DNA from: a virus
Reading direction: 5' to 3' (one strand)
Virus record (IMG/VR): IMGVR_UViG_3300032224_001146
Span: 23,194-87,193 of that record
Length of the DNA stretch: 64,000 nucleotides
Shown here: positions 1 through 64,000 of the stretch, in pieces
Position numbering within the stretch: position 1 is the stretch's first letter
How the letters are laid out: every line of letters begins with the position of its first letter
The notes under the pieces: model-generated
Database searches by the model: none
Told to the model about the DNA's origin: nothing
Seen by the model: only the letters and a program-made list of their open reading frames with translations
Program-made: the position numbers and the translations under genes

Positions 1-588
1 ACATTGATTGTGTCTGGTACAGCAACACAATCCTTTGGTACATCTTCACAAGCTAGACCATTGGTATCAATTAGAATTGCCCCTTCAGTAGACAATGGTC
101 TTGGAAGAAATTATGGAATTCGTGAAATTGTTAACCACATGCAGCTTAACCTTTCATCAATTGGTATTTTGTCCTCTGGACAGTTCCTTGTACAAGGATT
201 TTTGAACCCAGCTTCAATGGCTGGTGTATCAATTCCAGGAGATTGGGAAACTACAAGAATTCCAGGTGGTTCTCTTGCACAAGTAATTTATCATGATGGT
301 TCTGGAGTTCCAGGAACAACAATTACTAACCCAACAAATACAATTACGGGAGGTGACCAGGTGTTTGCGTTCTATACTGAAAACTCTGGTGGTGATAACC
401 TTTCTGTTACAAACTTTGATCTTTCAAAAGTAAGAGATCTTGGAACATCAATTCTTTCTGGAAATGGAAATACTTCAGCTCCAGGATATCCAAATGGTCC
501 AGATATTCTTACAATCGTAGCAACAAACCTTGGTGCTACAACTGGTAACATTACAACACGTCTGTCTTGGACAGAAGCTCAAGCTTAA
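1..588 (+). CDS. Virion/tail fibre-type structural protein, C-terminal part (5' truncated by window edge)
   Basis: The reading frame is open from the first base, so the start lies outside the window and only the last ~195 residues are seen. The fragment is rich in Gly, Thr, Ser and Asn with alternating hydrophobic residues, as in beta-rich fibre proteins. A stretch near residues 20-45 (RIAPSVDNGLGRNYGIRE) resembles the C-terminal region of large structural proteins I associate with aquatic T4-like phages; that comparison is from memory. It ends 12 bp before the next gene, with GGGGGAATAG serving as the downstream Shine-Dalgarno. It is probably part of the adhesin cassette that follows; the exact role is unknown. 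Confidence 0.6.
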   Translation, partial: TLIVSGTATQSFGTSSQARPLVSIRIAPSVDNGLGRNYGIREIVNHMQLNLSSIGILSSGQFLVQGFLNPASMAGVSIPGDWETTRIPGGSLAQVIYHDGSGVPGTTITNPTNTITGGDQVFAFYTENSGGDNLSVTNFDLSKVRDLGTSILSGNGNTSAPGYPNGPDILTIVATNLGATTGNITTRLSWTEAQA

Positions 589-600
589 TAGGGGGAATAG

Positions 601-1269
601 ATGCCAAGTTTCAGTACTTTATCTAATCAGATAACAGTATTTAAAAATAAGGTTGATGCATTAACAGCATCAGGTAGCCTTACAGCTAATGACCTACTCC
701 TTCTTGCAGAAGCACTAACTGTTATTGGAACAGCATTAGGTGTACAAGATATTGTAGCAGCAACAGCTGATGCAGTTACTCAAGTACAAGCAGCTGGAAC
801 ATCAACAATTGCAACAGTAAATGCAACTGCAAATGGAACTGCTGTATCAAATCTTCAATCTTCATATAATACATTACAATCATCTTATACAAATCTATCT
901 CCTCGTGTTACATCACTTGAAACAACAAGCACTTCTCAAGCATCAGCAATTGCCACAGCATCAGCATTGGCATCCCTCGGTGGATGGAATGCTTGGCAGC
1001 TTGTAACAGCAAATAAAACATTAGTAAATGCTGATAGAGTATTTGTGGTTCCAGCAGCTAACTTGGTAATTACACTTCCAGTAACTCCATCAATTGGACA
1101 AGCAGTAAGAATTGTTGATGCTGCAGGAACAGCAGGAACAACAAACTTTACAATTGCAAGAAATGGTTCTAATATTATGGGTGTAGGTCAAGATATGACT
1201 GTAAATACAAACTCTGCTAGACTACACTTGGTTTATGTTGATTCAACAAGAGGATGGAGATTAGTATAG
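601..1269 (+). CDS. Fibre/adhesin protein with N-terminal repeat domain (paralogue of 7054-7386)
   Basis: 222 residues. The first ~75 residues (MPSFSTLSNQITVFKNKVDA, then a helical LLLLAEAL segment and GVQDIVAATADAV) match the start of the 110-residue protein at 7054 (MPSYDSLSSQITTFKTKVDA, GVNDIVAATSSSI), so this is a duplicated N-terminal module, probably for attachment or trimerisation. A low-complexity Ala/Thr/Ser helical stretch follows to about residue 125. A beta-rich C-terminal domain (LVITLPVTPSIGQAVRIVDA, ending WRLV) resembles small fibre-tip domains. The ATG is preceded by GGGGGAA. The start of the next gene overlaps its stop codon. The receptor is unknown. Confidence 0.65.
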   Translation: MPSFSTLSNQITVFKNKVDALTASGSLTANDLLLLAEALTVIGTALGVQDIVAATADAVTQVQAAGTSTIATVNATANGTAVSNLQSSYNTLQSSYTNLSPRVTSLETTSTSQASAIATASALASLGGWNAWQLVTANKTLVNADRVFVVPAANLVITLPVTPSIGQAVRIVDAAGTAGTTNFTIARNGSNIMGVGQDMTVNTNSARLHLVYVDSTRGWRLV

Positions 1270-1661
1270 TGGCACTTTATAGCGATGTTGTTAACTCAAC
1301 AATGAATTTTACTAATATCACCACAACAGGAGCCACAATCTCTGGATATAAAACAGGACGAATTGATCTGGGAACAACAAGCGGTACAGTAAACCTAGAT
1401 TTATCTCTTTCAAATGATTTTACATGTACACTAAATGGAAATACAACATTTAATATTACAAACACTCCATCAACTGGAGTTGTGGGATTTTCACTACAGC
1501 TTAATGGTGGAGGATCTTATACAGTAACATTTACAAATGCCAAGTATCCAGCAGCTACAGCACCAGCTTTAACTGCAGGTGGAATTGATGTTATTACATT
1601 TATTACATACGATAATGGAACTTCTTGGAGAGGCACAGTAGCGATGAAGGACTCAAGATAA
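1269..1661 (+). CDS. Small beta-sandwich fibre-associated protein
   Basis: About 130 residues from a GTG at 1269 that overlaps the previous stop codon. I prefer this GTG to the upstream ATG at 1254 because GGATGGAG at 1251-1258 then lies at Shine-Dalgarno distance. The core (CTLNGNTTFNITNTPSTG, then LQLNGGGSYTVTF, then TAGGIDVITFITYDNGTSW) is a recurrent phage fibre module: Gly/Asn turns, alternating strands and a final W. The protein at 9066-9503 has the same plan (GNATIAFSNIPST, GGSYTVTWPSAVKW, FYTRDGGTTIYG) and is a paralogue. It is likely virion-exposed, a fibre-tip or decoration domain. Confidence 0.65.
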   Translation: MALYSDVVNSTMNFTNITTTGATISGYKTGRIDLGTTSGTVNLDLSLSNDFTCTLNGNTTFNITNTPSTGVVGFSLQLNGGGSYTVTFTNAKYPAATAPALTAGGIDVITFITYDNGTSWRGTVAMKDSR

Positions 1662-2161
1662 TGTATGCACAAGTTATAGATGAAGAAATCGTTCAAGTTA
1701 TTGATGAGCAATCATTAAGAGAGTTATATCCATCAACACATTTTCCATCACCAATCCTTCAGTCACATCTAGAAGGTTTTGATGATTGGTATGTCGTTCA
1801 AGATGATCCAACAGTTCCAGAATTTGATAAGGCAACAAAAAAACTTTTGTTTACCCGTGAATGGAATGCGGGAGCAGTTGTTGGATCTTATAAAGTTTTA
1901 AATTTAACAAATGATGAAAAAAAAGCGGCACAAGATGCTCAATGGGTAACTGTTAAGTATAATAGAAATAACATGCTTAAAGCTACAGATTATCTTATGC
2001 TTACAGATGTTTATAAGAACTTTAATGCATCTGAAAAAACACAAATTGCAGATTTTAGACAAGCACTTAGAGATATTACAGAACAAGCAGATCCATTTAA
2101 TATTGAGTATCCAACATTAGGAATTTCATCGGTTACATTACCAGACTTATTGAGGTCTTAA
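1661..2161 (+). CDS. Tail fibre assembly/chaperone-like protein
   Basis: 166 residues from the ATG at 1661, which forms TAATG with the preceding stop; a longer reading from 1625 would only overlap the previous gene. The C-terminal segment (MLKATDYLMLTDVYKNF, then FRQALRDITEQADPF and YPTLG) follows the pattern of tail fibre assembly and phage tail assembly chaperone families, in which R-L-xx-TDW precedes a WRQALRDI motif. The N-terminus (MYAQVIDEEIVQVIDEQ) is like that of the protein at 10511, which also ends in an ALxxIxxQA...WPTKP pattern. These proteins usually help fold or trimerise the adjacent fibre and are not in the virion. Its operon position after fibre modules agrees. Confidence 0.6.
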   Translation: MYAQVIDEEIVQVIDEQSLRELYPSTHFPSPILQSHLEGFDDWYVVQDDPTVPEFDKATKKLLFTREWNAGAVVGSYKVLNLTNDEKKAAQDAQWVTVKYNRNNMLKATDYLMLTDVYKNFNASEKTQIADFRQALRDITEQADPFNIEYPTLGISSVTLPDLLRS

Positions 2162-3079
2162 ATGCCATTTCCACCAAATAGATATATGGCTTCTCCTCAA
2201 GCAAAAACATTTTTGCTTAGAGAAATTATTACTACAGGCTATCTTTTATCTGGATATCAAAATTCAAGTGTATGGCGTAACGTAAATAGAATGCAACATT
2301 CTACAGATACATCAACAAATCTTGGAGATTTACTTCCTTCAGGTGGAGCTTATTGCGGTGGAATTTGTGGATCAACATATGCATACCTTTTAAGAACTAT
2401 GTCTTCTTTTTGTCCAACTAGCAATGGTGTTTCACAATTACAGATGGTTACAGAAACAGGATCTACAGGACCTACAATGCCATATACAGTTGCACAAACA
2501 GGACAAGGATGCCAGCAAGAAAAATTAAAGGCATGGGTTGTTCCAAATGGAAACAATGCCCTTATGCGTTTTGATTTTACAACTCAAGCATGGCTTTCAT
2601 CAGTTGGATTATCTTATGTTGGTTATGGCGGCGGAGGAAACTCTTCATTCTTTACAGAAACAAAGGGTTGGACATATGAAGATGGAAACGCTTCTATGAA
2701 AATGACATTTGCAACAGAGACTCAGTCTTCTGCATCTCCAGCTGGAGCACACGATCAACAGCATGGTCAATCTTCAAAGCTTACATATGTATATGCAGGT
2801 AATGAAGGATCATATAATGGTGGTTATAACCTTCGCAGATGGAATGTTACAACAGAAACAAATGCTGGAAATATTACAAAGCCTTGTGGAAATACTGGAG
2901 AAGAAAATTTTGATATGGGTCAAGATCATGGTTATATGATGGGCTCATATGATGGAGCACAGAACAATAGATCTTATAGATTAAATTACACCACAGATAG
3001 TGGTTTTGAGGGCGGAGCAACAATGCAGCCCAAGGGCGTAGGTGGCAGAAGTTCTGGCATCGCAGCGTGGAGAGCATAG
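2162..3079 (+). CDS. Putative fibre/receptor-binding protein, Cys- and Gly-containing
   Basis: 305 residues, starting one base after the previous stop. The N-terminal ~60 residues include a helical LLREIITTGYLLSGY and VWRNVNRMQHSTDTSTNLGD; the rest is a repetitive beta-rich region with recurring GG, W, Y and T residues (KGWTYEDGNASMKM, GGYNLRRWNVTTETNAGNIT). The spacing suggests a kelch-like propeller with about five blades, but no clean repeat consensus can be proven by eye. Cysteines cluster around residues 64-85. It lies between a fibre chaperone-like gene and the accessory island, so a host-recognition role is likely but unproven. Confidence 0.5.
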   Translation: MPFPPNRYMASPQAKTFLLREIITTGYLLSGYQNSSVWRNVNRMQHSTDTSTNLGDLLPSGGAYCGGICGSTYAYLLRTMSSFCPTSNGVSQLQMVTETGSTGPTMPYTVAQTGQGCQQEKLKAWVVPNGNNALMRFDFTTQAWLSSVGLSYVGYGGGGNSSFFTETKGWTYEDGNASMKMTFATETQSSASPAGAHDQQHGQSSKLTYVYAGNEGSYNGGYNLRRWNVTTETNAGNITKPCGNTGEENFDMGQDHGYMMGSYDGAQNNRSYRLNYTTDSGFEGGATMQPKGVGGRSSGIAAWRA

Positions 3080-3091
3080 ATAGGAAAATAA

Positions 3092-3826
3092 ATGCGTTAC
3101 ATCAATGACATTGAGTCTGATGTTTCCAATTATACAAAAGAACAAAAAGACATTCTTTTGTATTCCGTAAATAGAAACTGGGGAACCCCAGTATTTAAAA
3201 TGGATAATTTTATTGGAAATGCACAATACTCACCATTTGGTAAGCTAAGACAATTCATGCTGGAACTAAAAACCAGAGAAGATATGATCCTTAAAATGGA
3301 GCATGAAATTGAAAAAACAAAACTTCAAATTGAATTGATTGAAGAATATAAGCAACAGGTATCTTCTCCAGCACAATTAAAGCTACATGATTTGGATATT
3401 AAAGAAAAATATAGAGAGCTGGATAATGTTAAAAATATTTTAACTATGTCTTATGAAGAACGTGACAAGTTTATGATGCTTATTACCAGATTTAATGAAT
3501 CTGAAGAAGGTATGTTGCCAGATGGTAGAAGAGTCATTGATATTATTGGTAATTATGAAGAGGAAGAACGACTAGAAGCAGAACTTTGGATTACCCGCCT
3601 GGGACAACAAGCAGCAAATGATCTTTTATTCTATGGTCATGTTGGCGTTGGAAATATGGAAGCAATTGGCCAGTTGCCAGAAAAAGATCAGATGAAAGCA
3701 ATTGAATGTGCGGTAGAAAAAACAATTACTACTGGACATAAATTAGAAATTGCACATAAGGTTGTTTCAGAAAAATTAGCTTTAGAAGCTACAGATTCTT
3801 CAGACTGGGAAGAACTAGAAGTATAA
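3092..3826 (+). CDS. Unknown protein with central coiled coil
   Basis: 244 residues. Residues ~55-130 are strongly helical with heptad-like Leu/Ile/Met spacing and dense charge (EDMILKMEHEIEKTKLQIEL, IKEKYRELDNVKNIL), a likely coiled coil. A second acidic helical part contains NYEEEERLEAELWI. The region around residues 180-215 (LFYGHVGVGNMEAIGQL) is more globular. There is no signal peptide or membrane segment. It is translationally coupled to the next gene (TAATG at 3824-3828) and precedes the U32-like/methyltransferase fusion. I do not recognise a family; assembly or adaptor functions are possible. Confidence 0.55.
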   Translation: MRYINDIESDVSNYTKEQKDILLYSVNRNWGTPVFKMDNFIGNAQYSPFGKLRQFMLELKTREDMILKMEHEIEKTKLQIELIEEYKQQVSSPAQLKLHDLDIKEKYRELDNVKNILTMSYEERDKFMMLITRFNESEEGMLPDGRRVIDIIGNYEEEERLEAELWITRLGQQAANDLLFYGHVGVGNMEAIGQLPEKDQMKAIECAVEKTITTGHKLEIAHKVVSEKLALEATDSSDWEELEV

Positions 3827-4386
3827 TGATTTATATAATTTATGATATTGAAAGCATAGGAAATCATCAAGGTTATATTGAAGAAATTGGTGGTTACTTG
3901 GGTCTTAGATTTGGTAGGTTTGACGAATCGCTTTTGCCATATATAAAAATGATTGATTGCCTAGTTGTTCCAGAAAAAGTTGCAATGGCATATAAATTTG
4001 CGGGAAAACTAAAAGGAAGCATAAGCGTAAGAATAGGAACTACTCAGTACGATCAACTTGGAGAAGATGTCCTAGAAGTATATAAAGATAAATTTAAATA
4101 TTATTTTACAGAAGAAGACAAAGTAAATGCAGTACTTTGTGATAAAGCAGTTATGCATCACATGTTAAATAAATATTATTATAATAAAATATCTATATCT
4201 TTAACTACTCTTAAAATATTTAGAGATGAAAACTGGCAATCAGAACATGTTCTTATTGAAAAGAAAAAACAAATAATGGGGGAAATAGATGCTTGCCAAA
4301 CTATGGAAGATACGGTAAACTTATTACACAACCGTTTTGGCATCCAAAAAGATTATCTTTCTGGAGATTTTAAACTAGATTTGTAG
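3826..4386 (+). CDS. Unknown cytosolic protein in the accessory island
   Basis: 186 residues, start overlapping the previous stop by one base. Rich in Ile, Tyr and Lys with a mixed alpha/beta look (MIYIIYDIESIGNHQGYIEE at the N-terminus, helical HHMLNKYYYNKISISL and ILKKKQ-type segments later). The N-terminal D-x-E resembles an exonuclease (DnaQ-type) first motif, but the other expected acidic motifs are not evident, so I do not assign that function. It ends 4 bp before the U32-like fusion gene, so co-expression and perhaps co-function with it are likely. Confidence 0.5.
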   Translation: MIYIIYDIESIGNHQGYIEEIGGYLGLRFGRFDESLLPYIKMIDCLVVPEKVAMAYKFAGKLKGSISVRIGTTQYDQLGEDVLEVYKDKFKYYFTEEDKVNAVLCDKAVMHHMLNKYYYNKISISLTTLKIFRDENWQSEHVLIEKKKQIMGEIDACQTMEDTVNLLHNRFGIQKDYLSGDFKLDL

Positions 4387-4390
4387 GATA

Positions 4391-6034
4391 ATGTTTAGCG
4401 TTCCTCTTAACCCAAAGTTAAAAGAAAATCAATTAAACGAATTTATAGTATTCTTAAAAGAATACAAATCGTTTATTTATGATTTTTATTTTACCTGCAG
4501 AGTTGAACCATTTACTCAAGATGCCATGGGAGATGTTTTTCAAGGCGGAAAAGAAGATCACGAGTACCTTGTCTCCCTTGCCCTTTATATTCAAAATGAA
4601 ACTGGAGTAACTGCTTCAGCAGTATTTAATAATATTGAGGTAAGACCATCGCAGCAGAACCTTGATTTATTTATAGAGTCTTTTAGGCCAGTATATGAAT
4701 CTGGAATTAGATCAGCAACAATTCCCCACACACACTGGATGGCAACAGGACAAATCAAAAAAGCTTTTCCAGAGTTATTTGTAAAAAATACTATCCTTCG
4801 AAATGTATCAGAACCAAGAGATATAGAAAAATTGGCAAAAGCTGGATTTGATTATATTAACCTTGACCGTGATCTTATGAGGGATCATGAAAAACTAAAA
4901 AGATTTAAAAAGGCTAAACAACAATTTGGAGTAAAGCTATCTTTGCTAGCAAATGAAAGTTGTTATGGCGGATGTATTATGATGGATGAACATTATCAGT
5001 TTAATAATACCCGCACAGATGGGCCTCAATATTTTAATGATCCAATAAGCCGTGTATCTTGCCCAAAATGGGACCATGAGGATTTTGCGGTATCATTGAA
5101 AACAGCTAATTTTCCGCCCTGGCGTGAAGATTGGCAGGAGTTTATTGATGACCTTGGGATTGATGTTATTAAAATGCATGGGAGGGAGTCCCATACAAGG
5201 CTTAAAGAAACTATGGATATAATCAGGAGGTATGCCAATAATGAAGAAATTCTATTTGACAGCTTTAATGATTTTATTGAAGAAACTAATATGGTTGATA
5301 AGCCGATTACCATCTGGCGTAATAAGATCAAGAATTGTAAATTTGATTGCTGGGATTGTGGCTATTGCGACAAAATAATGGCTGCTAAATATGGCAACCA
5401 TATTAATCCAAAAGTTGCTATGGTTGCACAAGAGTTGGTTAATTCTGTAAATGCACCAATTGAAATTAATATTCCTGGGTTAACATCAACTAGAGTTCAA
5501 TCTTTAATTAATGGATTAGCAAAAAATTCATCTAAATATTTAGAAATTGGTTCTTATCAAGGTGCTACAGCAGCTAGTGCTTTATTGGGAAATAATCTAT
5601 CAGCGTACTTTGTAGATACGTGGCAGGAAGCCCCACAAGCAGTTAGAGATGGTTGGGAGACACCAATCACTAATACACTAGAAGAATTTAAAAATAATAT
5701 TAAGCCTTACACGGGTAATAATAAAATATTTATATCTAACTCTGATATGTTTAAAGTTAATGTTTCTAAGATTTCAGACGTTGATCTTTTCTTTTATGAT
5801 GGCCCTCATGATTTTGAGTCCACAAAAAATGCGGTCAAGTATTACTCACCTTCATTTGCTAATCAATCTATTTTAATATTTGATGATGCAAATTGGACGG
5901 AAGTTGTGCAGGGTGCCCATAAGGGAATAGTTGAATCTGGATTAACAATATTGTATAGTAAGAAGATATTAAATAGCTTAGAATCCGACACCGACTGGTG
6001 GAATGGACTTTATATAGTAGTTGTGGAAAAGTAA
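4391..6034 (+). CDS. U32-peptidase-like domain fused to class I SAM methyltransferase
   Basis: 547 residues with two domains. Residues ~1-340 look like a U32 (YhbU/UbiU-like) TIM-barrel domain: strands such as AGFDYINLDRDLMRDHEKLK, then LSLLANESCYGGC and IKMHGRES. Cysteines C191, C195 and C224, followed by C316, C320, C323 and C326, could hold an iron-sulphur cluster as known for UbiU/UbiV and relatives. Residues ~360-547 form a methyltransferase-24-type fold: SAM motif LEIGSYQG (384-391), FYDGPHDFES (468-477) and LIFDDANW (495-502). The start follows TAGGATA. No secretion signal. It may modify a virion protein, a glycan or a host component; the substrate is unknown. I know of no established phage family with this fusion. 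Confidence 0.65.
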   Translation: MFSVPLNPKLKENQLNEFIVFLKEYKSFIYDFYFTCRVEPFTQDAMGDVFQGGKEDHEYLVSLALYIQNETGVTASAVFNNIEVRPSQQNLDLFIESFRPVYESGIRSATIPHTHWMATGQIKKAFPELFVKNTILRNVSEPRDIEKLAKAGFDYINLDRDLMRDHEKLKRFKKAKQQFGVKLSLLANESCYGGCIMMDEHYQFNNTRTDGPQYFNDPISRVSCPKWDHEDFAVSLKTANFPPWREDWQEFIDDLGIDVIKMHGRESHTRLKETMDIIRRYANNEEILFDSFNDFIEETNMVDKPITIWRNKIKNCKFDCWDCGYCDKIMAAKYGNHINPKVAMVAQELVNSVNAPIEINIPGLTSTRVQSLINGLAKNSSKYLEIGSYQGATAASALLGNNLSAYFVDTWQEAPQAVRDGWETPITNTLEEFKNNIKPYTGNNKIFISNSDMFKVNVSKISDVDLFFYDGPHDFESTKNAVKYYSPSFANQSILIFDDANWTEVVQGAHKGIVESGLTILYSKKILNSLESDTDWWNGLYIVVVEK

Positions 6035-6035
6035 T

Positions 6036-6950
6036 ATGCCAAGTTTATCTATTTTATTTCAAGAATGGTACTACATTCTTATGTTGGGAACCGTGCTGGT
6101 TCTTTCATATTATGCTAAAAAATATGATGTGTTTCAACCTTTGTATTTATCAATTTCAAGAATATTTAAATCTAAAAGAGCGGTCATTGCAATAACTTCA
6201 GCAATTGCTGGGGTACTTCCAATTAATGGTCGTGTAGTTATTTCAGCGGGAGTTTTAAATACTGTAGCACCGCAAGATAAAGAAAAACGCAAGAAATATG
6301 CCGTAATTGATTATTTGGCTACTCATCATTTTTATTTTTGGTCCCCATTAGAGCAAACGGTAATTATTCCAATGGCTGCACTTCATATTAGTTATTGGAC
6401 ATTCCTAGGACGTACCTGGGCTATTTTGGCTACAGCAATTACATGTGCCCTTTGGTATATTTTTGGAGTACTTAAAGAAGAAGACGTTGAAATAAATTTT
6501 AGGTCAGAACGCAAAAAGCACAATATGGATCCAGCAAAAGAATTTAGAAGCGGATTAAAAACAATGTTGTTTGTCACAGGCCTATTAATGATGGGTAATT
6601 TTGTTGGATATCATCATGAGGCATTTCAACGTATGTTTGATAATGCTCAAAAAACTAGCTTGCTTATAGTGGTTTTAATAGCCTCATTTGCCATCAGTTG
6701 GCTTTTGGGAAGTAGCGAAAAGTTTTCAGGACTTATTGGAATATCTTCAGCAGCATTTGGCCTTCAATATCTTCCAATTCTTTTTGCAGTAAATTGGGCT
6801 GGATACTTTTTGTCCCCAATGCACAAATGTATGCTTCTGGGAAGACAGATTTTTGGGGCCTCATTCAAAGATTACTACAGGGTCTTGGTGGGAGTCGTAT
6901 CAATGGTTATTTTGGTGGGTATAGTCCATACATATACTACAGGGCTTTAG
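6036..6950 (+). CDS. Polytopic membrane protein, possible DUF401-like permease
   Basis: 304 residues from the ATG at 6036 just after the previous stop; an earlier ATG at 6021 lies inside the upstream gene. Six or more hydrophobic segments are visible: near residues 10-28, 45-65 (AVIAITSAIAGVLPINGRVV), 100-140, 178-196, 208-226, 230-255 and 275-300. Polar and charged loops include APQDKEKRKKYAVIDYLATH, with two His before a long hydrophobic stretch. The combination of PINGRVVISAGV with a conserved-looking HH near a membrane segment recalls DUF401-type permeases, but this is weak recall. It is not a holin by size. It is probably an auxiliary inner-membrane transporter or membrane modifier linked to the U32-like gene. 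Confidence 0.55.
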   Translation: MPSLSILFQEWYYILMLGTVLVLSYYAKKYDVFQPLYLSISRIFKSKRAVIAITSAIAGVLPINGRVVISAGVLNTVAPQDKEKRKKYAVIDYLATHHFYFWSPLEQTVIIPMAALHISYWTFLGRTWAILATAITCALWYIFGVLKEEDVEINFRSERKKHNMDPAKEFRSGLKTMLFVTGLLMMGNFVGYHHEAFQRMFDNAQKTSLLIVVLIASFAISWLLGSSEKFSGLIGISSAAFGLQYLPILFAVNWAGYFLSPMHKCMLLGRQIFGASFKDYYRVLVGVVSMVILVGIVHTYTTGL

Positions 6951-7025
6951 TAGGCTTCTTAAGACTTACTAAGGTATAATAAGAAGTATTGTAGGCTGGC
7001 GGGAACCTAAACAATAATTGGATTA

Positions 7026-7034
7026 TGCTATAAT
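7026..7034 (+). promoter_or_regulatory. Extended -10 promoter before the second adhesin block
   Basis: TGC followed by TATAAT (7029-7034), with a poor -35 (CCTAAA at 17-bp spacing). The predicted start is near 7041, giving a short leader with CAGGAGAAA before the ATG at 7054. It lies in the 103-bp gap after the membrane protein gene. The same gap has another TATAAT at 6975 and a weak CTTCTTA/TAAGAAG inverted repeat, which may end the upstream transcript. Confidence 0.55.
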
Positions 7035-7053
7035 TTAGTACAGGAGAAATATT

Positions 7054-7386
7054 ATGCCAAGTTATGACAGTTTATCAAGTCAAATCACTACCTTCAAGAC
7101 TAAGGTAGATGCTCTTAGCAGCAGCACCCTCTCTGCTCAAGACCTAGTGTTTCTTGCAAAAGCAATTGAAGCAATGGGAAATCTTTTAGGGGTAAATGAT
7201 ATTGTAGCTGCTACTTCATCTAGCATCAATTCAATTCAATCTTCTGGATCAGGTCAGGTAACTTCAGTGCAAACAGCTGGTGCAACACAAATTGCAGCAG
7301 TAAATACAGCTGGAACACAGAACATTGCTAGCCTTGCATCACAGATCAGCAACTACACTTTATACACAAATATGGGAGTAATTTAA
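7054..7386 (+). CDS. Small fibre protein, N-terminal module paralogue
   Basis: 110 residues. The first 65 residues duplicate the N-terminus of the protein at 601 (MPSYDSLSSQITTFKTKVDA, FLAKAIEAMGNLLGVNDIVA). The tail is a Ser/Thr/Gln/Ala low-complexity repeat with an approximate period (VQTAGATQIAAVNTAGTQNI) consistent with an extended helical or trimeric shaft. Unlike the 601 protein it lacks the beta C-terminal domain, so it is either a shortened copy or a separate shaft subunit whose tip is the next gene. A good Shine-Dalgarno (AGGAGA) precedes the start. Confidence 0.6.
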   Translation: MPSYDSLSSQITTFKTKVDALSSSTLSAQDLVFLAKAIEAMGNLLGVNDIVAATSSSINSIQSSGSGQVTSVQTAGATQIAAVNTAGTQNIASLASQISNYTLYTNMGVI

Positions 7387-7387
7387 T

Positions 7388-7705
7388 ATGGCAACAGTAA
7401 GCTTACCAGCACGTTTTGCTGCAGGAACAGCAACAACATCAGAAACAACAATTCTAACAGTTCCTGGCGGAGAGACAGATGTAGTTACTTCTGTTACCTT
7501 CGATAATATCACAGACGCAGCCAACCAAGTAACATTGAAGATGGCTGGAATTAACTTCTGCAAAAATCTTGATCTCGCACCAAGATCTTTGACAGTTCTA
7601 GACTTTAAGCAAGTATTAAATACAGCAGAGACAATTACAGTTACAGCATCAGTTAACTCTGGTGTTACATACTTTATCTCTGGCGTAAAGATCACAAACG
7701 TATAA
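7388..7705 (+). CDS. Small all-beta fibre-associated protein
   Basis: 105 residues, two bases after the previous stop. Alternating Thr/Val strands (TILTVPGGETDVVTSVTF, AETITVTASVNSGVTYFISG) give a compact beta-sandwich look. The protein at 11655-12017 has a similar order (DQVSILKQLLVANI, LTIDLTQVTYPGETIYASAN, LNFILSGVEI), ending in the same F-I-L/I-SG-V-x-I signature, so the two appear paralogous. It is probably a virion tip or decoration subunit; no enzymatic motif is seen. Confidence 0.55.
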   Translation: MATVSLPARFAAGTATTSETTILTVPGGETDVVTSVTFDNITDAANQVTLKMAGINFCKNLDLAPRSLTVLDFKQVLNTAETITVTASVNSGVTYFISGVKITNV

Positions 7706-7729
7706 TTAGAAATTAGAGGAGTTTAAACA

Positions 7730-8707
7730 ATGGCTGTAGCAAATTCAACTACACAAATTTTAGTGCCAGGTCTTGATAAATCAGTTCAAGATAACTTAAA
7801 TGCAGCATTAAATTCAAATACAACACTTGCTGGTGTACTTGCAGCAGCAGGAAACATTGCAATTAAAGTAGTCAAGCCTGTTACAGTCAAATTAGATTCT
7901 ACTCAATATTGGACACGACCAGCAAATACAGTTTCGGCTATTGATGCTATTGTTGTTGGTGCTGGAGGTTCTGGCGGTTGTGGACACTCATCACATTATT
8001 CTGGCGGTGGCGGAGGTGGCGGTCAGGTAATTAGAAGAAATTTAGATATTTCTTCTGTTGCAGTAGGACAATCAATCCTTGTTACAATTGGTTCAGGAGG
8101 AGCTGCAGTTTCTGGTTCAAGTAATACAAATGGTAACAATGGTGGAAATACAACATTAACTTATGGTGCAACAACTATTACTGCTTACGGCGGTGGCGGT
8201 GGCGGAGCTTACGGTAACCATGCACCACAATCACCAGGTGGATCAACTGGCGGTGGAGGTTCAAGAACTCACCACGGTGCAGGCGGTGGCGGTGGCGGAG
8301 CTGGCGGTGCAGGCGGACAAGGCTGGGGACAAAATCAAGAACACTCTTGGAGAATGAGAGCAGGACATGCTTCACATACTCCTGCAACAGATGAAGGTTC
8401 ATCAATGGGTGGAATGGGAATGGGTGGAGATTCATCTGGTTCACAATCTACAACTGGTGGACAAGGTGGAAGAGGACTTTACGGACTTGGCGGAGGTGGC
8501 GGTGGCGGAGGCCGTCATGCAATGGGTGGAGGTTCTAACGGTGGTGGAGCAGGTGGAGCAGGAAATGGTTCTCCTTATGGTTCAGCAGGACAACCTGGAA
8601 TTGATGGTTCAGGTGGCGGAGGCGGAGGTGCTACAGATGGTAGCACTGGAGGTAAGGGCGGCAATGGAACTGTCGTTCTAACATATTGGTTAAAGGAGAG
8701 TGCATAA
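7730..8707 (+). CDS. Glycine-rich tail adhesin (copy 1)
   Basis: 325 residues. Residues 1-85 are a helical/beta attachment part (QILVPGLDKSVQDNLNAALN, WTRPANTVSAIDAIVVG). The rest is dominated by Gly runs separated by short variable His/Ser/Asn/Met loops. This is how polyglycine-II sandwich receptor-binding tips look (the S16 gp38-type adhesins are the known precedent). The closing strand VVLTYWLKES is shared with the copy at 9517. The gene is locally much richer in G than its surroundings because of GGN codons. It starts behind GAGGAG. It is likely the host-range determinant; the loops would contact the receptor. Confidence 0.7.
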   Translation: MAVANSTTQILVPGLDKSVQDNLNAALNSNTTLAGVLAAAGNIAIKVVKPVTVKLDSTQYWTRPANTVSAIDAIVVGAGGSGGCGHSSHYSGGGGGGGQVIRRNLDISSVAVGQSILVTIGSGGAAVSGSSNTNGNNGGNTTLTYGATTITAYGGGGGGAYGNHAPQSPGGSTGGGGSRTHHGAGGGGGGAGGAGGQGWGQNQEHSWRMRAGHASHTPATDEGSSMGGMGMGGDSSGSQSTTGGQGGRGLYGLGGGGGGGGRHAMGGGSNGGGAGGAGNGSPYGSAGQPGIDGSGGGGGGATDGSTGGKGGNGTVVLTYWLKESA

Positions 8708-9066
8708 TGTCGTACAGATCATTGGCTTTGGTTAATTCGGATAACATTGTTGAAAATGTATTGGTAATGCCTAGCGATGAAGCAGAATATAATGAATTGC
8801 TTCCTAAGTTAGAAAAAGATTTAGCACCACTTAAATTAATTGAGTGCACAGATTGGGAAGACCCAACTGGATTGCATTCACATGTTGGAGTTGGCTTTAC
8901 ATGGGATGGATCAAAGTTTATTGGTATTCCAAAAGGTGTAGACACAATTACAGAAGAAGATTTAAAAAGAGCAGAAGAAATGCTTAAGAGAGATCAAGAG
9001 CTAGCTGCAGAAAGACTTGCACAAGGGTTAGATGCACCAGCAGTTGCACCAGGAGGAACAAACTAA
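8707..9066 (+). CDS. Adhesin-associated small protein, chaperone-like
   Basis: 119 residues from the ATG at 8707 (TAATG with the previous stop; AAAGGAGAG upstream). The N-terminus (MSYRSLALVNSDNIVENVLV) is a pattern often seen in proteins following phage fibre genes. A W-containing middle (TDWEDPTGLHSHVGVGFTW) and a charged C-terminal helix follow (DLKRAEEMLKRDQELAAERL). The Pro/Ala/Gly tail may be disordered. It sits directly after the first glycine-rich adhesin and shares its translation, which points to an assembly partner or distal cap. No catalytic motif is visible. Confidence 0.5.
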   Translation: MSYRSLALVNSDNIVENVLVMPSDEAEYNELLPKLEKDLAPLKLIECTDWEDPTGLHSHVGVGFTWDGSKFIGIPKGVDTITEEDLKRAEEMLKRDQELAAERLAQGLDAPAVAPGGTN

Positions 9067-9503
9067 TGCCAATTACATCCATACCACAAACAGTATCTCC
9101 AGCACTCTGGACATACACATATCTTCAAGCACCAATTAATGGTCAAGGATATACATATTTTAATATTCCTTCAGCAGTTGAAGCAAAAGGAAATATTGCT
9201 GCAAATGGTACAGCAACATGCGATATTTCAACTTACAACGTTTTTGCAATGACGGTTCTTGGAAATGCAACAATCGCATTTTCAAATATTCCTTCAACAG
9301 CTAAAGCAGCATTTTGGCAAGTTGAAATTAAGTCTGGTGGATCATATACAGTTACATGGCCATCAGCAGTTAAGTGGGATGGTGGTGGAGCTTCTAACGT
9401 AGCACCACTTCTTTCTACAAATACAACAGTATTAAATTTTTACACTCGTGATGGCGGAACCACTATTTATGGTGCATACGCATTCGCAGACTTGAACGTA
9501 TAG
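9066..9503 (+). CDS. Small beta-sandwich fibre-associated protein (paralogue of 1269-1661)
   Basis: 145 residues. The start shares its A with the previous stop. The order of strands and turns matches the protein at 1269: GTATCDISTYNVFAMTVLGN, then FSNIPSTAKAAFWQVEIKSG, then GSYTVTWPSAVKW and LNFYTRDGGTTIYG. The WP-S-V-KW-x-GG form is the commoner version of this phage fibre domain. It sits between the two glycine-rich adhesins, so it may be a connector or a separately displayed subunit. Confidence 0.6.
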   Translation: MPITSIPQTVSPALWTYTYLQAPINGQGYTYFNIPSAVEAKGNIAANGTATCDISTYNVFAMTVLGNATIAFSNIPSTAKAAFWQVEIKSGGSYTVTWPSAVKWDGGGASNVAPLLSTNTTVLNFYTRDGGTTIYGAYAFADLNV

Positions 9504-9516
9504 GGAGAAACATTAA

Positions 9517-10509
9517 ATGGCAGTTAGCACAACTACAACACAATACGTACTACCAGGATTAGATACAACAATGCAAAATAACATGCAAGTTGCATTGAAT
9601 TCTAATGCAACGTTGGCATCTGTTCTTGCAACAACAGGTGGTGTATCTGGAAAGGTGCTAAAGCCTATAACAGTAAAATACAATACTTCTTCTACTTGGA
9701 CACGCCCAGCTAATACAATGTCTTCAATTGAAGTTATTCTTGTAGGTGGCGGAGGCGGTGGAGGTGGATGTCATTCATCTGGTCACGCAGGCGGTGGCGG
9801 AGGAGGCGGACAGGTAATTCGTCGTTTTATTGATATTTCTTCAGTTCCAGTTGGTCAATCAATTACAGTTAATATTGGAAATGGTGGAACAAACGTTTCT
9901 GGAAATACAAATACAAATGGTGGAGACGGCGGAACTTCATCACTTGTTTATAACGCTGCAACATTAGTACAGGCTGGCGGAGGCGGTGGCGGTGGAGCTT
10001 ATGGACAACCTGGTCGTCAAGGTGTTGGTGGATCTTCTGGTGGCGGTGGAGGACAATCTTCACACTCAGGTGCTGGCGGTGGCGGAGGAGCAGGCGGAGC
10101 TGGAGATCATGCTCGTTGCATGATGATTCACCACTCATGGTATACATATGGTGGACAAGGAACACACAATGTTTCAGGATTAAATGGCGGAGAAGGTGCA
10201 TCAATGGGTGGTTCTGGAGAATATAAAGGTTCTTCATCAGATCAAAATTGCTGCGGTGGAAATGGCGGATCAGGTCTTTGGGGCTTCGGCGGTGGCGGAG
10301 GCGGTGGCGGAGACTGGGGAGTTGGTGTAGGTTCCAATGGTGGAGGTTCTGGTGGATCTAGAGTTTCATATTCAGTTTATGGAAGCTCAGGTTCAGCTGG
10401 AATTGATGGTACTGGCGGAGGCGGCGGAGGCTGCGAAGAGGGTGCAACATCTGGAGTTGGTGGCAAGGGAACCTGTTTAATTACTTACTTCTTAAAAGAG
10501 TCGGTGTAA
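9517..10509 (+). CDS. Glycine-rich tail adhesin (copy 2)
   Basis: 330 residues, collinear with the protein at 7730: the same opening (QYVLPGLDTTMQNNMQVALN), the same WTRPANTMSSIEVILVGGGG entry to the Gly-rich part, QVIRRFIDISSVPVGQSITV, and the same closing LITYFLKESV. The Gly-run framework is conserved while the intervening loops (for example HARCMMIHHSWYTYGG) differ. That is what one expects of a duplicated adhesin whose receptor loops have diverged. Cysteines occur in several loops here and not in copy 1, so disulphides are possible. It probably forms a polyglycine-II tip. Confidence 0.7.
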   Translation: MAVSTTTTQYVLPGLDTTMQNNMQVALNSNATLASVLATTGGVSGKVLKPITVKYNTSSTWTRPANTMSSIEVILVGGGGGGGGCHSSGHAGGGGGGGQVIRRFIDISSVPVGQSITVNIGNGGTNVSGNTNTNGGDGGTSSLVYNAATLVQAGGGGGGGAYGQPGRQGVGGSSGGGGGQSSHSGAGGGGGAGGAGDHARCMMIHHSWYTYGGQGTHNVSGLNGGEGASMGGSGEYKGSSSDQNCCGGNGGSGLWGFGGGGGGGGDWGVGVGSNGGGSGGSRVSYSVYGSSGSAGIDGTGGGGGGCEEGATSGVGGKGTCLITYFLKESV

Positions 10510-10510
10510 T

Positions 10511-10918
10511 ATGTACGCCGTAATAGAAGGCAATAATATTGTCGCATACGGCACAGTAGAACAAATTTTAAACGTTTCTATTGGTGAAGCTGGAATTACT
10601 AAAGATTTTGTCAAAAATAATAATCTTGTAGAAGTAATTACAAGAATTGAATGCGATTCAGATATAGAAAAATGTGTATCTGTTGATCCGTATATCAAAG
10701 ATAAGAAAGTTTATTCAGTAAAAAAAGAAAAACTTTCTAAGGAAGAAATTAAAACAAACGTAGAAGCTCACGTAGACTTTGAACTTCTTTCAATGGAAGG
10801 CAGAAAAGACAAGGCTGCAAAAGATTATATTAAGGCCTTGCAGACTATTAAAGCTCAGGCAGAAACTTTCTCAAAGATTGATTGGCCAACCAAGCCAATG
10901 GAGGATAAAACAGAATAA
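10511..10918 (+). CDS. Tail fibre assembly chaperone-like protein
   Basis: 135 residues. The N-terminus MYAVIEGNNIVAYGTVEQIL resembles that of the protein at 1661. The C-terminus DYIKALQTIKAQAETFSKID followed by WPTKP is the ALxxIxxQA/WPxxP pattern of fibre-assembly proteins. The middle is charged (KKEKLSKEEIKTNVEAHVDF). It directly follows the second glycine-rich adhesin, matching the known order of adhesin then dedicated chaperone. Two Cys at residues ~55 and ~62 are probably not catalytic. Confidence 0.55.
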   Translation: MYAVIEGNNIVAYGTVEQILNVSIGEAGITKDFVKNNNLVEVITRIECDSDIEKCVSVDPYIKDKKVYSVKKEKLSKEEIKTNVEAHVDFELLSMEGRKDKAAKDYIKALQTIKAQAETFSKIDWPTKPMEDKTE

Positions 10919-11646
10919 TGTTAGGTAACCAGCGTTCAATTTTTAGAAGAAACCGTTTTACTCAAAAAGGTTTACAACTTTGGATAGATGCAGCTCTTCC
11001 AGGAACAATTACAAAAGACGGTTCAAATAAAGTTTCTGTGTGGAAAGATAAAACAATTAATGCTAGAAATTTTACACAAGCAACTACAGCTCAGCAACCA
11101 ACATTTCTTCCAACAGGTATTAATGGTTTAGGTGCAGTTTATTTTGACGGTGCAGCATTTAATATGCCGTTTTCAGATCAAACTCTTGCTTATATTTCAG
11201 GTTCATCATTTACTATTGCTTATGTTGCTACAAAAACAGCAGGAACTTCAAATCAATATGTAATTGGCGGACAAGGAACAGGAACAAGAAATAACCTTAT
11301 CCTTGGATATGTATCTGCTAATACCTATAAATTTGGTCTTGCAAATGATGATATGAATGCTATTGTTAACGTAGTTAACGCAGGTGTTCCAGAACTTTAT
11401 TTGGTTACATTTGACGGAACAAACTTTGAAAGAAGAACTCGCAGAAATGCAGCAGATGAAGCACTTGGTGCAGCAAATGGATCACTTAGCGGAATGACTG
11501 GACAAGCACTTGGAAAGTATCTTTCAGCTTATGGAAACTTTGCCCTAGGGGAACTTTTAATTTACAACAGAGTATTATCAGCATCTGAAATTTCAGGTGT
11601 AGAGCGTGACCTCATGTCTAAGTGGTCAATTGCATACGGTAGCTAG
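10918..11646 (+). CDS. LamG/concanavalin-like lectin-fold tail protein
   Basis: 242 residues. The pattern is the classic ConA-like/LamG jelly roll: LQLWIDAALPGTI (residues ~20-32), VSVWKDKTINARNF, QQPTFLPTGINGLGAVYFDG, central strands FTIAYVATKTAG and NLILGYVSA, then GELLIYNRVLSASEISGVER, ending LMSKWSIAYG. Such domains bind carbohydrate or form fibre-tip lectins in phages. The start codon lies in TAATG with the upstream chaperone-like gene. Probably a surface-glycan-binding virion component. Confidence 0.7.
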   Translation: MLGNQRSIFRRNRFTQKGLQLWIDAALPGTITKDGSNKVSVWKDKTINARNFTQATTAQQPTFLPTGINGLGAVYFDGAAFNMPFSDQTLAYISGSSFTIAYVATKTAGTSNQYVIGGQGTGTRNNLILGYVSANTYKFGLANDDMNAIVNVVNAGVPELYLVTFDGTNFERRTRRNAADEALGAANGSLSGMTGQALGKYLSAYGNFALGELLIYNRVLSASEISGVERDLMSKWSIAYGS

Positions 11647-11654
11647 GAGAAGCA

Positions 11655-12017
11655 GTGACTGTAACAACAGCAACAACTTATTTACCATCACGTTTTGGTA
11701 ACCCTACAACTTTAACAACAACACCAATTAACGTGTATACGTTTGACCAAGTTTCTATTTTGAAGCAGTTGCTAGTTGCAAATATTTTTAATGGTTTATT
11801 AACATTCTCACTCTATCTTGTCCCATCAGGAGAAGTTCTTCGTGAAAAATACAAGATTTTTGGTGATGTTCAGGTAGATGCAAATACAGTATTGACAATT
11901 GACTTAACACAAGTTACGTATCCAGGTGAAACTATTTATGCTTCAGCTAACGTTGCAAATGGATTAAACTTTATTCTATCAGGAGTGGAAATCTACAACC
12001 CACCAGTAGTTGAATAG
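11655..12017 (+). CDS. Small all-beta fibre-associated protein (paralogue of 7388-7705)
   Basis: 120 residues from a GTG at 11655 with TAGGAGA just upstream. The repeated strand pattern (YLPSRFGNPTTLTTTPINVY, LTIDLTQVTYPGETIYASAN) and the closing FILSGVEIYNPP parallel the 105-residue protein at 7388. Together with the other pairs this supports block duplication of adhesin genes. No Cys or catalytic motif. Likely a virion tip or decoration subunit. Confidence 0.55.
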   Translation: MTVTTATTYLPSRFGNPTTLTTTPINVYTFDQVSILKQLLVANIFNGLLTFSLYLVPSGEVLREKYKIFGDVQVDANTVLTIDLTQVTYPGETIYASANVANGLNFILSGVEIYNPPVVE

Positions 12018-12032
12018 GAATAGGAATGCCAT

Positions 12033-14321
12033 ATGGCTTACAAACAGTATGGAAATGTTCTTAATACCTTAAATATTAAACAAAAAAATATATTTAACTG
12101 GAATTTAAATTATTATGATAAATATGGAAGAATTAATTTTAACTCACAAAGCTCTCACACATATATTACAAGATCTTTATCTGTAGCAACTTCATCTGGA
12201 ACTTTGCAGGGATATCTTCCATCCATAAAAAATATTGATTATAATACAGCATCCACAATTTTAAGAAATTCTGGTTTTACACCTTCGCCAACATATATTT
12301 ATACAAACAATACTGCATTTCAAACATATAATGCATTAGGTGGTTATGTTACGACACAGTCACCAGCACCTTCAGCATCTTCTGGACAACTTGTGCAATT
12401 TGGTAGTTCCATTCAAATGGATGTAATTTTATACACATCTGTTCCAATTGTAACTACAACTGTTCCAAATGCTCCATTATGGTCTAACGCAACATCTGGA
12501 GATTCTTCAGTCACTCTAACATTTGTGGCACCAGCAAACGGTGGTTCAGCTATAACTAGATATGAATATTCAATTACAAATGGTGCTACATGGATTTCTG
12601 TAGGATTGCCAACAAATAGTACATTTACTGTTTCAGGACTTGTAAATAATGTTGCATATACTTTTTATATTAGAGCAGTAAACTCAATTGGCAATTCAGC
12701 ATCAAGTGCTGGTGTAACTAAATCTCCAACTGCAGGTTCTATTGGTGGAACTGTAACAACTCCAGGTGCTCCTACATTTACAACATCATTCGTTACAAAT
12801 ACATCATTTAGAATCACACTCACAGCTCCATCAAATAATGGTGGTGCTGAAATTACAAGATATCAACATTCATTAGATAACGGTTTGACATGGACAAATG
12901 ATTTTACAAATACTGGACCAATTACAGTTTCTGCACTTAACCCAGGACAAACATATCAAGTTTCTTTACGTGCAGTAAACTCAGCTGGTAGTGGTGCGGC
13001 AGCAGCAACACAATCCTTGACTACAACACAAATCGTTCCAGATCTAGTAGGACTTGCACTTAATACAGCAAAAACAGTTATTACGTCTTCTGGATATGTT
13101 TTTGGAACTGGAACAGAAAGTGCATCTAATAACCAATATTATTTAGATTATTCTGGTGGACTTGTAAGTGCACAATCTCCAACAGCAGGAGGGTCTTTAT
13201 CTGGTGGAGGAACCATTAGACTTGACTACACAGTTTATTTGGCTGCACCTTCATATGGAACAATTCCAAATGTAATTGGACTTAATTATTCTGAAGCTAT
13301 TACAAGAATTCAGCAAGCAGGTTATTCAAATATTACACAAGTTACAACATCTGATATTAACAAAACTTATGGGCAAATTTATGCACAAAACCCAGCAGCA
13401 GGAACAGCATCATTGGTTAACCAGGTAGTTACAATAACCTATTCAAACTATACTGGATCATTAGCCATTCCAACAAATACAGTTGCTCCAAGTGTTACTG
13501 GAGATAATCTATATGTTGGAGCTAAATTTAATGTTGTTCCAGGAACTTGGACAGATAGTCCAACATCATATAATTATCAATGGGTTGATTCAAATGGAAA
13601 CAATTTTATCAATGCTACGTCATCAAGTTACATCGCTAATTCAACTGCAATTTCTAGATCAATTGGAATAAAGTTAGCAGCAACAAATGCAGCTGGTACA
13701 TCTTCGTATGTAACTTCTTCAAACTTTTTAGGACCAATTAAAATTCTTCAAAAGCCAACAGATATTCAGTACGCAGCAACAAACCCAAGATCAGCTACAT
13801 CAATATCAGTTACTTGGTCTGGAGGAGATTCTCCATTTTACTTTGTTGGTATATATAAACCAGGGACATCATCTTACGTATCAACCAAAATTGTAACAAC
13901 TCAATCAACAACATTTACTGGTTTAACTGCAGCAAATAATTATTATATTCAGATATTTGGAAACAATAATAATGAATATACAGCTGATTCATATACAAGT
14001 GCAGTTTTATCAACAACATTTTCTGCACAGCCTTTTATTCCAGTTTTAAATACAGCAGCTAAATCTGGAAATAATATTAATTTTACTGCAACTCGTGGAG
14101 CAAATAATGCAAAAGTTAGAGTTCAATTAGAAAATACAGGCGGCGGATTAGTTGCTGGTACAACCTACCAAGATTTTGGTTTAGATTTAACACAATCATC
14201 AATATCAAGTTCATTTAATATTAATGGTATTTCTTCTGGATCTTATAAGATAGTTGCATATGGATACAATGAAGATTATGGAATATCTGCATCTGGCTCT
14301 TCCTTGGATATTACGATATAA
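12033..14321 (+). CDS. Tail fibre with PASTA-like and fibronectin-III domains
   Basis: 762 residues. Domain order by eye: PASTA-like at ~60-134 (YLPSIKNIDYNTASTILRNS, later VTTQSPAPSAS); FN3 at ~144-232 and ~244-332 (GGSAITRYEYSITNGATWI and GGAEITRYQHSLDNGLTW, each closing with YxxxLRAVNSxG or its equivalent); PASTA-like at ~334-402 (IVPDLVGLALNTAKTVITSS, AQSPTAGGS) and ~409-471 (IPNVIGLNYSEAITRIQQAG, AQNPAAG); then Ig/FN3-like beta modules to the end. PASTA modules in Ser/Thr kinases and PBPs of Gram-positives bind muropeptide, so this fibre probably touches cell-wall peptidoglycan. It starts after GGAATAGGAATG. Confidence 0.7.
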   Translation: MAYKQYGNVLNTLNIKQKNIFNWNLNYYDKYGRINFNSQSSHTYITRSLSVATSSGTLQGYLPSIKNIDYNTASTILRNSGFTPSPTYIYTNNTAFQTYNALGGYVTTQSPAPSASSGQLVQFGSSIQMDVILYTSVPIVTTTVPNAPLWSNATSGDSSVTLTFVAPANGGSAITRYEYSITNGATWISVGLPTNSTFTVSGLVNNVAYTFYIRAVNSIGNSASSAGVTKSPTAGSIGGTVTTPGAPTFTTSFVTNTSFRITLTAPSNNGGAEITRYQHSLDNGLTWTNDFTNTGPITVSALNPGQTYQVSLRAVNSAGSGAAAATQSLTTTQIVPDLVGLALNTAKTVITSSGYVFGTGTESASNNQYYLDYSGGLVSAQSPTAGGSLSGGGTIRLDYTVYLAAPSYGTIPNVIGLNYSEAITRIQQAGYSNITQVTTSDINKTYGQIYAQNPAAGTASLVNQVVTITYSNYTGSLAIPTNTVAPSVTGDNLYVGAKFNVVPGTWTDSPTSYNYQWVDSNGNNFINATSSSYIANSTAISRSIGIKLAATNAAGTSSYVTSSNFLGPIKILQKPTDIQYAATNPRSATSISVTWSGGDSPFYFVGIYKPGTSSYVSTKIVTTQSTTFTGLTAANNYYIQIFGNNNNEYTADSYTSAVLSTTFSAQPFIPVLNTAAKSGNNINFTATRGANNAKVRVQLENTGGGLVAGTTYQDFGLDLTQSSISSSFNINGISSGSYKIVAYGYNEDYGISASGSSLDITI

Positions 14322-14330
14322 TGGAGAGAT

Positions 14331-16079
14331 ATGTCCTATTATCTTGATGTAATAAAAGACAATCCCATGGTATTTTTGCCATTGGATGAATCTACATTTA
14401 CATCTGCAAATGATATATCAGGCTGTGGAAATCATGGAACATATAATGGATCATTTTCAAATAAAATTATGCCATTAATTTATGGTGGATCTAATTCAAC
14501 CAGGATTGCATCAGATGCATATATTCAATATTCAATAGCAAAAGACTATGCTGCAAATACAAGTTTAGGCGGGCTTGCAGTAAAACAATATACAGACAAT
14601 GATTTTTCTTTAGAAGTCTGGTTTAAGCCAAACATAACCTCATCAACATTAACCCCAATTCTTGCTGACTCAACAAATCAAATAGGAATATTTTATCAAC
14701 AAGGAATAATTTTATTTAAACTACAGTCCGAGTCTTTGTCCTATAAACTTTCTTTTTCTAAAAAAACTATGCATATTGTAGCTAAGTATTCTGTTAATTC
14801 AATGGAACTGTATATTGATGGAATGCTGGTTAAATCAAAACCCCTTGTAGGATTTAAACTTACAAATACTTCTGTTTTATTTAAGTCTGGACCAGCAACT
14901 GGAACAGACACATTCTTAATTGATGCTCCAGCAATATATAGATATGGATTAAATAAAAATAAAATTAAACTTCATTATAGCTCTGGGTTAAAACACATTA
15001 ATCCAATTCAAGTTGTTGCACCAGATAAAGGTGTGCTTGTTCCATTAACTGGACAAACTCTTTCACCAATTTTTAAATATGAATATGATTCAGAAAAAAA
15101 ATGGAAATCAATTGTAAATGAAACCGTATACTATGATTCTTCAAACAACTTTATTTCTTTCCCACAAACAGTAGAGTCTCAAACAGCAACATTTACAGGC
15201 TACGATATTATAACTATTCCTAATTCAATTGATGTATCTTCTTCAAAAGTTGAATGGCGGGGAGACAATGGCATATCAGTATTTACAAGTACCGATGGCA
15301 CAAACTATCAACAATGTGTTAATGGATCATTTATTCCTCAATTTAATAAAGAACAATCAATTACAATATCTCCATTGTATATAAAGATTGTCATGACAAG
15401 CACAAATACATCTATAGATCTTCCTAGACTTTCTTCATTAAATTTTTATTTCTATTCAAATAAAAAGCTTTACGCACAGAATTTTGGATACTATGCAGAT
15501 TCAAATAAAGAATATGACATATCTTTATTTAATTACCCAGTTCTTTTAAGGCATCCAAATGTAGGAATTAAAACGGTAGGAACTGGCGGGTTTGATATTG
15601 CAGTAGATCAAGAAATCAAATCAATAGAGTTTATGTTTACTCCATCAACCCTAGACAACAATATTCTATTTTATTCTCCAACAACTGGATCATACCCAGA
15701 GACTAAGTTTGGCTGGAATGGGACGGGAACGTTAAAGACAAATATATCCAAGGTATACCTAAATGGTCAGGATGTAACATCTGCTAACTTTAAAAATCAA
15801 TTAGTAGCTGGAGAACCACATTACATAACCCTAGTCTTCTCCTCTGTTATTAAGTCAGTCTTTCAATTTAACTACTTATCTTCATCTAATTATGGACCAT
15901 CATGCAACTACCATAATATAGGACTATATTTAACAGAATTAGTTGCATCCAAGGTCTTAGAACACTACAATCTTTATGTCGGAAGACCATCTACTATTGC
16001 TCAAAATTCTTCATTTACCTTGACAGAATCCTCAGTTAAGTACTATAATAATGAATGGATAGTTGTATCTAACAACTAA
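14331..16079 (+). CDS. Minor tail/fibre protein with LamG-like domain
   Basis: 582 residues. The N-terminal ~220 residues form a LamG/ConA-like jelly roll: FLPLDESTFTSANDISGCGN, a beta strand FSLEVWFKPNITSS, then MELYIDGMLVKSKPLVG and FLIDAPAIYRYGLNKNKI. This matches the common D-x-S-G-N-G, EVWFK, LYVDG, EVAIYNRALS order. The remaining 360 residues are beta-rich without a recognisable module, but a second jelly-roll-like strand set (IKSIEFMFTPSTLDNNILFY) is seen near residue 425. It starts behind TGGAGAG and ends the adhesin operon; a possible terminator or inverted repeat lies just downstream. Confidence 0.6.
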   Translation: MSYYLDVIKDNPMVFLPLDESTFTSANDISGCGNHGTYNGSFSNKIMPLIYGGSNSTRIASDAYIQYSIAKDYAANTSLGGLAVKQYTDNDFSLEVWFKPNITSSTLTPILADSTNQIGIFYQQGIILFKLQSESLSYKLSFSKKTMHIVAKYSVNSMELYIDGMLVKSKPLVGFKLTNTSVLFKSGPATGTDTFLIDAPAIYRYGLNKNKIKLHYSSGLKHINPIQVVAPDKGVLVPLTGQTLSPIFKYEYDSEKKWKSIVNETVYYDSSNNFISFPQTVESQTATFTGYDIITIPNSIDVSSSKVEWRGDNGISVFTSTDGTNYQQCVNGSFIPQFNKEQSITISPLYIKIVMTSTNTSIDLPRLSSLNFYFYSNKKLYAQNFGYYADSNKEYDISLFNYPVLLRHPNVGIKTVGTGGFDIAVDQEIKSIEFMFTPSTLDNNILFYSPTTGSYPETKFGWNGTGTLKTNISKVYLNGQDVTSANFKNQLVAGEPHYITLVFSSVIKSVFQFNYLSSSNYGPSCNYHNIGLYLTELVASKVLEHYNLYVGRPSTIAQNSSFTLTESSVKYYNNEWIVVSNN

Positions 16080-16080
16080 C

Positions 16081-16122
16081 TTTGTCATCTAGGCTGACAA
16101 AATGTGGCCTTATGTGCCTAGA
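16081..16122 (+). repeat. Two interlocking inverted repeats between adhesin and head modules
   Basis: TTTGTCA at 16081-16087 pairs with TGACAAA at 16095-16101. The seven loop bases TCTAGGC (16088-16094) are exactly complementary to GCCTAGA at 16116-16122. The two stems cannot both form fully in a simple hairpin: they are alternatives or an H-type pseudoknot with very short loops. The second arm ends 3 bp before the extended -10 of the next promoter. It may be an operator or the 3' end of the adhesin transcript. Confidence 0.5.
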
Positions 16123-16124
16123 AA

Positions 16125-16133
16125 TGGTAAAAT
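16125..16133 (+). promoter_or_regulatory. Extended -10 promoter predicted to give a leaderless mRNA (gene at 16140)
   Basis: TGG plus TAAAAT (16128-16133) with six bases AAAACA before the ATG at 16140. The transcription start should coincide with the start codon. No Shine-Dalgarno is present upstream of this ATG. The -35 (TGGCCT) is poor, as expected when an extended -10 is used. Confidence 0.5.
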
Positions 16134-16139
16134 AAAACA

Positions 16140-16475
16140 ATGGATATTAAAAGAACCAACTCCCAGTTTATTGAAGAAACAACCCTAGGGCTATATGTTT
16201 GGGAAATGCCAGACGGACGCTGGGTGGGAGATGATGATGGTAACTTTATGACTATCCAAGCTTTTAAAGGTGATAAAGTAAAAATGGATATGCTTGCAAG
16301 AGCAGTTCGTGGATACGGCATTGATGAGGGTCAGCCTACATTTTTGTCGGGACGAAGAAAAGTTACAGACGAAGAATTTGAAGAACAGCAGACAAGATTA
16401 AAGTGGGGCCTAGTACCAGATAAATATGATATGGGTGTCTATAAAGAAGATAAGGCGAAGGGTTTGATTGTATGA
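16140..16475 (+). CDS. Unknown protein upstream of portal
   Basis: 111 residues, probably translated from a leaderless message. Acidic and aromatic N-terminal half (LGLYVWEMPDGRWVGDDDGN) that looks like a small beta domain, then MLARAVRGYGIDEGQPTFLS and a charged C-terminal end (DEEFEEQQTRLKWGLVPDKY). I do not recognise a Pfam family, but genes with the MPDGRWVGDDDGN-type motif next to portal genes are familiar from actinophages (recall only). The last bases ATGA overlap the portal start, so the two are coupled. A packaging or portal-accessory role is an inference. Confidence 0.6.
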   Translation: MDIKRTNSQFIEETTLGLYVWEMPDGRWVGDDDGNFMTIQAFKGDKVKMDMLARAVRGYGIDEGQPTFLSGRRKVTDEEFEEQQTRLKWGLVPDKYDMGVYKEDKAKGLIV

Positions 16476-18067
16476 CAAAAGTTGTTTATGAAGAGGATAG
16501 CGAGATCATTGATAATGATGTTCGTGTAAGCACATATGCTGACATGGTTAGATTTAGCAAAGCTCAAGAACAAACAACAACAGATGCCTTTGCAGTTGAT
16601 GCAGAAGAGCTAAAGAAATTCTCAGGCATGTCTCCAGCATTTAGAAGAAAGCTTGGAAGAGAATTATCAAAAGCTTTTGTAGGACAAGATGGATCACAAA
16701 CACAACAAAGCCTTCTTGCTCAGGCGATCACTGGATATGCACTATTAGATGTAATTGAGCCAACATACAATATGGAATATCTCTCAAGACTTTATGAAAT
16801 TTCAACATATAACTATTCTGCTTGTAATGCTAAGACATCAAATATTGTTGGCCTTGGACATTCATTTATGGAAACAAGAAAAACTAACGACGCAATTGAT
16901 GGAATTACAGATGAAAAGCAATTAGATCGTGCTCGTAGAAAATTAACAAAATTAAAACAAGACTTAGATGATTGGTTGGAATCTTGCAATGATGAAGATA
17001 CTTTTACAGAGACTCTTATTAAAGTATGGACAGACTATGAAGCTACTGGTAACGGGTACCTCGAAGTCGGTAGAACGGTTCGTGGAGACATCGGATACTT
17101 AGGACATATCCCATCAAAGACAATGCGTGTACGCCGCCTTAGAGACGGTTTTATACAGCTTCTTTATGGCAAGATTGTATACTTTAGAAATTATGGAGAT
17201 CAAGAAACTCCTAATCCAGTACTGGGTGGAAATGACAGACCAAACGAAATTATCCATCTTAAGAAGTACACACCAGTAAATCAGTATTATGGTGTCCCAG
17301 ATATTATTGCAGCACAAAATGCTTTGGCTGGAAATGAATTTGCGGCTAAATATAACTTAGATTATTTTGAAAATAAGGCGGTCCCAAGATATATTATTAC
17401 AGCAAAGGGAGCAAAGCTTTCTCCAGAGTCAGAGCGTAAATTGCTTGAATTTTTCCAGGTTGGATTAAAGGGTAAGAACCATCGTTCACTTTATATTCCA
17501 CTTCCAGCAGATACCCCAGAGTCTAAGGTTGAATTTAAGATGGAGCCTATTGAGGCAGGGGTTCAGGAAGGCTCATTTGATAAATATCGCAAATCAAATA
17601 GAGATGAAATCCTCCTTGCTCACCGTGTCCCAATTAATAAAATTGGAACTCCAGAAGGTGTAAACCTAGCAGTTGCTCGTGATGCGGATAAGACATTTAA
17701 AGAGCAGGTTTGCCGTCCATCACAGATGAGATTAGAAAAGAAACTAAATAGAATTATTGAAGAAAAGACAGATGCCCTAGTTATTAAGTTTAATGAATTG
17801 AGCTTAACAGATGAAGATACTCAGTCTAAAATTGATGAAAGATACTTGCGTATGCAGGTTATTGTTCCTAATGAAGTTCGTATTCGCAAGGGTATGATTC
17901 CTATTGAAGGTGGAGACAAAGTAGTTCAACTTAAGCCAGATCAAGCAGCCGAACAAACTGCACAAGCTGGAAATACAAGACAAAGAACCCAACAAAGAGA
18001 TGCTAATTCCCCAGACAAATCTGGAGAAGGTAGAAATGCTCAGGGTGACGGAAGACAAACTCCGTAA
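16472..18067 (+). CDS. Portal protein (PBSX/HK97-type)
   Basis: 531 residues. It forms the dodecameric ring at the capsid vertex through which DNA passes. Recognisable portal segments: YLSRLYEISTYNYSACNAKT near residue 105, DYEATGNGYLEVGRTVRGD around 190, VYFRNYGDQ and NEIIHLKKYTPVNQYYGVPD around 250-275, then AAQNALAGNEFAAKYNLDYF, and GTPEGVNLAVARDADKTFKE near 405. This order is that of PBSX-family phage portals. The C-terminus is Gln/Asp-rich and probably disordered. It is coupled to the previous gene by ATGA overlap and sits just upstream of protease and capsid, the expected head-gene order. Confidence 0.9.
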   Translation: MTKVVYEEDSEIIDNDVRVSTYADMVRFSKAQEQTTTDAFAVDAEELKKFSGMSPAFRRKLGRELSKAFVGQDGSQTQQSLLAQAITGYALLDVIEPTYNMEYLSRLYEISTYNYSACNAKTSNIVGLGHSFMETRKTNDAIDGITDEKQLDRARRKLTKLKQDLDDWLESCNDEDTFTETLIKVWTDYEATGNGYLEVGRTVRGDIGYLGHIPSKTMRVRRLRDGFIQLLYGKIVYFRNYGDQETPNPVLGGNDRPNEIIHLKKYTPVNQYYGVPDIIAAQNALAGNEFAAKYNLDYFENKAVPRYIITAKGAKLSPESERKLLEFFQVGLKGKNHRSLYIPLPADTPESKVEFKMEPIEAGVQEGSFDKYRKSNRDEILLAHRVPINKIGTPEGVNLAVARDADKTFKEQVCRPSQMRLEKKLNRIIEEKTDALVIKFNELSLTDEDTQSKIDERYLRMQVIVPNEVRIRKGMIPIEGGDKVVQLKPDQAAEQTAQAGNTRQRTQQRDANSPDKSGEGRNAQGDGRQTP

Positions 18068-18085
18068 TTTTTAGTCAATTGATAT

Positions 18086-18114
18086 TTGCCTTTTTAAGCA
18101 CACGTTGATAAACT
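18086..18114 (+). promoter_or_regulatory. Promoter for prohead protease, near-leaderless
   Basis: TTGCCT (18086-18091), 17-bp spacer, TAAACT (18109-18114). The ATG at 18124 is nine bases downstream, so the transcript should start 2-3 bases before or at it. No Shine-Dalgarno lies in the bases before the ATG. Confidence 0.5.
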
Positions 18115-18123
18115 TTATACAGT

Positions 18124-19446
18124 ATGAATATTGAAAAAGCACATTGGTCAAGTAATGGTAACCGCCTGTCAATTGCGGTCCCATTTTCAAAGGTCAATAA
18201 AGAGAATAGAACAGTCTCAGGCTTTGCTACATTAAACAATGTAGACCAGACTGGAGATGTTGTCACGGCTGAAGCAAGCCTAAAGGCATTTGATAATTTC
18301 CGTGGAAACATTCGTGAAATGCATCAATCAATTGCGGTAGGCAAGATGCTTTCATTTAAGTCAGAGACATTCTTTGATCCAATCTCAAAATCATTTTATG
18401 ATGGAGTTTGGGTAAGTGCATATATTTCTAAAGGTGCACAAGACACTTGGGAAAAAGTTCTTGACGGCACTCTTTCAGGTTTTTCAATTGGCGGAAGAAT
18501 TAATGATGTTGATAATGAAGTTAATAAGTCAAGTGGTGAAACAGTAAGATTCATCAAGGACTACGATCTTATTGAATTGTCACTTGTTGATTCACCAGCA
18601 AATGAACTTTGCAATGTTCTTTCAATTGAAAAAGTAAACGGATCACTTGTTTACAAAGGATTAGCTGCAGAGACTTTAGCAGCAAATGTTTTTTTCTGCC
18701 AAGCAGATAACATTGTAGTTTCTGAAATGTCAGCAACTCGCAACTGTTCTGTTTGCGGAACAAATATGGAAATCATTGGTTGGGTGGAAAACAATGATAT
18801 TAATAAGGCGGATACAGTTAGATATGTTTATGAAAAATATATCAATAAGTTTTCTAGTTCTGCACAAGAACCAGAAAGTAACACCGAAGTAAAGGGAGGT
18901 ACAATCGTGTCAGAAGCAACAGTAGAAGACACCACTGTCGAAGCTCCTGCAACAGAAGCACCAGTTACTGAAGAAGTAGCTGCACCAGCAGAAGATGCAG
19001 CACCAGCAGAAGCAGTTGTAGAAGAAGCAGCACCAGCTGCAGAAGCAGATGCCGCCAATACCGAAGATGCACCAGCAGCAGATGCAGTAGCTGAGGAATC
19101 AGAAATTGCAAAGGCAATGGGAGATCTTAAGGGCTTCTTGTCAGATACACTTAGTAAGGCAGCAGAGACAAACGCAGCACAGGTTGCAGAAGTTAAGTCA
19201 ACTGTAGAGTCCTTTATCAAAGGTGTAGAGACAAAAGTTTCAGAATTGGCAGAACAGTACAACACACTCAGCGAAACCGTTAAAGGAATCACTGAAGGAA
19301 TTGGCTCAGTTGAAAAGCGAGTCAACGCAGTTGAAACAGATACTGCAGTAAAGAAGTCTGCTGACCTTGGCGGGTCAACAGAGTTTGTAAAGAAATCAAA
19401 ATGGTCAGGAGCTTTCCTCGGTTCCGTGAACGATATTTTAAACTAA
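18124..19446 (+). CDS. Prohead protease (XkdF-like) fused to scaffold
   Basis: 440 residues. Residues 1-~165 are an XkdF-type serine protease domain: NVDQTGDVVTAEASLKAFDN, catalytic His candidate H67 (REMHQS), Ser candidate S121 in GTLSGFSIGG, and DLIELSLVDSPANE near 148-161. A CSVCG motif (C208, C211) follows. From residue ~240 the chain is a long acidic Ala/Glu/Pro/Val linker, then a coiled-coil scaffold (KAAETNAAQVAEVKSTVESF). The C-terminal ~35 residues probably contact the capsid protein. Internal in-frame GTG 18907 has an excellent Shine-Dalgarno, so a separate scaffold may be made. The C-terminal part is probably cleaved during maturation. Confidence 0.85.
   Translation: MNIEKAHWSSNGNRLSIAVPFSKVNKENRTVSGFATLNNVDQTGDVVTAEASLKAFDNFRGNIREMHQSIAVGKMLSFKSETFFDPISKSFYDGVWVSAYISKGAQDTWEKVLDGTLSGFSIGGRINDVDNEVNKSSGETVRFIKDYDLIELSLVDSPANELCNVLSIEKVNGSLVYKGLAAETLAANVFFCQADNIVVSEMSATRNCSVCGTNMEIIGWVENNDINKADTVRYVYEKYINKFSSSAQEPESNTEVKGGTIVSEATVEDTTVEAPATEAPVTEEVAAPAEDAAPAEAVVEEAAPAAEADAANTEDAPAADAVAEESEIAKAMGDLKGFLSDTLSKAAETNAAQVAEVKSTVESFIKGVETKVSELAEQYNTLSETVKGITEGIGSVEKRVNAVETDTAVKKSADLGGSTEFVKKSKWSGAFLGSVNDILN
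18907..19446 (+). CDS. Nested in-frame scaffold protein start (predicted)
   Basis: A GTG at 18907 (codon 262 of the protease-scaffold gene) is preceded by AAAGGGAGGT at 18891-18900, with a 7-base gap from GGAGG to GTG; most ordinary internal codons lack such a site. Translation from here gives 180 residues holding only the acidic linker and coiled-coil scaffold, without the protease. Nested protease/scaffold pairs are established in other phages (for example lambda C/Nu3). The predicted product would supply excess scaffold over protease. Inference from sequence alone. Confidence 0.55.
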   Translation: MSEATVEDTTVEAPATEAPVTEEVAAPAEDAAPAEAVVEEAAPAAEADAANTEDAPAADAVAEESEIAKAMGDLKGFLSDTLSKAAETNAAQVAEVKSTVESFIKGVETKVSELAEQYNTLSETVKGITEGIGSVEKRVNAVETDTAVKKSADLGGSTEFVKKSKWSGAFLGSVNDILN

Positions 19447-19466
19447 AAAAGGCAGGTGAAAAAAAT

Positions 19467-20516
19467 ATGAGTAACGAATTATTAGAAAAGGCAGTAGCAG
19501 CTAATACAACAGCAACTACTAGCATGAACGGCCAGAGCCTTTCAGGTTCAGGTATCCACGTCGGAGCTACCCAAACAGGTGGTCTCCTAAATCCAGAGCA
19601 GTCAGCACGATTCCTCGACTACGTATTTGATGCTACCGTTATCGGTAAGGTCGCACGTACAGTAAGAATGAAGGCAGATACAACTGAGATTGATCGCATC
19701 GGAGTTGGCGAGAAGCTAATGAAGGTTGCGTCAGAAGCAGAAGACACAGGTTCAAACGCTGGTGTCACATTCTCAAAGATCAACTTGACAACTAAGAAGC
19801 TTCGTCTTGACTGGGAACTCTCAACAGAGTCTCTAGAAGACAACATCGAAGGTCCAGATCTAGAAGATCACATTGCACGTCTAATGGCAACACAAGCTGG
19901 AAATGACATTGAAGATGTAGTCCTTAATGGAGATACATCACTTTCATCAGATAACCTATACAAGGCATTTGATGGTGTTGTTAAGAAGGCTAAGGCTAAC
20001 GGACACGTAGTTGATGCAGCAGGAGCAGCAGTTTCTCGTGCAGTATTTAACTCAGCACTTAAGGCACTTCCACGTAAGTACAAGCAACGTCGTACAGACC
20101 TTCGCTTCCTTTCAGGATCAAACCTTATCCAGGACTTCCTATATAGCCAGTCTATCTCAACCAACTTTGCAAACCCACAAGATATCGCATCAAGCGTTAT
20201 TCGTGGTGAAGTTGCACCACTTGGTGGACCAGCAGGTTATGTAGCACCATACGCATTTGGTATTCCAATTGTTGAAGTTCCACTACTTAATGAAATCCAA
20301 GCTGGAGATTATTCAGGACACACAGGTTCACATGGTGACATCCACCTTTCATTCCCAAATAACGTTGTTATTGGAATTAAGCGTGATGTAACTGTATACC
20401 GTTTCTTCTGGCCACGTAAGGACTCAGTTGAGTACACACTTTACACAAGAGTTGGCGTTCAAATTGAACAAGCTGATGCTTGGGTAGTTGTAAAGAACGT
20501 TAAGGTAGCTTCCTAA
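19467..20516 (+). CDS. Major capsid protein (HK97 fold)
   Basis: 349 residues from ATG 19467 behind AGGTGAA; an ATG at 19401 would overlap the scaffold by 46 bases and add a basic, unlikely leader. Typical HK97-type capsid signatures: LLNPEQSARFLDYVFDATVI, then helical and E-loop-like stretches (KLRLDWELSTESLEDNIEGP), A-domain strands (RFLSGSNLIQDFLYSQSI; YAFGIPIVEVPLLNE), and closing TVYRFFWPRKDSVEYTLYTR. Codons here are clearly more C-ending (ATC, CGT, GGT, ACC) than in flanking genes, consistent with high expression. A strong terminator follows at 20535. Encodes the icosahedral shell subunit. Confidence 0.9.
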   Translation: MSNELLEKAVAANTTATTSMNGQSLSGSGIHVGATQTGGLLNPEQSARFLDYVFDATVIGKVARTVRMKADTTEIDRIGVGEKLMKVASEAEDTGSNAGVTFSKINLTTKKLRLDWELSTESLEDNIEGPDLEDHIARLMATQAGNDIEDVVLNGDTSLSSDNLYKAFDGVVKKAKANGHVVDAAGAAVSRAVFNSALKALPRKYKQRRTDLRFLSGSNLIQDFLYSQSISTNFANPQDIASSVIRGEVAPLGGPAGYVAPYAFGIPIVEVPLLNEIQAGDYSGHTGSHGDIHLSFPNNVVIGIKRDVTVYRFFWPRKDSVEYTLYTRVGVQIEQADAWVVVKNVKVAS

Positions 20517-20534
20517 TTTAGGAAATATACTATT

Positions 20535-20575
20535 GTAAAGGCCCTCAAATTAATTTTTGAGGGTCTTTACCTTTT
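20535..20575 (+). terminator. Intrinsic terminator after the capsid gene
   Basis: A 15-bp stem with one G-T wobble: GTAAAGGCCCTCAAA (20535-20549) pairs with TTTGAGGGTCTTTAC (20556-20570), with a six-base loop, followed by CTTTT. Located 19 bp after the capsid stop. The -35 of the next promoter (TTTACC, 20566-20571) lies in the stem's 3' arm. Confidence 0.8.
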
Positions 20576-20594
20576 AAGCTCATAATGCTATAAT
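20566..20594 (+). promoter_or_regulatory. Promoter for connector/tail genes
   Basis: TTTACC (20566-20571), 17-bp spacer ending TGC, TATAAT (20589-20594). The start is predicted near 20601, with a short leader containing AAAGGAG before the ATG at 20617. It overlaps the capsid terminator, so the capsid transcript ends where the next one begins. Confidence 0.65.
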
Positions 20595-20616
20595 TGAACA
20601 GAACAAAGGAGATTAT

Positions 20617-21024
20617 ATGTCATTTTCAACAATGAAAATTGCAGAACTCAAGCAAATCGCAGAAGACTTCGCAGTTGACCTACCTAATTCAAAAAGCAAA
20701 GCAGAAATTATCGCAGCCTTCGCAGAAGAAGGCGTAACATGGGATATTTACCAAAAAACATTAAAGAATCTAGAAGAAGATTCAATTGAGTCAGACGAAG
20801 CTGTAGAGATCCTACCTAAGTTTGATCCAAAGGCGGCAACACCAGAAGATACAACTCTAGTTAGAATGACCAGAGCAAACTTCAGATATGATATTCTTGG
20901 ATTTACCTTTACAAAGGAACATCCATTTGTAGCAATGCCATCAGAAAAAGCAGAAGAACTTTTCAGAATTGAAGAGGGATTCCGTATGGCTACAGCTACT
21001 GAAGTAAAAGATTTTTACAACTAA
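20617..21024 (+). CDS. Head-tail connector-region protein with SAP/HeH-like N-terminus
   Basis: 135 residues. Residues 1-45 (MKIAELKQIAEDFAVDLPNS, KSKAEIIAAFAEEGV) form the helix-extended-helix (SAP/Rho-N-like) motif often attached to phage head-tail genes. The C-terminal part (MTRANFRYDILGFTFTKEHP, ATATEVKDFYN) is a small domain I know only from the family of short proteins next to capsid genes. It lies in the position usual for a connector or stopper. Any nucleic-acid contact by the SAP-like motif is an inference. Confidence 0.6.
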   Translation: MSFSTMKIAELKQIAEDFAVDLPNSKSKAEIIAAFAEEGVTWDIYQKTLKNLEEDSIESDEAVEILPKFDPKAATPEDTTLVRMTRANFRYDILGFTFTKEHPFVAMPSEKAEELFRIEEGFRMATATEVKDFYN

Positions 21025-21037
21025 AAGGAAAAATTAA

Positions 21038-22030
21038 ATGGCAGAGTTATATGTAAATAGTAATGGAGTTTTGCGTCAAAAAATTTACTGGGCTGGAAAG
21101 CCTGTGGATACTGACAATAACGTATCTGTTGCTGTTTACGATGTAACTGAAGACCCAGCCATTATTCCAGCACTTTCTCCAACAACATTGTTGGGAACAT
21201 ATACAGCATCTAATTTAGAAACAGATAATGGAAACTACGAACTAGTTCTTCCATTCAATCTAACTTCTAGAAATAGAAAATTAAAGTTAATTTGGTCTTA
21301 TGCTGTAAATGGAGAGGCTGGACAACAAACAACATTTGCTGATGTTGTAACTCCTTATGTTAATATTTCAGAAGCAATTGATGCTTTAAATTTTGGAGTT
21401 GATCCTTCAGATCCAGAATATAAGTCTTATGAAGAGCTTATGCGAGCAGAAGCATATGCAAGAAAGCTTATTGAAAATTATACATTTGATCAATTCTATC
21501 TTTATGATGATGTACAAATTGTTTATGGGGCTGGAGATGACTCCATTGCCACCCTTTATAAGGTAAATCAAATTCATGAACTTTATGCAAATGATATTTT
21601 ATTATTAGATAATCCAAACAATGTTAATAATATAGGGTATGATATTGTTCCAGCTTCAACTGGTTATGGAATTAAGATTGATAGAGGTTCATCTATTGTA
21701 AGAGATAATACTGTGTATCTTGCCAATGGAATGGTTTCTCCTACAGTATATGATATGGGATTCCAAGGTTTCTTTCAAAAAGGTGTGGCTTACAGAATAC
21801 AAGGAAGATTTGGTTGGGATTATATTCCAGACGAAGTCAGCCTTGCAGCAATTGAATTAATGAAAGACTTTTTTAACAAAGATACTCAATGGAAGCACAA
21901 ATACGTAAAGAATATTCAGACATTTGACTGGAATTTTGAGTATGACCCACAAGTTTATAGTGGAACAGGAAACTTTTATGCTGACAGCGTTCTTTCAAAT
22001 TATGTTGTCAAGCAAATGTTGGTGATCTAA
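21038..22030 (+). CDS. Head-tail connector/adaptor with N-terminal Ig-like domain
   Basis: 330 residues. Residues ~1-110 are beta-rich (RQKIYWAGKPVDTDNNVSVA, NGNYELVLPFNLTSRNRKLK), an Ig-like accessory domain. Residues ~120-330 contain YEELMRAEAYARKLIENYTF, a helix-rich adaptor core, and DYIPDEVSLAAIELMKDFFN, a helical pattern typical of gp6-like adaptors that plug below the portal. The gene order (capsid, SAP-like, this, stopper-like) also supports an adaptor. The next gene starts on its stop codon. Confidence 0.6.
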   Translation: MAELYVNSNGVLRQKIYWAGKPVDTDNNVSVAVYDVTEDPAIIPALSPTTLLGTYTASNLETDNGNYELVLPFNLTSRNRKLKLIWSYAVNGEAGQQTTFADVVTPYVNISEAIDALNFGVDPSDPEYKSYEELMRAEAYARKLIENYTFDQFYLYDDVQIVYGAGDDSIATLYKVNQIHELYANDILLLDNPNNVNNIGYDIVPASTGYGIKIDRGSSIVRDNTVYLANGMVSPTVYDMGFQGFFQKGVAYRIQGRFGWDYIPDEVSLAAIELMKDFFNKDTQWKHKYVKNIQTFDWNFEYDPQVYSGTGNFYADSVLSNYVVKQMLVI

Positions 22031-22458
22031 TGTTAACAGATTTGGTAGGAACAATCCTGTCAATGAAAGTTGACATCTATGTACAGCAAGATTCTCAAGA
22101 TTCAGATACTGGTGCATTAAAAAAGAATTGGGTTTTAGACAGAACTGTTCAGTGTTTTGCAAAAGGAAATATTTCAAATTCTTCTACAGGGCGTGGTTCT
22201 GACAGACAAAAATATGGCACACGTTATAGAGATGTAGAATCAATTTCAGTAAGAGTGGGAGAATTTATTTCTCACAGAGAAAAGCTTGTAAATATTAGAA
22301 GTCAAAAAGATGAGACACTTTGGTTTGAATTAAATTATCCAACTAGCACACCAACTGTTTTTGAAGTTGTTGGCAATACACCAATTATGGATCCATTTGG
22401 TTCAGTACTTGGATACAATTTAATGTGTGCAAGATCGGAAAACCAAACAATTGATTAA
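22030..22458 (+). CDS. Head closure/stopper-like protein
   Basis: 142 residues, start overlapping the previous stop (TAATG). Short beta-rich protein: KVDIYVQQDSQDSDTGALKK, WVLDRTVQCFAKGN, RYRDVESISVRVGEFISHRE and LWFELNYPTSTPTVFEVVGN. The length and order fit SPP1 gp16/HK97 gp10-type stopper or head-completion proteins, which plug the connector once DNA is packaged. The assignment rests mainly on synteny and size. It overlaps the next gene by 32 bases. Confidence 0.55.
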   Translation: MLTDLVGTILSMKVDIYVQQDSQDSDTGALKKNWVLDRTVQCFAKGNISNSSTGRGSDRQKYGTRYRDVESISVRVGEFISHREKLVNIRSQKDETLWFELNYPTSTPTVFEVVGNTPIMDPFGSVLGYNLMCARSENQTID

Positions 22459-23242
22459 TAGCATTGCATCCCTAGATACAGCCTCACGAGGCTTAGAACG
22501 CCTTATGGTGGGCTCTAAGCAAAAGGGTGTCATAGATGATGGCGGGACAGTTCAAAAAATTTCTGCTGGCCTTTATTACCAAGCAAGAGTAATGGGTGCA
22601 ATGGTTACAGAAGAATGTATTGCTACTGGTTACACAAATAAAATATTTAATAAGATTAAATTTGATCTAGAAGAATTTATAGATATGCAAGCTAGATCAA
22701 GACCAAAGGCATTTCATCACGTATATGAGTGGGGTCAAACTGGTAAAAACACAGCAAGACTTTTTGATATTCATAGATCTGGCCAGTCAGGTTTTGATTT
22801 TGTTTTAGGATATGATTTTAAATTATCAAACACACCAGTTCCAGCAAAAGGAAAAAGTCCAAAAACTTATTTCTTTAAAAACAAAGCCTTTGTAATGGAA
22901 AATGGTCAACAAGTTACAGTAAGACCAAAAAATCCAGATACAAGCTTAACATTTAATATGGGCGGACAATACATAACTTTGGAACCTGGCAAGGCAGTAA
23001 AAATAAATAATCCAGGCGGCAAAGAAGTAAAGTTATCTTTTGCTGGAGCATATACTAGATTTATGAATGGTCCTGTTGAAAATTCAATTGCAATGTCTGG
23101 AGCAAAAGATTCATTTAATTTAGTTGTTTCAAGATCAATGAAGTTGCCAGGAATTGTAAAAGCTAAGTCTTATTCTTATAATCCAGCATCTATTAAAAAT
23201 GCAGCTCATGCTGCTGTTCAATTGAATGGGAGAAACATGTGA
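22427..23242 (+). CDS. Neck/tail-completion region protein, unknown
   Basis: 271 residues from a GTG at 22427 inside the previous gene; no better start is seen nearby. Helical N-terminal half (DTASRGLERLMVGSKQKGVI, EEFIDMQARSRPKAFHHVYE), then beta-rich stretches (ITLEPGKAVKINNPGGKEVK). Charged throughout and with no membrane segment. It lies between the stopper and tail-terminator positions, where the HK97 gp10-type minor capsid/tail-completion genes usually sit. I do not recognise it by sequence. Confidence 0.5.
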   Translation: MQDRKTKQLINSIASLDTASRGLERLMVGSKQKGVIDDGGTVQKISAGLYYQARVMGAMVTEECIATGYTNKIFNKIKFDLEEFIDMQARSRPKAFHHVYEWGQTGKNTARLFDIHRSGQSGFDFVLGYDFKLSNTPVPAKGKSPKTYFFKNKAFVMENGQQVTVRPKNPDTSLTFNMGGQYITLEPGKAVKINNPGGKEVKLSFAGAYTRFMNGPVENSIAMSGAKDSFNLVVSRSMKLPGIVKAKSYSYNPASIKNAAHAAVQLNGRNM

Positions 23243-23751
23243 CTGCAAATTATAAAATAGACTCAGCAAATGAGATACGTAAGTTTTTATGGCATGAATT
23301 AACAATGAAGGGCTTGTTTAAAGAAACAGACTATTTTTCTGACAATGTAAATGAAACAATCATTCCTATCTTGCCAGTACAGCAAGTCCCAGAAATGAAT
23401 CAATTCTTAAATGGTAAAAAACATATTATCTATGATAAAACCAGTATGAGTTATGAATCTAATTGGCTGGTCTGTACAGAGAAAATGCAGTTTACCCTGT
23501 ATGCTATTGATGTGGCAGAAATCAATGAAATGAGAAACTTTTTAATTGACCTTTTTAGAAGGTCTGATGAGTCAGCTAGAGATATTAATAATTTTATGGA
23601 TAAAGATAGCAAGCTTCGTTTTCATACTATTTATATGTCTGACATATCCCCCATTGCCCCATCTGAAGAAATACAAGGGTTCTTGGCTGCGGATGTAATA
23701 TTAGACATTAAATACTCAAGAGATGTAGATAGATCAGGAAGATTTGCTTAG
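23239..23751 (+). CDS. Tail terminator/completion-like protein
   Basis: 170 residues from a GTG at 23239 that overlaps the previous TGA. Features: IRKFLWHELTMKGLFKETDY, MQFTLYAIDVAEINEMRNFL and AADVILDIKYSRDVDRSG. The alpha-beta layout with the closing beta strand, and its place directly before the tail tube gene, fit a tail terminator (lambda gpU-like). The gene ends where a new promoter begins. The assignment relies mostly on context. Confidence 0.55.
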   Translation: MTANYKIDSANEIRKFLWHELTMKGLFKETDYFSDNVNETIIPILPVQQVPEMNQFLNGKKHIIYDKTSMSYESNWLVCTEKMQFTLYAIDVAEINEMRNFLIDLFRRSDESARDINNFMDKDSKLRFHTIYMSDISPIAPSEEIQGFLAADVILDIKYSRDVDRSGRFA

Positions 23752-23754
23752 TCC

Positions 23755-23783
23755 TTGCTTTATGAACTAATCAACTGTAAAAT
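23755..23783 (+). promoter_or_regulatory. Promoter for the tail tube gene
   Basis: TTGCTT (23755-23760), 17-bp spacer, TAAAAT (23778-23783). The start is predicted near 23790. The ~60-base leader ends with CCAGGAGGTGG before the ATG at 23853, one of the strongest Shine-Dalgarno sites in the window, matching the need for abundant tube protein. Confidence 0.6.
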
Positions 23784-23852
23784 TGGAGTTGAGGAAAGAG
23801 CCTAGCCAGCAGCCACTAAGAAAGTAACAGTTATTCCAGGAGGTGGAAATAA

Positions 23853-24494
23853 ATGGCATTTGAAGCAAAAAATATTATTGTCGGAGCAGCACCGCTGTTC
23901 TTGTCAAAGAAGGATTCAACAGAATCTACATACGCAACAGTGCTTCCAGAAGGATCAAACGTAACAGCTAATACATCAATTTATGACGCTGATACTCGTG
24001 AGCTTAAGGGAAACCTTGCAACAGCTTACGCAAACGTTGGATACACAAACAACGGTCTTCAAATTACTTACAACCCAACATACGGTTCAGTAACAGTAGA
24101 TCAGCTTCTTGATACAGCAAAGCTGTTCAAGGAGTCAATGGAAGTTATGTTAGCAACTGAAATTACAGAAGCAACACTTGAGAACATTCTAAAGGTATTC
24201 GGACAGGGAGCTTCAACTCTCTCAGGCGATGCACTTGGTATGGAAGCAGGAGCTCTTGGACAAGAGCCTACAGAGCGTCAGCTAATTGCTGTCGGTCTTG
24301 CACCACGTTCAGCAGCTAACAAAAAGCGTGAAAGAGTTTATTATGGCCGTCGTGTACTTTCAGTACAACAGTCACAATTCACACTTGCACGTAACAATGC
24401 AACAGTATTCCCAGTAACCTTCCGTCTTCTCCCAGATGCAGCATATGCAGGAGCAGAATACGGTAAGATTATTGACCGTCTAATCGAAGCATAA
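23853..24494 (+). CDS. Major tail (tube) protein
   Basis: 213 residues. It occupies the tube position (between terminator-like and chaperone genes), has its own strong promoter and a terminator after it, and uses C-ending codons like the capsid gene. The sequence is compatible with a beta-sandwich tube subunit: FEAKNIIVGAAPLFLSKKDS, LKGNLATAYANVGYTNNGLQ, ITYNPTYGSVTVDQLLDTAK, and a closing FPVTFRLLPDAAYAGAEYGK. It stacks as rings around the tape measure. The family is not identified by sequence, but the synteny is strong. Confidence 0.8.
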   Translation: MAFEAKNIIVGAAPLFLSKKDSTESTYATVLPEGSNVTANTSIYDADTRELKGNLATAYANVGYTNNGLQITYNPTYGSVTVDQLLDTAKLFKESMEVMLATEITEATLENILKVFGQGASTLSGDALGMEAGALGQEPTERQLIAVGLAPRSAANKKRERVYYGRRVLSVQQSQFTLARNNATVFPVTFRLLPDAAYAGAEYGKIIDRLIEA

Positions 24495-24527
24495 TTTACA
24501 ATTTAATAACAACTTAATATAGACAGT

Positions 24528-24548
24528 GGCCCCCAAACTCTGGGGGTC
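24528..24548 (+). terminator. Terminator after the tail tube gene
   Basis: GGCCCCC (24528-24534) pairs with GGGGGTC (24542-24548), with a 7-base AAACTCT loop; the outer pairs include one G-T. The U-tract is weak. It separates the abundant tube transcript from the chaperone/tape-measure unit. Confidence 0.7.
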
Positions 24549-24555
24549 TCTGCAT

Positions 24556-24584
24556 TTGGTTTATCAATACACTTTTGATATAAT
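24556..24584 (+). promoter_or_regulatory. Promoter for tail chaperone/tape measure unit
   Basis: TTGGTT (24556-24561), 17-bp spacer, TATAAT (24579-24584). The predicted start near 24591 leaves a short leader with ACGGGGAA before the TTG at 24610. A GTG at 24526 is open in the same frame, but it lies upstream of this promoter and within the terminator, so it is not the start. Confidence 0.65.
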
Positions 24585-24609
24585 TAAAATAATCAGAACG
24601 GGGAATAAA

Positions 24610-24942
24610 TTGGCTACTACAGTCTATGACGTAGAAGAAATTGAATTACAAAACGGAAACAAGGTAAAGCTTAAGCCTTTATCAATTAAAGAACTTAGAA
24701 AGTTCATGGTTGTCATTGCTAAGACAGGACAAGTATCAACAGAAGATGATACATTAAATATTTTGATTGAAGCTTGTGCAGTAGCATTAGAAAAGCAACT
24801 TCCTGAGCTTGTTGCAGATAGAGATGCATTTGAAGATGCACTTGATGTGCCTACAATCAACAGAATCCTAGAAATTTGTGGCGGGATTAATATGTCAGAC
24901 CCAAACCAACTAGCGGCAACAGTTCTAGCTGGTCAGAACTAG
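24610..24942 (+). CDS. Tail assembly chaperone (gpG-type, short product)
   Basis: 110 residues from TTG 24610, preceded by GGGGAA. Chaperone pattern: VYDVEEIELQNGNKVKLKPL, SIKELRKFMVVIAKTG, then helices ending in ICGGINMSDPNQLAATVLAGQ. It binds and protects the tape measure during tail assembly and is not found in the virion. The slippery heptamer CCCAAAC at 24900-24906 lies near the 3' end, and the -1 frame stays open into the next 120 codons, so a longer G-T product is expected. Confidence 0.8.
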   Translation: MATTVYDVEEIELQNGNKVKLKPLSIKELRKFMVVIAKTGQVSTEDDTLNILIEACAVALEKQLPELVADRDAFEDALDVPTINRILEICGGINMSDPNQLAATVLAGQN

Positions 24943-25274
24943 ATTTAGCCGCTTTAGAAGGACAGGCTTTTCTTTTAGGACATTGGAGGAACTTCGATGA
25001 ACTTGAAGAAAACCTATCAATGCCAGAGCTTATACAAGTACTGAAAAGTATTAGTAAAAGAGAAGATGACAACAGAAAATTCCAAGCTTCATTGCAAGGA
25101 GTTGATCTAGGGGAGGAAGAAGTTGCCGATAGTAAAACCTCATCTTTCGAAGAGATTCGAATGAGAGCGTTAGGAATTAATGGATTACCAAATGATATCA
25201 TTGGTCTTCAAGGCAACGCAGCTTCCGCAAAAGGTTTTGGAATAAATGAAGGTTTAGGTTATTCCGAAGAATAA
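24610..25274 (+). CDS. Tail assembly chaperone frameshift product (gpG-T type)
   Basis: Predicted 221-residue fusion. 99 codons are read in the first frame up to the AAC at 24904-24906, then after a -1 slip reading resumes at 24906 and continues to the TAA at 25272-25274. The shifted extension begins SSWSELDLAALEGQAFLLGH and contains NFDELEENLSMPELIQVLKS and a charged tail, typical of T-type extensions that bridge tube and tape measure. An independent start (ATG 25020) for the second part is possible but has no Shine-Dalgarno. This gene order and shift are well established in long-tailed phages. Confidence 0.75.
24900..24953 (+). other. Programmed -1 ribosomal frameshift signal
   Basis: Heptamer C CCA AAC (24900-24906), in phase with the zero frame as X XXY YYZ. 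After five bases an outer stem AGCGGC (24912-24917) pairs with GCCGCT (24948-24953) and encloses an inner stem AGTTCT (24921-24926) with AGAACT (24935-24940) and an 8-base loop. All three elements required for efficient -1 slippage are present. The position matches the G/G-T boundary of phage tail genes. Confidence 0.8.
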
Positions 25275-25277
25275 AAA

Positions 25278-28200
25278 ATGACAGAAAACATTAATACTCA
25301 GATCACCGCTAGTGCTGACTTCTCAAGTTTGATTGGTCAGATACATCAAGCGGTATCTCAACTTACATTATTACAGCAAAAGATTGGTGCATCCAATGTT
25401 GCTCTGAGTCAACAGATCGCTGCTAGTAATAATGCTTTTGCAAATACGCTTAAAAATAGCAATCAATTCAGCACACACTTTGTAACTCTCGCAAGTGATA
25501 CTGAAAAGTTTGGAAAAGCTTTAGATAGCGGAAAATTAAAACTTAGAGATTACTACAACTCTTGGCAGCAATATCATCGCCAAGGTGCTAGCTTAATTAA
25601 AGATTTAGCTAAGCAGCAAGCAGCCATGCAAAATGCAATCATTCAACCAATGGGCAGAAATGGCCAAGGGCAAATGCAATTCAATGTTCACGTTCCAACG
25701 GGAATTGACGAGCTTGCAAATAAAACAAGAATTGCAAAACAAGAAATGTCTATCCTTAATAAGGTTATGTCTGACGGGGCCACACAATTAATTAACTGGG
25801 GTAAGAATACTCAGTGGGCAGGCCGCCAATTAACAGTAGGTTTAACAGTTCCAATGGCAGCATTTGGACAAGCTGCCGCACAATCATTTTTGCAGGTTGA
25901 TGCAGAACTTGTAAGACTTACAAAGGTTTATGGCGGACTTGCACAAACTTCACAAGCAGAACTTGGAAAAGTAAGATCTGACACAATTAAAACAGCTAAA
26001 GAACTTTCTGGTGCTTATGGAGTAAACTTTAAAGAGACTATTGCTCTAGCTGCAGATATTGCCGCAACTGGTAAGCAAGGCAATGAGCTTATGGGTTCAT
26101 TAAAAGAAACAACAAGACTTTCTGTACTTGGTGAAGTAAGCAGACAAGATGCAATGAAAGCCACACTCGCTATTCAAAATGCATTCAAGCAAAATACAAC
26201 AGAGCTTGGTCAATCAATTGATTTCCTTAACGCAGTTGAAAACCAAACTTCAACAACGCTACAAGATCTTGTAAATGCAATTCCTAAAGCTGGACCAGTT
26301 GTAAAAGGTCTAGGCGGAGATGTAAAAGATCTTGCATTGATGATGGTTGCAATGAAAGAAGGAGGAGTTGATGCTGCTTCTGCTGCAAATGGATTAAAGT
26401 CAGCACTTGGTTCTTTAATTAATCCAACAAAAAATGCAAAAACTTTATTTAGAGGTTTTGGAATTGACCTTCAAGGTATTGTAAATAATAATGCTGGACA
26501 TGTAACAGAAACAATTTTAGCATTGCAAAATGCATTAGATAAACTAAATCCATTACAAAAACAACAAGCATTAGAAACTTTGTTTGGTAAATATCAGTTT
26601 GCAAGAATGGGTGCGTTATTTGATAATCTTGGTAAAAAAGGCTCTCAGACATTACAGGTATTAGATTTAATGAAAGCAAGCACACAGGAGCTTGCAGGTG
26701 TAGCTAGTCGAGAATTAGCACAGCAAACAGAATCAGCTTCTGGTAAATACAAGAGAGCACTTGAATCTTTAAAAGCAGATCTAGCAACAGTTGGATCAGG
26801 ATTTCTTGGAGTTTCTGCAAATCTTCTTAAAATTGCTGATGGAATTTTAAAAGCATTTAATGCACTTCCTGGCCCAGTAAAGAAATTTGTAACACTGTTG
26901 GCTGGACTTACAGCAGTAGCAGGACCAATCATTATGCTTACTGGTGTATTCTCAAACTTCCTTGGCTATGTGATGAAAGGTTTTGCTGGTATCAGAGCAT
27001 TCTTTAGTCATGCAGATAAATTTAAATTATTAACTCCAGAAATTGTTGCTGCAGATGAAGCAGCAATGATTATGGAAAAAACATTCTATTCAGATGCTGA
27101 AGCAGCAATGGTATTAAAAAATGCTTTAACAGCACTTAAACTTGAGATGCGTCAAATTGCTGAAATGGCATCATCAAATACAATTACAGCAAAACCGCTT
27201 GTTCAAAATATTAGTAATGCTACACATGGCGGAACAGTTCCAATTAATGGCTTAGACTTTGCTCATTATAATCCACAAGCAAGGTTATCTGAAGAAGATA
27301 GACTTAAGCAAACATTCCATACATCAATACCATTAGATCCAACAACTAATAAAAAAATTGGTGAAAATCCACAAATGATGGTTATGCCAGGAACTGGAAT
27401 TCCAAAAGTTCAAGGACTTACCATGATTAATGGTGCAACAACTGGAGTAAATGCGGTTGAAGCAGCAAAGTGGAATACAATGATGACAACTATGGCTATG
27501 AGAACAAAAACTCAAATGGCTGAGGTAGAGAGAGTACTTGATACAACTGGTCAATTGCCAGCAGAATTTATGGCTGATTTTAATTTAATTTTACCTAAGA
27601 TGCAAAATATTGCAGCTACAGCTGCACAATCTTCTGCTCGTGTTGCACGTTCTGCAGAAGCTGGAATTTTAACAGTTGAAGAATCACAAAGAGCATTGCA
27701 GGCAATTAACGCAAAGATGATTGAAAGAATGAATGCACTTTCAATTGCATCTGGTGTTCCAATTGAAAGAATGACAATGGTTCCAGGAACAAACACACAG
27801 GTTGCTACTGGAACAGCAGCAATGAAAAATCAAGATTACAACATGAGAAGTGTTACAAGAACTGGTGCTGGAAGAGTTGGCGGACTTACATCTAAGATTT
27901 CAAATGCACTTAAGGTAGGCGTAAGAAGAATTAAGCTACAAGATGGAGCAGTTGGTATTGGTGGTATTCAAAAATATGCAGGTGGAGTTATTGGTGCAGG
28001 ACTTACATTAGGTCTTAAAGCAGCAAGAGCATTAAGTTTAGTTGGAGCAAGAGCAGGACAAAAAGCTTATAAATTTAAATCAGCATTTGGTGTATTTGGA
28101 AAAACACTTCCAGGCCAAACTGCAGACTCAATTAACTTGCTTCTTAGAACTGGAAAAATGCCAGTTGGAGATTATGTAAGATCATTAATGTTAGCAGGAA

Positions 28201-31200
28201 GAGGAAGAGTTGCAGGCGGAACAGACTCATTTATTTCTGCATTAAAGCATAATGGAATTATTAGTGAATTAGATGAAGCATATTTACTTAATGATTTGTC
28301 TGACGCATATCTTTCAAGAATTTCTAGACAAAAATTTATTGGTGATGCTAATAACCCGTATGCAGATGTATCAAATAAATTAATTGGACAAACTTTTGCT
28401 AATAGACCAGAAATTTTAAATTTATGGAAACAGTTCTCAAGACAAGCTCCAGCAAGAACAAGTATTGGAAGAAGAAGTACAAACTGGAAAAATATTGTTC
28501 TTGATCACAATGGTCAAAAAATTACTATTTCTGGAAAAGAATTTAAGGGATCAAAACAAGACAATAGCATATTCCTCCATGCAACTAATCAATCTGGATA
28601 TGATAGAAAGATTGGTAGATATGCTGGTGGCATTACAAGACTTCCAGGTTACGGCGGCGGAGATGTAATACCAGCAATGCTTGAGCCAGGAGAATCAGTT
28701 GTAACAAAACAAGCTACATCAAAATATGCACCAGTTCTTCAAGCAATGAATCAAGGAACATTACCAGGATTTAAAATTGGTGTTGTTGGTGTTGGTAAAG
28801 CTGTTGCAGCAATGGGAATTGCTGAAGGAGGCAGAAGAATTGGAGAAAATATTGGCGGACCAATAGGATCTACTATTTCATTTGCATCACAATTATTTGG
28901 ATATGGTGCAGGACTTTCAATGTTTTCTAGAGAGGGTGCTAAAGCTGGAAGAGTTGCTGGAATGTTTTCTAGTATCACAGCTAAGTTTCCTGGGCTATTT
29001 GCTAAAACAGTATTTGGTTTAAGTAGATTTAACGTAGCCCTTGCAGTTGGAATACCAGCCTTAACTTACGGAATTAATAAATATAAAGAATATCAAGAAA
29101 ATCAAAGATTAACAGCTTTAGGTTATGGATTAACAGCAGATGCTGCTAAAAAAGCTGGACTTAGATATACAGATTTTAATGGCAAGATGAAAGATGCTAT
29201 TGCTAATGCACAGCTGATGAAAGAAAAAAATCATTTAATTTACGAATCAATGACTCAATCTAATACTCCACTTAAAATTACAATTGAAGAATATAAGAAG
29301 CTAAAAGAAACAGTTTCAAAAACAATGCCAGACTACATAAAGCTTGTAAATATTACAAACTCAAAAGATGTAGGATCACTTGCTGTTCAATTAAAAGCAC
29401 AATTCATAAGTGCTGGAAAATCTGCAGAAGATGCAACCAAGATGGTTTATGCTTTAATTGCTGCATCAAATAAATCTGCAATGGCTGGGAAAGCAATAGG
29501 ATCTCAAGACTTTGCTGGAGTTACAGATGCACAAACAGCTTCTGTTCAAACAGTAAAAACATTTGCAACTTCTACTAAACTTTCAAATGGTAAAGCTCAA
29601 ACACAGGCATTTATGACTGCATTGCAAGGTATTGATGCTGCAATACTAGACATTGAAGCAAATGCTAAGAAGATGGGCAAGCCAGTAGATGCCGCAGCCG
29701 TACAGTTTGAAGCAATCAATAAGGGTGCTGGAAAAAGTGTAACTCTTACTAAATCAATGATTGATAACCTTAAAAATGAAAACCCAGAGCTTGCAAAAAT
29801 TCTTAATACATCAGACAATATTCAATCAGCATGGGCAAAGTATAAGCTCCTTATTGGTGGATCAACCGCAGACCTTGTAACCTTAACTGGACAAGCAGCA
29901 ATTGCATTACAAACAATGGATGCAGCAATTGAAAAATCTGTTGTATCAGGTTTAGGTGCATCTGGCGGGATGTTGGAAAAAACAAATGCTAGATTAAAAA
30001 CTCTTTATGATGATAAAGCTAAATATGAAAAGCAAGCTGCAGGGCAATCTGCAAAAGCACAAATTGATTCTAAAGCTCAATTAAAATCACTTAATGATCA
30101 AATTGATAAAATCAATAAAAAGGCAGAAGCAGAAAAGAAAGCACTTGAAGATAAAGCAGCAGCTGAAGACATTGTTCTTCAAATTCAACAAAAAAGATTG
30201 GAATATCAAAATGCAATTGCTACAGGCAATATGCAAGCAGCTGCTCAAGCACAACTTGAGGTAGACAGATTACAAAAACAACAACAACTTACAGCTGGCG
30301 TAAATGCAATTGAAGAAAAAAGGCAAAAAGATGTTGCACCACTACAAGCCCAGATAGATGCATTAAATGCAGCACAAGATAAATTAGCTAACTCAGCAAC
30401 CCTTGCTTCAGATGCTCTTAATAAAACAAATAAAGAAATTGCAGATTTAGAAACCAAAGCATCTTTGGTAACAGCAGCATTTACAAGATTAGAAAAAGGT
30501 CTTAATGAGCAAGGCGATGCATATAAAAAGACACAAACCTACAAAGACGATATTGCAGCATTGGCTAAAGCAATTGCAGACGGAAAGTTTGCAACACCTG
30601 GAATCTCAGATACAAAGACTGTATATAGTGGAGCTTATCCAACAACTGTAAAAAAGACTCCAGCAGAAATGGCAGAAGAATATTTAAATTCTGCACGTAA
30701 GGGTCTTGAAGCTGGAATATCTGCAAATACAGTTTACTTGAATGCAAAAGCTGTTTTGGATGCAGATAAAAAAGCATCTGGAACTCAATATACAACTTCA
30801 GAATTATTTAAAAAGCAGTCCTATACTCTTACTGGAGAAGGACAAGATGCAATGTATGACAAAGGCGGAACAATTAAACAACAGGTCAGAACATCTTTGC
30901 TTTCACAAAATGATGGAAAGAATTTTAAGATTGGTGATAGATTTACAGTCAATGGACATACATATGGAGTTAAAAAAGGTTCACTATTTAATAATACATA
31001 TGGAATGCAAATTGTTGAAATTGATATGGCAAATAAAGCAGATGGAGGAATCATCCGTGGACCAGGAACTGGAACATCAGACTCTATTCCAACAATGCTT
31101 TCAAATGGCGAATATGTAATTAAGGCAAGCTCAGTAAAATCAATTGGTGTACCAGCACTTGATAACTTAAATAAAATGGCATCAGGCGGACTTGTTGCTA

Positions 31201-31400
31201 GATATGATATGCCAAGAATGACAACTGGCGGAAGATTAAAAATGGGTACGGGAGGTCTTGCTCAATCTGGCGGATCAGAGTATAATATTAATGTAACACT
31301 TAATGGATCTAATTTAACACCAGATGATGTAGCCAACGCAATTGAAAGAAAGATGCGTCAGCTAAATGCTATGAACGGAACACAAAGGACATTTAATTGA
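25278..31400 (+). CDS. Tape measure protein
   Basis: 2040 residues, the largest gene here. It is the ruler inside the tube. Long alpha-helical and coiled-coil stretches (VSQLTLLQQKIGASNVALSQ; later KKAEAEKKALEDKAAAEDIV), hydrophobic segments near residues ~530-560 (VKKFVTLLAGLTAVAGPIIM) and in the ~1160-1270 region (LAVGIPALTYGINKYKEYQE), and two Gly/Pro modules typical of the C-terminal half of tape measures (GGDVIPAMLEPGESVVTKQA; GTSDSIPTMLSNGEYVIKAS). No muralytic domain is obvious. At about 1.5 Angstrom per residue the tail would be about 300 nm long. Starts 3 bp after the G-T gene. Confidence 0.9.
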   Translation: MTENINTQITASADFSSLIGQIHQAVSQLTLLQQKIGASNVALSQQIAASNNAFANTLKNSNQFSTHFVTLASDTEKFGKALDSGKLKLRDYYNSWQQYHRQGASLIKDLAKQQAAMQNAIIQPMGRNGQGQMQFNVHVPTGIDELANKTRIAKQEMSILNKVMSDGATQLINWGKNTQWAGRQLTVGLTVPMAAFGQAAAQSFLQVDAELVRLTKVYGGLAQTSQAELGKVRSDTIKTAKELSGAYGVNFKETIALAADIAATGKQGNELMGSLKETTRLSVLGEVSRQDAMKATLAIQNAFKQNTTELGQSIDFLNAVENQTSTTLQDLVNAIPKAGPVVKGLGGDVKDLALMMVAMKEGGVDAASAANGLKSALGSLINPTKNAKTLFRGFGIDLQGIVNNNAGHVTETILALQNALDKLNPLQKQQALETLFGKYQFARMGALFDNLGKKGSQTLQVLDLMKASTQELAGVASRELAQQTESASGKYKRALESLKADLATVGSGFLGVSANLLKIADGILKAFNALPGPVKKFVTLLAGLTAVAGPIIMLTGVFSNFLGYVMKGFAGIRAFFSHADKFKLLTPEIVAADEAAMIMEKTFYSDAEAAMVLKNALTALKLEMRQIAEMASSNTITAKPLVQNISNATHGGTVPINGLDFAHYNPQARLSEEDRLKQTFHTSIPLDPTTNKKIGENPQMMVMPGTGIPKVQGLTMINGATTGVNAVEAAKWNTMMTTMAMRTKTQMAEVERVLDTTGQLPAEFMADFNLILPKMQNIAATAAQSSARVARSAEAGILTVEESQRALQAINAKMIERMNALSIASGVPIERMTMVPGTNTQVATGTAAMKNQDYNMRSVTRTGAGRVGGLTSKISNALKVGVRRIKLQDGAVGIGGIQKYAGGVIGAGLTLGLKAARALSLVGARAGQKAYKFKSAFGVFGKTLPGQTADSINLLLRTGKMPVGDYVRSLMLAGRGRVAGGTDSFISALKHNGIISELDEAYLLNDLSDAYLSRISRQKFIGDANNPYADVSNKLIGQTFANRPEILNLWKQFSRQAPARTSIGRRSTNWKNIVLDHNGQKITISGKEFKGSKQDNSIFLHATNQSGYDRKIGRYAGGITRLPGYGGGDVIPAMLEPGESVVTKQATSKYAPVLQAMNQGTLPGFKIGVVGVGKAVAAMGIAEGGRRIGENIGGPIGSTISFASQLFGYGAGLSMFSREGAKAGRVAGMFSSITAKFPGLFAKTVFGLSRFNVALAVGIPALTYGINKYKEYQENQRLTALGYGLTADAAKKAGLRYTDFNGKMKDAIANAQLMKEKNHLIYESMTQSNTPLKITIEEYKKLKETVSKTMPDYIKLVNITNSKDVGSLAVQLKAQFISAGKSAEDATKMVYALIAASNKSAMAGKAIGSQDFAGVTDAQTASVQTVKTFATSTKLSNGKAQTQAFMTALQGIDAAILDIEANAKKMGKPVDAAAVQFEAINKGAGKSVTLTKSMIDNLKNENPELAKILNTSDNIQSAWAKYKLLIGGSTADLVTLTGQAAIALQTMDAAIEKSVVSGLGASGGMLEKTNARLKTLYDDKAKYEKQAAGQSAKAQIDSKAQLKSLNDQIDKINKKAEAEKKALEDKAAAEDIVLQIQQKRLEYQNAIATGNMQAAAQAQLEVDRLQKQQQLTAGVNAIEEKRQKDVAPLQAQIDALNAAQDKLANSATLASDALNKTNKEIADLETKASLVTAAFTRLEKGLNEQGDAYKKTQTYKDDIAALAKAIADGKFATPGISDTKTVYSGAYPTTVKKTPAEMAEEYLNSARKGLEAGISANTVYLNAKAVLDADKKASGTQYTTSELFKKQSYTLTGEGQDAMYDKGGTIKQQVRTSLLSQNDGKNFKIGDRFTVNGHTYGVKKGSLFNNTYGMQIVEIDMANKADGGIIRGPGTGTSDSIPTMLSNGEYVIKASSVKSIGVPALDNLNKMASGGLVARYDMPRMTTGGRLKMGTGGLAQSGGSEYNINVTLNGSNLTPDDVANAIERKMRQLNAMNGTQRTFN

Positions 31401-31858
31401 GCACAGTATATTTACCAGTAGGTTCTGCACTCTTTGTTGATACATCAACAACGGATACACCAACATGGCAAAAATTAACTGAGCATAATAGATCTCCAAT
31501 TTCATTAGATATTACAAGAATTGAACAAAATTTAAGAACATCAAATGGCACATTGAGAAAGCTTTTTATCGCAGATAAAAAAACATTCAATACTTCTTGG
31601 AGCATGCTACCAGCACTATCTACAATGACTGTAGACGGTGGATGGGGTGCAAGAGAGATGAGAGATTTTTACCTTGGATCTAAAGGCAAAAATTCATTTA
31701 AAATAAAACTATCATATAACGGAGTAACCACAGAAGATAATATAGTCGTATCTTTCCAGAGTGCCAACTTTTCAATTATTAAAAGAAACGTTAAGGCAAA
31801 ATCAACTGATACACCCCAAGAGTTTTGGGATGTTACTATATCGCTGGAAGAAGTATAA
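31397..31858 (+). CDS. Distal tail/minor tail protein
   Basis: 153 residues from a TTG that overlaps the tape-measure stop. The N-terminus STVYLPVGSALFVDTSTTDT and the middle DITRIEQNLRTSNGTLRKLF and VDGGWGAREMRDFYLGSKG look like a tube-like beta-sandwich. The position directly after the tape measure is that of distal-tail (Dit-type) proteins. The C-terminal end (FWDVTISLEEV) is a typical tube-domain closing strand. No lectin-like insert is seen. It couples translationally to the next gene. Confidence 0.55.
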   Translation: MSTVYLPVGSALFVDTSTTDTPTWQKLTEHNRSPISLDITRIEQNLRTSNGTLRKLFIADKKTFNTSWSMLPALSTMTVDGGWGAREMRDFYLGSKGKNSFKIKLSYNGVTTEDNIVVSFQSANFSIIKRNVKAKSTDTPQEFWDVTISLEEV

Positions 31859-33828
31859 TGATTGTTGTTCCACAAACCGCCAAAGATTTAATATCTAAAA
31901 GCACTACACTCAACATGGGTGTTGGGGCTACAATTGATATTAATGTTAATTCAATGGTTGATTTTACAGACTCATCAATTACTGGAAATGATTATACAAC
32001 AATTGGTGGAAGACAACCATTTAAAAAACTATTTCCTTTAGATACTATAATTAAACCATTAAGACCAGTTTCCGCTGGAGTTAAATACGGAATTTTTGGT
32101 GATATTGCAAATCAAAGTTATGGTGATCCATCAACAGTTACATTTAAGCCTTCAGGTCAAACAGCTACAACTAAATATCGAACATATTACGCTGGAACAG
32201 ACACCTACTATAAGTATTGGGTAAGCCCTAAAAATGTTAATGCAGTCATAAACATTACATACCCTAAAACAGTTTATGCTAATAAAGTTGTAGTAACTTT
32301 TGAAATTAGCCATGCAATGCCATCAGCATGGACTGTAGCAATTGGCGACTCAACAATATCTGGCACTTCAGCAGATATTAAAAACTTTAACTCTATAAAC
32401 TATGATGCAGGAAGTCTTACACTATATTACAATGGAACGTCATGGTCTAAGAATTCTAATGATTTAAATTTAAATTCTTATAAGAGCTTTACAACAACTT
32501 CCTTGACAGCAACTAATCCAGGCGGTTATATTGGTGTTATTGAATTTGCACCACATTGGGTTAGGGATCTTACAGATTATGTAGTTGATTTTGATATTAG
32601 AAAAGAATCTTCATCTAGTACAGAAGCTTTAGTTCCAGTTGGAAATATTACTGCCAACTCACTTAATATGTCATTAAATAAATATGATTCAGCAGCAATG
32701 TTTTTTCAGTCTTATAATAAGTCAAGCACAATAGATTTAACAAAAATGTATTTGTATAAGCAAGCACAAATTAATGTTTACCTAAAGTTATATGATTCAA
32801 ATGCAGCAGACGCAGATTCAAAAACAGATTCAAAAGGAAAGTACTATAAGATTAATCAGGGTACATTTTATTTAGATAGCTGGGACATAACAGAATTTGG
32901 TGATCTAACTTTATTTGGACTAGACTCTGCAAAGATACTTCAGGACACATTGGCACCAGACATAATGTGTGAATCATTTTCTTCTATAGCAATTATTAGA
33001 AGGCTATTAGATTCTGTCGGATACACAAACTATAACTTTAATTATAATACTTCAGATAGCTCAATCATATCTCCAAAATATTGGTGGTCTGACAGTACTA
33101 CAACAGTGTGGGATAACCTTCAATCTCTTTGCCGTGACGCACAAATGAGTGCTGTAGTTGACGAAAATAATGTTATGCAGATTTACACAAGAGATTATAT
33201 ATATGATAATGCAAGAACTACACAGCACACATTTAGAAATGCAACATCTGGAACAGATTTAGCAAATATAGTTTCATTAACCAAAAAAGATTTGCCATCA
33301 GCAAATCAAGTTAAAGTAATTTATTATACAGTTGTTTCATCAGCTTATGATCAAAATAGTGCACCACTATGGACATCAGGAGATTCTTATTTAGCAGCAG
33401 CTGCTTTAGCATCGGACCTACTTACTTCAACTTTACCAACTTCAAATACAAAAGTTTATATGAAGTTAAATCCAATCACAGTAAATGATTTGTCTTCAGA
33501 ACAAGTTGTATATAGTTTTAATGGTCATTTTTTAATTGGATCTGAAATTATTGAATATGATGCTATAGAATATCAGTATGTGGATATTGATAGTGCACAA
33601 GATGTAACTGTTGATATTACTGGTGAGTCAGACCTTTTAAAGAACAAAGGAAAAGCAAGAATTATAAGTAATGCTGGAAATGATTCTTATAAGTCTACCT
33701 TTATCCCAACAGGAAGATACAGAATTAAAACCAGAGGTGCCTTTGGCACAAAAATAGCAGATCATTTTGTTGATGCTAAAAATGCAGCATTAGGCTGGAA
33801 TGGATATCAAGGGGTGATTTGGAAATAA
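31858..33828 (+). CDS. Minor tail protein, baseplate/tip component
   Basis: 656 residues from the ATG at 31858 (TAATG with the previous stop; the reading from 31825 would overlap the gene before). Beta-rich. Segments include WVRDLTDYVVDFDIRKESSS, VGNITANSLNMSLNKYDSAA, QGTFYLDSWDITEFGDLTLF, and ESFSSIAIIRRLLDSVGYTN. These match the second minor tail protein in actinophage tail modules, which organises the hub. It is longer than typical Tal-type hubs and has no enzymatic motif visible. The 3' end overlaps the next start. Confidence 0.6.
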   Translation: MIVVPQTAKDLISKSTTLNMGVGATIDINVNSMVDFTDSSITGNDYTTIGGRQPFKKLFPLDTIIKPLRPVSAGVKYGIFGDIANQSYGDPSTVTFKPSGQTATTKYRTYYAGTDTYYKYWVSPKNVNAVINITYPKTVYANKVVVTFEISHAMPSAWTVAIGDSTISGTSADIKNFNSINYDAGSLTLYYNGTSWSKNSNDLNLNSYKSFTTTSLTATNPGGYIGVIEFAPHWVRDLTDYVVDFDIRKESSSSTEALVPVGNITANSLNMSLNKYDSAAMFFQSYNKSSTIDLTKMYLYKQAQINVYLKLYDSNAADADSKTDSKGKYYKINQGTFYLDSWDITEFGDLTLFGLDSAKILQDTLAPDIMCESFSSIAIIRRLLDSVGYTNYNFNYNTSDSSIISPKYWWSDSTTTVWDNLQSLCRDAQMSAVVDENNVMQIYTRDYIYDNARTTQHTFRNATSGTDLANIVSLTKKDLPSANQVKVIYYTVVSSAYDQNSAPLWTSGDSYLAAAALASDLLTSTLPTSNTKVYMKLNPITVNDLSSEQVVYSFNGHFLIGSEIIEYDAIEYQYVDIDSAQDVTVDITGESDLLKNKGKARIISNAGNDSYKSTFIPTGRYRIKTRGAFGTKIADHFVDAKNAALGWNGYQGVIWK

Positions 33829-35213
33829 TGGCACTTCAATACGACGTATACGGATATCAAGCAACACAGGCAAGCGTTGCATCTCCTGCAAATACATCAA
33901 CTGGCACATATGATGGTGCAGAAAAAGTTTCATATACAGTTGGAAAAGAATTCAATGTTTCAAAATCTTTACTTACTATAAATACAGATTCAAATGACAC
34001 AACAAATTCAATAATTGTTAAAGGTTCTGGCATTGATACTTCTGGAGAATACTTTGCTTTTGGAACAACTATGTTTTTTAAAGCAACGTTAAACGATACA
34101 AAACAATCAGGTGGCTGTGGATTTTTTTTAAATGCTTCTTCAAATGGGGCAACTGGATATTACGTTTCTGTTGCTACAACATCTACTGCTGCAGCTCAAG
34201 GTGGAAACTCATTTAACTTTTATAAAATTATTAATGGTAAAAAGTATGTGCTGCAGGACTCTCAATCTGTTAGCGATGCAGCAAAATTAAGGGGTATATA
34301 CAACGGATCCTCATATAAGATAGATATTTTTGTGGACTATGGATCAACTAGTACCACACTTATTGCATATGTAAATGGATTTAAGATAACTGCAACTGAT
34401 GCAACAAAAACAATTGGTGGAGTTTCTGTAGATAGACTTTCAAAAACAGCAGTCATAGCACTATATGCAAATCTTGGAACGGCAGCATTTGATTATGCTT
34501 ATGCAATGCCTATTACAAAATCACAATATGACTCAGCATCACTTTATAATATTTACAAAGATAATTTTATTAAGGCTGGAATTGATATGGCTTACGGAGA
34601 TTTGTTTGTTACTGGATTACAACAAACTGATTCAACCACAGCCACAAAATACATAGATGAGTTTGGCCCAGTTGCCAGAGAAATTAGAAATATTAAAACT
34701 AGATACGATTCATCTCCAGCAATTCCAAAATACGTAACTACTGGTTTAAATCAGGCTGTCTCATTACTTGGACAAAAACTTGGGGTGTTTACTGGAGAAG
34801 CTTATGTTTTAAATAACACAGGCACCTATGTACCATTAAGCGACGGTGCAATGACATCTTTTGCTATTATTGGTCCAACAATTAGCAAGAGTAGCCCAAT
34901 TGAATATATGGATACAGAAATTGATAAGTATTCTCCACAAGAGCCAGTCACATTTGACTCTCAATGGATTCAAAGAGAATCAGATGCCAAGAACCTGTCT
35001 GACTGGATTAAAAAGCAATGGAAAAATAAACAAAGGGTAATAGATATAAACGTGTTTGGAAACCCATTAGTATCTGTAGCAGATATTATTGTTGTTGATT
35101 ATCCTTATAATGATTTAACAAATACTCAAAAGTTTGTTGTAACAAATGTAACTCAAGCATGGAAGGATGGGTTAACTACCACTATTACGGCTAGATCTAT
35201 ATATAGCCAATAA
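33828..35213 (+). CDS. Minor tail protein with lectin-like domain
   Basis: 461 residues from ATG 33828. Residues ~60-215 have a ConA-like jelly-roll pattern (YFAFGTTMFFKATLNDTKQS, FFLNASSNGATGYYVSVATT, KIDIFVDYGSTSTTLIAYVN). The C-terminal ~170 residues (EPVTFDSQWIQRESDAKNLS, DWIKKQWKNKQRVIDINVFG, VVDYPYNDLTNTQKFVVTNV) match a tail-hub assembly domain seen in minor tail proteins. It probably displays a carbohydrate-binding module on the baseplate. The next gene has its own -10 overlapping the end of this one. Confidence 0.6.
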   Translation: MALQYDVYGYQATQASVASPANTSTGTYDGAEKVSYTVGKEFNVSKSLLTINTDSNDTTNSIIVKGSGIDTSGEYFAFGTTMFFKATLNDTKQSGGCGFFLNASSNGATGYYVSVATTSTAAAQGGNSFNFYKIINGKKYVLQDSQSVSDAAKLRGIYNGSSYKIDIFVDYGSTSTTLIAYVNGFKITATDATKTIGGVSVDRLSKTAVIALYANLGTAAFDYAYAMPITKSQYDSASLYNIYKDNFIKAGIDMAYGDLFVTGLQQTDSTTATKYIDEFGPVAREIRNIKTRYDSSPAIPKYVTTGLNQAVSLLGQKLGVFTGEAYVLNNTGTYVPLSDGAMTSFAIIGPTISKSSPIEYMDTEIDKYSPQEPVTFDSQWIQRESDAKNLSDWIKKQWKNKQRVIDINVFGNPLVSVADIIVVDYPYNDLTNTQKFVVTNVTQAWKDGLTTTITARSIYSQ

Positions 35214-35214
35214 A

Positions 35215-35223
35215 TGGTATAAT
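35215..35223 (+). promoter_or_regulatory. Extended -10 promoter predicted to give a leaderless mRNA (gene at 35230)
   Basis: TGG plus TATAAT (35218-35223), six bases before the ATG at 35230. No Shine-Dalgarno lies between. The -35 region (ATCTAT at 17-bp spacing) is weak. The stop of the preceding gene is at 35211-35213, so the promoter occupies the whole 16-bp gap. Confidence 0.5.
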
Positions 35224-35229
35224 AAAATT

Positions 35230-35682
35230 ATGACCAAGCCAACTAAAGTTTCCAGTAATCAAGTTGCTAAAAATTCCCCAATATTTTTAGTTGCTGGCTC
35301 ACCAGAGCTTGTTGATTTAGATCCATCTTTTGTTAGAATTGTTGGTGGAGATTTAGCAAGTAAATATGCACAAGCTTATTTGCATGGCGGAGATTTTGGT
35401 GGATCATCTGGAGACCCAGACAATCCAACTAAGCCAGAAGATCCTAATAATCCAAATGGTCCAAAGGATCCCTCTTGGGTTGACAAGCCAAAAGCTGATG
35501 AAGGCGATGCAAGTTATACTATAGGTCTTAGAGGGTTAGCACCAGATCTTTCTGATATTCAAATTTTAAAACAGGAAGTTGATTTTAGTGTTGTCCCACC
35601 TAAAGTAAATATTACATTTAGAGTGCATAATTCTACTGGAAGGCAAGTGATTGGATTGAATGCGTTGGTTCCTAAACAATGA
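35230..35682 (+). CDS. Minor tail protein with Pro-rich linker
   Basis: 150 residues, probably translated from a leaderless message. The N-terminal ~55 residues (SPIFLVAGSPELVDLDPSFV, GGDLASKYAQAYLHGG) are globular; residues ~58-90 are a Gly/Ser then Pro/Asp/Asn linker (DPDNPTKPEDPNNPNGPKDP). The C-terminal domain is beta-like (ILKQEVDFSVVPPKVNITFR). It resembles short actinophage minor tail proteins that link baseplate to fibres; no family is recognised. Its last bases ATGA overlap the next gene. Confidence 0.5.
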   Translation: MTKPTKVSSNQVAKNSPIFLVAGSPELVDLDPSFVRIVGGDLASKYAQAYLHGGDFGGSSGDPDNPTKPEDPNNPNGPKDPSWVDKPKADEGDASYTIGLRGLAPDLSDIQILKQEVDFSVVPPKVNITFRVHNSTGRQVIGLNALVPKQ

Positions 35683-36554
35683 TTACTAAATTTGGAAAAA
35701 GATTTTTAACCTCTTATCTTGCAGGAGGATCAGCATTCCCAGCTCAAGAGATGGCATTTGGAATAGATTCAACAGCAGTAAATGCAAGTGGGAATGATAC
35801 AAGACTTGGTTTTGAATTTTATCGTTTCCCAGTCTCACTTGCTACAATTGATATTCAAACAGATAGCAATGGAGATAGCACATATGCAGTTGTATACAAA
35901 ACAACTGTCCCGCAAGATGTTGCTGGAATAATTAAAGAGGTTGGTTTATATCCATCAAGTAAGCAATCTTTAAATGCTACAGATAGCAAATTTATTACAG
36001 ATTTTGAAAACAACATGTTATGGTTTGATGCAGATTTATACAACCCACAATTAGTAACAACACCTACTCCTAGAGTTGGTGCCACCATGTTTAAAGTACA
36101 GTCCGTATCAAATTCATCAAAAGAATTTATTTCAAAGGTTGACACCTTTAACCTTGCTGGATATAGTGCAAATGACACAATTACATTAGCTTATAATCAG
36201 GAAGACAACAATCTATCTTCTATTAAAATAAAGTTTTATAGTTCGGATACAGATTATTTGTATACTACTTTTAACAATTTTTCTTCAACAGGAGAAGCAA
36301 TTAAAAAAGCAGCTTTATCAACATTAGCAATTAGTGGCAATCCAGATTCAACATCAATTATTAAAGTTGGAGTAGAGGTAGCAGCTAAATCTTCTGGTAA
36401 TACTGTTGTGTATTTAGATGGGCTAAGAATTAATGACGAGGACACCTTTGATCCTAAATATGGAATCATTGCTAGATCAGTATTAAGTTCACCGCTTACA
36501 AAACTTGCTGGAAGACCTGTTGATATAGAGTTTAGATTGGCATTGAACTTTTAA
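35679..36554 (+). CDS. Minor tail/baseplate protein
   Basis: 291 residues. The N-terminus (ITKFGKRFLTSYLAGGSAFP, AQEMAFGIDSTAVNASGNDT) and FEFYRFPVSLATIDIQTDSN look like the wedge-type minor tail proteins that follow hub genes in actinophages. The second half is a beta-domain (NDTITLAYNQEDNNLSSIKI, NTVVYLDGLRINDEDTFDPK) that resembles carbohydrate-binding folds. It overlaps the previous gene by 4 bases and shares its stop with the next start (TAATGG). The partner and ligand are unknown. Confidence 0.55.
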   Translation: MITKFGKRFLTSYLAGGSAFPAQEMAFGIDSTAVNASGNDTRLGFEFYRFPVSLATIDIQTDSNGDSTYAVVYKTTVPQDVAGIIKEVGLYPSSKQSLNATDSKFITDFENNMLWFDADLYNPQLVTTPTPRVGATMFKVQSVSNSSKEFISKVDTFNLAGYSANDTITLAYNQEDNNLSSIKIKFYSSDTDYLYTTFNNFSSTGEAIKKAALSTLAISGNPDSTSIIKVGVEVAAKSSGNTVVYLDGLRINDEDTFDPKYGIIARSVLSSPLTKLAGRPVDIEFRLALNF

Positions 36555-38956
36555 TGGCAAACTTAAACATTCCTGCTGATTTAACTTTTACTGGTTTTCC
36601 AGATCCATCAGATAAAAATTATTTTGATGTTACAGTAAAAGGTTTAAACCCAGATACACATTATGGAATTCAATTTCAATGGTTGTTTGCAGATGGCACA
36701 AAAAGCGATTGGTCTGCAACAAGGGATGTTCTTTCAAGTTTAATTACAACACCAGGACAGCCAGACCTTGGAGTTAATGATGTTGTTGGTGGACCTGGAT
36801 ATATTAAGGTTACATGGTCTGGAACGGCTGGTGGATCAACAGCAACAGATGTTGCAAGAGTAGATGTTTATATTAGCGGAGCACCATTTGATGGAACAAA
36901 GCCAGCCGATTCATTTGTAGCTTCAGGAACAAAAACAATTACTGCCCCAGCAGGTACATATATAGTAAAGCTTAAAGCATTGCGTTCTGACGGTACTACA
37001 TCATCTTTATTTAGCGTAACAAGAACAATTACAGTTCAGGGAATTGGTCAAGTTGTAGAAACACCCACACTTCCAACAGGACTTTCAGTTACATCAATTC
37101 CATTTGGAACACAGGTTTCATGGGATGGTACATACGTATCTTCAACATTTAAAGGTTTTCAATCTATTGTAATTAATGCTTCAACAACAAATGTTGGTGC
37201 TTCAGTTACAACAGAACCAGGAATACCAGTAGCACAGCTATCTGTAAATAATGCAAAGAATAGTGCAAACATACCTTTGGGTGCTAATGTCGGATATGCT
37301 TTTGACACATTCTATTATTACATTGCAACTAATACAGATGGAACCGTGTATAAAGAAAATGGCGTTGCCACATGGACAAGAATTAATTCTGTTGGAGTCA
37401 GACCAACAAAAGCAAATAAAATAGATCTTGAAAATGGTGTAATATCTATTGAAAATCTTGTCGCTGGAAATGGTGCATTTACAACATATCTTAAAGCTGG
37501 TGCAGATACTGGTGCAAGAGTTACACTTAGTGGTTTAACAACAACTACAAATGGTGTTCTTCCAGGATTAACAATTTACAAATCTGATGGTACAACTCCA
37601 GCAATGAGAGCAGACTTTTCTGGCAATCTTTCTTTTAGTGGGGACATAAGTGGTGCAACAGGTACACTTACTAATGCTTTAAATGTTGGAACAGCAGTTA
37701 ATGGAAAATATCCATTTAGTGTTTCTGGTAGCGGAATATTAAATTCCACTGCTGGATCAATAGGTGGCTTTACAATTGATGCTACTTCATTGCAAGCAAA
37801 CAATAATACTTTTCAGTTAGACAGTACAAACGGAAGACTTGCTGTTGGTCCTATTAGTGGATCACATATTGAAATTGATGGTACAAGTGGAATTCTTCAC
37901 AAGTCTAGCTCATCTGCATCTGGCAATTTTCAATTAACTTCTTCTGGACACCTTACACTTGGATCAAGTTCTGGATCAGGAAATTATTTAGAATGGGATG
38001 GAACTAATTTAAATATTCGTGGCGGACTTACAATCACAAGTGGTGCAACTTATGATGATATTCAGTATTCAAAAAATAATGTTGGCGGTATAGTTACACT
38101 TACAGACAGCCTTGCAACTGGTACGGGGTTTAATAATGGAACTGGAAAAAGCTTAACAGATCTTGTTGATTTTTACAAATCTTTAGATAGATTATTTACT
38201 GGAGATTATACAAAAGTTGATGGTGGAAAAATTAGTACTGGAATTATTCAGTCTACAGGTTATGTTACTATAAACCAAACCAACGTTCCAGCAACAACTA
38301 TTAATTTAAATAGTGGAGAATTTTCTATAGGTGCTGGTGCATTGACATTTAATTCAAATACTAAAGAAGCAGTTCTTACACTTAATGCTACACATGATCA
38401 ACCATTTCAAATTAAAGCAGTAGCAGGGACTTCATTGAGTGCTACTAGCTCAACATATAACTGGGATGGAACTACTGACTCTTTAGGAGGTACAGATGCT
38501 GATACAACTATTCGCAGTGTTGATACTTCTTCAGTTTCTTTAAGTGCCACAGAAACAATTGGTATAATTCAAAAAAATACATCTGGTTCAACTGGTCCAA
38601 GACTATTAATGTCTACTGGATCTGGAGGGTTTACAGAAATTGGTGCTTATGGGTCAACTTTTAACTCTTCAATTATTTTTAATAACGGTCACATTATATT
38701 TAAATCAAACCTTTCTAGCCCCTATGTCATGCAAGGTCTTGGGTCTACCACTCACCCAAGTTATAGTTATGCAGATATTCCTACTACGTTAAATATTAAT
38801 GCACAAGGAACTCTTAGCAGAGGAAGAGCTTTTTTCCGTTCTGGAAATACAGAAACAAACATCCTTACGGGAAGATATTCAGCAAATAACAATCAGCCCG
38901 TTGGTTATTCTTGGATAGGTGTATCTGGGGATATTATTTTTAGTACAGCGGATTAA
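36554..38956 (+). CDS. Tail fibre, FN3-like N-terminus and beta-helical shaft
   Basis: 800 residues. Residues ~1-90 look like a fibronectin-III domain (LNPDTHYGIQFQWLFADGTK), and a second at ~75-165 (GPGYIKVTWSGTAGGSTATD, YIVKLKALRSDGTTSSLFSV). From ~260 the sequence is a long Gly/Thr/Ser/Asn shaft with repeating short strands (RVTLSGLTTTTNGVLPGLTI, GTLTNALNVGTAVNGKYPFS, SSSASGNFQLTSSGHLTLGS). The end (FRSGNTETNILTGRYSANNN) lacks a lectin motif. No intramolecular chaperone domain is obvious. It is translated in one operon with the minor tail genes and is a likely receptor-binding fibre. Confidence 0.6.
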   Translation: MANLNIPADLTFTGFPDPSDKNYFDVTVKGLNPDTHYGIQFQWLFADGTKSDWSATRDVLSSLITTPGQPDLGVNDVVGGPGYIKVTWSGTAGGSTATDVARVDVYISGAPFDGTKPADSFVASGTKTITAPAGTYIVKLKALRSDGTTSSLFSVTRTITVQGIGQVVETPTLPTGLSVTSIPFGTQVSWDGTYVSSTFKGFQSIVINASTTNVGASVTTEPGIPVAQLSVNNAKNSANIPLGANVGYAFDTFYYYIATNTDGTVYKENGVATWTRINSVGVRPTKANKIDLENGVISIENLVAGNGAFTTYLKAGADTGARVTLSGLTTTTNGVLPGLTIYKSDGTTPAMRADFSGNLSFSGDISGATGTLTNALNVGTAVNGKYPFSVSGSGILNSTAGSIGGFTIDATSLQANNNTFQLDSTNGRLAVGPISGSHIEIDGTSGILHKSSSSASGNFQLTSSGHLTLGSSSGSGNYLEWDGTNLNIRGGLTITSGATYDDIQYSKNNVGGIVTLTDSLATGTGFNNGTGKSLTDLVDFYKSLDRLFTGDYTKVDGGKISTGIIQSTGYVTINQTNVPATTINLNSGEFSIGAGALTFNSNTKEAVLTLNATHDQPFQIKAVAGTSLSATSSTYNWDGTTDSLGGTDADTTIRSVDTSSVSLSATETIGIIQKNTSGSTGPRLLMSTGSGGFTEIGAYGSTFNSSIIFNNGHIIFKSNLSSPYVMQGLGSTTHPSYSYADIPTTLNINAQGTLSRGRAFFRSGNTETNILTGRYSANNNQPVGYSWIGVSGDIIFSTAD

Positions 38957-38959
38957 AAT

Positions 38960-41900
38960 ATGGCAGGAAAATCATACATAAAAGTAGGCTCTTCTTGGTC
39001 TAAGATAAAAAGAATGTATGTTAAAACTGGTCCAGTTTGGACATCAGTTAGAAAAGCATATATTAAAACTGGAAACGTTTGGAACAAGATGTTTGACTCT
39101 TCTAGTAGAATTCCATATACAACAGAAACTCCTACAATTAGACATGACGCATATACTGGAACTGTTGTTTCAGGTGCAGTAATTCAATATCCAGATCCAA
39201 CTGGAGAATCAGTAATTGGAATTAAATTGTGGGGAAGAGAAAATCCTTCTTCTTGGGGCAATGGTCCATTTACTCAAACAAAATATCAATGGTATGCTGC
39301 TGATAATAAACAAGGAACAAATGCATATGTAATTAAAGATAGCTCAGATACGTATTATGTAGGGTCTTCAGAAAACAATGATCAGTATGATGGAAATTAT
39401 TTATTCTTTAGAGCTTTATATACAAATGCTTATGGAACTGGAGTAGCCAATAGCTTGCCAGTATATGTTCACAAAAATGAACCATATAAAATAACTGGAG
39501 TAAATGGCGGGACAACTGGAATTTCTTCAACAGCAACAGAAGTTGGAACCCCGATACAGTTTGATTTTTATTGGAACAATGCATACACACGTTCTATAGA
39601 TAGATATTATTCAACTATAGAATGGTATAGAGGCTCACCACTATCAGATAAAAGCAATCGTGTTCAAGTTCATACAATGTATCAAGCAAATTGGATAGTT
39701 GATAACACAACAGAATTTTCTGGAAATGACACCTATACTCCATCACCCTCCGACCTTGGATATACAATTTATGTAGTTATGACTGGCAATAATACATATA
39801 CTATGGACCCAATACAAACTGCATTATATACGGCTCCAATTGTAAGTACATATTACACAGCAACTGTAGTTAGTTCTAAGCCAGTAATTAATTCACCAGT
39901 AACAATTACAAAAGTTGATGGATATCAAACAATTAATTATCAACTTAAAGCTAATACTCAAACTTATACACCTTCAGCAAGTACTGTTTATTGGGGCTGG
40001 CAGTGGGCTTCTTCTGCAACAGCATCAGATTCATCATGGAGAGCATTACAAACAAGATCTTATTTTCCAATATATGGAGGGTATCAAACTACAAATTATT
40101 ATGGTTCAGAACCAAATCAAGGTGTAGATCATTATTTATATATTCCATTAACTGTATATGATGGGTCAACTGATGTTAGCACAATTGGAAAGTATTTCAG
40201 GTTTTATTCAATTGGAAGTGCAAACGGTGCACAATCAATTACAAATAACTCAGCTGTACTTGGACCAATATACAACTATCCAACAACACCTGGAAACCCA
40301 TCAATTTCTTTTTATGCTGCTTACAATTCTTCTCAAGCTTACATTAGGGCATTTTGGAATCCATCAACTTATTCTTTAGACTATACGCTTCAATATAAAT
40401 CTGGAGGCACATGGTATGATGCATTAACAGTCACAGATGCTCCCCAATATGTTTCTACAGATGGAATTTTGGTTCCTACTGGAACTTTGATATTTAGAGT
40501 TAGAGCAAGAAATGCAGAAAACATATATCAGTATTCTTCAGAAATTACATTTAATGTTCCTGCCTCATACTCATTTTCTTTTGGAAATTATTTATATCCA
40601 AATACAAATGGGCAAATTGGTTTAGATAGTGGCACAACATCAACAACTCCAAGCGGTGGAAGATTAATTGCAGTATACCCATTAGATATGGCAGAAACCA
40701 CAACTGGATATTATTCTGATGGTAGATATTATTATATTCAATTTTCTGGATATCAATATCAAAATGTTGGAGTTTCAACCTATGCATTAAGATATCAAGT
40801 TAAATTTGATTCTTTAAATCCAGGGTATGCAGATATTTTAATTTGTAATAAGGGATCATCTCTTCCGTTAACTACAGTTAGCCCTGGACTTTATAATGGA
40901 TCAACACAAACATCTGGGTTGCCAGGCCCTTATGTTATTTCTACAAATACAACATATAGAATATACATGGACGGTACTGTAGGAAGCTTTGGACAAACTC
41001 AAGCACAAATTCCTTCTGCAAACTTTATAACTCATACTAGAGACTTTGGTTCAGCAGATGATGGATATCACAGTCTTTTAACTGCAACAAATCAATATGT
41101 TACATCAATGCTTTCTGTAACTAGTGCAACTGTAAATTCTTCTGGCATATCAGTTTCGTTTAATGGTTTAAATGGATACTCTTATTATGGTTATGAATTA
41201 AGATCTGGAAGTTATTCTGGATCATTATTCTCATCTGGAGGTTCTCAAACTGCAAATCCATTAAATATTGGAAGCTTAACAGGTGGAACAACATATTACC
41301 TTACAATAACTCCATACAATACACTTGGGCAACCTGGAGATGTATATCAAAATTCATTCCTTGCCCCAAATAATCCTCAACCATTTACAACAATAAGTGG
41401 AAGTAAAAGTTTTCCTTCTGGAGCAGTTCAATCCGCATCTGAACCTTCTGGAAATAGAACTTTAACTGTTTCCTGGAATGCTTCTTCAAGTGGTCCAAAT
41501 TATGAAGTTCAATATGAAGGAAGCAATAATAATTCCACATGGACAGTTTTGCAAAGTTTAAATCAATCAAGTTATAAAACAGCAACATCTGATACTTATA
41601 CCGCTGCTTATTATAGGTATTACAGATATTCTGTTCGTGCAAGAGGCTCTGATTATGCATTAGCAAATGCTGCATATTCTGATGGAGGAACTTCAACAAA
41701 CCTTATATATAGAAATATAGATGGAACAAATCCTTCTGCTCCAAGCATAAATACAATTACTCCTGGAACTGGTTCATCTTATAATACAGCAAGTATTGCA
41801 TTTACAACAACTTCATCACCTGGATCTAATACAATTAACTGGAATCAATATTCTTTGGACAATACAAACTGGACTAATATTTATACTGGTCCAATTAGTT

Positions 41901-43084
41901 TAACTGGGTTATCCGCAAGTACTGGTTACTATATCTATATGAGATCCTGGAACTATGATGATTTGTATTCTGGCCCTACATATCAATATTTTACAACAAA
42001 CGCTGCTCCAGCTTATTTAACAGCACCTACACCTAGCAGTGTGAGTAAAAGTGGTGCAAACTTTAATGTTTATTTTAGTGGTGGATCTGGACCATATTAT
42101 CAAACATATTGGAGTGTCTCTGATTCAATTCCTGCTGCAACTGGATACGATGCAAATGGATCTTCCTCTCCAATATCCGTCACAAACTTAGTGTCTCCCT
42201 CTGGTGGAACAACGTATTATTTTTCTGTTAGATCTGTTTCTGCATTAACAAATACTGGATCTGGATCCACAACATCTTTAACAATAAGCCCGTGGTCATC
42301 AACTAGAGTAAGTTATTATGCACCAATTGTTCCAACTATTACTATGTCAGCAAATAGCGGAGTGGGACAAACTTCAGCAACAATTAACTGGACAGCAACA
42401 AATCAATCTTATGCTTATGTTGATAGTACATATGTTGGAAATGTAAAAACTTATACTTTTAGTAATCTTAGTCCAAGCACTCCATATAGCGGAACAGTAA
42501 CTGTATATTCTACAGACTCACAAACAGCTTCAGCAAGTTATAGTTTTACAACATCAGCAGTTCCTACTTATACAATTACATATGATGGCAATGGAAATAC
42601 TGGTGGATCAACAACTGCAACAACTGGAAGCGGAAGCGTTACAATACGTTCAAATGGATTTACTAGAACAAACTGTTCGTTTGCTGGCTGGGCTCTGTCT
42701 GCTGGAGGAGCTGTTGCATATTCAGGAGGAGCTTCATATAACTTAACAGCAAATGTAACTTTTTATGCAGTTTGGACAGCAAATTCAAACTCTGCTTCTG
42801 CACCAACCGTTACATTTGTTGGAAACAACAAGCCTACAACTGGAAGAAAGCAATGGACTTGGAGCGGAGGATCGGTTACTGGTGGAACATTTACAGGATA
42901 TGTTGTTCAAATTAGTTCAACTAGTGCTACTTCTGGATTTGGATCTAGTATATCAACTGGAACAACAGCCAGCTACGATATTGCTGTTTCTCCAGTTACA
43001 AGCCCTAGATGGTTAAGGGCAGCTATAACATATACAGATGGTTTGGGAGCCGCTAAAACTGGAACATTCTCAACAGCAGTATAA
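38960..43084 (+). CDS. Large tail fibre/adhesin with FN3-like repeats and InlB-type repeat
   Basis: 1374 residues. Residues 1-50 hold a triplicated motif: KVGSSWSKIKRMYVKTG, PVWTSVRKAYIKTG, NVWNKMF. The long middle contains many FN3/Ig-like beta modules (for example NYEVQYEGSNNNSTWTVLQS and TTYYLTITPYNTLGQPGDVY). At about 1200-1275 is an InlB/List-Bact-type repeat: YTITYDGNGNTGG, ..., SFAGWALSAGGAVAYSGGAS, FYAVWTANS. The last ~90 residues are a further beta domain with TGRKQWTWSGG. InlB-type repeats are known from Gram-positive adhesins; a phage can reuse one for host recognition. No chaperone domain. Confidence 0.65.
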   Translation: MAGKSYIKVGSSWSKIKRMYVKTGPVWTSVRKAYIKTGNVWNKMFDSSSRIPYTTETPTIRHDAYTGTVVSGAVIQYPDPTGESVIGIKLWGRENPSSWGNGPFTQTKYQWYAADNKQGTNAYVIKDSSDTYYVGSSENNDQYDGNYLFFRALYTNAYGTGVANSLPVYVHKNEPYKITGVNGGTTGISSTATEVGTPIQFDFYWNNAYTRSIDRYYSTIEWYRGSPLSDKSNRVQVHTMYQANWIVDNTTEFSGNDTYTPSPSDLGYTIYVVMTGNNTYTMDPIQTALYTAPIVSTYYTATVVSSKPVINSPVTITKVDGYQTINYQLKANTQTYTPSASTVYWGWQWASSATASDSSWRALQTRSYFPIYGGYQTTNYYGSEPNQGVDHYLYIPLTVYDGSTDVSTIGKYFRFYSIGSANGAQSITNNSAVLGPIYNYPTTPGNPSISFYAAYNSSQAYIRAFWNPSTYSLDYTLQYKSGGTWYDALTVTDAPQYVSTDGILVPTGTLIFRVRARNAENIYQYSSEITFNVPASYSFSFGNYLYPNTNGQIGLDSGTTSTTPSGGRLIAVYPLDMAETTTGYYSDGRYYYIQFSGYQYQNVGVSTYALRYQVKFDSLNPGYADILICNKGSSLPLTTVSPGLYNGSTQTSGLPGPYVISTNTTYRIYMDGTVGSFGQTQAQIPSANFITHTRDFGSADDGYHSLLTATNQYVTSMLSVTSATVNSSGISVSFNGLNGYSYYGYELRSGSYSGSLFSSGGSQTANPLNIGSLTGGTTYYLTITPYNTLGQPGDVYQNSFLAPNNPQPFTTISGSKSFPSGAVQSASEPSGNRTLTVSWNASSSGPNYEVQYEGSNNNSTWTVLQSLNQSSYKTATSDTYTAAYYRYYRYSVRARGSDYALANAAYSDGGTSTNLIYRNIDGTNPSAPSINTITPGTGSSYNTASIAFTTTSSPGSNTINWNQYSLDNTNWTNIYTGPISLTGLSASTGYYIYMRSWNYDDLYSGPTYQYFTTNAAPAYLTAPTPSSVSKSGANFNVYFSGGSGPYYQTYWSVSDSIPAATGYDANGSSSPISVTNLVSPSGGTTYYFSVRSVSALTNTGSGSTTSLTISPWSSTRVSYYAPIVPTITMSANSGVGQTSATINWTATNQSYAYVDSTYVGNVKTYTFSNLSPSTPYSGTVTVYSTDSQTASASYSFTTSAVPTYTITYDGNGNTGGSTTATTGSGSVTIRSNGFTRTNCSFAGWALSAGGAVAYSGGASYNLTANVTFYAVWTANSNSASAPTVTFVGNNKPTTGRKQWTWSGGSVTGGTFTGYVVQISSTSATSGFGSSISTGTTASYDIAVSPVTSPRWLRAAITYTDGLGAAKTGTFSTAV

Positions 43085-43095
43085 AAATAAGGGTA

Positions 43096-43124
43096 TTGAC
43101 CCGTTAGGGTTAATTTGCTATAAT
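43096..43124 (+). promoter_or_regulatory. Strong promoter before the coiled-coil gene cluster
   Basis: TTGACC (43096-43101), exactly 17-bp spacer ending TGC, TATAAT (43119-43124): close to the sigma-70/sigma-A ideal plus an extended -10. The start is predicted near 43131. The RBS is GGAGG at 43131-43135, 5 bp before the ATG at 43141. Confidence 0.75.
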
Positions 43125-43140
43125 ATAACAGGAGGAACAA

Positions 43141-43365
43141 ATGACATCACTACTAACAAACGAGGATAAGCTAAGCATCCTTAATCAACATATTAAGAAT
43201 GTTGAATATGCAATTTACGGCTTAGAGCTAGACATTATTGAATACGGTGCATCTATTGATAAAGATAATGCATATGCAACAAAGCTAGATGAAAGACTTA
43301 CAGAATTACAGGCCAAGAAAGCACTCTTGGATTCTGAAAAGGCAGATCTTACAGCAGGAGCATAA
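43141..43365 (+). CDS. Small coiled-coil protein
   Basis: 74 residues, predominantly helical with heptad-like spacing (ILNQHIKNVEYAIYGLELDI, LDERLTELQAKKALLDSEKA). Charged, no signal or membrane segment. It has the strongest promoter of the window and a perfect Shine-Dalgarno, so it should be made in quantity. The next gene is a similar coiled-coil protein, so this may be a duplicated pair that forms a hetero-coil or scaffolding rod. Function unknown. Confidence 0.6.
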   Translation: MTSLLTNEDKLSILNQHIKNVEYAIYGLELDIIEYGASIDKDNAYATKLDERLTELQAKKALLDSEKADLTAGA

Positions 43366-43563
43366 ATGGAAAAGGCAGAGTTAATTATCACAGCCTTGCA
43401 ACAAAGAATTGGTGAGATTGTCTCACAATATGAGACACAGATTGCCATACTTAGAGCTGAGTTAACAACATTAATGACACAGCAAGAAGAAAAAAAGCAG
43501 GCTATGCAAGAGTATAACGACGAGCTTCTTGAAAAAATTGAATTTGGAGATCACGAAGTATAA
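43366..43563 (+). CDS. Small coiled-coil protein, second of a pair
   Basis: 65 residues, helical throughout (ITALQQRIGEIVSQYETQIA, ILRAELTTLMTQQEEKKQAM), starting directly after the previous stop; its own last base is the A of the next ATG. Similar size, charge and heptad look to the protein at 43141. Together with the 143-residue protein that follows, these three form a compact, highly expressed operon. Function unknown; a decoration or assembly-scaffold role is possible. Confidence 0.6.
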   Translation: MEKAELIITALQQRIGEIVSQYETQIAILRAELTTLMTQQEEKKQAMQEYNDELLEKIEFGDHEV

Positions 43564-43994
43564 TGGCAGATATTGTTTTTCAAGATGGTGGGCCAATTAG
43601 TTCCACACAATTGCAAGATTTGGTTACAAAGTTAAATCAAATTGATGCAAAGGCAACCTCATTCCCAGATCAGTTTGGTGCTTTAGCAAATAAAGCAATT
43701 GCACAAAAAATGGTTGCTGGCATTCATAATGTTGGTGGAGTTGATCTTTCAAAAACATATAAAGAAATTGCTATAACATTTGAACCACCACTTACATCTG
43801 AACCAGCATCAGTACAGGTAACTGTTGAAACAACATCTACTGATTCTGAAATTATTTCATTTATTAAGGGTGGGACAGCAAAAGCTGGAGGATGTACTGT
43901 AATTCTTACTAGAGCAAAAAGCAGCCTAGGAAAAGATATAAGCACTCCAGCATCAGTCAAGCTACATTATTTTGCAGTAGCAAAAAGTTCTTGA
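43563..43994 (+). CDS. Unknown beta-rich protein of the highly expressed trio
   Basis: 143 residues. Helical start (STQLQDLVTKLNQIDAKATS), then a beta-rich half (KEIAITFEPPLTSEPASVQV, TVILTRAKSSLGKDISTPAS, VKLHYFAVAKSS). It has no Cys other than one near residue 118. It looks like a small jelly-roll or Ig-like domain, such as a capsid decoration or fibre-associated protein, but no family is recognised. Its stop overlaps the -35 of the next promoter. Confidence 0.5.
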   Translation: MADIVFQDGGPISSTQLQDLVTKLNQIDAKATSFPDQFGALANKAIAQKMVAGIHNVGGVDLSKTYKEIAITFEPPLTSEPASVQVTVETTSTDSEIISFIKGGTAKAGGCTVILTRAKSSLGKDISTPASVKLHYFAVAKSS

Positions 43995-44018
43995 CAAAAC
44001 AATAACTAATAGTACAAT
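43991..44018 (+). promoter_or_regulatory. Promoter for metallophosphoesterase gene
   Basis: TTGACA (43991-43996), 16-bp spacer, TACAAT (44013-44018). The start is predicted near 44025. A hairpin begins six bases later and ends just before the GTG start codon. Confidence 0.6.
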
Positions 44019-44030
44019 TATAAAAACAAT

Positions 44031-44054
44031 AAGTCACGGCAATCGTGACTTTTT
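44031..44054 (+). terminator. Hairpin with U-tract at the head of the replication module
   Basis: AAGTCACG (44031-44038) pairs with CGTGACTT (44044-44051), loop GCAAT, followed by T's up to 44054. By shape it is an intrinsic terminator for the upstream operon, but it also lies in the predicted leader of the next gene, whose GTG begins at 44055. It may act as an attenuator as well. Confidence 0.6.
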
Positions 44055-44888
44055 GTGTCTAATAGAATAGATAAATTAATGTCAAACGATTTGAAATGGA
44101 TGCTTTCATCCGACCAGCAGTTCCCGTATCAAGATGACCGTGCCATCAGTTTGTGGTTCCAAGTAATGAAATGGTTTAAGCCAGATGTAATTGATTACCT
44201 TGGAGATACAGATGATCAGGCATGCTATAGTAGATATACGGAAGGCCGCTCAGCAGAATTTATGCAATTGCATAAGGATGACAGCAAGGATCTTATTGTT
44301 CCTATGATTCGTCACGAAGCAAAAGCAGCAAGAGATTTTTATGCAAAGACTAGAGACATGATGCCTAATGCACAACTGTTCTCAGCACTCGGTAACCATG
44401 ATATTCGTATCTTTGAATACCTTGATAAGAAATTGCCAGAGTATGCAAATGAAGTAACACCAGAAGCACTGTGGTCTTTAGACTCATTGGGTTATGAATA
44501 TATTTATTACAATGATGCTCCTAAGCTTCGCTTTGGAGATATTCACGTACATCATGGAAATGCTATTTCTCAAAATGCAGGAGAATCAGTTCGCAAGGAT
44601 GTTGAAAACTTTGGAGTCTCAATCATTCGTGGACACTCACATAGAGCAGGAACATTTTATCAAACATTTCAACTACGCAACGGTGGAGAAGGAGAAACAC
44701 TTCGTGGATATGAAATTGGACACATGTGTGATGAAAATAGTGATGGCATGAAGTATACTAATAATCATAACTGGCAAAAAGCTTTTGCAATTGCTCACAT
44801 TGAAAATGGAAACAAGCCTCACATTCAGCTTATTGAAATAGCAAAGGACTACACCTGCTATGTAGATGGAAAGAAGTTTTCAGCATGA
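44055..44888 (+). CDS. Calcineurin-like metallophosphoesterase
   Basis: 277 residues. Motifs of the calcineurin-like phosphoesterase fold: SSDQQFP (D20, with Gln where His is usual), LGDTDD (G50-D51), ALGNHDIR (113-116 GNHD), HHGN (166-169) and GHSHRAG (193-199). These bind two metal ions and hydrolyse phosphoesters. The start is uncertain: the GTG at 44055 lies right after the hairpin, and the ATG at 44079 is an alternative; neither has a Shine-Dalgarno. It opens the replication module, so nucleic-acid or signalling-nucleotide substrates are plausible. Phage members of this superfamily include nucleases and protein phosphatases. Confidence 0.75.
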   Translation: MSNRIDKLMSNDLKWMLSSDQQFPYQDDRAISLWFQVMKWFKPDVIDYLGDTDDQACYSRYTEGRSAEFMQLHKDDSKDLIVPMIRHEAKAARDFYAKTRDMMPNAQLFSALGNHDIRIFEYLDKKLPEYANEVTPEALWSLDSLGYEYIYYNDAPKLRFGDIHVHHGNAISQNAGESVRKDVENFGVSIIRGHSHRAGTFYQTFQLRNGGEGETLRGYEIGHMCDENSDGMKYTNNHNWQKAFAIAHIENGNKPHIQLIEIAKDYTCYVDGKKFSA

Positions 44889-45073
44889 TGAACTGTATTA
44901 AATGCGGTGGTAGAGTATTTGTAGATAGAGTATTCTCTCAGAAGCTTCACATAGAACTTTACTGCTTGATGTGCGGTAAAAGATGGATGATTAGTAAAGA
45001 AACGAGTGCATTCGGAAAATGGTTAGATCAAAGGGAACAAGACCACAAGAAAAATTTCGGTATTTCTACCTGA
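44885..45073 (+). CDS. Small zinc-ribbon protein
   Basis: 62 residues. MMNCIKCGG followed by YCLMCGKRW gives four Cys (C4, C7, C27, C30) in two CxxC knuckles, a classical zinc ribbon. The start overlaps the previous stop (ATGATG at 44885; the second ATG at 44888 is also possible). The basic C-terminal helix (KWLDQREQDHKKN) may contact nucleic acid. It overlaps the following gene by 55 bases. Likely a regulator or adaptor in replication/transcription; function not determined. Confidence 0.6.
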   Translation: MMNCIKCGGRVFVDRVFSQKLHIELYCLMCGKRWMISKETSAFGKWLDQREQDHKKNFGIST

Positions 45074-45510
45074 ACAAAAAGCTTCATAAAGTCTTGAAGT
45101 CATCTAGGGTTAAAAACACTTTGATTGCATGGTCTTATGAGGATAAGAAAAGAGTCTTGTATGTATTTTCTGATGTAAAAAAGTATAAACAAAACGCTTA
45201 TACTTTAGCAGAAGTTTGCAAGATGCTGAATAAACACAGAGTTACAATTCAAGATTACATACTTGAAGGTAAAGTACGTGCACCACAAAAGGTCTATCCT
45301 ATTGGAAATGCAGAAAACTTTAAATGGTCTCAGTATATGTTTAGCGAAGATGATATTGTTGAACTATATGATTATATAATTTCAGCAGGCAGGGAAATTG
45401 AAAAACTTCCTACAAAATCTGAGTTAAAGGCCTTGATAAAACATAACGTTATATTGTATACTAAGACATCTGAGGGACAGTTTGTTCCAGTTTGGAAAGC
45501 TAATGACTGA
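45019..45510 (+). CDS. Helix-turn-helix (MerR/excisionase-like) DNA-binding protein
   Basis: 163 residues with a wing-helix-like segment at ~60-95: AYTLAEVCKMLNKHRVTIQD, YILEGKVRAPQKVYP and YMFSEDDIVEL. This is the MerR/AlpA style 'choose helix, strand, wing' pattern used by excisionases and phage regulators. The N-terminal ~40 residues are very basic (KGTRPQEKFRYFYLNKKLHK). It may control replication genes or the early-late switch. Because the reading overlaps the upstream zinc-ribbon gene by 55 bases, a shorter start is possible. Confidence 0.55.
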   Translation: MVRSKGTRPQEKFRYFYLNKKLHKVLKSSRVKNTLIAWSYEDKKRVLYVFSDVKKYKQNAYTLAEVCKMLNKHRVTIQDYILEGKVRAPQKVYPIGNAENFKWSQYMFSEDDIVELYDYIISAGREIEKLPTKSELKALIKHNVILYTKTSEGQFVPVWKAND

Positions 45511-45838
45511 AGAATTTGAAGACCTAGATGAAGATCTAGCTCTTGAACGTATTGCTTATAATCTTGATATTGCATCTATGCATGCTAATAAAAAGAAAAA
45601 TGTTGCTGGGTTAATTACAATTGCGGGTGCATGGATGGAAGTAGCCAGCATACTTTCAGATACACCAAGAATTAAGAAGGGACTCCCAATGGGGTTCGCT
45701 GCTACGGAAGAGGAAAATAATGAGCAAAGAATCATCAAGCACAATAGTGAAGGTGGATCTCCATTACACAAGGAACCTAGGGAATTACGAGAGCGTTCGA
45801 ATTGGTATCGGAGTGGAAGACATCGTAAGAAGTGGTGA
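45503..45838 (+). CDS. Unknown early protein
   Basis: 111 residues from ATG 45503 (the 45482 reading lies in the preceding gene; GGAAAG gives the ribosome site). The first ~60 residues (FEDLDEDLALERIAYNLDIA, GLITIAGAWMEVASILSD) look like a compact helical domain common in actinophage early genes. The last 40 residues overlap the next gene and are basic and unstructured, so they may contribute little. No motif points to a function. Confidence 0.5.
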   Translation: MTEEFEDLDEDLALERIAYNLDIASMHANKKKNVAGLITIAGAWMEVASILSDTPRIKKGLPMGFAATEEENNEQRIIKHNSEGGSPLHKEPRELRERSNWYRSGRHRKKW

Positions 45839-45938
45839 GAATGTAGATACTGCAACTGATCGTGTCTATAAGTTTGTAGAAGAAAAGCTAGTCCAGAAAG
45901 CAAATGAAATGGAAAAGGAATTAAAGGGTGGCAACTAA
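45720..45938 (+). CDS. Unknown early protein
   Basis: 72 residues, start preceded by GAGGAAAATA. It overlaps the previous gene by 119 bases in another frame. Beta-then-helix plan: TIVKVDLHYTRNLGNYESVR, IGIGVEDIVRSGENVDTATD, and a final coiled helix VYKFVEEKLVQKANEMEKEL. This is a single small domain I recognise only as a recurrent hypothetical in actinophage replication modules. The overlap is large for two real genes, but both frames look protein-like. Confidence 0.5.
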   Translation: MSKESSSTIVKVDLHYTRNLGNYESVRIGIGVEDIVRSGENVDTATDRVYKFVEEKLVQKANEMEKELKGGN

Positions 45939-46305
45939 ACAAGGTAATCAAGAGCCCCATGCTCTTATTACTCTTTACGTATCTTTATTTGAAGAAAGAT
46001 ATGGAAAGAAGCCTACTTTAAATCGTTTTAAAGAAAAATGGGCTATGCAAGATTTGATTGATAGTGTAGGATATAGCAGAGCACAAGATCTTATAGGGTA
46101 TTACTTTACTCTATCTAAGTACGGTCATCCATTAAACTGGTTCTTTTATAATTTTGACAAGCTAGATAAGCTTTGGAAAGATATGGAAGATGACAAAACA
46201 CATAGAGATATGCTAAGATCTAAGACTAAGGCAATGGTGGAAGAAAGAGAGAGGCGGCTAAATGAACACAGAAGCAACGTTAATATCAGCGGTTTGCAAG
46301 AATAA
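45928..46305 (+). CDS. Unknown protein upstream of helicase, possible loader
   Basis: 125 residues from GTG 45928 (AAAAGGAAT upstream). Helical: LYVSLFEERYGKKPTLNRFK, MQDLIDSVGYSRAQDLIGYY, LNWFFYNFDKLDKLWKDMED, and a highly charged tail (KAMVEERERRLNEHRS). The next gene is DnaB-like and overlaps it by 44 bases. Replication initiator/loader proteins often sit in this place and have such a two-part helical plan. That role is a guess from context; no AAA or DnaA motif is present, so the loader would be of the lambda P-like, non-ATPase type. Confidence 0.5.
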   Translation: MATKQGNQEPHALITLYVSLFEERYGKKPTLNRFKEKWAMQDLIDSVGYSRAQDLIGYYFTLSKYGHPLNWFFYNFDKLDKLWKDMEDDKTHRDMLRSKTKAMVEERERRLNEHRSNVNISGLQE

Positions 46306-47488
46306 AGATATCAGCACTATCCTTGCGGATAATGTTGATGAACTATTTACCTCTCATAAAGATGTATGGGATGGCTTAAAGTCATACTACTATAAGTTTA
46401 AAGCTGTTCCAGAAGTTGGCATTTTACAAGAACGCTTCAGAGACTTTGAAGCATCTGATCCAAAAGCAGAAACTGGATATTATTTAGATCAACTTAAAAC
46501 AGAGTACCTTGCTAATAAGTTAAAGACAATTATTTTACGTGGTGGTGCAGGTCTTAAAGAAGATGCACCTTCTAGAGTTATTGCACAAATGCAATCAGAC
46601 CTTGCCAGTCTTTCTAAGTTTACAAGCAATGTTCGTGATATTGACGTAACTGATTTTGAATCAGCAGAAAAATACTTTGAGCAACTTCGTGCACGTTCTG
46701 CAGTCATGGGTGGCAGTCCAGGAATCCCTACAGGTTTTAAAGCAATTGATACTGCCTATGCAACTGGTATGGCTCCAGGACACCTTATTGTTGCTATTGG
46801 TTGGCCTGGACGTGGTAAGACATGGTTTACTTCATACCTAGCATGCAAGGCTTGGGAACAAGGATTTAAACCAATGATTATTTCTCTTGAAATGTCTCCA
46901 GAAGATATGCGTAACCGTATCTATACTATGATGGGTTCTGGTTTATTTAAGGCTTCTGATTTTTCTAGAGGTGATGTAAACGTAGATGATTTCCATTCAT
47001 GGGGTAAAAAGAATTTTGCTGACAAAAATGGTTTTGTTCTTGTATCAAATGAAGGTATGGGTGAAGTAAGTGCCAATACAGTTCAAGCAAAGATTGACCA
47101 GCATAAACCAGACATGGTTATTTTAGATTATCACCAGCTGTTTGTTGATACAAAACGTAGTACTGGTGCAACAGAACGTAACATGAATATTTCTCGTGAG
47201 TTCAAAATGCTTGCTATGAATAATAATATTCCAGTAATTGACATTACTGCAGCAACAATGGATGATATTTCAGATCAAGATAATCCACCAATGCTTTCGC
47301 AAGTTGCATGGTCAAAGGCAATTGAATATGATGCTGATATGGCTATTGCTATCCATCGCTACACAGATACAAATATGATTGAAATTGTATCTCGCAAGAA
47401 TCGTCATGGAGATGCATTTGATTTTTACCTAGACTGGGATATCAACCGAGGAATTATCAAAGAGATTTATGAAAATATTGCAAAGTAA
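46262..47488 (+). CDS. dnaB: DnaB-like replicative helicase
   Basis: 408 residues. Walker A GWPGRGKTW at ~180-188, a following helix SYLACKAWEQ, then IISLEMSPEDMRNRIYTMMG (switch region), Walker B-type DMVILDYHQLF near 285, and SKAIEYDADMAIAIHR near 350-365. This is the RecA-fold motor of the DnaB/gp4D family. The N-terminal ~130 residues are helical and shorter than the bacterial N-domain. It unwinds the fork 5' to 3' and works with the primase just downstream. It is coupled to the primase by a 20-base overlap. Confidence 0.9.
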   Translation: MNTEATLISAVCKNKDISTILADNVDELFTSHKDVWDGLKSYYYKFKAVPEVGILQERFRDFEASDPKAETGYYLDQLKTEYLANKLKTIILRGGAGLKEDAPSRVIAQMQSDLASLSKFTSNVRDIDVTDFESAEKYFEQLRARSAVMGGSPGIPTGFKAIDTAYATGMAPGHLIVAIGWPGRGKTWFTSYLACKAWEQGFKPMIISLEMSPEDMRNRIYTMMGSGLFKASDFSRGDVNVDDFHSWGKKNFADKNGFVLVSNEGMGEVSANTVQAKIDQHKPDMVILDYHQLFVDTKRSTGATERNMNISREFKMLAMNNNIPVIDITAATMDDISDQDNPPMLSQVAWSKAIEYDADMAIAIHRYTDTNMIEIVSRKNRHGDAFDFYLDWDINRGIIKEIYENIAK

Positions 47489-48449
47489 TGTCGTCCGCTA
47501 TACACCATCACACATTAAATCTATTCTTAAGTCGCTCAATATAAAGATTGCTGGCGAAACTGGGAATGATTTTCTTGTGTATTGCCCATTTCATTCTAAC
47601 AATCATAGTCCAAGCTGTAGCGTTAGTAGAGAAAAAGGTGCATGGCTTTGCTTTAACCCTTCATGTGGAGAAAGCGGAACCCTTAATGATCTTGTAAAGC
47701 GGATTACAAATCGCAATGATTATGAAGCATTAAGATTTATTACTGCAAAAGAGGCAGAAGTTCTAGCAGACTTCGATGACTTGCTTGAAGATGTGCTAGA
47801 AGATAAACCAGATTTTATTGAGTTTGATAAAGATATATTAAATAAACTTTCTTTAGAGATGAAAGAATTTTCTGAAGGCAAAGAGTATATGTATACTCGT
47901 GGATTTACAGATGAAACTTTGGAGTATTTTAATGTTGGTTATTCTAATAACAGATCTATGGTTACAGTTCCTGTTCATAGTCCAGATGGTATGTGTGTTG
48001 GCATTGTTGGCAGAAGTGTCAAAGCCAAAGAGTTCAAGAACTCCCCAGGGCTTCCAAGGAATGCTACCCTCTTTAACGTTAATCGTGCTAAGCGTATCGG
48101 TGCAACTTGTATCATTGTGGAGTCTAGCTTTGATGCTATGAGAGTTCATCAAGCTGGATTTCCAAATGTTGTTGCAACTTTAGGTGGACACATTTCTGCA
48201 AACAATTTGGGTCTACTTAATAAATATTTTAATAGACTTATTATAATGACTGACAATGATCAGGCTGGAAGAGCATTGGGCAATAACATTGTTCATAAAT
48301 TAAAAAATAAAGATGTCTTGTGGGCTTCAGAGTCTTATGGTAAGATATACCCACATGATGCAAAAGATGCAGGCGATATGACTGATGAAGAAATTAAAAC
48401 CTGTATAAAAAATTCAGTGTCGCACATTGAATATCTTGGTTGGCAATGA
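47469..48449 (+). CDS. DNA primase (CHC2 zinc finger plus Toprim)
   Basis: 326 residues. CHC2-type zinc finger: CPFHSNNHSPSCSV (C39, H42), then CFNPSC (C61, C66). A linker precedes the Toprim region: GIVGRSVK, VESSFDAMRVHQAGFPNVVA (glutamate near 217), and MTDNDQAGRALGN (D-x-D near 260). This is a compact DnaG-type primase lacking the C-terminal helicase-binding domain. The start at 47469 lies inside the helicase gene; no later ATG gives an intact zinc finger. It synthesises RNA primers for lagging-strand replication. Confidence 0.88.
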   Translation: MKILQSNVVRYTPSHIKSILKSLNIKIAGETGNDFLVYCPFHSNNHSPSCSVSREKGAWLCFNPSCGESGTLNDLVKRITNRNDYEALRFITAKEAEVLADFDDLLEDVLEDKPDFIEFDKDILNKLSLEMKEFSEGKEYMYTRGFTDETLEYFNVGYSNNRSMVTVPVHSPDGMCVGIVGRSVKAKEFKNSPGLPRNATLFNVNRAKRIGATCIIVESSFDAMRVHQAGFPNVVATLGGHISANNLGLLNKYFNRLIIMTDNDQAGRALGNNIVHKLKNKDVLWASESYGKIYPHDAKDAGDMTDEEIKTCIKNSVSHIEYLGWQ

Positions 48450-48455
48450 TATAAT
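48427..48455 (+). promoter_or_regulatory. Promoter for SSB gene, inside the end of the primase gene
   Basis: TTGAAT (48427-48432), exactly 17-bp spacer, TATAAT (48450-48455). The stop of the primase gene lies in the spacer at 48447-48449. The start is predicted near 48462. Confidence 0.7.
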
Positions 48456-48464
48456 AGTAATACA

Positions 48465-48481
48465 GATGGATTTACACCATC
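48465..48481 (+). other. Hairpin at the 5' end of the SSB mRNA
   Basis: GATGG (48465-48469) pairs with CCATC (48477-48481), 7-base loop. It starts about three bases after the predicted transcription start, upstream of the AAAGGAGA at 48493-48500. Confidence 0.45.
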
Positions 48482-48505
48482 AACTACATAATAAAGGAGA
48501 TACAT

Positions 48506-49180
48506 ATGGGTATCGTTAAGGGATTAAAAGACCTAAACAAAACGTTGGACAAGCCACAGTCTTCAGGTGGCGATACAGCTAAAGGCCGTTGGGTAAAACT
48601 AGAAGACGGCGAAAGCGTAAAAGTAAGATTCCTTCAGGAACTAGATCCTGATTCACCCGATTATACAGAAAAAGCTGGACTAGGCTTTATTGCTGTTGAA
48701 CACACAAATCCAAAAGATTACCGTCGTAAGGCACTATGTTCAATTGACGATCAAGGTAAGTGCTGGGGTTGCGAACAACATCGTAAAGACTTTAAGGCTG
48801 GTTGGAAGGGACGTTCACGTCTCTATATCAATGTTCTTGTAGATGATGGCAAAGAGGAGCCTTACGTTGCAATCCTTTCACAAGGCAGCAGCGGAAAGAC
48901 TGTCACACCTACATTAATTGAATACGCTGGTGAAATGGGTAGCATCAGCAATCTTGTTTGGCGTATCAAGCGTAGTGGTACAAAAACAGATACAAGTTAC
49001 ACAATCATCCCACTTGCTAAGGACGAAGTTAAGTTTGATTCATCAAAGCTTGAAATCTTCGAACTAGAAAAAACTGCAGTGCGAGACCTGCCATATGCAG
49101 ATCAAGAAACCTTTTACCTATTTGGTGAAGGAGATAAGGAAGAATCATCTTCCTCAACAGGTAGCAACCTAGAGTGGTAA
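48506..49180 (+). CDS. Single-stranded DNA-binding protein with zinc site
   Basis: 224 residues. An OB-fold-like body (WVKLEDGESVKVRFLQELDP, RLYINVLVDDGKEEPYVAIL) is interrupted near residues 77-91 by a CSIDDQGKCWGCEQH zinc cluster reminiscent of T4 gp32. The C-terminal 15 residues are acidic and Ser-rich (EGDKEESSSSTGSN), the flexible tail SSBs use to recruit partners. It has its own strong promoter and a terminator, so it is made in excess, as expected for a protein that coats ssDNA. It sits beside primase and polymerase. Confidence 0.8.
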   Translation: MGIVKGLKDLNKTLDKPQSSGGDTAKGRWVKLEDGESVKVRFLQELDPDSPDYTEKAGLGFIAVEHTNPKDYRRKALCSIDDQGKCWGCEQHRKDFKAGWKGRSRLYINVLVDDGKEEPYVAILSQGSSGKTVTPTLIEYAGEMGSISNLVWRIKRSGTKTDTSYTIIPLAKDEVKFDSSKLEIFELEKTAVRDLPYADQETFYLFGEGDKEESSSSTGSNLEW

Positions 49181-49183
49181 TAC

Positions 49184-49209
49184 GGTGGGGGTGGGCAACC
49201 ACCCCCATC
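49184..49209 (+). terminator. Terminator after the SSB gene
   Basis: An 11-bp stem with one G-T wobble: GGTGGGGGTGG (49184-49194), GCAA tetraloop (GNRA type), CCACCCCCATC (49199-49209). TTATATTT follows. The loop and G-rich arm make it one of the most stable hairpins in the window. It separates SSB from the downstream polymerase genes. Confidence 0.75.
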
Positions 49210-49231
49210 TTATATTTAGAAAACGGCGGAA

Positions 49232-49438
49232 ATGATTAACTTAGAAATCCCAGATCCATTTGAGACTTTTGTAGCTAATAAATACAGAGAGTCTAATGGT
49301 TATGGATACAACTTTTTTACAAAAGAATGGTCATTTAATTGCAGCACATGTGGTGAAGATTTAGATGCACCAAACAAAAAAACTATGACAAAGATTAGAC
49401 TTTATCATACACGTAATGAATGCTTAGGAGGGTACTAA
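49232..49438 (+). CDS. Small zinc-binding protein
   Basis: 68 residues. CSTCGED at ~37-43 and H-T-R-N-E-C at ~59-64 give two Cys, a His and a third Cys suitable for a zinc knuckle. It starts after GCGGAA and its stop overlaps the next ATG. It looks like a paralogue-type member of the zinc-finger set in this module. Role unknown; perhaps a replisome accessory. Confidence 0.5.
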   Translation: MINLEIPDPFETFVANKYRESNGYGYNFFTKEWSFNCSTCGEDLDAPNKKTMTKIRLYHTRNECLGGY

Positions 49439-49581
49439 TGACAATATCATGCAATAAAGAAGGATGTGCCTTTGAGCTGGACCTTGACGGTCAAGTAACC
49501 TGTGTATCTTGTGGTGCCATGGATGACGATAAGCAAACAATTCTCTCAGAACACTTTGAAAATCAGGTAGACTTTGAATAA
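49438..49581 (+). CDS. Tiny zinc-ribbon protein
   Basis: 47 residues, below the usual size cut-off. MTISCNKEGCAFELDLDGQV, then CVSCGAMDDD: CNKEGC and CVSC make four Cys in ribbon spacing (C5, C10, C22, C25). AGGAGGG lies directly upstream, and the ATG overlaps the preceding TAA. Its end overlaps the DnaE start by 8 bases, so it is translationally coupled with the polymerase. Probably a protein-interaction or nucleic-acid adaptor. Confidence 0.55.
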   Translation: MTISCNKEGCAFELDLDGQVTCVSCGAMDDDKQTILSEHFENQVDFE

Positions 49582-52500
49582 AGACTTTACGCACTTACAT
49601 GTACATTCCTATTACTCATTAATGGATGGATATAACTCTCCAAAAGAATTGATGCAGGCTGCAAAAGATAATGGGCAAACAGCAATTGCAATTACAGACC
49701 ACGGAACTTTGTCATCACATAGAGATTTACAAATAGCAGCAAAAGAACTTGGGTTAAAGCCAATCCTTGGTGTTGAAGCATACATTTCTCCAACAGATAG
49801 ATTTGACCGCTCATCTAAAACAGACAAAACAATTCAGGCATACAATCACATTATTCTTCTTGCAAAGAATCAAACTGGGTTAAATAATATTCACAAGCTG
49901 CAGGAACTTGCTTGGACAGAAGGCTTTTATCATAAACCACGTATTGACCGTGAAATTCTTGCAGAAAATAAAGAAGGAATTATTATTCTTTCTGGATGTC
50001 TTAATGGTTTAATTTCAAAAGCAATTGAAAAAGAAGATGACCAGCAAGCACGTATGATGCTTAAATGGTTTAAGCAAACCTTCGGCGAAGATTTTTATGT
50101 TGAGGTACAACCTGATAATCCAGTAGAAGTTAACAATAAACTATTACAACTTGCAGATGAAGCTGGAATTAAATCAGTTGCTACTGCTGATGCACATTTC
50201 TCTAAAGAAAGTGAGCGGTCCGCAGAAGAAGCAATGTTAATCCTATCTACTTCTCCGAAGGTAAATAAGGATCTTGATTTTGATAAGTCACGTACCATGA
50301 CTGACATGTTTGAAAGATTTAATTATCTTTGGCCTGACCGCCGCATTTCATTCGAACACCTTGATTTGTTTATTATGAGCAGGGAAGAATTGGCGGCAAG
50401 TTTTGCCAGCAAGGGAATTACCAGAACAGACATTTTGGACAATACTAACCTAATTGCTAATCAAGTGGAAGAATATAATTTTAATCAGGGACTAGACCTT
50501 CTGCCTGTTCCAAAGACCAATGCTGATGACACACTTAAGGAGCTGGCTCTTAAGGGCTTAGAACGCCTTGGGAAGGCTAAAGAAGCCCAGTATATGGAGC
50601 GGCTACAGGAAGAATTGGGCGTAATTGCCTCAAAAAATTTTGCCTCTTATTTTTTAATTGTTTCAGATATGATTAACTGGGCTAAAGATAATGGCATCCG
50701 TGTAGGTCCAGGACGTGGATCTGCTGCAGGCTCACTGGTCTGCTACGCTTTAGGTATCACTGAGGTTGACCCAATCAAGTACGACCTACTTTTCTTCCGC
50801 TTCATTAATCCAGAGCGTAACGACTTTCCAGATATTGATACGGACTTTGAAGACCGTCGTCGCAAGGAAGTTAAAGAATATCTTAAGAAGCGGTTCAAAC
50901 ACGTAGCATCTATTTCAACCTTTACTTACTTTAAAGATAAGGGTGCAATTCGTGATGCTGCTCGTGTATTTATGATTCCATTGCAGGAAGTTAATCGTGC
51001 ACTAAAGTCAGTAGATACATTTGAAGACTATGTTGATTCACCTAACACTAGAGAATTTCGTAACAAGTATCCAGAAGTAGAATGGCTTGCTAACAATTGG
51101 CGAGGAAGAATTCGAAGCACTGGAGTTCACGCAGCAGGTGTTGTTGTAGCAAAAGATGACCTACGCAACTATGCACCAATTGAAACTCGTGAAGACCCAC
51201 AAGATAAAGTTTCTGGTCGTATTCCAGTAGTTGGATACGATATGGATCAAGTTGCAGATGTTGGTTTGATTAAGCTAGATGCACTTGGACTTAAAGCACT
51301 ATCAATCATTTCGGATACATTGGCTTCAATTAAAGACCGTTACGATAAAGATATTGTCCTTTCAGAAATTGCACTAGATGATAGAAAGGTGTATAGAGAT
51401 CTTAGCGATGGATATACCAAGGGTGTTTTTCAGGCGGAAGCAACTCCATACACCAACCTCCTAATTAAAATGGGAGTAGATAACTTTGAAGACCTTGCAG
51501 CATCAAATGCTTTGGTTCGTCCAGGAGCAATGAATACTGTAGGGGCTTCTTACATCAATCGTAAGAATGGTAAAGAAATGATTGAGTTTGTTCACCCAAT
51601 CATGCAACCATTTACAAAAAATACTTACGGCGTAATTATTTATCAGGAACAGGTTATGCAGGCTTGCGTATACTTAGGCGGTATGTCATGGTCTGAAGCT
51701 GATAAGGTTCGTAAGATTATTGGTAAGAAGAAAGATGCAAAAGAATTTGATCAGTTTAAAGATCAGTTTGTTACTGGTGCATCTCAACATATTACAAAAG
51801 AGCAGGCTGAGCATTTGTGGCATGACTTTGAAGCACATGCTGGATACTCATTTAACCGCTCACATGCTGTTGCTTACTCTATGGTGTCATATTGGACTGC
51901 ATGGCTTAAGCACTATTATCCACTAGAGTTTATGTTCGCAATCTTAAAGAATGAACAATCTATTGATTCAAGAACAGAATATCTAATTGAGAGTAAGAGA
52001 CTTGGATTAAAAGTTCTTCTCCCACACATTAATGAATCTGAGATTGATTTCTCATTACAAGCACAGGCTATGCGGTTTGGCTTGGCAGATATCAAATATA
52101 TTTCTGATAACATCTCTGCAAAAATTATTAAGGAAAGGCCATATTTAAGTTATGAAGACTTCACTAAAAAAGCGTCTGCTAAAGGCAGCGGGATTAACTC
52201 TAGGGCTATTTCTGCTCTCAACGCTATTGGGGCAGCGGCTTTTAAAGACAATGCAAGAACAGGATTAGAACAGGATAACTTTTATGAGTACCTTGGTATT
52301 CCACAGTTTAATCTTTTAGATCTTCCACCATGGATTAAAGCACAAGCTCGTCCAATTGAAGAGTTTGAAGACCTAGGATCATTTGTAATGTTTGGAATGG
52401 TTAAGGCAATTAAACGTGGAACTGGCTGGGCTAGAGTTGAACTTGTTGATGAGACTGGATCTGTTGGCCTATTTCATAATGAGCAAACACAAATTGAAAT

Positions 52501-52852
52501 TGGTCAGATGTACTTCATTTTAGTTGGAGACAATCGTATTGCAAGATATGTCAAGGTTGTTGATATTAAACCAGATTCAGATGATGTATTTGTAGACTAT
52601 TTATATCGTGCAAGTTATGATAGTATACCTGATGAACAGTACATGGTTCTTAACTTTACTCCTTATAAGACTAAGGCGGGAAAGACGATGGCACACGTAG
52701 TGTTAACAAATAAAGATAGAGAATTGACAAGAGCAATTGCATTCCCAACTATGTATAAGTTAGCTTTAGCTAAGATGAGAGAAGGAATGGTTTGCGATAT
52801 TACACTTTCTAAATTAGAAGATGGAACTTTATTGATAAAGGAAATAAGATGA
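49574..52852 (+). CDS. dnaE: C-family DNA polymerase III alpha subunit (DnaE)
   Basis: 1092 residues from TTG 49574. PHP domain at the start: HLHVHSYYSLMDG and AIAITDHGTLSS. Polymerase core: GPGRGSAAGSLVCYALGITE (palm), PDIDTDF at 419-425 (two catalytic Asp, D422 and D424), GVFQAEATPYT and INRKNGKEMIEFVHPIM in the fingers. The OB-like C-terminal region contains SFVMFGMVKAIKRGTGWARV. The DNA replicase makes the leading and lagging strands; a separate proofreading exonuclease gene is not seen nearby, although the PHP domain itself may proofread. Phage-encoded DnaE is known but uncommon. Confidence 0.93.
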   Translation: MNKDFTHLHVHSYYSLMDGYNSPKELMQAAKDNGQTAIAITDHGTLSSHRDLQIAAKELGLKPILGVEAYISPTDRFDRSSKTDKTIQAYNHIILLAKNQTGLNNIHKLQELAWTEGFYHKPRIDREILAENKEGIIILSGCLNGLISKAIEKEDDQQARMMLKWFKQTFGEDFYVEVQPDNPVEVNNKLLQLADEAGIKSVATADAHFSKESERSAEEAMLILSTSPKVNKDLDFDKSRTMTDMFERFNYLWPDRRISFEHLDLFIMSREELAASFASKGITRTDILDNTNLIANQVEEYNFNQGLDLLPVPKTNADDTLKELALKGLERLGKAKEAQYMERLQEELGVIASKNFASYFLIVSDMINWAKDNGIRVGPGRGSAAGSLVCYALGITEVDPIKYDLLFFRFINPERNDFPDIDTDFEDRRRKEVKEYLKKRFKHVASISTFTYFKDKGAIRDAARVFMIPLQEVNRALKSVDTFEDYVDSPNTREFRNKYPEVEWLANNWRGRIRSTGVHAAGVVVAKDDLRNYAPIETREDPQDKVSGRIPVVGYDMDQVADVGLIKLDALGLKALSIISDTLASIKDRYDKDIVLSEIALDDRKVYRDLSDGYTKGVFQAEATPYTNLLIKMGVDNFEDLAASNALVRPGAMNTVGASYINRKNGKEMIEFVHPIMQPFTKNTYGVIIYQEQVMQACVYLGGMSWSEADKVRKIIGKKKDAKEFDQFKDQFVTGASQHITKEQAEHLWHDFEAHAGYSFNRSHAVAYSMVSYWTAWLKHYYPLEFMFAILKNEQSIDSRTEYLIESKRLGLKVLLPHINESEIDFSLQAQAMRFGLADIKYISDNISAKIIKERPYLSYEDFTKKASAKGSGINSRAISALNAIGAAAFKDNARTGLEQDNFYEYLGIPQFNLLDLPPWIKAQARPIEEFEDLGSFVMFGMVKAIKRGTGWARVELVDETGSVGLFHNEQTQIEIGQMYFILVGDNRIARYVKVVDIKPDSDDVFVDYLYRASYDSIPDEQYMVLNFTPYKTKAGKTMAHVVLTNKDRELTRAIAFPTMYKLALAKMREGMVCDITLSKLEDGTLLIKEIR

Positions 52853-53082
52853 TAGAGGTAGTTTTAACAGAACAAGAAGCAAAGTCTTTAGAAGATACAG
52901 TTGTGTACCATATGGAACAATGCTTTAATAGTCTATATGATACAGAAGAAGTGGCAGAAGATTGGGAGCCATGGCAACCATTTGATGGGTGTTCTAATTG
53001 TGAAACACGAGAATATTTAATGACAACTTTTAACTGGTTAAAGGAAAACAAAGACCTTGCAATTTATGTGGAGGATAACTAA
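52849..53082 (+). CDS. Unknown small acidic protein
   Basis: 77 residues. Start overlaps the polymerase stop by 4 bases (ATGA). Acidic, with WEPWQPFDGCSNCETREYLM around residues 42-60: a CSNC could be half a zinc site but no partner knuckle is visible. Helical N-terminus (LTEQEAKSLEDTVVYHMEQC). Unknown function, probably an early replication-module protein. Confidence 0.5.
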   Translation: MIEVVLTEQEAKSLEDTVVYHMEQCFNSLYDTEEVAEDWEPWQPFDGCSNCETREYLMTTFNWLKENKDLAIYVEDN

Positions 53083-53327
53083 TGGAGTCTGATTTTCAAA
53101 TTAGTCCAACAGCAATGTTGGTTGCAGTATTAAAAACAATTAAGTCTGTTGATGTTCCATCAACACTACTTTTAAATCCAGATCAAAATGATACTGGGCT
53201 GTTGGTTTCTTATAACGAAGAGGCCCAGACATTTACAATAGCATTAGGAGAAAATAATGGGAGCAATAACAACGAACAACTTCAGAGTTCCAGCGAACTC
53301 GGAGAAAACGACGGAGACAGCAAGTAA
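53082..53327 (+). CDS. Unknown small protein
   Basis: 81 residues, start sharing its A with the previous stop. SPTAMLVAVLKTIKSVDVPS and LLVSYNEEAQTFTIALGENN form a small alpha/beta domain; the last 20 residues (Asn/Ser/Glu-rich) overlap the MazG gene by 71 bases. It may be a regulator, but nothing in it is diagnostic. Confidence 0.45.
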   Translation: MESDFQISPTAMLVAVLKTIKSVDVPSTLLLNPDQNDTGLLVSYNEEAQTFTIALGENNGSNNNEQLQSSSELGENDGDSK

Positions 53328-53661
53328 TTCAATCATAGAGTTTGGCTTGGATGCATTTGCAGCAACACTTCATGAGTCAGCAATTGAAAAAGGATTTTGG
53401 GAAGGCGAAATTTCTTTTGATAAGCTAGGAAATAAATTGGCTCTTGTTCATTCAGAGGTAACAGAAATATTAGAAGCATTAAGAAAAGATAAGGGTAGCC
53501 ATGAAATTGTAGAAGAGATTTCAGACGTTATCATTAGATTGTTAGATGTTTATGCAGCGATGAGAAATGCTGGAATTGTTGAAGATTCACTTGATGATGT
53601 TTTAGACTTTAAAGTAAATAAAAATAAAAACCGTCCAAGACTTCACGGCAATTTATTTTAA
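53257..53661 (+). CDS. mazG: MazG-like nucleotide pyrophosphohydrolase
   Basis: 134 residues. Metal-binding ExxE pair at HSEVTEILEALR (E67, E70) and ExxD at EIVEEISDVIIRL (E87, D90), the all-alpha NTP pyrophosphatase signature. This domain hydrolyses (d)NTPs to (d)NMPs, and phage versions may relieve stringent signals or clean up modified nucleotides. AGGAGAAAATA precedes the ATG, and it overlaps the previous gene by 71 bases. The N-terminal 25 residues are poorly conserved-looking. It is followed by the RecA gene with its own promoter. Confidence 0.8.
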   Translation: MGAITTNNFRVPANSEKTTETASNSIIEFGLDAFAATLHESAIEKGFWEGEISFDKLGNKLALVHSEVTEILEALRKDKGSHEIVEEISDVIIRLLDVYAAMRNAGIVEDSLDDVLDFKVNKNKNRPRLHGNLF

Positions 53662-53670
53662 TGCTATACT
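53662..53670 (+). promoter_or_regulatory. Extended -10 promoter for recA
   Basis: TGC plus TATACT (53665-53670), right after the MazG stop. The start is predicted near 53677, with a short leader carrying AAAGAG before the ATG at 53692. The -35 is weak. Confidence 0.5.
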
Positions 53671-53691
53671 AAACAAAAGAAAAGAGTTCAA

Positions 53692-54690
53692 ATGAACATA
53701 GAAGATATTTTATCTAATTTAGATCCAAAAACAAGAAAAAGAGTTCAATCAGCAGTTGATGTTAAAGTTGAAAAACAATTAACACCAAGTATCGGTCTTA
53801 ACATGGCATTAAAAGGTGGACTTGGATATGGCCGTCAGGCTTTAATCTGGGGAAACAAATCAGCAGGCAAGTCGTCTTTTTGTTTACAAATGATCGCACT
53901 TGCACAGCAAGAAGGTAAGACATGTGCTTGGATTGATGCTGAGGCATCATACGATCAATCGTGGGCAGAATTATTGGGAGTAGATTCATCTTCCCTTATT
54001 TATTCTTCAGCAAAAACTGTTAACGATATGGTTGATGTTGCTACAAAACTTATGGAAGCGGGAGTAGATTTAATTGTTGTTGATTCCATCTCAGCACTTC
54101 TTCCAGCTATTTACTTTGAAAAAGATGGAAATGAAATGAAAGATTTGCAAGACACCAAGCAAATCGGAGCAGAAGCAAAGGATATGACCCATGCGGTCAA
54201 GATGTTAAATTATGCAAACAAAAACACATTACTTGTTCTCATCTCACAACAACGAAATCAGTTTGGATCTATGCATGCTTCGCACATCCCCACGGGTGGA
54301 ATGGCAGTCAAGTTCTTTTCCTCAACAGTCATTAAACTTTGGTCGTCAGAGGCTGAAGCTAATGCTATTAAGGCTGGCATTAAAGTTGGCGACAAGATTA
54401 TCGAACAAAGAGTCGGAAGACCAGTTAACTGGATTATTGATTACAACAAACTCGGCCCCCCTAATCTATCAGGACAATATGACTTTTACTACCAGGGGGA
54501 CTCTTTGGGTGTAGATAGTGTTGGTGAAACTCTTGACGTTGCTGAAATGATGGGCATTGTTCAAAAGGGAGGAGCATGGTACACAGTTGGGGAAGAAAGA
54601 TTCCAAGGACGTGCAAAGACAGTTGAATATCTTCGTGAAAATAAAGAAGTAGTTGGAAAACTTAAGGAGGAAATTCATGTCAGATCTTAA
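53692..54690 (+). CDS. recA: RecA-family recombinase
   Basis: 332 residues. Walker A GNKSAGKSS at 54-62, CAWIDAEASYDQSWAELLGV (the DAE segment), VDLIVVDSISALLPA (Walker B), then ISQQRNQFGSMH and IPTGGMAVKFFSSTVIKL, corresponding to the L1/L2 loop region. Lacks a long acidic tail, so it is a short RecA. It catalyses strand exchange for replication fork restart and recombination-dependent replication. It has its own promoter. No LexA-like gene is near, so it probably does not act in an SOS circuit of the phage. Confidence 0.92.
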   Translation: MNIEDILSNLDPKTRKRVQSAVDVKVEKQLTPSIGLNMALKGGLGYGRQALIWGNKSAGKSSFCLQMIALAQQEGKTCAWIDAEASYDQSWAELLGVDSSSLIYSSAKTVNDMVDVATKLMEAGVDLIVVDSISALLPAIYFEKDGNEMKDLQDTKQIGAEAKDMTHAVKMLNYANKNTLLVLISQQRNQFGSMHASHIPTGGMAVKFFSSTVIKLWSSEAEANAIKAGIKVGDKIIEQRVGRPVNWIIDYNKLGPPNLSGQYDFYYQGDSLGVDSVGETLDVAEMMGIVQKGGAWYTVGEERFQGRAKTVEYLRENKEVVGKLKEEIHVRS

Positions 54691-54877
54691 TAACATTTTA
54701 GGTCAAGTAAAAGGAACAGTTAAAAAGGAATCACAAGAAGTTGTGCCAGTTGTTGGTGGTTCTTTTGTTTGTCAGGAATGTTCAGAAGAAGTTGAAAATG
54801 CATCTCATTATGTAAAGAAAGAAAAATTGATGTGGGTATGTTCTGAAGGACACATTTCATCAATTGTTTTTAAATAA
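54677..54877 (+). CDS. Small zinc-binding protein
   Basis: 66 residues from ATG 54677, behind TAAGGAGGAAA, an excellent Shine-Dalgarno inside the RecA gene; a reading from 54653 would be too far upstream. CQECSEEVENASH, then WVCSEGH: two CxxC/CxxxH-type half-sites for one zinc. The N-terminal part (NNILGQVKGTVKKESQEVVP) is charged. Coupled to RecA and the next gene. Function unknown; may be a nuclease or recombinase accessory. Confidence 0.55.
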   Translation: MSDLNNILGQVKGTVKKESQEVVPVVGGSFVCQECSEEVENASHYVKKEKLMWVCSEGHISSIVFK

Positions 54878-55182
54878 TGTCTGAGCGTTCTGAGATTAAA
54901 AGAGATGGTGCTAAAGCACAAAAAAACTCTGGACGTGGTGATTATCAAAAAGGTGATGCTCAATGGAAGAAGTTCTTAGTGGATTACAAGGAAGCTTCTA
55001 AATCATTTACATTAAATAAGCCAGTCTGGTCTAAGATTTGTACTGACACTTTTAAAGTAAGCAGAGATAAGCATCCAGCTTTAAAAATAATTATTGGCGA
55101 GGAATCCAAGGTTAGACTTGGAATTATTGAATGGTCTATTCTGGAAGAATTGATCCAATGTTGGGAGGAAAACCATGAGTGA
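54877..55182 (+). CDS. Small PD-(D/E)XK-like putative nuclease
   Basis: 101 residues. The N-terminus carries SGRGDYQKGDAQWKKFLVDY with GD at 26-27 and a D36-Y-K38 segment, the spacing expected of a small PD-(D/E)XK nuclease (resolvase/VRR-NUC-like). A helix then follows (WSKICTDTFKVSRDKHPALK), then the strand KIIIGEESKVRLGIIEW. The overlapping stop/start pairs on both sides put it in the RecA-to-RuvC repair cluster. It could be a Holliday junction or flap nuclease; the motif is short, so the call is tentative. Confidence 0.5.
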   Translation: MSERSEIKRDGAKAQKNSGRGDYQKGDAQWKKFLVDYKEASKSFTLNKPVWSKICTDTFKVSRDKHPALKIIIGEESKVRLGIIEWSILEELIQCWEENHE

Positions 55183-55510
55183 TAAAAGCACACTAGAGTT
55201 GATTAGTGAGATCACTGAGTTTAATGACATGCATGAGTTTATGGCTGATGAACAGTTAGACAGAGCTCTTGCAATTCTGGTAAAATTAATTATGAACCCA
55301 GAAGTGCCTTCTGCTAAAGCACCAGTATTAATTATTGAGCTACAAGCACTTAGTGCAAAGCTTGCAATCCTAGCATCATTTTATGCTACGTTTGCAAAAG
55401 ATAAAGCTGGCACACTGAATAACAACAAGAAGAATGTTTATTATTCAGTCAAAGAAGCACTGGACAGACTTGTGGATGCATTGAAGTATGCTGCAAGAAA
55501 TAATTATTGA
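55175..55510 (+). CDS. Unknown helical protein
   Basis: 111 residues, start inside the previous gene's end with GGGAGGA upstream. Helical and hydrophobic-periodic: MADEQLDRALAILVKLIMNP, VLIIELQALSAKLAILASFY and VKEALDRLVDALKYAARNN. No Cys, no membrane segment. Located between two nuclease genes, so a nuclease partner or clamp-type adaptor is imaginable, but nothing proves it. Confidence 0.5.
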   Translation: MSDKSTLELISEITEFNDMHEFMADEQLDRALAILVKLIMNPEVPSAKAPVLIIELQALSAKLAILASFYATFAKDKAGTLNNNKKNVYYSVKEALDRLVDALKYAARNNY

Positions 55511-55517
55511 GGAATAA

Positions 55518-56306
55518 ATGGCTAAAGGCATTGTAAATAATTTAAAGTTTAGAAAGTATGCAGGAAAGTTTGACGCAGAACTTTTTGGACAAAGGCTTGA
55601 TGATGCCTACCTATCAACAAAACGTGCAGACGGAGAAATGACAAAATATTCATTTAGTCCAAGCACAATTGGTTATGGTCATGGAAATTGTCCTAGATAT
55701 TGGTACATGGCATTTAGTGGTGCAACTTTTATTGATGATAACAAAGCACAATCTGTTGCTAATATGGCACAAGGAACTCAAGCTCATGAACGCTTGCAGA
55801 AGCTTATTGCAACTATGCCAGAGTTTGTTGAAGAAGAACGTGAGATACGAAATGATTATCCTCCAATTAGAGGTTTTATTGACCTTGTCATGAATTATGA
55901 TGGTGAGACTGTCATTGGTGAAATTAAAACAGCTAAGCAAGAAGTCTGGGATACAAGACAAGCAGAAATGAAATCTTCTGCAAACCATATGCTTCAACTT
56001 CTTACATACATGAAACTTACTGGTGCCAAAGAAGGTTTCTTTCTTTATGAAAATAAAAACACTCAAGAGCTTTTAACTATTCCAATTCAAATGAATGATC
56101 GAAATCAAAAAATAATTGATGATACATTTGCATGGTTGTGTAAAGTTTGGGATAATTTTAAAGAAGGAGACCTTCCAGTAAGACCAGATGGGGCTGTTAA
56201 AACAAAATCCCCATGCACGTATTGCCCAATTAAAAAGGAATGCTGGTCTAAGACTGCCGATGAGGGTAGTATTGAAATAGAAATGTTTAAGGTTCCGCAA
56301 ATATGA
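55518..56306 (+). CDS. Cas4/RecB-like PD-(D/E)XK exonuclease with Fe-S cysteines
   Basis: 262 residues. PD-(D/E)XK core: GFIDLVM (D122), then VIGEIKTAK (E135, K137), and MLQLLTYMKL (Q160 motif). Four Cys in the Cas4/AddB Fe-S arrangement: C58 (HGNCPRYWY) and C233, C236, C242 (PCTYCPIKKEC). Such phage Cas4-like proteins degrade DNA ends, often 5' to 3'. It has no CRISPR partner here, so recombination or host DNA turnover is the likely use. AGGAATAA precedes the start. It ends in an overlap with a zinc-finger gene. Confidence 0.85.
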   Translation: MAKGIVNNLKFRKYAGKFDAELFGQRLDDAYLSTKRADGEMTKYSFSPSTIGYGHGNCPRYWYMAFSGATFIDDNKAQSVANMAQGTQAHERLQKLIATMPEFVEEEREIRNDYPPIRGFIDLVMNYDGETVIGEIKTAKQEVWDTRQAEMKSSANHMLQLLTYMKLTGAKEGFFLYENKNTQELLTIPIQMNDRNQKIIDDTFAWLCKVWDNFKEGDLPVRPDGAVKTKSPCTYCPIKKECWSKTADEGSIEIEMFKVPQI

Positions 56307-56578
56307 TTTGTGCAAACTCAGATTGCAAAGAAGAGTTTAAGCCAAAAACTCATAATCAAAAATATTGCTCTGATGAATGCTGCCGTATTGCTACAAATAG
56401 ACGGATTATGGAAAAGTATTATGAAAAAAAAGCAATCAGAAATGGTGCAGTAAGACTTTGTAAATGTGGCGGAGAGCTTAGTCGTTATAGCGAATCTAAA
56501 GTCTGTACTATGTGTATTGATAAAGAAAAACGGGAAACACGTAAAAGGTTAAAGGACATGTTAAATGGGATTAGCTAG
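56303..56578 (+). CDS. Zinc-finger protein, possible FLZ-like/DksA-like
   Basis: 91 residues. ICANSDCKEEFKPKTHNQKY, CSDECCR, then KCGGEL and CTMCIDKE: seven or eight Cys in two knuckles. The first (CxxxxC...CSDECC) resembles zinc-binding motifs of YHS/FCS type ('N-Q-K-Y-C-S-D-x-C'), common in phage DNA-module genes. A basic C-terminus (KEKRETRKRLKDMLN) may bind nucleic acid. It overlaps both neighbours. Function unknown. Confidence 0.55.
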   Translation: MICANSDCKEEFKPKTHNQKYCSDECCRIATNRRIMEKYYEKKAIRNGAVRLCKCGGELSRYSESKVCTMCIDKEKRETRKRLKDMLNGIS

Positions 56579-57131
56579 TCTAGTTAAAACCAAAGCCCCA
56601 AGAGTTCTTGGCATAGACGCCTCAACAAATTCAATAGCATTTTGCCTTATGGAAAATGATAAACCTCTTAAGTGGGGAAAGATTGAATTAAATGGTATGG
56701 ATATATATGAAAAGATATATGATGCCAAAATAAAGATGAATGCAATGCTTCAGGAACTTAAAGCAGATTATATTGTAGTAGAAGGAGCAGTGCTTGTCAG
56801 ATCTCCAGATGCTGTGATAAAATTGTCTTATGTGTATGGCGTTGTTATTGCTGAGCTTATGTCTACTGGAGCTAAGGTTATCACTATTTCTCCTACCTCT
56901 TGGCAGGCTTATATTGGAAACAAAAATCCAACAAAAGCGGAGAAAGAAGCAATTAGATTAAAGAGTCCTGGGTATGCAGACTCATGGTACAAAAATCAAA
57001 TTAGAAATATGAGAAAGCAAAGAACTGCAGACTACTTTAATCTTAAGTATAACCTTAAGGTTACAGATTTTGATGTTGCTGACTCTTTTGGGATTGCTCA
57101 TTACGGAAATCAGGTTTTGACAGAACGATGA
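56565..57131 (+). CDS. ruvC: RuvC-like Holliday junction resolvase
   Basis: 188 residues. RNase H-fold acidic residues are in place: VLGIDASTNSIAF (D18), DYIVVEGAV (E73), and DFDVADSFGIAHYG (D170, D173). This is the RuvC/YqgF-like resolvase order, and it would resolve recombination or replication branches ahead of packaging. The start lies inside the upstream zinc-finger gene and its TGA overlaps the next ATG. The region around 115-150 (TSWQAYIGNKNPTKAEKEAI) is typical of phage RuvC relatives. Confidence 0.8.
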   Translation: MGLASLVKTKAPRVLGIDASTNSIAFCLMENDKPLKWGKIELNGMDIYEKIYDAKIKMNAMLQELKADYIVVEGAVLVRSPDAVIKLSYVYGVVIAELMSTGAKVITISPTSWQAYIGNKNPTKAEKEAIRLKSPGYADSWYKNQIRNMRKQRTADYFNLKYNLKVTDFDVADSFGIAHYGNQVLTER

Positions 57132-57274
57132 AACTATATCAAAGTAAAGATTGGTTGTTCAGAAGGTATGCGGTTCAAAAGAAAACTGTAACAGAAATAG
57201 CTAAAGAGTGTGATGTCTCTGCAATGACCATACAGAGATACTTAGAAAAGTTTGGATTAATTAAAAAAAGATGA
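57128..57274 (+). CDS. Tiny helix-turn-helix protein
   Basis: 48 residues, too short for most gene callers. The ATG overlaps the preceding TGA, and its own TGA overlaps the next ATG, so it is enclosed in a coupled string. TVTEIAKECDVSAMTIQRYL is a textbook homeodomain-like HTH, flanked by basic residues (KDWLFRRYAVQKK before, EKFGLIKKR after). A DNA-binding regulator or a terminase-type helper is plausible. Small HTHs of this kind are known in phage regulation. Confidence 0.6.
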   Translation: MKLYQSKDWLFRRYAVQKKTVTEIAKECDVSAMTIQRYLEKFGLIKKR

Positions 57275-57822
57275 GTAAAGACGTATGGCTAAATGCCAAT
57301 AAAGAAAATGCAGGAGACTTAATCCTTACTGGATATACTGGACCTTTTCAAGACATGCCAGTATATGATGAAATTAGATCGCTATTTGGACATGGATCAA
57401 TAGCTCTAGATTTTGGATGCGGGGTAGGAAGAAACTCTGTAGCCCTATCAGATACATATGATAAGGTTATTGCTTTTGATTTGCCAAGTATGATAAGTTT
57501 GGTTCCAGTAGATAATAAACTAAGCAATATAGAATATACAACCGACTGGGATTATGTAAAATCTTTTAAGTTTGATACTGTATTGGCAAGCCTTGTTTTT
57601 CAGCATATAGAAGATTCAGAACTAGATTCCTATCTAAAAGATTTGTCTCAAATAGCGGACAGACTAGTTCTTCATAGCAGAACATGGATTGATCATTCAG
57701 CATCACAGGTCTTGCCAATTGTAGAACAATATTTTATAATTGACACCATAGAGTATTCAAGAGATCCTAACAATCCAATTGAAGATCATTTTATTGCAAC
57801 ATTAAACAAAAAGGTGGACTAA
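57271..57822 (+). CDS. Class I SAM-dependent methyltransferase
   Basis: 183 residues. SAM motif ALDFGCGVGRNSVAL around 45-60, acidic strand VIAFDLPSMI, then FDTVLASLVFQHIEDSEL (motif IV region) and a closing RLVLHSRTW. The lack of a DPPY or PC motif argues against a DNA base methyltransferase; a small-molecule or protein MTase is likelier. The order with DUF1599 and RuvC-like genes suggests nucleotide or nucleic-acid metabolism. The substrate is not deducible. Confidence 0.7.
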   Translation: MSKDVWLNANKENAGDLILTGYTGPFQDMPVYDEIRSLFGHGSIALDFGCGVGRNSVALSDTYDKVIAFDLPSMISLVPVDNKLSNIEYTTDWDYVKSFKFDTVLASLVFQHIEDSELDSYLKDLSQIADRLVLHSRTWIDHSASQVLPIVEQYFIIDTIEYSRDPNNPIEDHFIATLNKKVD

Positions 57823-58151
57823 TGTTAAAGCCAGTATTTGAAGATGTCACGCAGTTTAATTGCAATGACCTGTATTTGCATTCAGTAGGTGCTCCGTCTG
57901 GAAATAAAATTTGGTCAGCATGCCATGAAATTGCACACCTTCTTATTGAAAAGAATATATCTTATGGAGATTCAGCTTTGAACCCTGCAAGAATATTTTC
58001 ACAGTCGGGACCAACAGAACAACTAAAGGTTCGCATTGATGATAAGCTTAATAGAGTTATGAATAATCAAGGATATGCTGGCGATAATGATATTGATGAT
58101 TTAATTGGATATTTAATTCTTTATAAGATTGCCAACGCTGAATCAAATTGA
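57822..58151 (+). CDS. DUF1599/nucleotide modification associated domain protein
   Basis: 109 residues. HEIAHLLIEKNISYGDSALN, PARIFSQSGPTEQLKVRIDD, KLNRVMNNQGYAGDNDIDDL and GYLILYKIA match the DUF1599 (Nmad1-type) pattern, which is recurrent near phage base-modification genes. The first base of the ATG overlaps the preceding stop. It may participate in nucleotide metabolism; the biochemical role of the family is not firmly established. No catalytic partner for a modified base is evident in the window. Confidence 0.65.
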   Translation: MLKPVFEDVTQFNCNDLYLHSVGAPSGNKIWSACHEIAHLLIEKNISYGDSALNPARIFSQSGPTEQLKVRIDDKLNRVMNNQGYAGDNDIDDLIGYLILYKIANAESN

Positions 58152-58176
58152 CATTTTAGTCAACTAAAAGTATACT
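58148..58176 (+). promoter_or_regulatory. Promoter for the terminase genes, leaderless
   Basis: TTGACA (58148-58153), exactly 17-bp spacer, TATACT (58171-58176), a near-ideal sigma-70 type site. The ATG at 58183 lies six bases beyond the -10, so the message should start at or beside the start codon. The -35 overlaps the stop codon of the previous gene. Confidence 0.7.
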
Positions 58177-58182
58177 TATATA

Positions 58183-58719
58183 ATGAGTGAAATAGAGATA
58201 GCTGACCATTTTGACCGCATGAACAAGGTCATTACAGAGTCGCTAAAAGGTAGCAACCCAACTCAAATTGCATCTATCACTGGCATAAAGCGAGCCGAAG
58301 TTCTAGATCTTATTGAAGAATGGAAGGGCGTTGTTAAAAACGATTCCAGCATAAGAGATAGAGCAAAAGAAGCCCTGGTGGGGGCAGATGAACATTACAA
58401 CATGCTTATTAAAGAAGCATGGAGAACCGTAGAGCAGGCAGATCTTGCTGATGCTTTAAACGTTAAATCTGGAACATTAAAACTTATTGCAGATATTGAA
58501 GCTAAAAGAATTGGCATGCTTCAGTCCGTAGGTGTTCTTGAAAATACAGAGATAGCTTCTCAAATTGCTGAAACAGAACGCAAGCAAGAAATCCTTGTAA
58601 AGATATTAAGGGAAGTAACATCTTCATGCCCTAAATGTAAGATGGATGTAGCAAAAAGATTGTCACAAATTTCTGGCGTTGTTGAGCCAATTGTGATTGA
58701 GGAAGCTAGTGGAATTTGA
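58183..58719 (+). CDS. terS: Small terminase subunit
   Basis: 178 residues from ATG 58183, with no Shine-Dalgarno and a -10 six bases upstream. N-terminal HTH-like segment: NPTQIASITGIKRAEVLDLI. Central helices (AKEALVGADEHYNMLIKEAW, ADALNVKSGTLKLIADIEAK) and a CPKCKMD knuckle near 148. This is the DNA-recognition subunit that starts packaging and docks the large subunit. It is immediately followed by the large terminase, with an 11-base overlap. The CxxC is unusual for the family and could bind zinc with an unseen partner. Confidence 0.8.
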   Translation: MSEIEIADHFDRMNKVITESLKGSNPTQIASITGIKRAEVLDLIEEWKGVVKNDSSIRDRAKEALVGADEHYNMLIKEAWRTVEQADLADALNVKSGTLKLIADIEAKRIGMLQSVGVLENTEIASQIAETERKQEILVKILREVTSSCPKCKMDVAKRLSQISGVVEPIVIEEASGI

Positions 58720-60505
58720 TTTCAATGATCTCATTGATATGCTGGATGGCGAAGAGTTTGAAGAACGCCCAGTTGATTTGCGTACATTTGTAACAAGTCC
58801 AGAATATTTAGCCCTACCGCCATTATCTGATTTGCAATATATTTTAATTGAAAAGTCTTCTCAAATTTACAAAGAAGCAACGCTAAAGAAACTTTTTGGC
58901 GACGAAGAAGGCGGACGAAGATTTAAGCAAACTTGTAATGAAGTTATTGCTCAACTAGGTAAAGGTTCTGGAAAAGATTACTCCTCAACCATCGCTACCG
59001 CATACATAGTTTATTTGTTGTTATGTTTAAAAGATCCAGCAACATATTATGGAAAGCCTCCTGGTGATTCAATTGACATCCTTAACATTGCTATTAACGC
59101 ACAACAGGCAAACAATGTTTTCTTTAAAGGATTTAAAACACGTATTGAAAGATCACCATGGTTTGCTGGAAAATATGAATCAAAAGCTTCTGAAATGAAA
59201 TTTGATAAAGCAATTACAGTTCACTCAGGCCACTCAGAAAGAGAAGCTTGGGAAGGATATAACGTAATTATTGTGATCCTTGATGAGATTTCAGGTTTTG
59301 CTATTGAAAGCACATCTGGGCATGATCAAGCAAAAACAGCTGACGCATTGTATGATATGTATCGTGCATCGGTTATGTCACGTTTTCCAGACTTCGGTAA
59401 GGTTATCCTACTTTCATTTCCACGTTTTAAAAACGATCCAATTCAAAAATTTTATGAGTCAGTCATTGGAGAAAAAGAAACTATCTTAAGAAGCAAGACA
59501 TTAAAGATGGATGACGATCTTCCAGACGGAACAGAAGGAAATGAAGTAACAGTTGAATGGGAAGAAGACAATATTGTGTCTTATCTTTATCCTAAGACAT
59601 ATGCGTTAAAACGTCCAACATGGGAAGTAAACCCAACTAAAAAAATTGAAGATTTTAAAGTAGACTTTTATAAGAATATGCCAGATGCATTAGGTCGTTT
59701 TGCTTGTATGCCATCTGATGCAATTGATGCTTTCTTTAAGTCTAGAGAAAAAGTTGAAACTGCATTTAGTAATGCTGGTATTGCCGTAGATCAATTTGGA
59801 AGACTTGAGTCGTGGTTTAAGCCACAAGTAGATGTTGATTACTTCATACACGTTGACCTTGCACAAAAGCATGACCATTGTGCAGTTTCTTTAGCTCATG
59901 TTAAAGACTGGGTTAATGTTAAAGTAACTAATGAATATTCTCAACCAGCACCTATTGTAGAAGTAGATGCAGTAATGTATTGGACTCCAACAGCAGAAAA
60001 ATCAGTAGACTTTACTGAGGTTAAAGACTATATTCTTTCTTTAAAGAGTGCTGGATTTAATATAAAGATGTGTACCTTTGACAGATGGAACTCTCATGAT
60101 ATGATGCAACAACTAAAACAATATGGCATCAATACAGAGATTCTATCTGTCGCTAAAAAACATTATGATGATATGGCCATGGTTGTTCTTGAAGAAAGAA
60201 TTAAAGGCCCACACATAAAGTTGTTAATTGATGAACTACTTCAACTCAGAATTATGAGAGACAAAGTAGATCACCCAAGAAAAGGTTCAAAGGACCTTGC
60301 GGATGCTGTTTGTGGATCAGTCTACAACGCAATCTCAAGAACTTTTGTTCCAACAGATAGAGAAATAAAAATACATACTTATGAGTCAATGAGCTACGAG
60401 GCAGATTTTGGACCTTCTAAAGAAGAGTCTTACAATCTTATTAAGCCTCCAAAGCAAATGCCCAATGACTTGCAAGACGCAATAGGAAGAATGATGATGC
60501 TATGA
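58709..60505 (+). CDS. terL: Terminase large subunit
   Basis: 598 residues from GTG 58709 (GAGGAAG lies 6 bases upstream; a longer reading from TTG 58697 adds four residues). Walker A-type LGKGSGKDYSS (residues ~83-93), Walker B VIIVILDEISG near 186-196, and nuclease-domain acids at YFIHVDLAQKHDHC (~371-384), FDRWNSHDMM and KGSKDLADAVCG. The ATPase drives DNA into the capsid and the RNase H-like domain makes the cuts. It follows the small subunit directly. Its stop overlaps the next gene by 4 bases. Confidence 0.9.
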   Translation: MEFDFNDLIDMLDGEEFEERPVDLRTFVTSPEYLALPPLSDLQYILIEKSSQIYKEATLKKLFGDEEGGRRFKQTCNEVIAQLGKGSGKDYSSTIATAYIVYLLLCLKDPATYYGKPPGDSIDILNIAINAQQANNVFFKGFKTRIERSPWFAGKYESKASEMKFDKAITVHSGHSEREAWEGYNVIIVILDEISGFAIESTSGHDQAKTADALYDMYRASVMSRFPDFGKVILLSFPRFKNDPIQKFYESVIGEKETILRSKTLKMDDDLPDGTEGNEVTVEWEEDNIVSYLYPKTYALKRPTWEVNPTKKIEDFKVDFYKNMPDALGRFACMPSDAIDAFFKSREKVETAFSNAGIAVDQFGRLESWFKPQVDVDYFIHVDLAQKHDHCAVSLAHVKDWVNVKVTNEYSQPAPIVEVDAVMYWTPTAEKSVDFTEVKDYILSLKSAGFNIKMCTFDRWNSHDMMQQLKQYGINTEILSVAKKHYDDMAMVVLEERIKGPHIKLLIDELLQLRIMRDKVDHPRKGSKDLADAVCGSVYNAISRTFVPTDREIKIHTYESMSYEADFGPSKEESYNLIKPPKQMPNDLQDAIGRMMML

Positions 60506-60753
60506 CAAATATATATCAGCAAAGAGCAAAAGAGTGTGTATGTTGTGGAAAGCATGTACCCATGCCAACAGTCTTAAGAGACTTTCATGGAGTAATGTTA
60601 TGTCCAACTACTTATGCAAATGTAATAGAGTATACTAGGATGTGGAAGCAAATTGGTTCCCGCCCTACTGGTAGTATTAGAAAACATTTTTCTGAATACG
60701 TTCAGCAACTTGCAGAAGATGCTATTGACAAAACTGAGGTCGAAAAGCTATAA
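60502..60753 (+). CDS. Small zinc-binding protein after terminase
   Basis: 83 residues. ECVCCGKHVPMPT near 11-23 has CxxC-like Cys pairs, and a further Cys lies at ~34 (VMLCPTTYANVIEYTRMW). Helical C-terminus (HFSEYVQQLAEDAIDKTEVE). The start overlaps the terminase stop. It is immediately followed by a tRNA gene. May recruit DNA or RNA; function unknown. Confidence 0.5.
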   Translation: MTNIYQQRAKECVCCGKHVPMPTVLRDFHGVMLCPTTYANVIEYTRMWKQIGSRPTGSIRKHFSEYVQQLAEDAIDKTEVEKL

Positions 60754-60763
60754 TTGGCTAACC

Positions 60764-60837
60764 GTGGCAATAGCCAAGTTGGTCAAGGCTCCGAACTCAT
60801 AATTCGGTTATCGTAGGTTCAAATCCTACTTGCCGCA
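60764..60837 (+). tRNA. tRNA-Met (anticodon CAT)
   Basis: Cloverleaf of 74 bases: acceptor GTGGCAA/TTGCCGC, D-stem GCC/GGC, anticodon stem CCGAA/TTCGG with loop CTCATAA (CAT), T-stem GTAGG/CCTAC with loop TTCAAAT, discriminator A. No encoded CCA. The anticodon stem lacks the three G-C pairs of initiator tRNA, so this is an elongator Met (or an Ile2 tRNA if C34 is modified to lysidine; sequence alone cannot decide). Confidence 0.9.
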
Positions 60838-60848
60838 CAAGGAGAAAG

Positions 60849-61163
60849 ATGGACGAAGAGATGTCAGAGTTAGACCATTTAATTGAGATTGGTGCAGTTG
60901 AAATTGTTGGTGTGGACGAAAGCGGAGAGTTCATATTGGGTATTACTGAGCTTGCTAAAGAAGTGGCTCCAGATCTATGGAATGCACATGTTGCACATGT
61001 AGATGAAACTTTATTAGAGTTATACGACAAAGGTTTAATGAAGGTTGATTATGATGAAAATCTAGAAGCTTCATTTTGTTTATCAGAAGAAGGATTACAG
61101 GTTGCAAGGGAACACGGCTTGCTACCAATGGATATTAGTTTAGAAGATTTACCAGATAACTAG
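60849..61163 (+). CDS. Acidic winged-helix-like protein
   Basis: 104 residues, strongly acidic. LDHLIEIGAVEIVGVDESGE, FILGITELAKEVAPDLW and LLELYDKGLMKVDYDENLEA, then CLSEEGLQVAREHG: this order of helix, strand, wing resembles small winged-helix proteins in actinophages. The start is preceded by AAGGAGAAAG, right after the tRNA gene. Its role is unknown; acidic proteins of this type can be regulators or DNA mimics, but there is no proof here. Confidence 0.5.
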   Translation: MDEEMSELDHLIEIGAVEIVGVDESGEFILGITELAKEVAPDLWNAHVAHVDETLLELYDKGLMKVDYDENLEASFCLSEEGLQVAREHGLLPMDISLEDLPDN

Positions 61164-61171
61164 GAGATAAG

Positions 61172-61618
61172 ATGGAACAGTTAATTAATCAACTTAAGTT
61201 GGTACAGGGTAATGTTGCAGTAATGTACACAAAAGCTCATGGGTACCATTGGAATGTAGAAGGCATTTTGTTTAAGCCAATGCATGCATTTTTACTTGAA
61301 ATTTATGAGGATGTTTATAGCAGCCTTGATACATTTTCAGAACATATGAGAAAGCTTGGAGTATATGCTCCATATAGAATGGATGAGTGGATGGCTAATT
61401 CAAACATGGCTTATGAAACAATTGCTTACTCACCACTTCAAGTCATGCAAAGTTTAGAAGCAACTAATATGATTATGATTGAATCTTTAAATGGATTATT
61501 TACAATGGCAAATAATTCTAACGAGCAAGGTCTTGCAAATTTTGTTGCAGAAAGAATTGATCAGCACAAGTTCTGGGATTGGCAAATTAAAGCAACTCTT
61601 AAAACAACAGTATCATAA
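61172..61618 (+). CDS. dps: Dps/ferritin-like protein
   Basis: 148 residues from ATG 61172 behind GGAGATA. Dps ferroxidase signature: YTKAHGYHWNVEG (H23, H26, W27, N28), then FKPMHAFLLEIYEDV (H38), then SSLDTFSEHMRKLG (D53, E57). The spacing H26/H38/D53/E57 equals that of E. coli H51/H63/D78/E82. The position equivalent to D67 is L42, with E43 beside it, so iron-site use may differ. The four-helix length matches Dps (~150-165 residues); no basic DNA-binding tail is obvious. It could protect phage or host DNA from oxidation. Virion or cytosolic location is not decidable. Confidence 0.8.
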   Translation: MEQLINQLKLVQGNVAVMYTKAHGYHWNVEGILFKPMHAFLLEIYEDVYSSLDTFSEHMRKLGVYAPYRMDEWMANSNMAYETIAYSPLQVMQSLEATNMIMIESLNGLFTMANNSNEQGLANFVAERIDQHKFWDWQIKATLKTTVS

Positions 61619-61731
61619 TTAAATAAGTAATATAATTATCCTGTAGGTGCTAACCCCCCTACGCATTCGGGCTCGCTACTTTAGGATGATTATGGTTACG
61701 TAAAGGCTAAGGAAACTTAGCCTTTACTTAT
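61619..61731 (+). ncRNA. Structured non-coding stretch between dps and tRNA-Arg
   Basis: 113 bp without a reading frame. A three-way shape can be drawn: ATCCT (61638-61642) with AGGAT (61683-61687) closes the hairpin GTAGG (61643-61647)/CCTAC (61658-61662) plus a short GC-rich element. Then a perfect 12-bp stem with a GAAA loop: GTAAAGGCTAAG (61700-61711), CTTAGCCTTTAC (61716-61727). No U-tract follows, so it is not a classical terminator; it may be a processing or regulatory element in front of the tRNA. A weak TATAAT lies at 61631-61636. Expression as RNA is not shown. Confidence 0.45.
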
Positions 61732-61804
61732 GCCTTCGTAGCTCAGGGGATAGAGCGAGACTCTTCTAAGGTCTGCGTCGCAGGTTCGATTCCTGCCGAG
61801 GGCA
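61732..61804 (+). tRNA. tRNA-Arg (anticodon TCT)
   Basis: 73-base cloverleaf: acceptor GCCTTCG/CGAGGGC, D-stem GCTC/GAGC, anticodon stem AGACT/GGTCT with loop CTTCTAA (TCT), variable GCGTC, T-stem GCAGG/CCTGC with loop TTCGATT, discriminator A. No encoded CCA. The tRNA reads AGA, the commonest arginine codon by eye in this window's fibre and early genes, so it likely supplements the host. Confidence 0.9.
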
Positions 61805-61808
61805 CAAA

Positions 61809-61817
61809 TGCTATAAT
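61809..61817 (+). promoter_or_regulatory. Extended -10 promoter for lysis genes
   Basis: TGC plus TATAAT (61812-61817), five bases after the tRNA. The predicted leader (~61824-61848) ends with AAAGGAGAAA before the ATG at 61849. Confidence 0.6.
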
Positions 61818-61848
61818 AATAGTATAAGGCCAACAAAGGAGAAATAAA

Positions 61849-62373
61849 ATGGCAGAAGAGACAAGACACCCAAATGCAGTAAAAGTTTTAGCAGCAGCAA
61901 AAAAGTATGCTGATGAAAAATATGCAGAGGGTCCAAATAACGATACAATTTTTGGTAAGCGTTATGGAATGAATAACCAACCTTGGTGTGCAATGTTTGT
62001 ATCAGGATGTTTTGATGATGCAGGATTAGTTCACCTAGTCGCTGCTTCAACAAAGAAGGGCTTTGCATCATGTGATGCAGGAGCACAGTGGTTTGCAAAG
62101 AACAAAAGAATTGTTCCAATTGGTCAAGCACAGCCAGGAGATATTGTATTCTTTAACTTTGATAAGAACCCAACAGACACAGAACATGTTGGAATTGTTT
62201 ACTCAAATGATGGAAAGAACCTAATTACTTTTGAAGGAAATACTAGCGGTGACGCAAAGGGATCTCAAGCAAATGGAGACGGTGTTTTCAAAAAGAAGAG
62301 AGCTTACAGCCTTGTAATGGCAGTTGCACGTCCAGATTGGGATGCACCAGCACCAGTAAAGAAGGTTAAGTAA
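61849..62373 (+). CDS. CHAP-domain endolysin
   Basis: 174 residues. CHAP (Cys/His amidohydrolase/peptidase) signatures: NNQPWCAMFVSGCFDDAGLV with catalytic Cys C47, AQPGDIVFFNF, TEHVGIV with His H113, and TFEGNTSG with E129/N131. It cuts peptidoglycan stem peptides or cross-bridges, or the amide bond. The domain fills most of the protein; no separate wall-binding domain, and no signal peptide, is seen, so a holin from elsewhere is expected. The Pro/Ala/Lys tail is a short linker-like end. Followed by the secreted nuclease-like gene. Confidence 0.88.
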   Translation: MAEETRHPNAVKVLAAAKKYADEKYAEGPNNDTIFGKRYGMNNQPWCAMFVSGCFDDAGLVHLVAASTKKGFASCDAGAQWFAKNKRIVPIGQAQPGDIVFFNFDKNPTDTEHVGIVYSNDGKNLITFEGNTSGDAKGSQANGDGVFKKKRAYSLVMAVARPDWDAPAPVKKVK

Positions 62374-62375
62374 TT

Positions 62376-62900
62376 ATGAAAAAGTTGGGACTAACAGTAA
62401 TTGGATTATCAATAGTCCTATCAACATTTCAAGCAAGTGCAGCAACACCAGATTGGGTAGTTCAGGATAAAAAAGTTACTCCTGGGGCTATCAATAAAGA
62501 TGTTACACAGGCAAACATTGCTACAACTGTTTGTAAGGTCGGATGGACAAAAACAATTCGTCCAACTGTTACTTATACAAACAAGTTAAAAGATACTCAA
62601 TTAGCAACAACATATAAATCATATGTTGCAATTTGGGGTTCAAAGCCATCTGCATATGAAGAAGATCATTTAATTTCTCTTCAGCTTGGCGGAAATCCAT
62701 CAGACCCTAAAAATTTATGGCCAGAGCCATATGCAGGAATTGGTGCAAGAAAGAAAGATGTTACTGAGACTGCATTAAAGCGTTTGGTATGTGATGGAAC
62801 AATGAAATTGGTTGATGCTCAAAAAGCAATTTTAGATTGGCCTACAGCCTATAAGAAATATGTAAAGCCAACAGATAAGCCAGACACTTCCGATAACTGA
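62376..62900 (+). CDS. Secreted HNH-like nuclease protein
   Basis: 174 residues. A clear signal peptide at residues 1-~22: MKKLGLTVIGLSIVLSTFQA then SAA. The mature protein has YEEDHLISLQLGGNPSDPKN followed by LWPEPYAG; E96, D97, H98, N107 and N113 form the HNH/GH-E-type active-site layout. Two Cys lie at ~53 and ~139. Such secreted HNH-like proteins are common in actinobacteria; here the gene stands next to the lysin. It would act outside the membrane, on extracellular or released DNA; the target is not known. Confidence 0.75.
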   Translation: MKKLGLTVIGLSIVLSTFQASAATPDWVVQDKKVTPGAINKDVTQANIATTVCKVGWTKTIRPTVTYTNKLKDTQLATTYKSYVAIWGSKPSAYEEDHLISLQLGGNPSDPKNLWPEPYAGIGARKKDVTETALKRLVCDGTMKLVDAQKAILDWPTAYKKYVKPTDKPDTSDN

Positions 62901-62907
62901 AAGTAAA

Positions 62908-62949
62908 TGCTATAATATATAGGTACCTGCCTTCGGGGGGTACCTATAT
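62908..62949 (+). promoter_or_regulatory. Promoter plus 5' hairpin for Hsp20 gene
   Basis: TGC plus TATAAT (62911-62916) directly followed by a long hairpin: ATATAGGTACC (62917-62927) pairs with GGTACCTATAT (62939-62949) around a CCTTCGGG apex with a UUCG tetraloop. The stem begins at the -10 element, so it overlaps the predicted transcript start. No U-tract follows. It could stabilise the mRNA 5' end or serve as a terminator for the upstream gene. Confidence 0.55.
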
Positions 62950-62980
62950 TACTTTATTCGCTTAAAAAGGAGGAATAAAA

Positions 62981-63409
62981 ATGGTAACAACATTTACTAC
63001 GGATCTTTTTAATGATCCTTTTTTCATCGGGTTCAATCGTGATTTTGACAAGCTGTCTAGAATCCATACCCATGCCACAGGAAATAACTATCCACCATAC
63101 AATGTAATCAAGACTGATGACGAAGATCTATTCTACGTTGAAGTTGCGGTTGCTGGATTTTCAAAAGAAGACCTTGAAGTAACTGCTAATGAGCAAGTTC
63201 TTACTGTTAAAGGTGAGATCAAATCTTCTGAAGATGATGAGCCAAAGTATGCTTATCGTGGAATTGCTGCAAGAAAGTTTACTCGTGAATTTGCCCTTGG
63301 TGAATTTGTTGAGGTAACTAGTGCAACAGTTGAAAACGGAATGTTAAAGATCACACTTGAGCGTATTGTCCCAGAAAACAAAAAGCCAAGAACAATTAAG
63401 ATCAAGTAA
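62981..63409 (+). CDS. Small heat shock protein (Hsp20/alpha-crystallin)
   Basis: 142 residues. Alpha-crystallin domain from ~38 to ~130: YPPYNVIKTDDEDLFYVEVA, VAGFSKEDLEVTANEQVLTV, then FTREFALGEFVEVTSATVEN and GMLKITLERIVP. It ends PRTIKIK with the I-x-I motif that binds neighbouring dimers. It prevents aggregation of denatured proteins without ATP. A strong Shine-Dalgarno (AAAAGGAGGAA) precedes it, and an own promoter supports high expression. Phage Hsp20s are known in cyanophages and others; it may stabilise capsid proteins or the stressed host. Confidence 0.88.
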   Translation: MVTTFTTDLFNDPFFIGFNRDFDKLSRIHTHATGNNYPPYNVIKTDDEDLFYVEVAVAGFSKEDLEVTANEQVLTVKGEIKSSEDDEPKYAYRGIAARKFTREFALGEFVEVTSATVENGMLKITLERIVPENKKPRTIKIK

Positions 63410-63413
63410 CATT

Positions 63414-63451
63414 AAGGACCTGAGCATGTCCTTTTCTAAACTGCTCTTTTT
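63414..63451 (+). terminator. Overlapping alternative hairpins after Hsp20
   Basis: Hairpin 1: AAGGAC (63414-63419)/GTCCTT (63428-63433). Hairpin 2: GAGCA (63422-63426)/TGCTC (63442-63446) followed by TTTTT. The 5' arm of hairpin 2 is inside hairpin 1's loop, so the two compete or form a pseudoknot. Hairpin 2 with its U-tract is a plausible terminator. Confidence 0.5.
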
Positions 63452-63466
63452 AATAGAAAGATAAAC

Positions 63467-63655
63467 ATGCCAGTATACGAATACAAATGCAGTCAAGATG
63501 ATGCACATGCAACACTTGCTGTAACAAGATCAATATCAGAAGATGATCCAAGCTACACATGTGAAGAATGTAATGCACAAATGATTAGACACTTCACTCC
63601 TTTTGGTATACAGTTTAAAGGTGCTGGCTTCTATAAAACAGATAATCCTAAATGA
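63467..63655 (+). CDS. FmdB-type small zinc-ribbon protein
   Basis: 62 residues. MPVYEYKCSQDDAHATLAVT and CEECNAQMIRHFTPFGIQFK (two Cys after position 30) match the FmdB-family zinc-ribbon (MPxYEYxC..., CxxC...). The usual first CxxC is degenerate here: the first Cys is followed by S-Q-D rather than Cys. The end GFYKTD is also family-like. FmdB-type proteins are linked to regulation in host genomes; the phage role is unknown. Weak ribosome site GAAAG. Confidence 0.7.
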   Translation: MPVYEYKCSQDDAHATLAVTRSISEDDPSYTCEECNAQMIRHFTPFGIQFKGAGFYKTDNPK

Positions 63656-63660
63656 TGTAA

Positions 63661-63698
63661 TGGTATAATTATAATACAAGCACAACTTTGTGCCTTGT
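63661..63698 (+). promoter_or_regulatory. Promoter plus 5' hairpin for secreted Ala/Thr-rich gene
   Basis: TGG plus TATAAT (63664-63669). The hairpin begins at ~63676, where the transcript should start: ACAAGCACA (63676-63684) pairs with TGTGCCTTGT (63689-63698) with one bulged C and an ACTT loop. A Shine-Dalgarno TGGAGAG then lies just before the TTG start. Confidence 0.55.
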
Positions 63699-63712
63699 GT
63701 TGGAGAGTCTAG

Positions 63713-64000
63713 TTGACTAAGAAAGTAAAGCTATTATTTGCCAGCCTTTTTGTAATAGGTTGGCTTTTTCTATTTCCAATTAAATCTGCTCATGCTGATG
63801 AAGTCCCAGCACCAGCCGAACAAGTAGTAGTAAGTCCTGCACAACAAGCGGTTAACACAGCACTTGCTACAGCAACTACAGAGGTTGCACAAGCAGTTGC
63901 GGCTTCAGAGACAGCCACAGCAACAGTTGCAACGGCAGTAACTTTAGTTACAGCATCAAATACAGCAGTAGCAACAGCCAATACCGCAGTAACAACAGCA
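63713..64000 (+). CDS. Secreted Ala/Thr/Val-rich protein, 3' truncated by window edge
   Basis: 96 residues seen from TTG 63713 (TGGAGAGTCTAG upstream). A signal peptide is clear: TKKVKLLFASLFVIGWLFLF, then PIKSAHA and cleavage before DEVPAPAEQ. The rest is an Ala/Thr/Val repeat with approximate period (ATATVATAVTLVTASNTAVA, TANTAVTTA), like the elongated helical or coiled stalks of phage or cell-surface proteins. The gene continues past the window. It could be a fibre, a secreted adhesin or a superinfection-exclusion protein; the fragment does not decide. Confidence 0.55.
   Translation, partial: MTKKVKLLFASLFVIGWLFLFPIKSAHADEVPAPAEQVVVSPAQQAVNTALATATTEVAQAVAASETATATVATAVTLVTASNTAVATANTAVTTA

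Follow-up and report, generated by a model that had tools for sequence, protein, structure and literature searches.

A conserved phage protein joining a barrel remotely related to U32 proteins with an O-methyltransferase-like domain, encoded in a four-gene adhesin module

The sequence analysed here (the window) is a stretch of 64,000 nucleotides from an 87-kb viral record in IMG/VR (IMGVR_UViG_3300032224_001146). The gene treated here, g5, is an uninterrupted open reading frame with an ATG start, the product of which combines a predicted N-terminal barrel with a C-terminal methyltransferase-like domain and is referred to as the fusion protein in the following. Two genes, g3 and g4, precede it in the same direction, as had been stated in a preliminary description made from the sequence alone, and these are in turn preceded by an adhesin-like gene, g2, while a gene for a membrane protein, g6, lies immediately downstream (Table 1).

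Table 1. Positions of genes and protein features around the fusion gene, numbered from the first nucleotide of the window
Feature	Positions	Strand	Basis or remark
g2, adhesin/tail-fibre-like protein, 305 aa	2162..3079	+	phrog_1417, E 8e-48; first module gene
g3, helical coiled-coil protein, 244 aa	3092..3826	+	phrog_1409, E 3e-33; relative of T4-GC 353
g4, 186 aa	3826..4386	+	relative of T4-GC 352; iterated profile
g5, fusion protein, 547 aa	4391..6034	+	phrog_1458 / T4-GC 354
Predicted N-terminal (beta/alpha)8 barrel region, residues 1-335	4391..5395	+	AlphaFold2 strands, U32 homology chain
First putative Fe-S site, C191, C195, C224	4961..5062	+	invariant in 84/84; alignment of groups
IKMHGR motif, residues 260-265	5168..5185	+	like FKIEGR / LKIEGR of RlhA / TrhP
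Second putative Fe-S site, C316-x3-C320-x2-C323-x2-C326	5336..5368	+	invariant in 84/84; subgroup-specific
SAM-dependent O-methyltransferase-like domain, residues 363-547	5477..6031	+	Methyltransf_24, Foldseek, invariant residues
g6, polytopic membrane protein, DUF401 permease-like, 304 aa	6036..6950	+	PF04165

With regard to its occurrence, the fusion protein belongs to a widespread family. A profile search matched its residues 46-547 to phrog_1458 (E 1e-166), and phrog_36869 represents a shorter, N-terminal version of the same protein. When 50,697 phage records were searched by tblastn, relatives were found in 123, all of them Synechococcus or Prochlorococcus phages, with an identity of approximately 42-44% among the matches listed and with coverage of at least 80% of the fusion protein in 121 of the 123, so that the two domains indeed reside in one protein. 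In the genomes of P-SSM4, P-HM2 and S-ShM2 the gene is listed under cluster T4-GC 354, with 'hypothetical protein' as its product. The proteins from P-SSM4 (PSSM4_035) and S-ShM2 (SShM2_051) are of the same full-length two-domain type, carry the same cysteines, are about 44% identical to the window protein and have the genes T4-GC 351, 352 and 353 nearby, as is the case here; their carriers are T4-like, whereas the window phage is not. Viral contigs yielded 289 relatives in a first scan and at least 572 stretches encoding candidate relatives in a wider one. Among the sequences kept (the best 80 of each scan), both domains are joined as a rule, and partial matches correspond to contig ends. Two contigs binned as 'Euryarchaeota' and 'Dehalococcoidia' (L165 and L166) were considered as hints of a cellular origin and dismissed, both being probably phage contigs inside metagenome bins.

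The fusion protein is a real, conserved phage enzyme that is already present in databases as a conserved hypothetical protein. The preliminary description was right on its architecture, but the statement that no phage fusion of this kind had been described overrated its novelty as a sequence. No function is recorded in any case seen, no proposal for the family was found, and a literature search for the fusion, from the scope of which subscription papers largely fell out so that absence is not proven, gave no match.

An AlphaFold2 model of the translated gene, calculated from 31 aligned homologues, reached a mean pLDDT of 80.9 and a pTM of 0.60. It features eight strands (residues 2-5, 29-35, 75-78, 108-111, 130-133, 155-157, 182-187 and 259-262) that alternate with helices over residues 1-262, followed by a Rossmann-like C-terminal domain. 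A TIM barrel fold is thus predicted for the N-terminal part, as had been anticipated. Confidence is low in the cysteine-containing loops 191-197, 204-230 and 317-322, which is expected for a model built without metal. Pfam detects a mere trace of a TIM-barrel family in this part, and a Foldseek search of the PDB returned, besides methyltransferases, TIM barrels such as MetF. When close relatives are set aside, the best matches of the barrel to viral structure models include a protein from Escherichia phage OLB35 named 'Peptidase', with E 2e-9 and a target TM-score of 0.71; it pointed to a protein of phage RB69 treated below.

All seven cysteines to which attention had been drawn earlier (C191, C195, C224, C316, C320, C323 and C326) are present. 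None of them varies in an alignment of homologues (84 of 84), which argues against a chance clustering. Further invariant residues of the barrel lie in the segments KNTIL, RD.MRD, NExC and K.HGRE. In an alignment of four groups, the related proteins from Chloroflexota and from phage RB69 carry a fourth cysteine in the first set; in the fusion protein, H201 is located near the aligned cysteine of the RB69 family and is a candidate for the fourth ligand. The second set is located C-terminal to the barrel, is common to the Chloroflexota proteins and to a related protein from a further genome (G140, see below) and occurs in a variant form in the RB69 family. Taken together, this pattern suggests a barrel subgroup built for two Fe-S clusters. 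The CX3CX2C arrangement at residues 316-323 was also considered as a radical SAM motif; it follows the barrel and not the first strand, no radical SAM family was matched, and this reading was discarded.

The preliminary description had called the barrel U32/UbiU-like. Homology through intermediates and the predicted fold speak for this assignment, while the Pfam U32 family, the canonical cysteine spacing and the catalytic glutamate of TrhP speak against a canonical member. PF01136 (U32) has no match in the fusion protein, in 12 members of a profile built from phage N-terminal domains (A3) or in the 87-kb record. In direct comparisons the barrel profile gave no significant match to UbiU, UbiV or RlhA from Escherichia coli, and the best of the E. 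coli U32 proteins, TrhP, reached E 0.003. Canonical U32 membership was thus rejected. Profile A3, on the other hand, aligns with the U32 family of RB69 over about 308 columns (E 6e-6; five column-shuffled controls gave E 0.15 to 0.54), and the RB69 protein p050 itself matches PF01136 (E 7e-11). The cellular genomes searched with A3 comprised Chloroflexota and one archaeal phylum. Among 301 Chloroflexota genomes, chromosomal single-domain relatives were found in five (E ~1e-27 to 1e-30), and genome G140 contains a bacterial protein (L182/L188) found at E 1e-11. This protein, L182, is scored by A3 at E 4e-13 when E is computed for 177,635 sequences, while 36 decoys, either reversed or shuffled, yielded no hit. 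L182 matches PF01136 (E 1.4e-15), finds PDB entry 5d88, a 'predicted protease of the collagenase family' (E 1.2e-12), and weakly matches TrhP (E 8e-4). Since both L182 and RB69 p050 connect the phage profile with PF01136, profile comparisons assign the barrel to the U32 superfamily, as a remote member related through intermediates only.

Characterized U32 proteins act in the hydroxylation of C5 of pyrimidines or of the quinone ring (PMC6599085, PMC6747719). TrhP, RlhA and UbiU/UbiV share with the predicted phage barrel the TIM barrel and a cysteine-rich loop after the central strand; they differ in that the phage protein has a fused methyltransferase. The four cysteines that bind the single 4Fe-4S cluster of U32 proteins follow the pattern CX6CX15CX3/4C, that of UbiU being CX6CX16CX38C, and UbiU and UbiV each carry one cluster and four such cysteines per chain (PMC6747719). 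The spacing found here is CX3CX28C plus CX3CX2CX2C, and the four-cysteine U32 motif was not recovered. TrhP depends on an essential catalytic glutamate, E162, eight residues before the first cysteine (PMC6599085); the equivalent residue of the fusion protein is Leu183, and a glutamate, E189, is found two residues before C191. A motif of the FKxxGR type, which occurs in TrhP, RlhA and UbiU and is absent in UbiV, is present as IKMHGR. RB69 p050, annotated as 'peptidase' (phrog_5757; Mosigvirus, Kanagawavirus, Thanatos), resembles the fusion barrel in that its cysteines are likewise laid out in two parts and its NExC and FKVSGR motifs are in register; unlike the fusion protein it lacks a methyltransferase domain, matches PF01136 and is encoded in a DNA-modification cluster. 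The Chloroflexota proteins of about 410 residues are the closest cellular relatives found and have the same cysteine layout plus one; they are single-domain proteins, in contrast to the fusion, and their genes adjoin those for reductive dehalogenases.

The C-terminal part of the fusion protein had been read as a SAM methyltransferase, and this is borne out. Residues 384-499 match Methyltransf_24 (PF13578) with E 1.9e-10 and 42 bits at a cut-off of 26.3, and within the SAM motif LEIGSYQG and beyond, E385, G387, G391 and D409 are invariant in the alignment of full-length homologues (A1). D470, D498, D499 and N501 are likewise invariant in aligned homologues, and the SAM-binding residues as well as the acidic triad D470, D498 and D499 are kept down to about 26% identity, while residues after the candidate metal-site aspartate vary in distant cyanophages (DGPHD to DGEVG). 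By motif and fold the triad is placed as in enzymes of the MycF/COMT type and is a candidate metal site. The methyltransferases returned by the Foldseek search of the PDB include MycF, an Mg-dependent O-methyltransferase, as well as COMT-like enzymes and TrmR from Bacillus subtilis. A profile of 25 C-terminal domains (A6) gave YrrM/TrmR as its sole PDB match (E 1.5e-4), a cyanophage-only profile (A7) matched TrmR at E 0.14, and neither the full-length profile A1 nor the single sequence gave a match. The link to TrmR in sequence thus depends on the alignment and is suggestive only; as a firm assignment TrmR was not retained. TrmR/YrrM (PDB 5zw3) and COMT-like enzymes share the fold, the SAM motif and the likely metal site with the fusion domain, whereas TrmR is a separate protein of weak similarity in sequence. 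It acts as a tRNA ho5U34 O-methyltransferase on the hydroxyl that TrhP1 and TrhP2 help to place on U34, and the three genes form one operon in B. subtilis (PMC6599085). Fusions of TrmR with the other tRNA hydroxylase, TrhO (YceA), were reported by Sakai et al. (PMC6599085) and provide a precedent for a hydroxylase and an O-methyltransferase in one chain.

The loci compared were the 127 in which the sequence upstream of the fusion gene extends over 3 kb or more. In 126 of them g2 lies upstream of the fusion gene, in one to three tandem copies, and iterated profiles found g2, g3 and g4 together upstream in 126, the g3 copies all being on the strand of the fusion gene. Adhesin, g3, g4 and fusion gene form a conserved four-gene module. 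The adhesin is related to T4-GC 351 ('sericin 1 precursor-like'; tblastn matches in L083 and L084). The AlphaFold2 model of g3 (pLDDT 90) consists exclusively of helices, and a structure search with it gave no match better than E 0.65. Relatives of g3 occur in 120 phage records, all cyanophages, vs. 123 for the fusion. For g4, no Pfam family was matched, and its set of matches by iterated profiles does not overlap with that of g3. The gene order is g2-g3-g4-g5 in the window and g2-g4-g3-g5 in the marine phages examined. In phage S-ShM2, three genes for 2OG-Fe(II) oxygenases and further genes are located between T4-GC 353 and 354, such that the fusion gene lies about 6 kb from g3, and in phage S-SM1 the corresponding region contains 2OG-Fe(II) oxygenases instead of the module. 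The preliminary description had proposed a modification island acting on adhesins, cell-surface glycans or tRNA/quinone. The four-gene module gives substance to the island, while quinone and surface glycan are left without specific support.

It had further paired the fusion with the multi-pass membrane protein, a neighbour that was overvalued. The ATG of g6 at 6036 is separated by one base from the end of the fusion gene, and g6 matches PF04165/DUF401 with 46.7 bits (cut-off 24) and partial coverage of the model. A DUF401 gene is located downstream of the fusion in 57 of 67 loci, a sample biased to relatives of the window. A relative occurs, however, in only nine of the 50,697 phage records and in S-CAM4 is situated about 57 kb from the fusion gene. 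The functional pairing was therefore downgraded, and g6 is regarded as a loosely linked neighbour.

The module is found in two phage lineages. The DnaE-like polymerase (DNA polymerase III) of the window is 57.7% identical to that of Streptomyces phage Wakanda, and its portal protein is 58% identical to those of the Streptomyces phage BillNye and relatives. The G+C content of the window phage is about 36%, and psbA is absent from the 87-kb record. Among 45 contigs with relatives, a polymerase of the window type occurs in ten, T4 Gp23 in six and both in none; the window was thus not assigned to the T4-like cyanophages. Judged by these marker genes, the window phage, a freshwater virus, is a relative of Streptomyces phages and unrelated to the T4-like cyanophages that share the module. 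In a tree of the fusion protein, two phages with Gp23 (L053 and L058) group with the window clade and not with marine cyanophages (support 1.0). This grouping, together with the separate marker genes, indicates that the module probably moved between unrelated phages with presumably different hosts. Such a distribution favours a substrate that either travels with the module or is found in all cells.

Based on the two domains, we tentatively propose that the fusion protein is a bifunctional modification enzyme for O2-free aromatic hydroxylation followed by O-methylation, a reading in which our confidence is a little short of even. With regard to the Fe-S clusters, the hydroxylation, the order of the steps and the target, we infer the following scheme. 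The N-terminal barrel, probably equipped with two clusters, would add a hydroxyl to an aromatic ring independently of O2, prephenate perhaps being used in the reaction, and the metal-dependent O-methyltransferase domain would then cap the new hydroxyl. The product would be a methoxy group (+30 Da), or a hydroxyl (+16 Da) if the first step alone runs. By analogy, the logic would be that of TrhP and then TrmR at the wobble uridine of tRNA, realized in one chain. Neither a prephenate-making gene in general nor a gene for chorismate mutase in particular was found in the 87-kb record, and the hosts are expected to make prephenate.

Given that adhesin, g3 and g4 accompany the enzyme, the target appears as likely to be one of the module's proteins as RNA, each being possible but on the unlikely side. 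In the former case, a virion protein would be modified, either the adhesin or its partners g3 and g4, at an aromatic residue that becomes, for example, a methoxylated tyrosine and tunes adsorption or stability. The togetherness of the four genes at 126 of 127 loci and the nearly equal numbers of records for g3 and g5 fit this reading, as does the occurrence in T4-like cyanophages and in freshwater phages resembling Streptomyces phages, since a module that crosses lineages intact would be expected to bring its own substrate. The linkage may, however, reflect co-transcription, the distance of about 6 kb in S-ShM2 weakens it, no proteomic evidence was found, and we know of no U32-type enzyme that hydroxylates a protein. 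Stated in full, with a mobile module consisting of an adhesin and its own O2-free hydroxylase-methyltransferase, the adhesin or a partner being methoxylated by it at an aromatic residue, the idea is to be considered unlikely. RNA would be the target if 5-methoxyuridine or a similar base were formed in tRNA (or rRNA) of host or phage and adjusted decoding during infection. RNA is available in all hosts, a single pathway unites the characterized relatives of the two domains, TrhP1/P2 and then TrmR (PMC6599085), and the methyltransferase resembles TrmR in structure and weakly in sequence. Against this stand the dependence of the TrmR link on the alignment used, the location of the fusion gene within a region of structural genes and a search of the fusion protein for RNA-binding domains that found none; moreover, the two tRNA genes of the window, Met-CAT and Arg-TCT, are not of the types reported with mo5U34.

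Two further targets deserve mention. Phage DNA or a nucleotide, in which a pyrimidine would be hydroxylated and then capped for protection against nucleases, appears improbable. The nearest phage relative of the barrel with a characterized context is RB69 p050, which together with its orthologues is encoded within gene clusters for arabinosyl-5-hydroxycytosine DNA (PMC13390438), but the module discussed here resides among tail-fibre genes and not among genes of nucleotide metabolism, and its immediate surroundings showed neither a glycosyltransferase nor a homologue of thymidylate synthase. Rather unlikely, too, is a small molecule or a surface glycan as the substrate, or a barrel that serves as a structural Fe-S domain devoid of hydroxylase activity. 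Sugars and natural products are frequent substrates of Methyltransf_24 and MycF-like enzymes, the catalytic glutamate of TrhP is missing and a permease-like gene comes next in many freshwater copies; yet most relatives lack the permease, and the invariant residues of the barrel other than cysteines point to an active site.

If methoxylation of the adhesin or of a partner were true, the fusion would to our knowledge be without precedent, both as a U32-type enzyme acting on protein and as a single-chain methoxylase of this type. In any case, the analysis proposes for the fusion a chemistry that can be tested, embeds it in a defined module of four genes and locates it in two phage lineages that are unrelated. 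It also outlines a putative two-cluster branch of U32 proteins that extends over cyanophages, dehalogenating Chloroflexota and those T-even phages whose DNA is arabinosylated and bears on the choice of targets by U32 enzymes as well as on the route of cytosine hydroxylation in some T4-like phages. In two of the five chromosomal Chloroflexota loci examined, a gene for an O-methyltransferase (Methyltransf_2) is located directly upstream of the barrel gene.

In the T4-like phages Thanatos-2 (L172) and Entb_45 (L192), a U32 gene is followed by a chorismate mutase gene with an overlap of 4 bases, the latter matching PF01817 with E values of 8e-8 and 2e-10, respectively. Prephenate, the product of chorismate mutase, is required by the U32 hydroxylases TrhP and RlhA. 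A thymidylate synthase homologue is encoded near the pair in both genomes. In RB69, a chorismate mutase was not recognisable in p049, the gene following the U32 gene p050.

With regard to the cytosine hydroxyl, those who studied DNA modification in Thanatos state that they can offer no hypothesis (PMC12838424), and another paper attributes it to the thymidylate synthase homologue (PMC13390438). The U32-chorismate mutase pair of Thanatos-2 and Entb_45 would constitute a putative candidate.

Features of T4-like phage loci and of the window, with nearest relatives or remarks
Feature	Position	Remark
U32 + chorismate mutase, Shewanella phage Thanatos-2	L172:5001-6391	T4-like
U32 + chorismate mutase, Enterobacter phage Entb_45	L192:2894-4302	T4-like
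Two glycine-rich adhesin-like proteins	window 7730-8707, 9517-10509	downstream of module; translation reading only
Long repeat protein, PASTA/fibronectin-like in appearance	window 12033-14321	downstream of module; translation reading only
Portal	window 16472-18067	nearest: large Streptomyces phages, about 58% identity
DNA polymerase III	window 49574-52852	nearest: large Streptomyces phages, about 58% identity

Despite its Streptomyces-phage-like portal and DNA polymerase III, the window phage has a G+C content of only about 36%; it is probably a freshwater actinobacterial phage, the host being inferred. Two contigs filed under genome bins of Euryarchaeota (L165) and Dehalococcoidia (L166) also encode the fusion protein; L166 carries the module as well, and both are probably phage contigs.

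In the Chloroflexota genomes (L186-L191), genes for the two-motif U32-like barrel adjoin reductive-dehalogenase-like genes; in two cases an O-methyltransferase gene directly precedes the barrel gene, and in one a DAHP synthase gene adjoins it. In phages S-SM1 (L168) and S-ShM2 (L196), the region downstream of the tail fibres features several genes for 2OG-Fe(II) oxygenases, i.e., O2-dependent hydroxylases, located beside the T4-GC 351-354 module or replacing it. The g2 adhesin occurs as two or three related tandem copies in many loci, e.g., L050, L053, L068 and L079.
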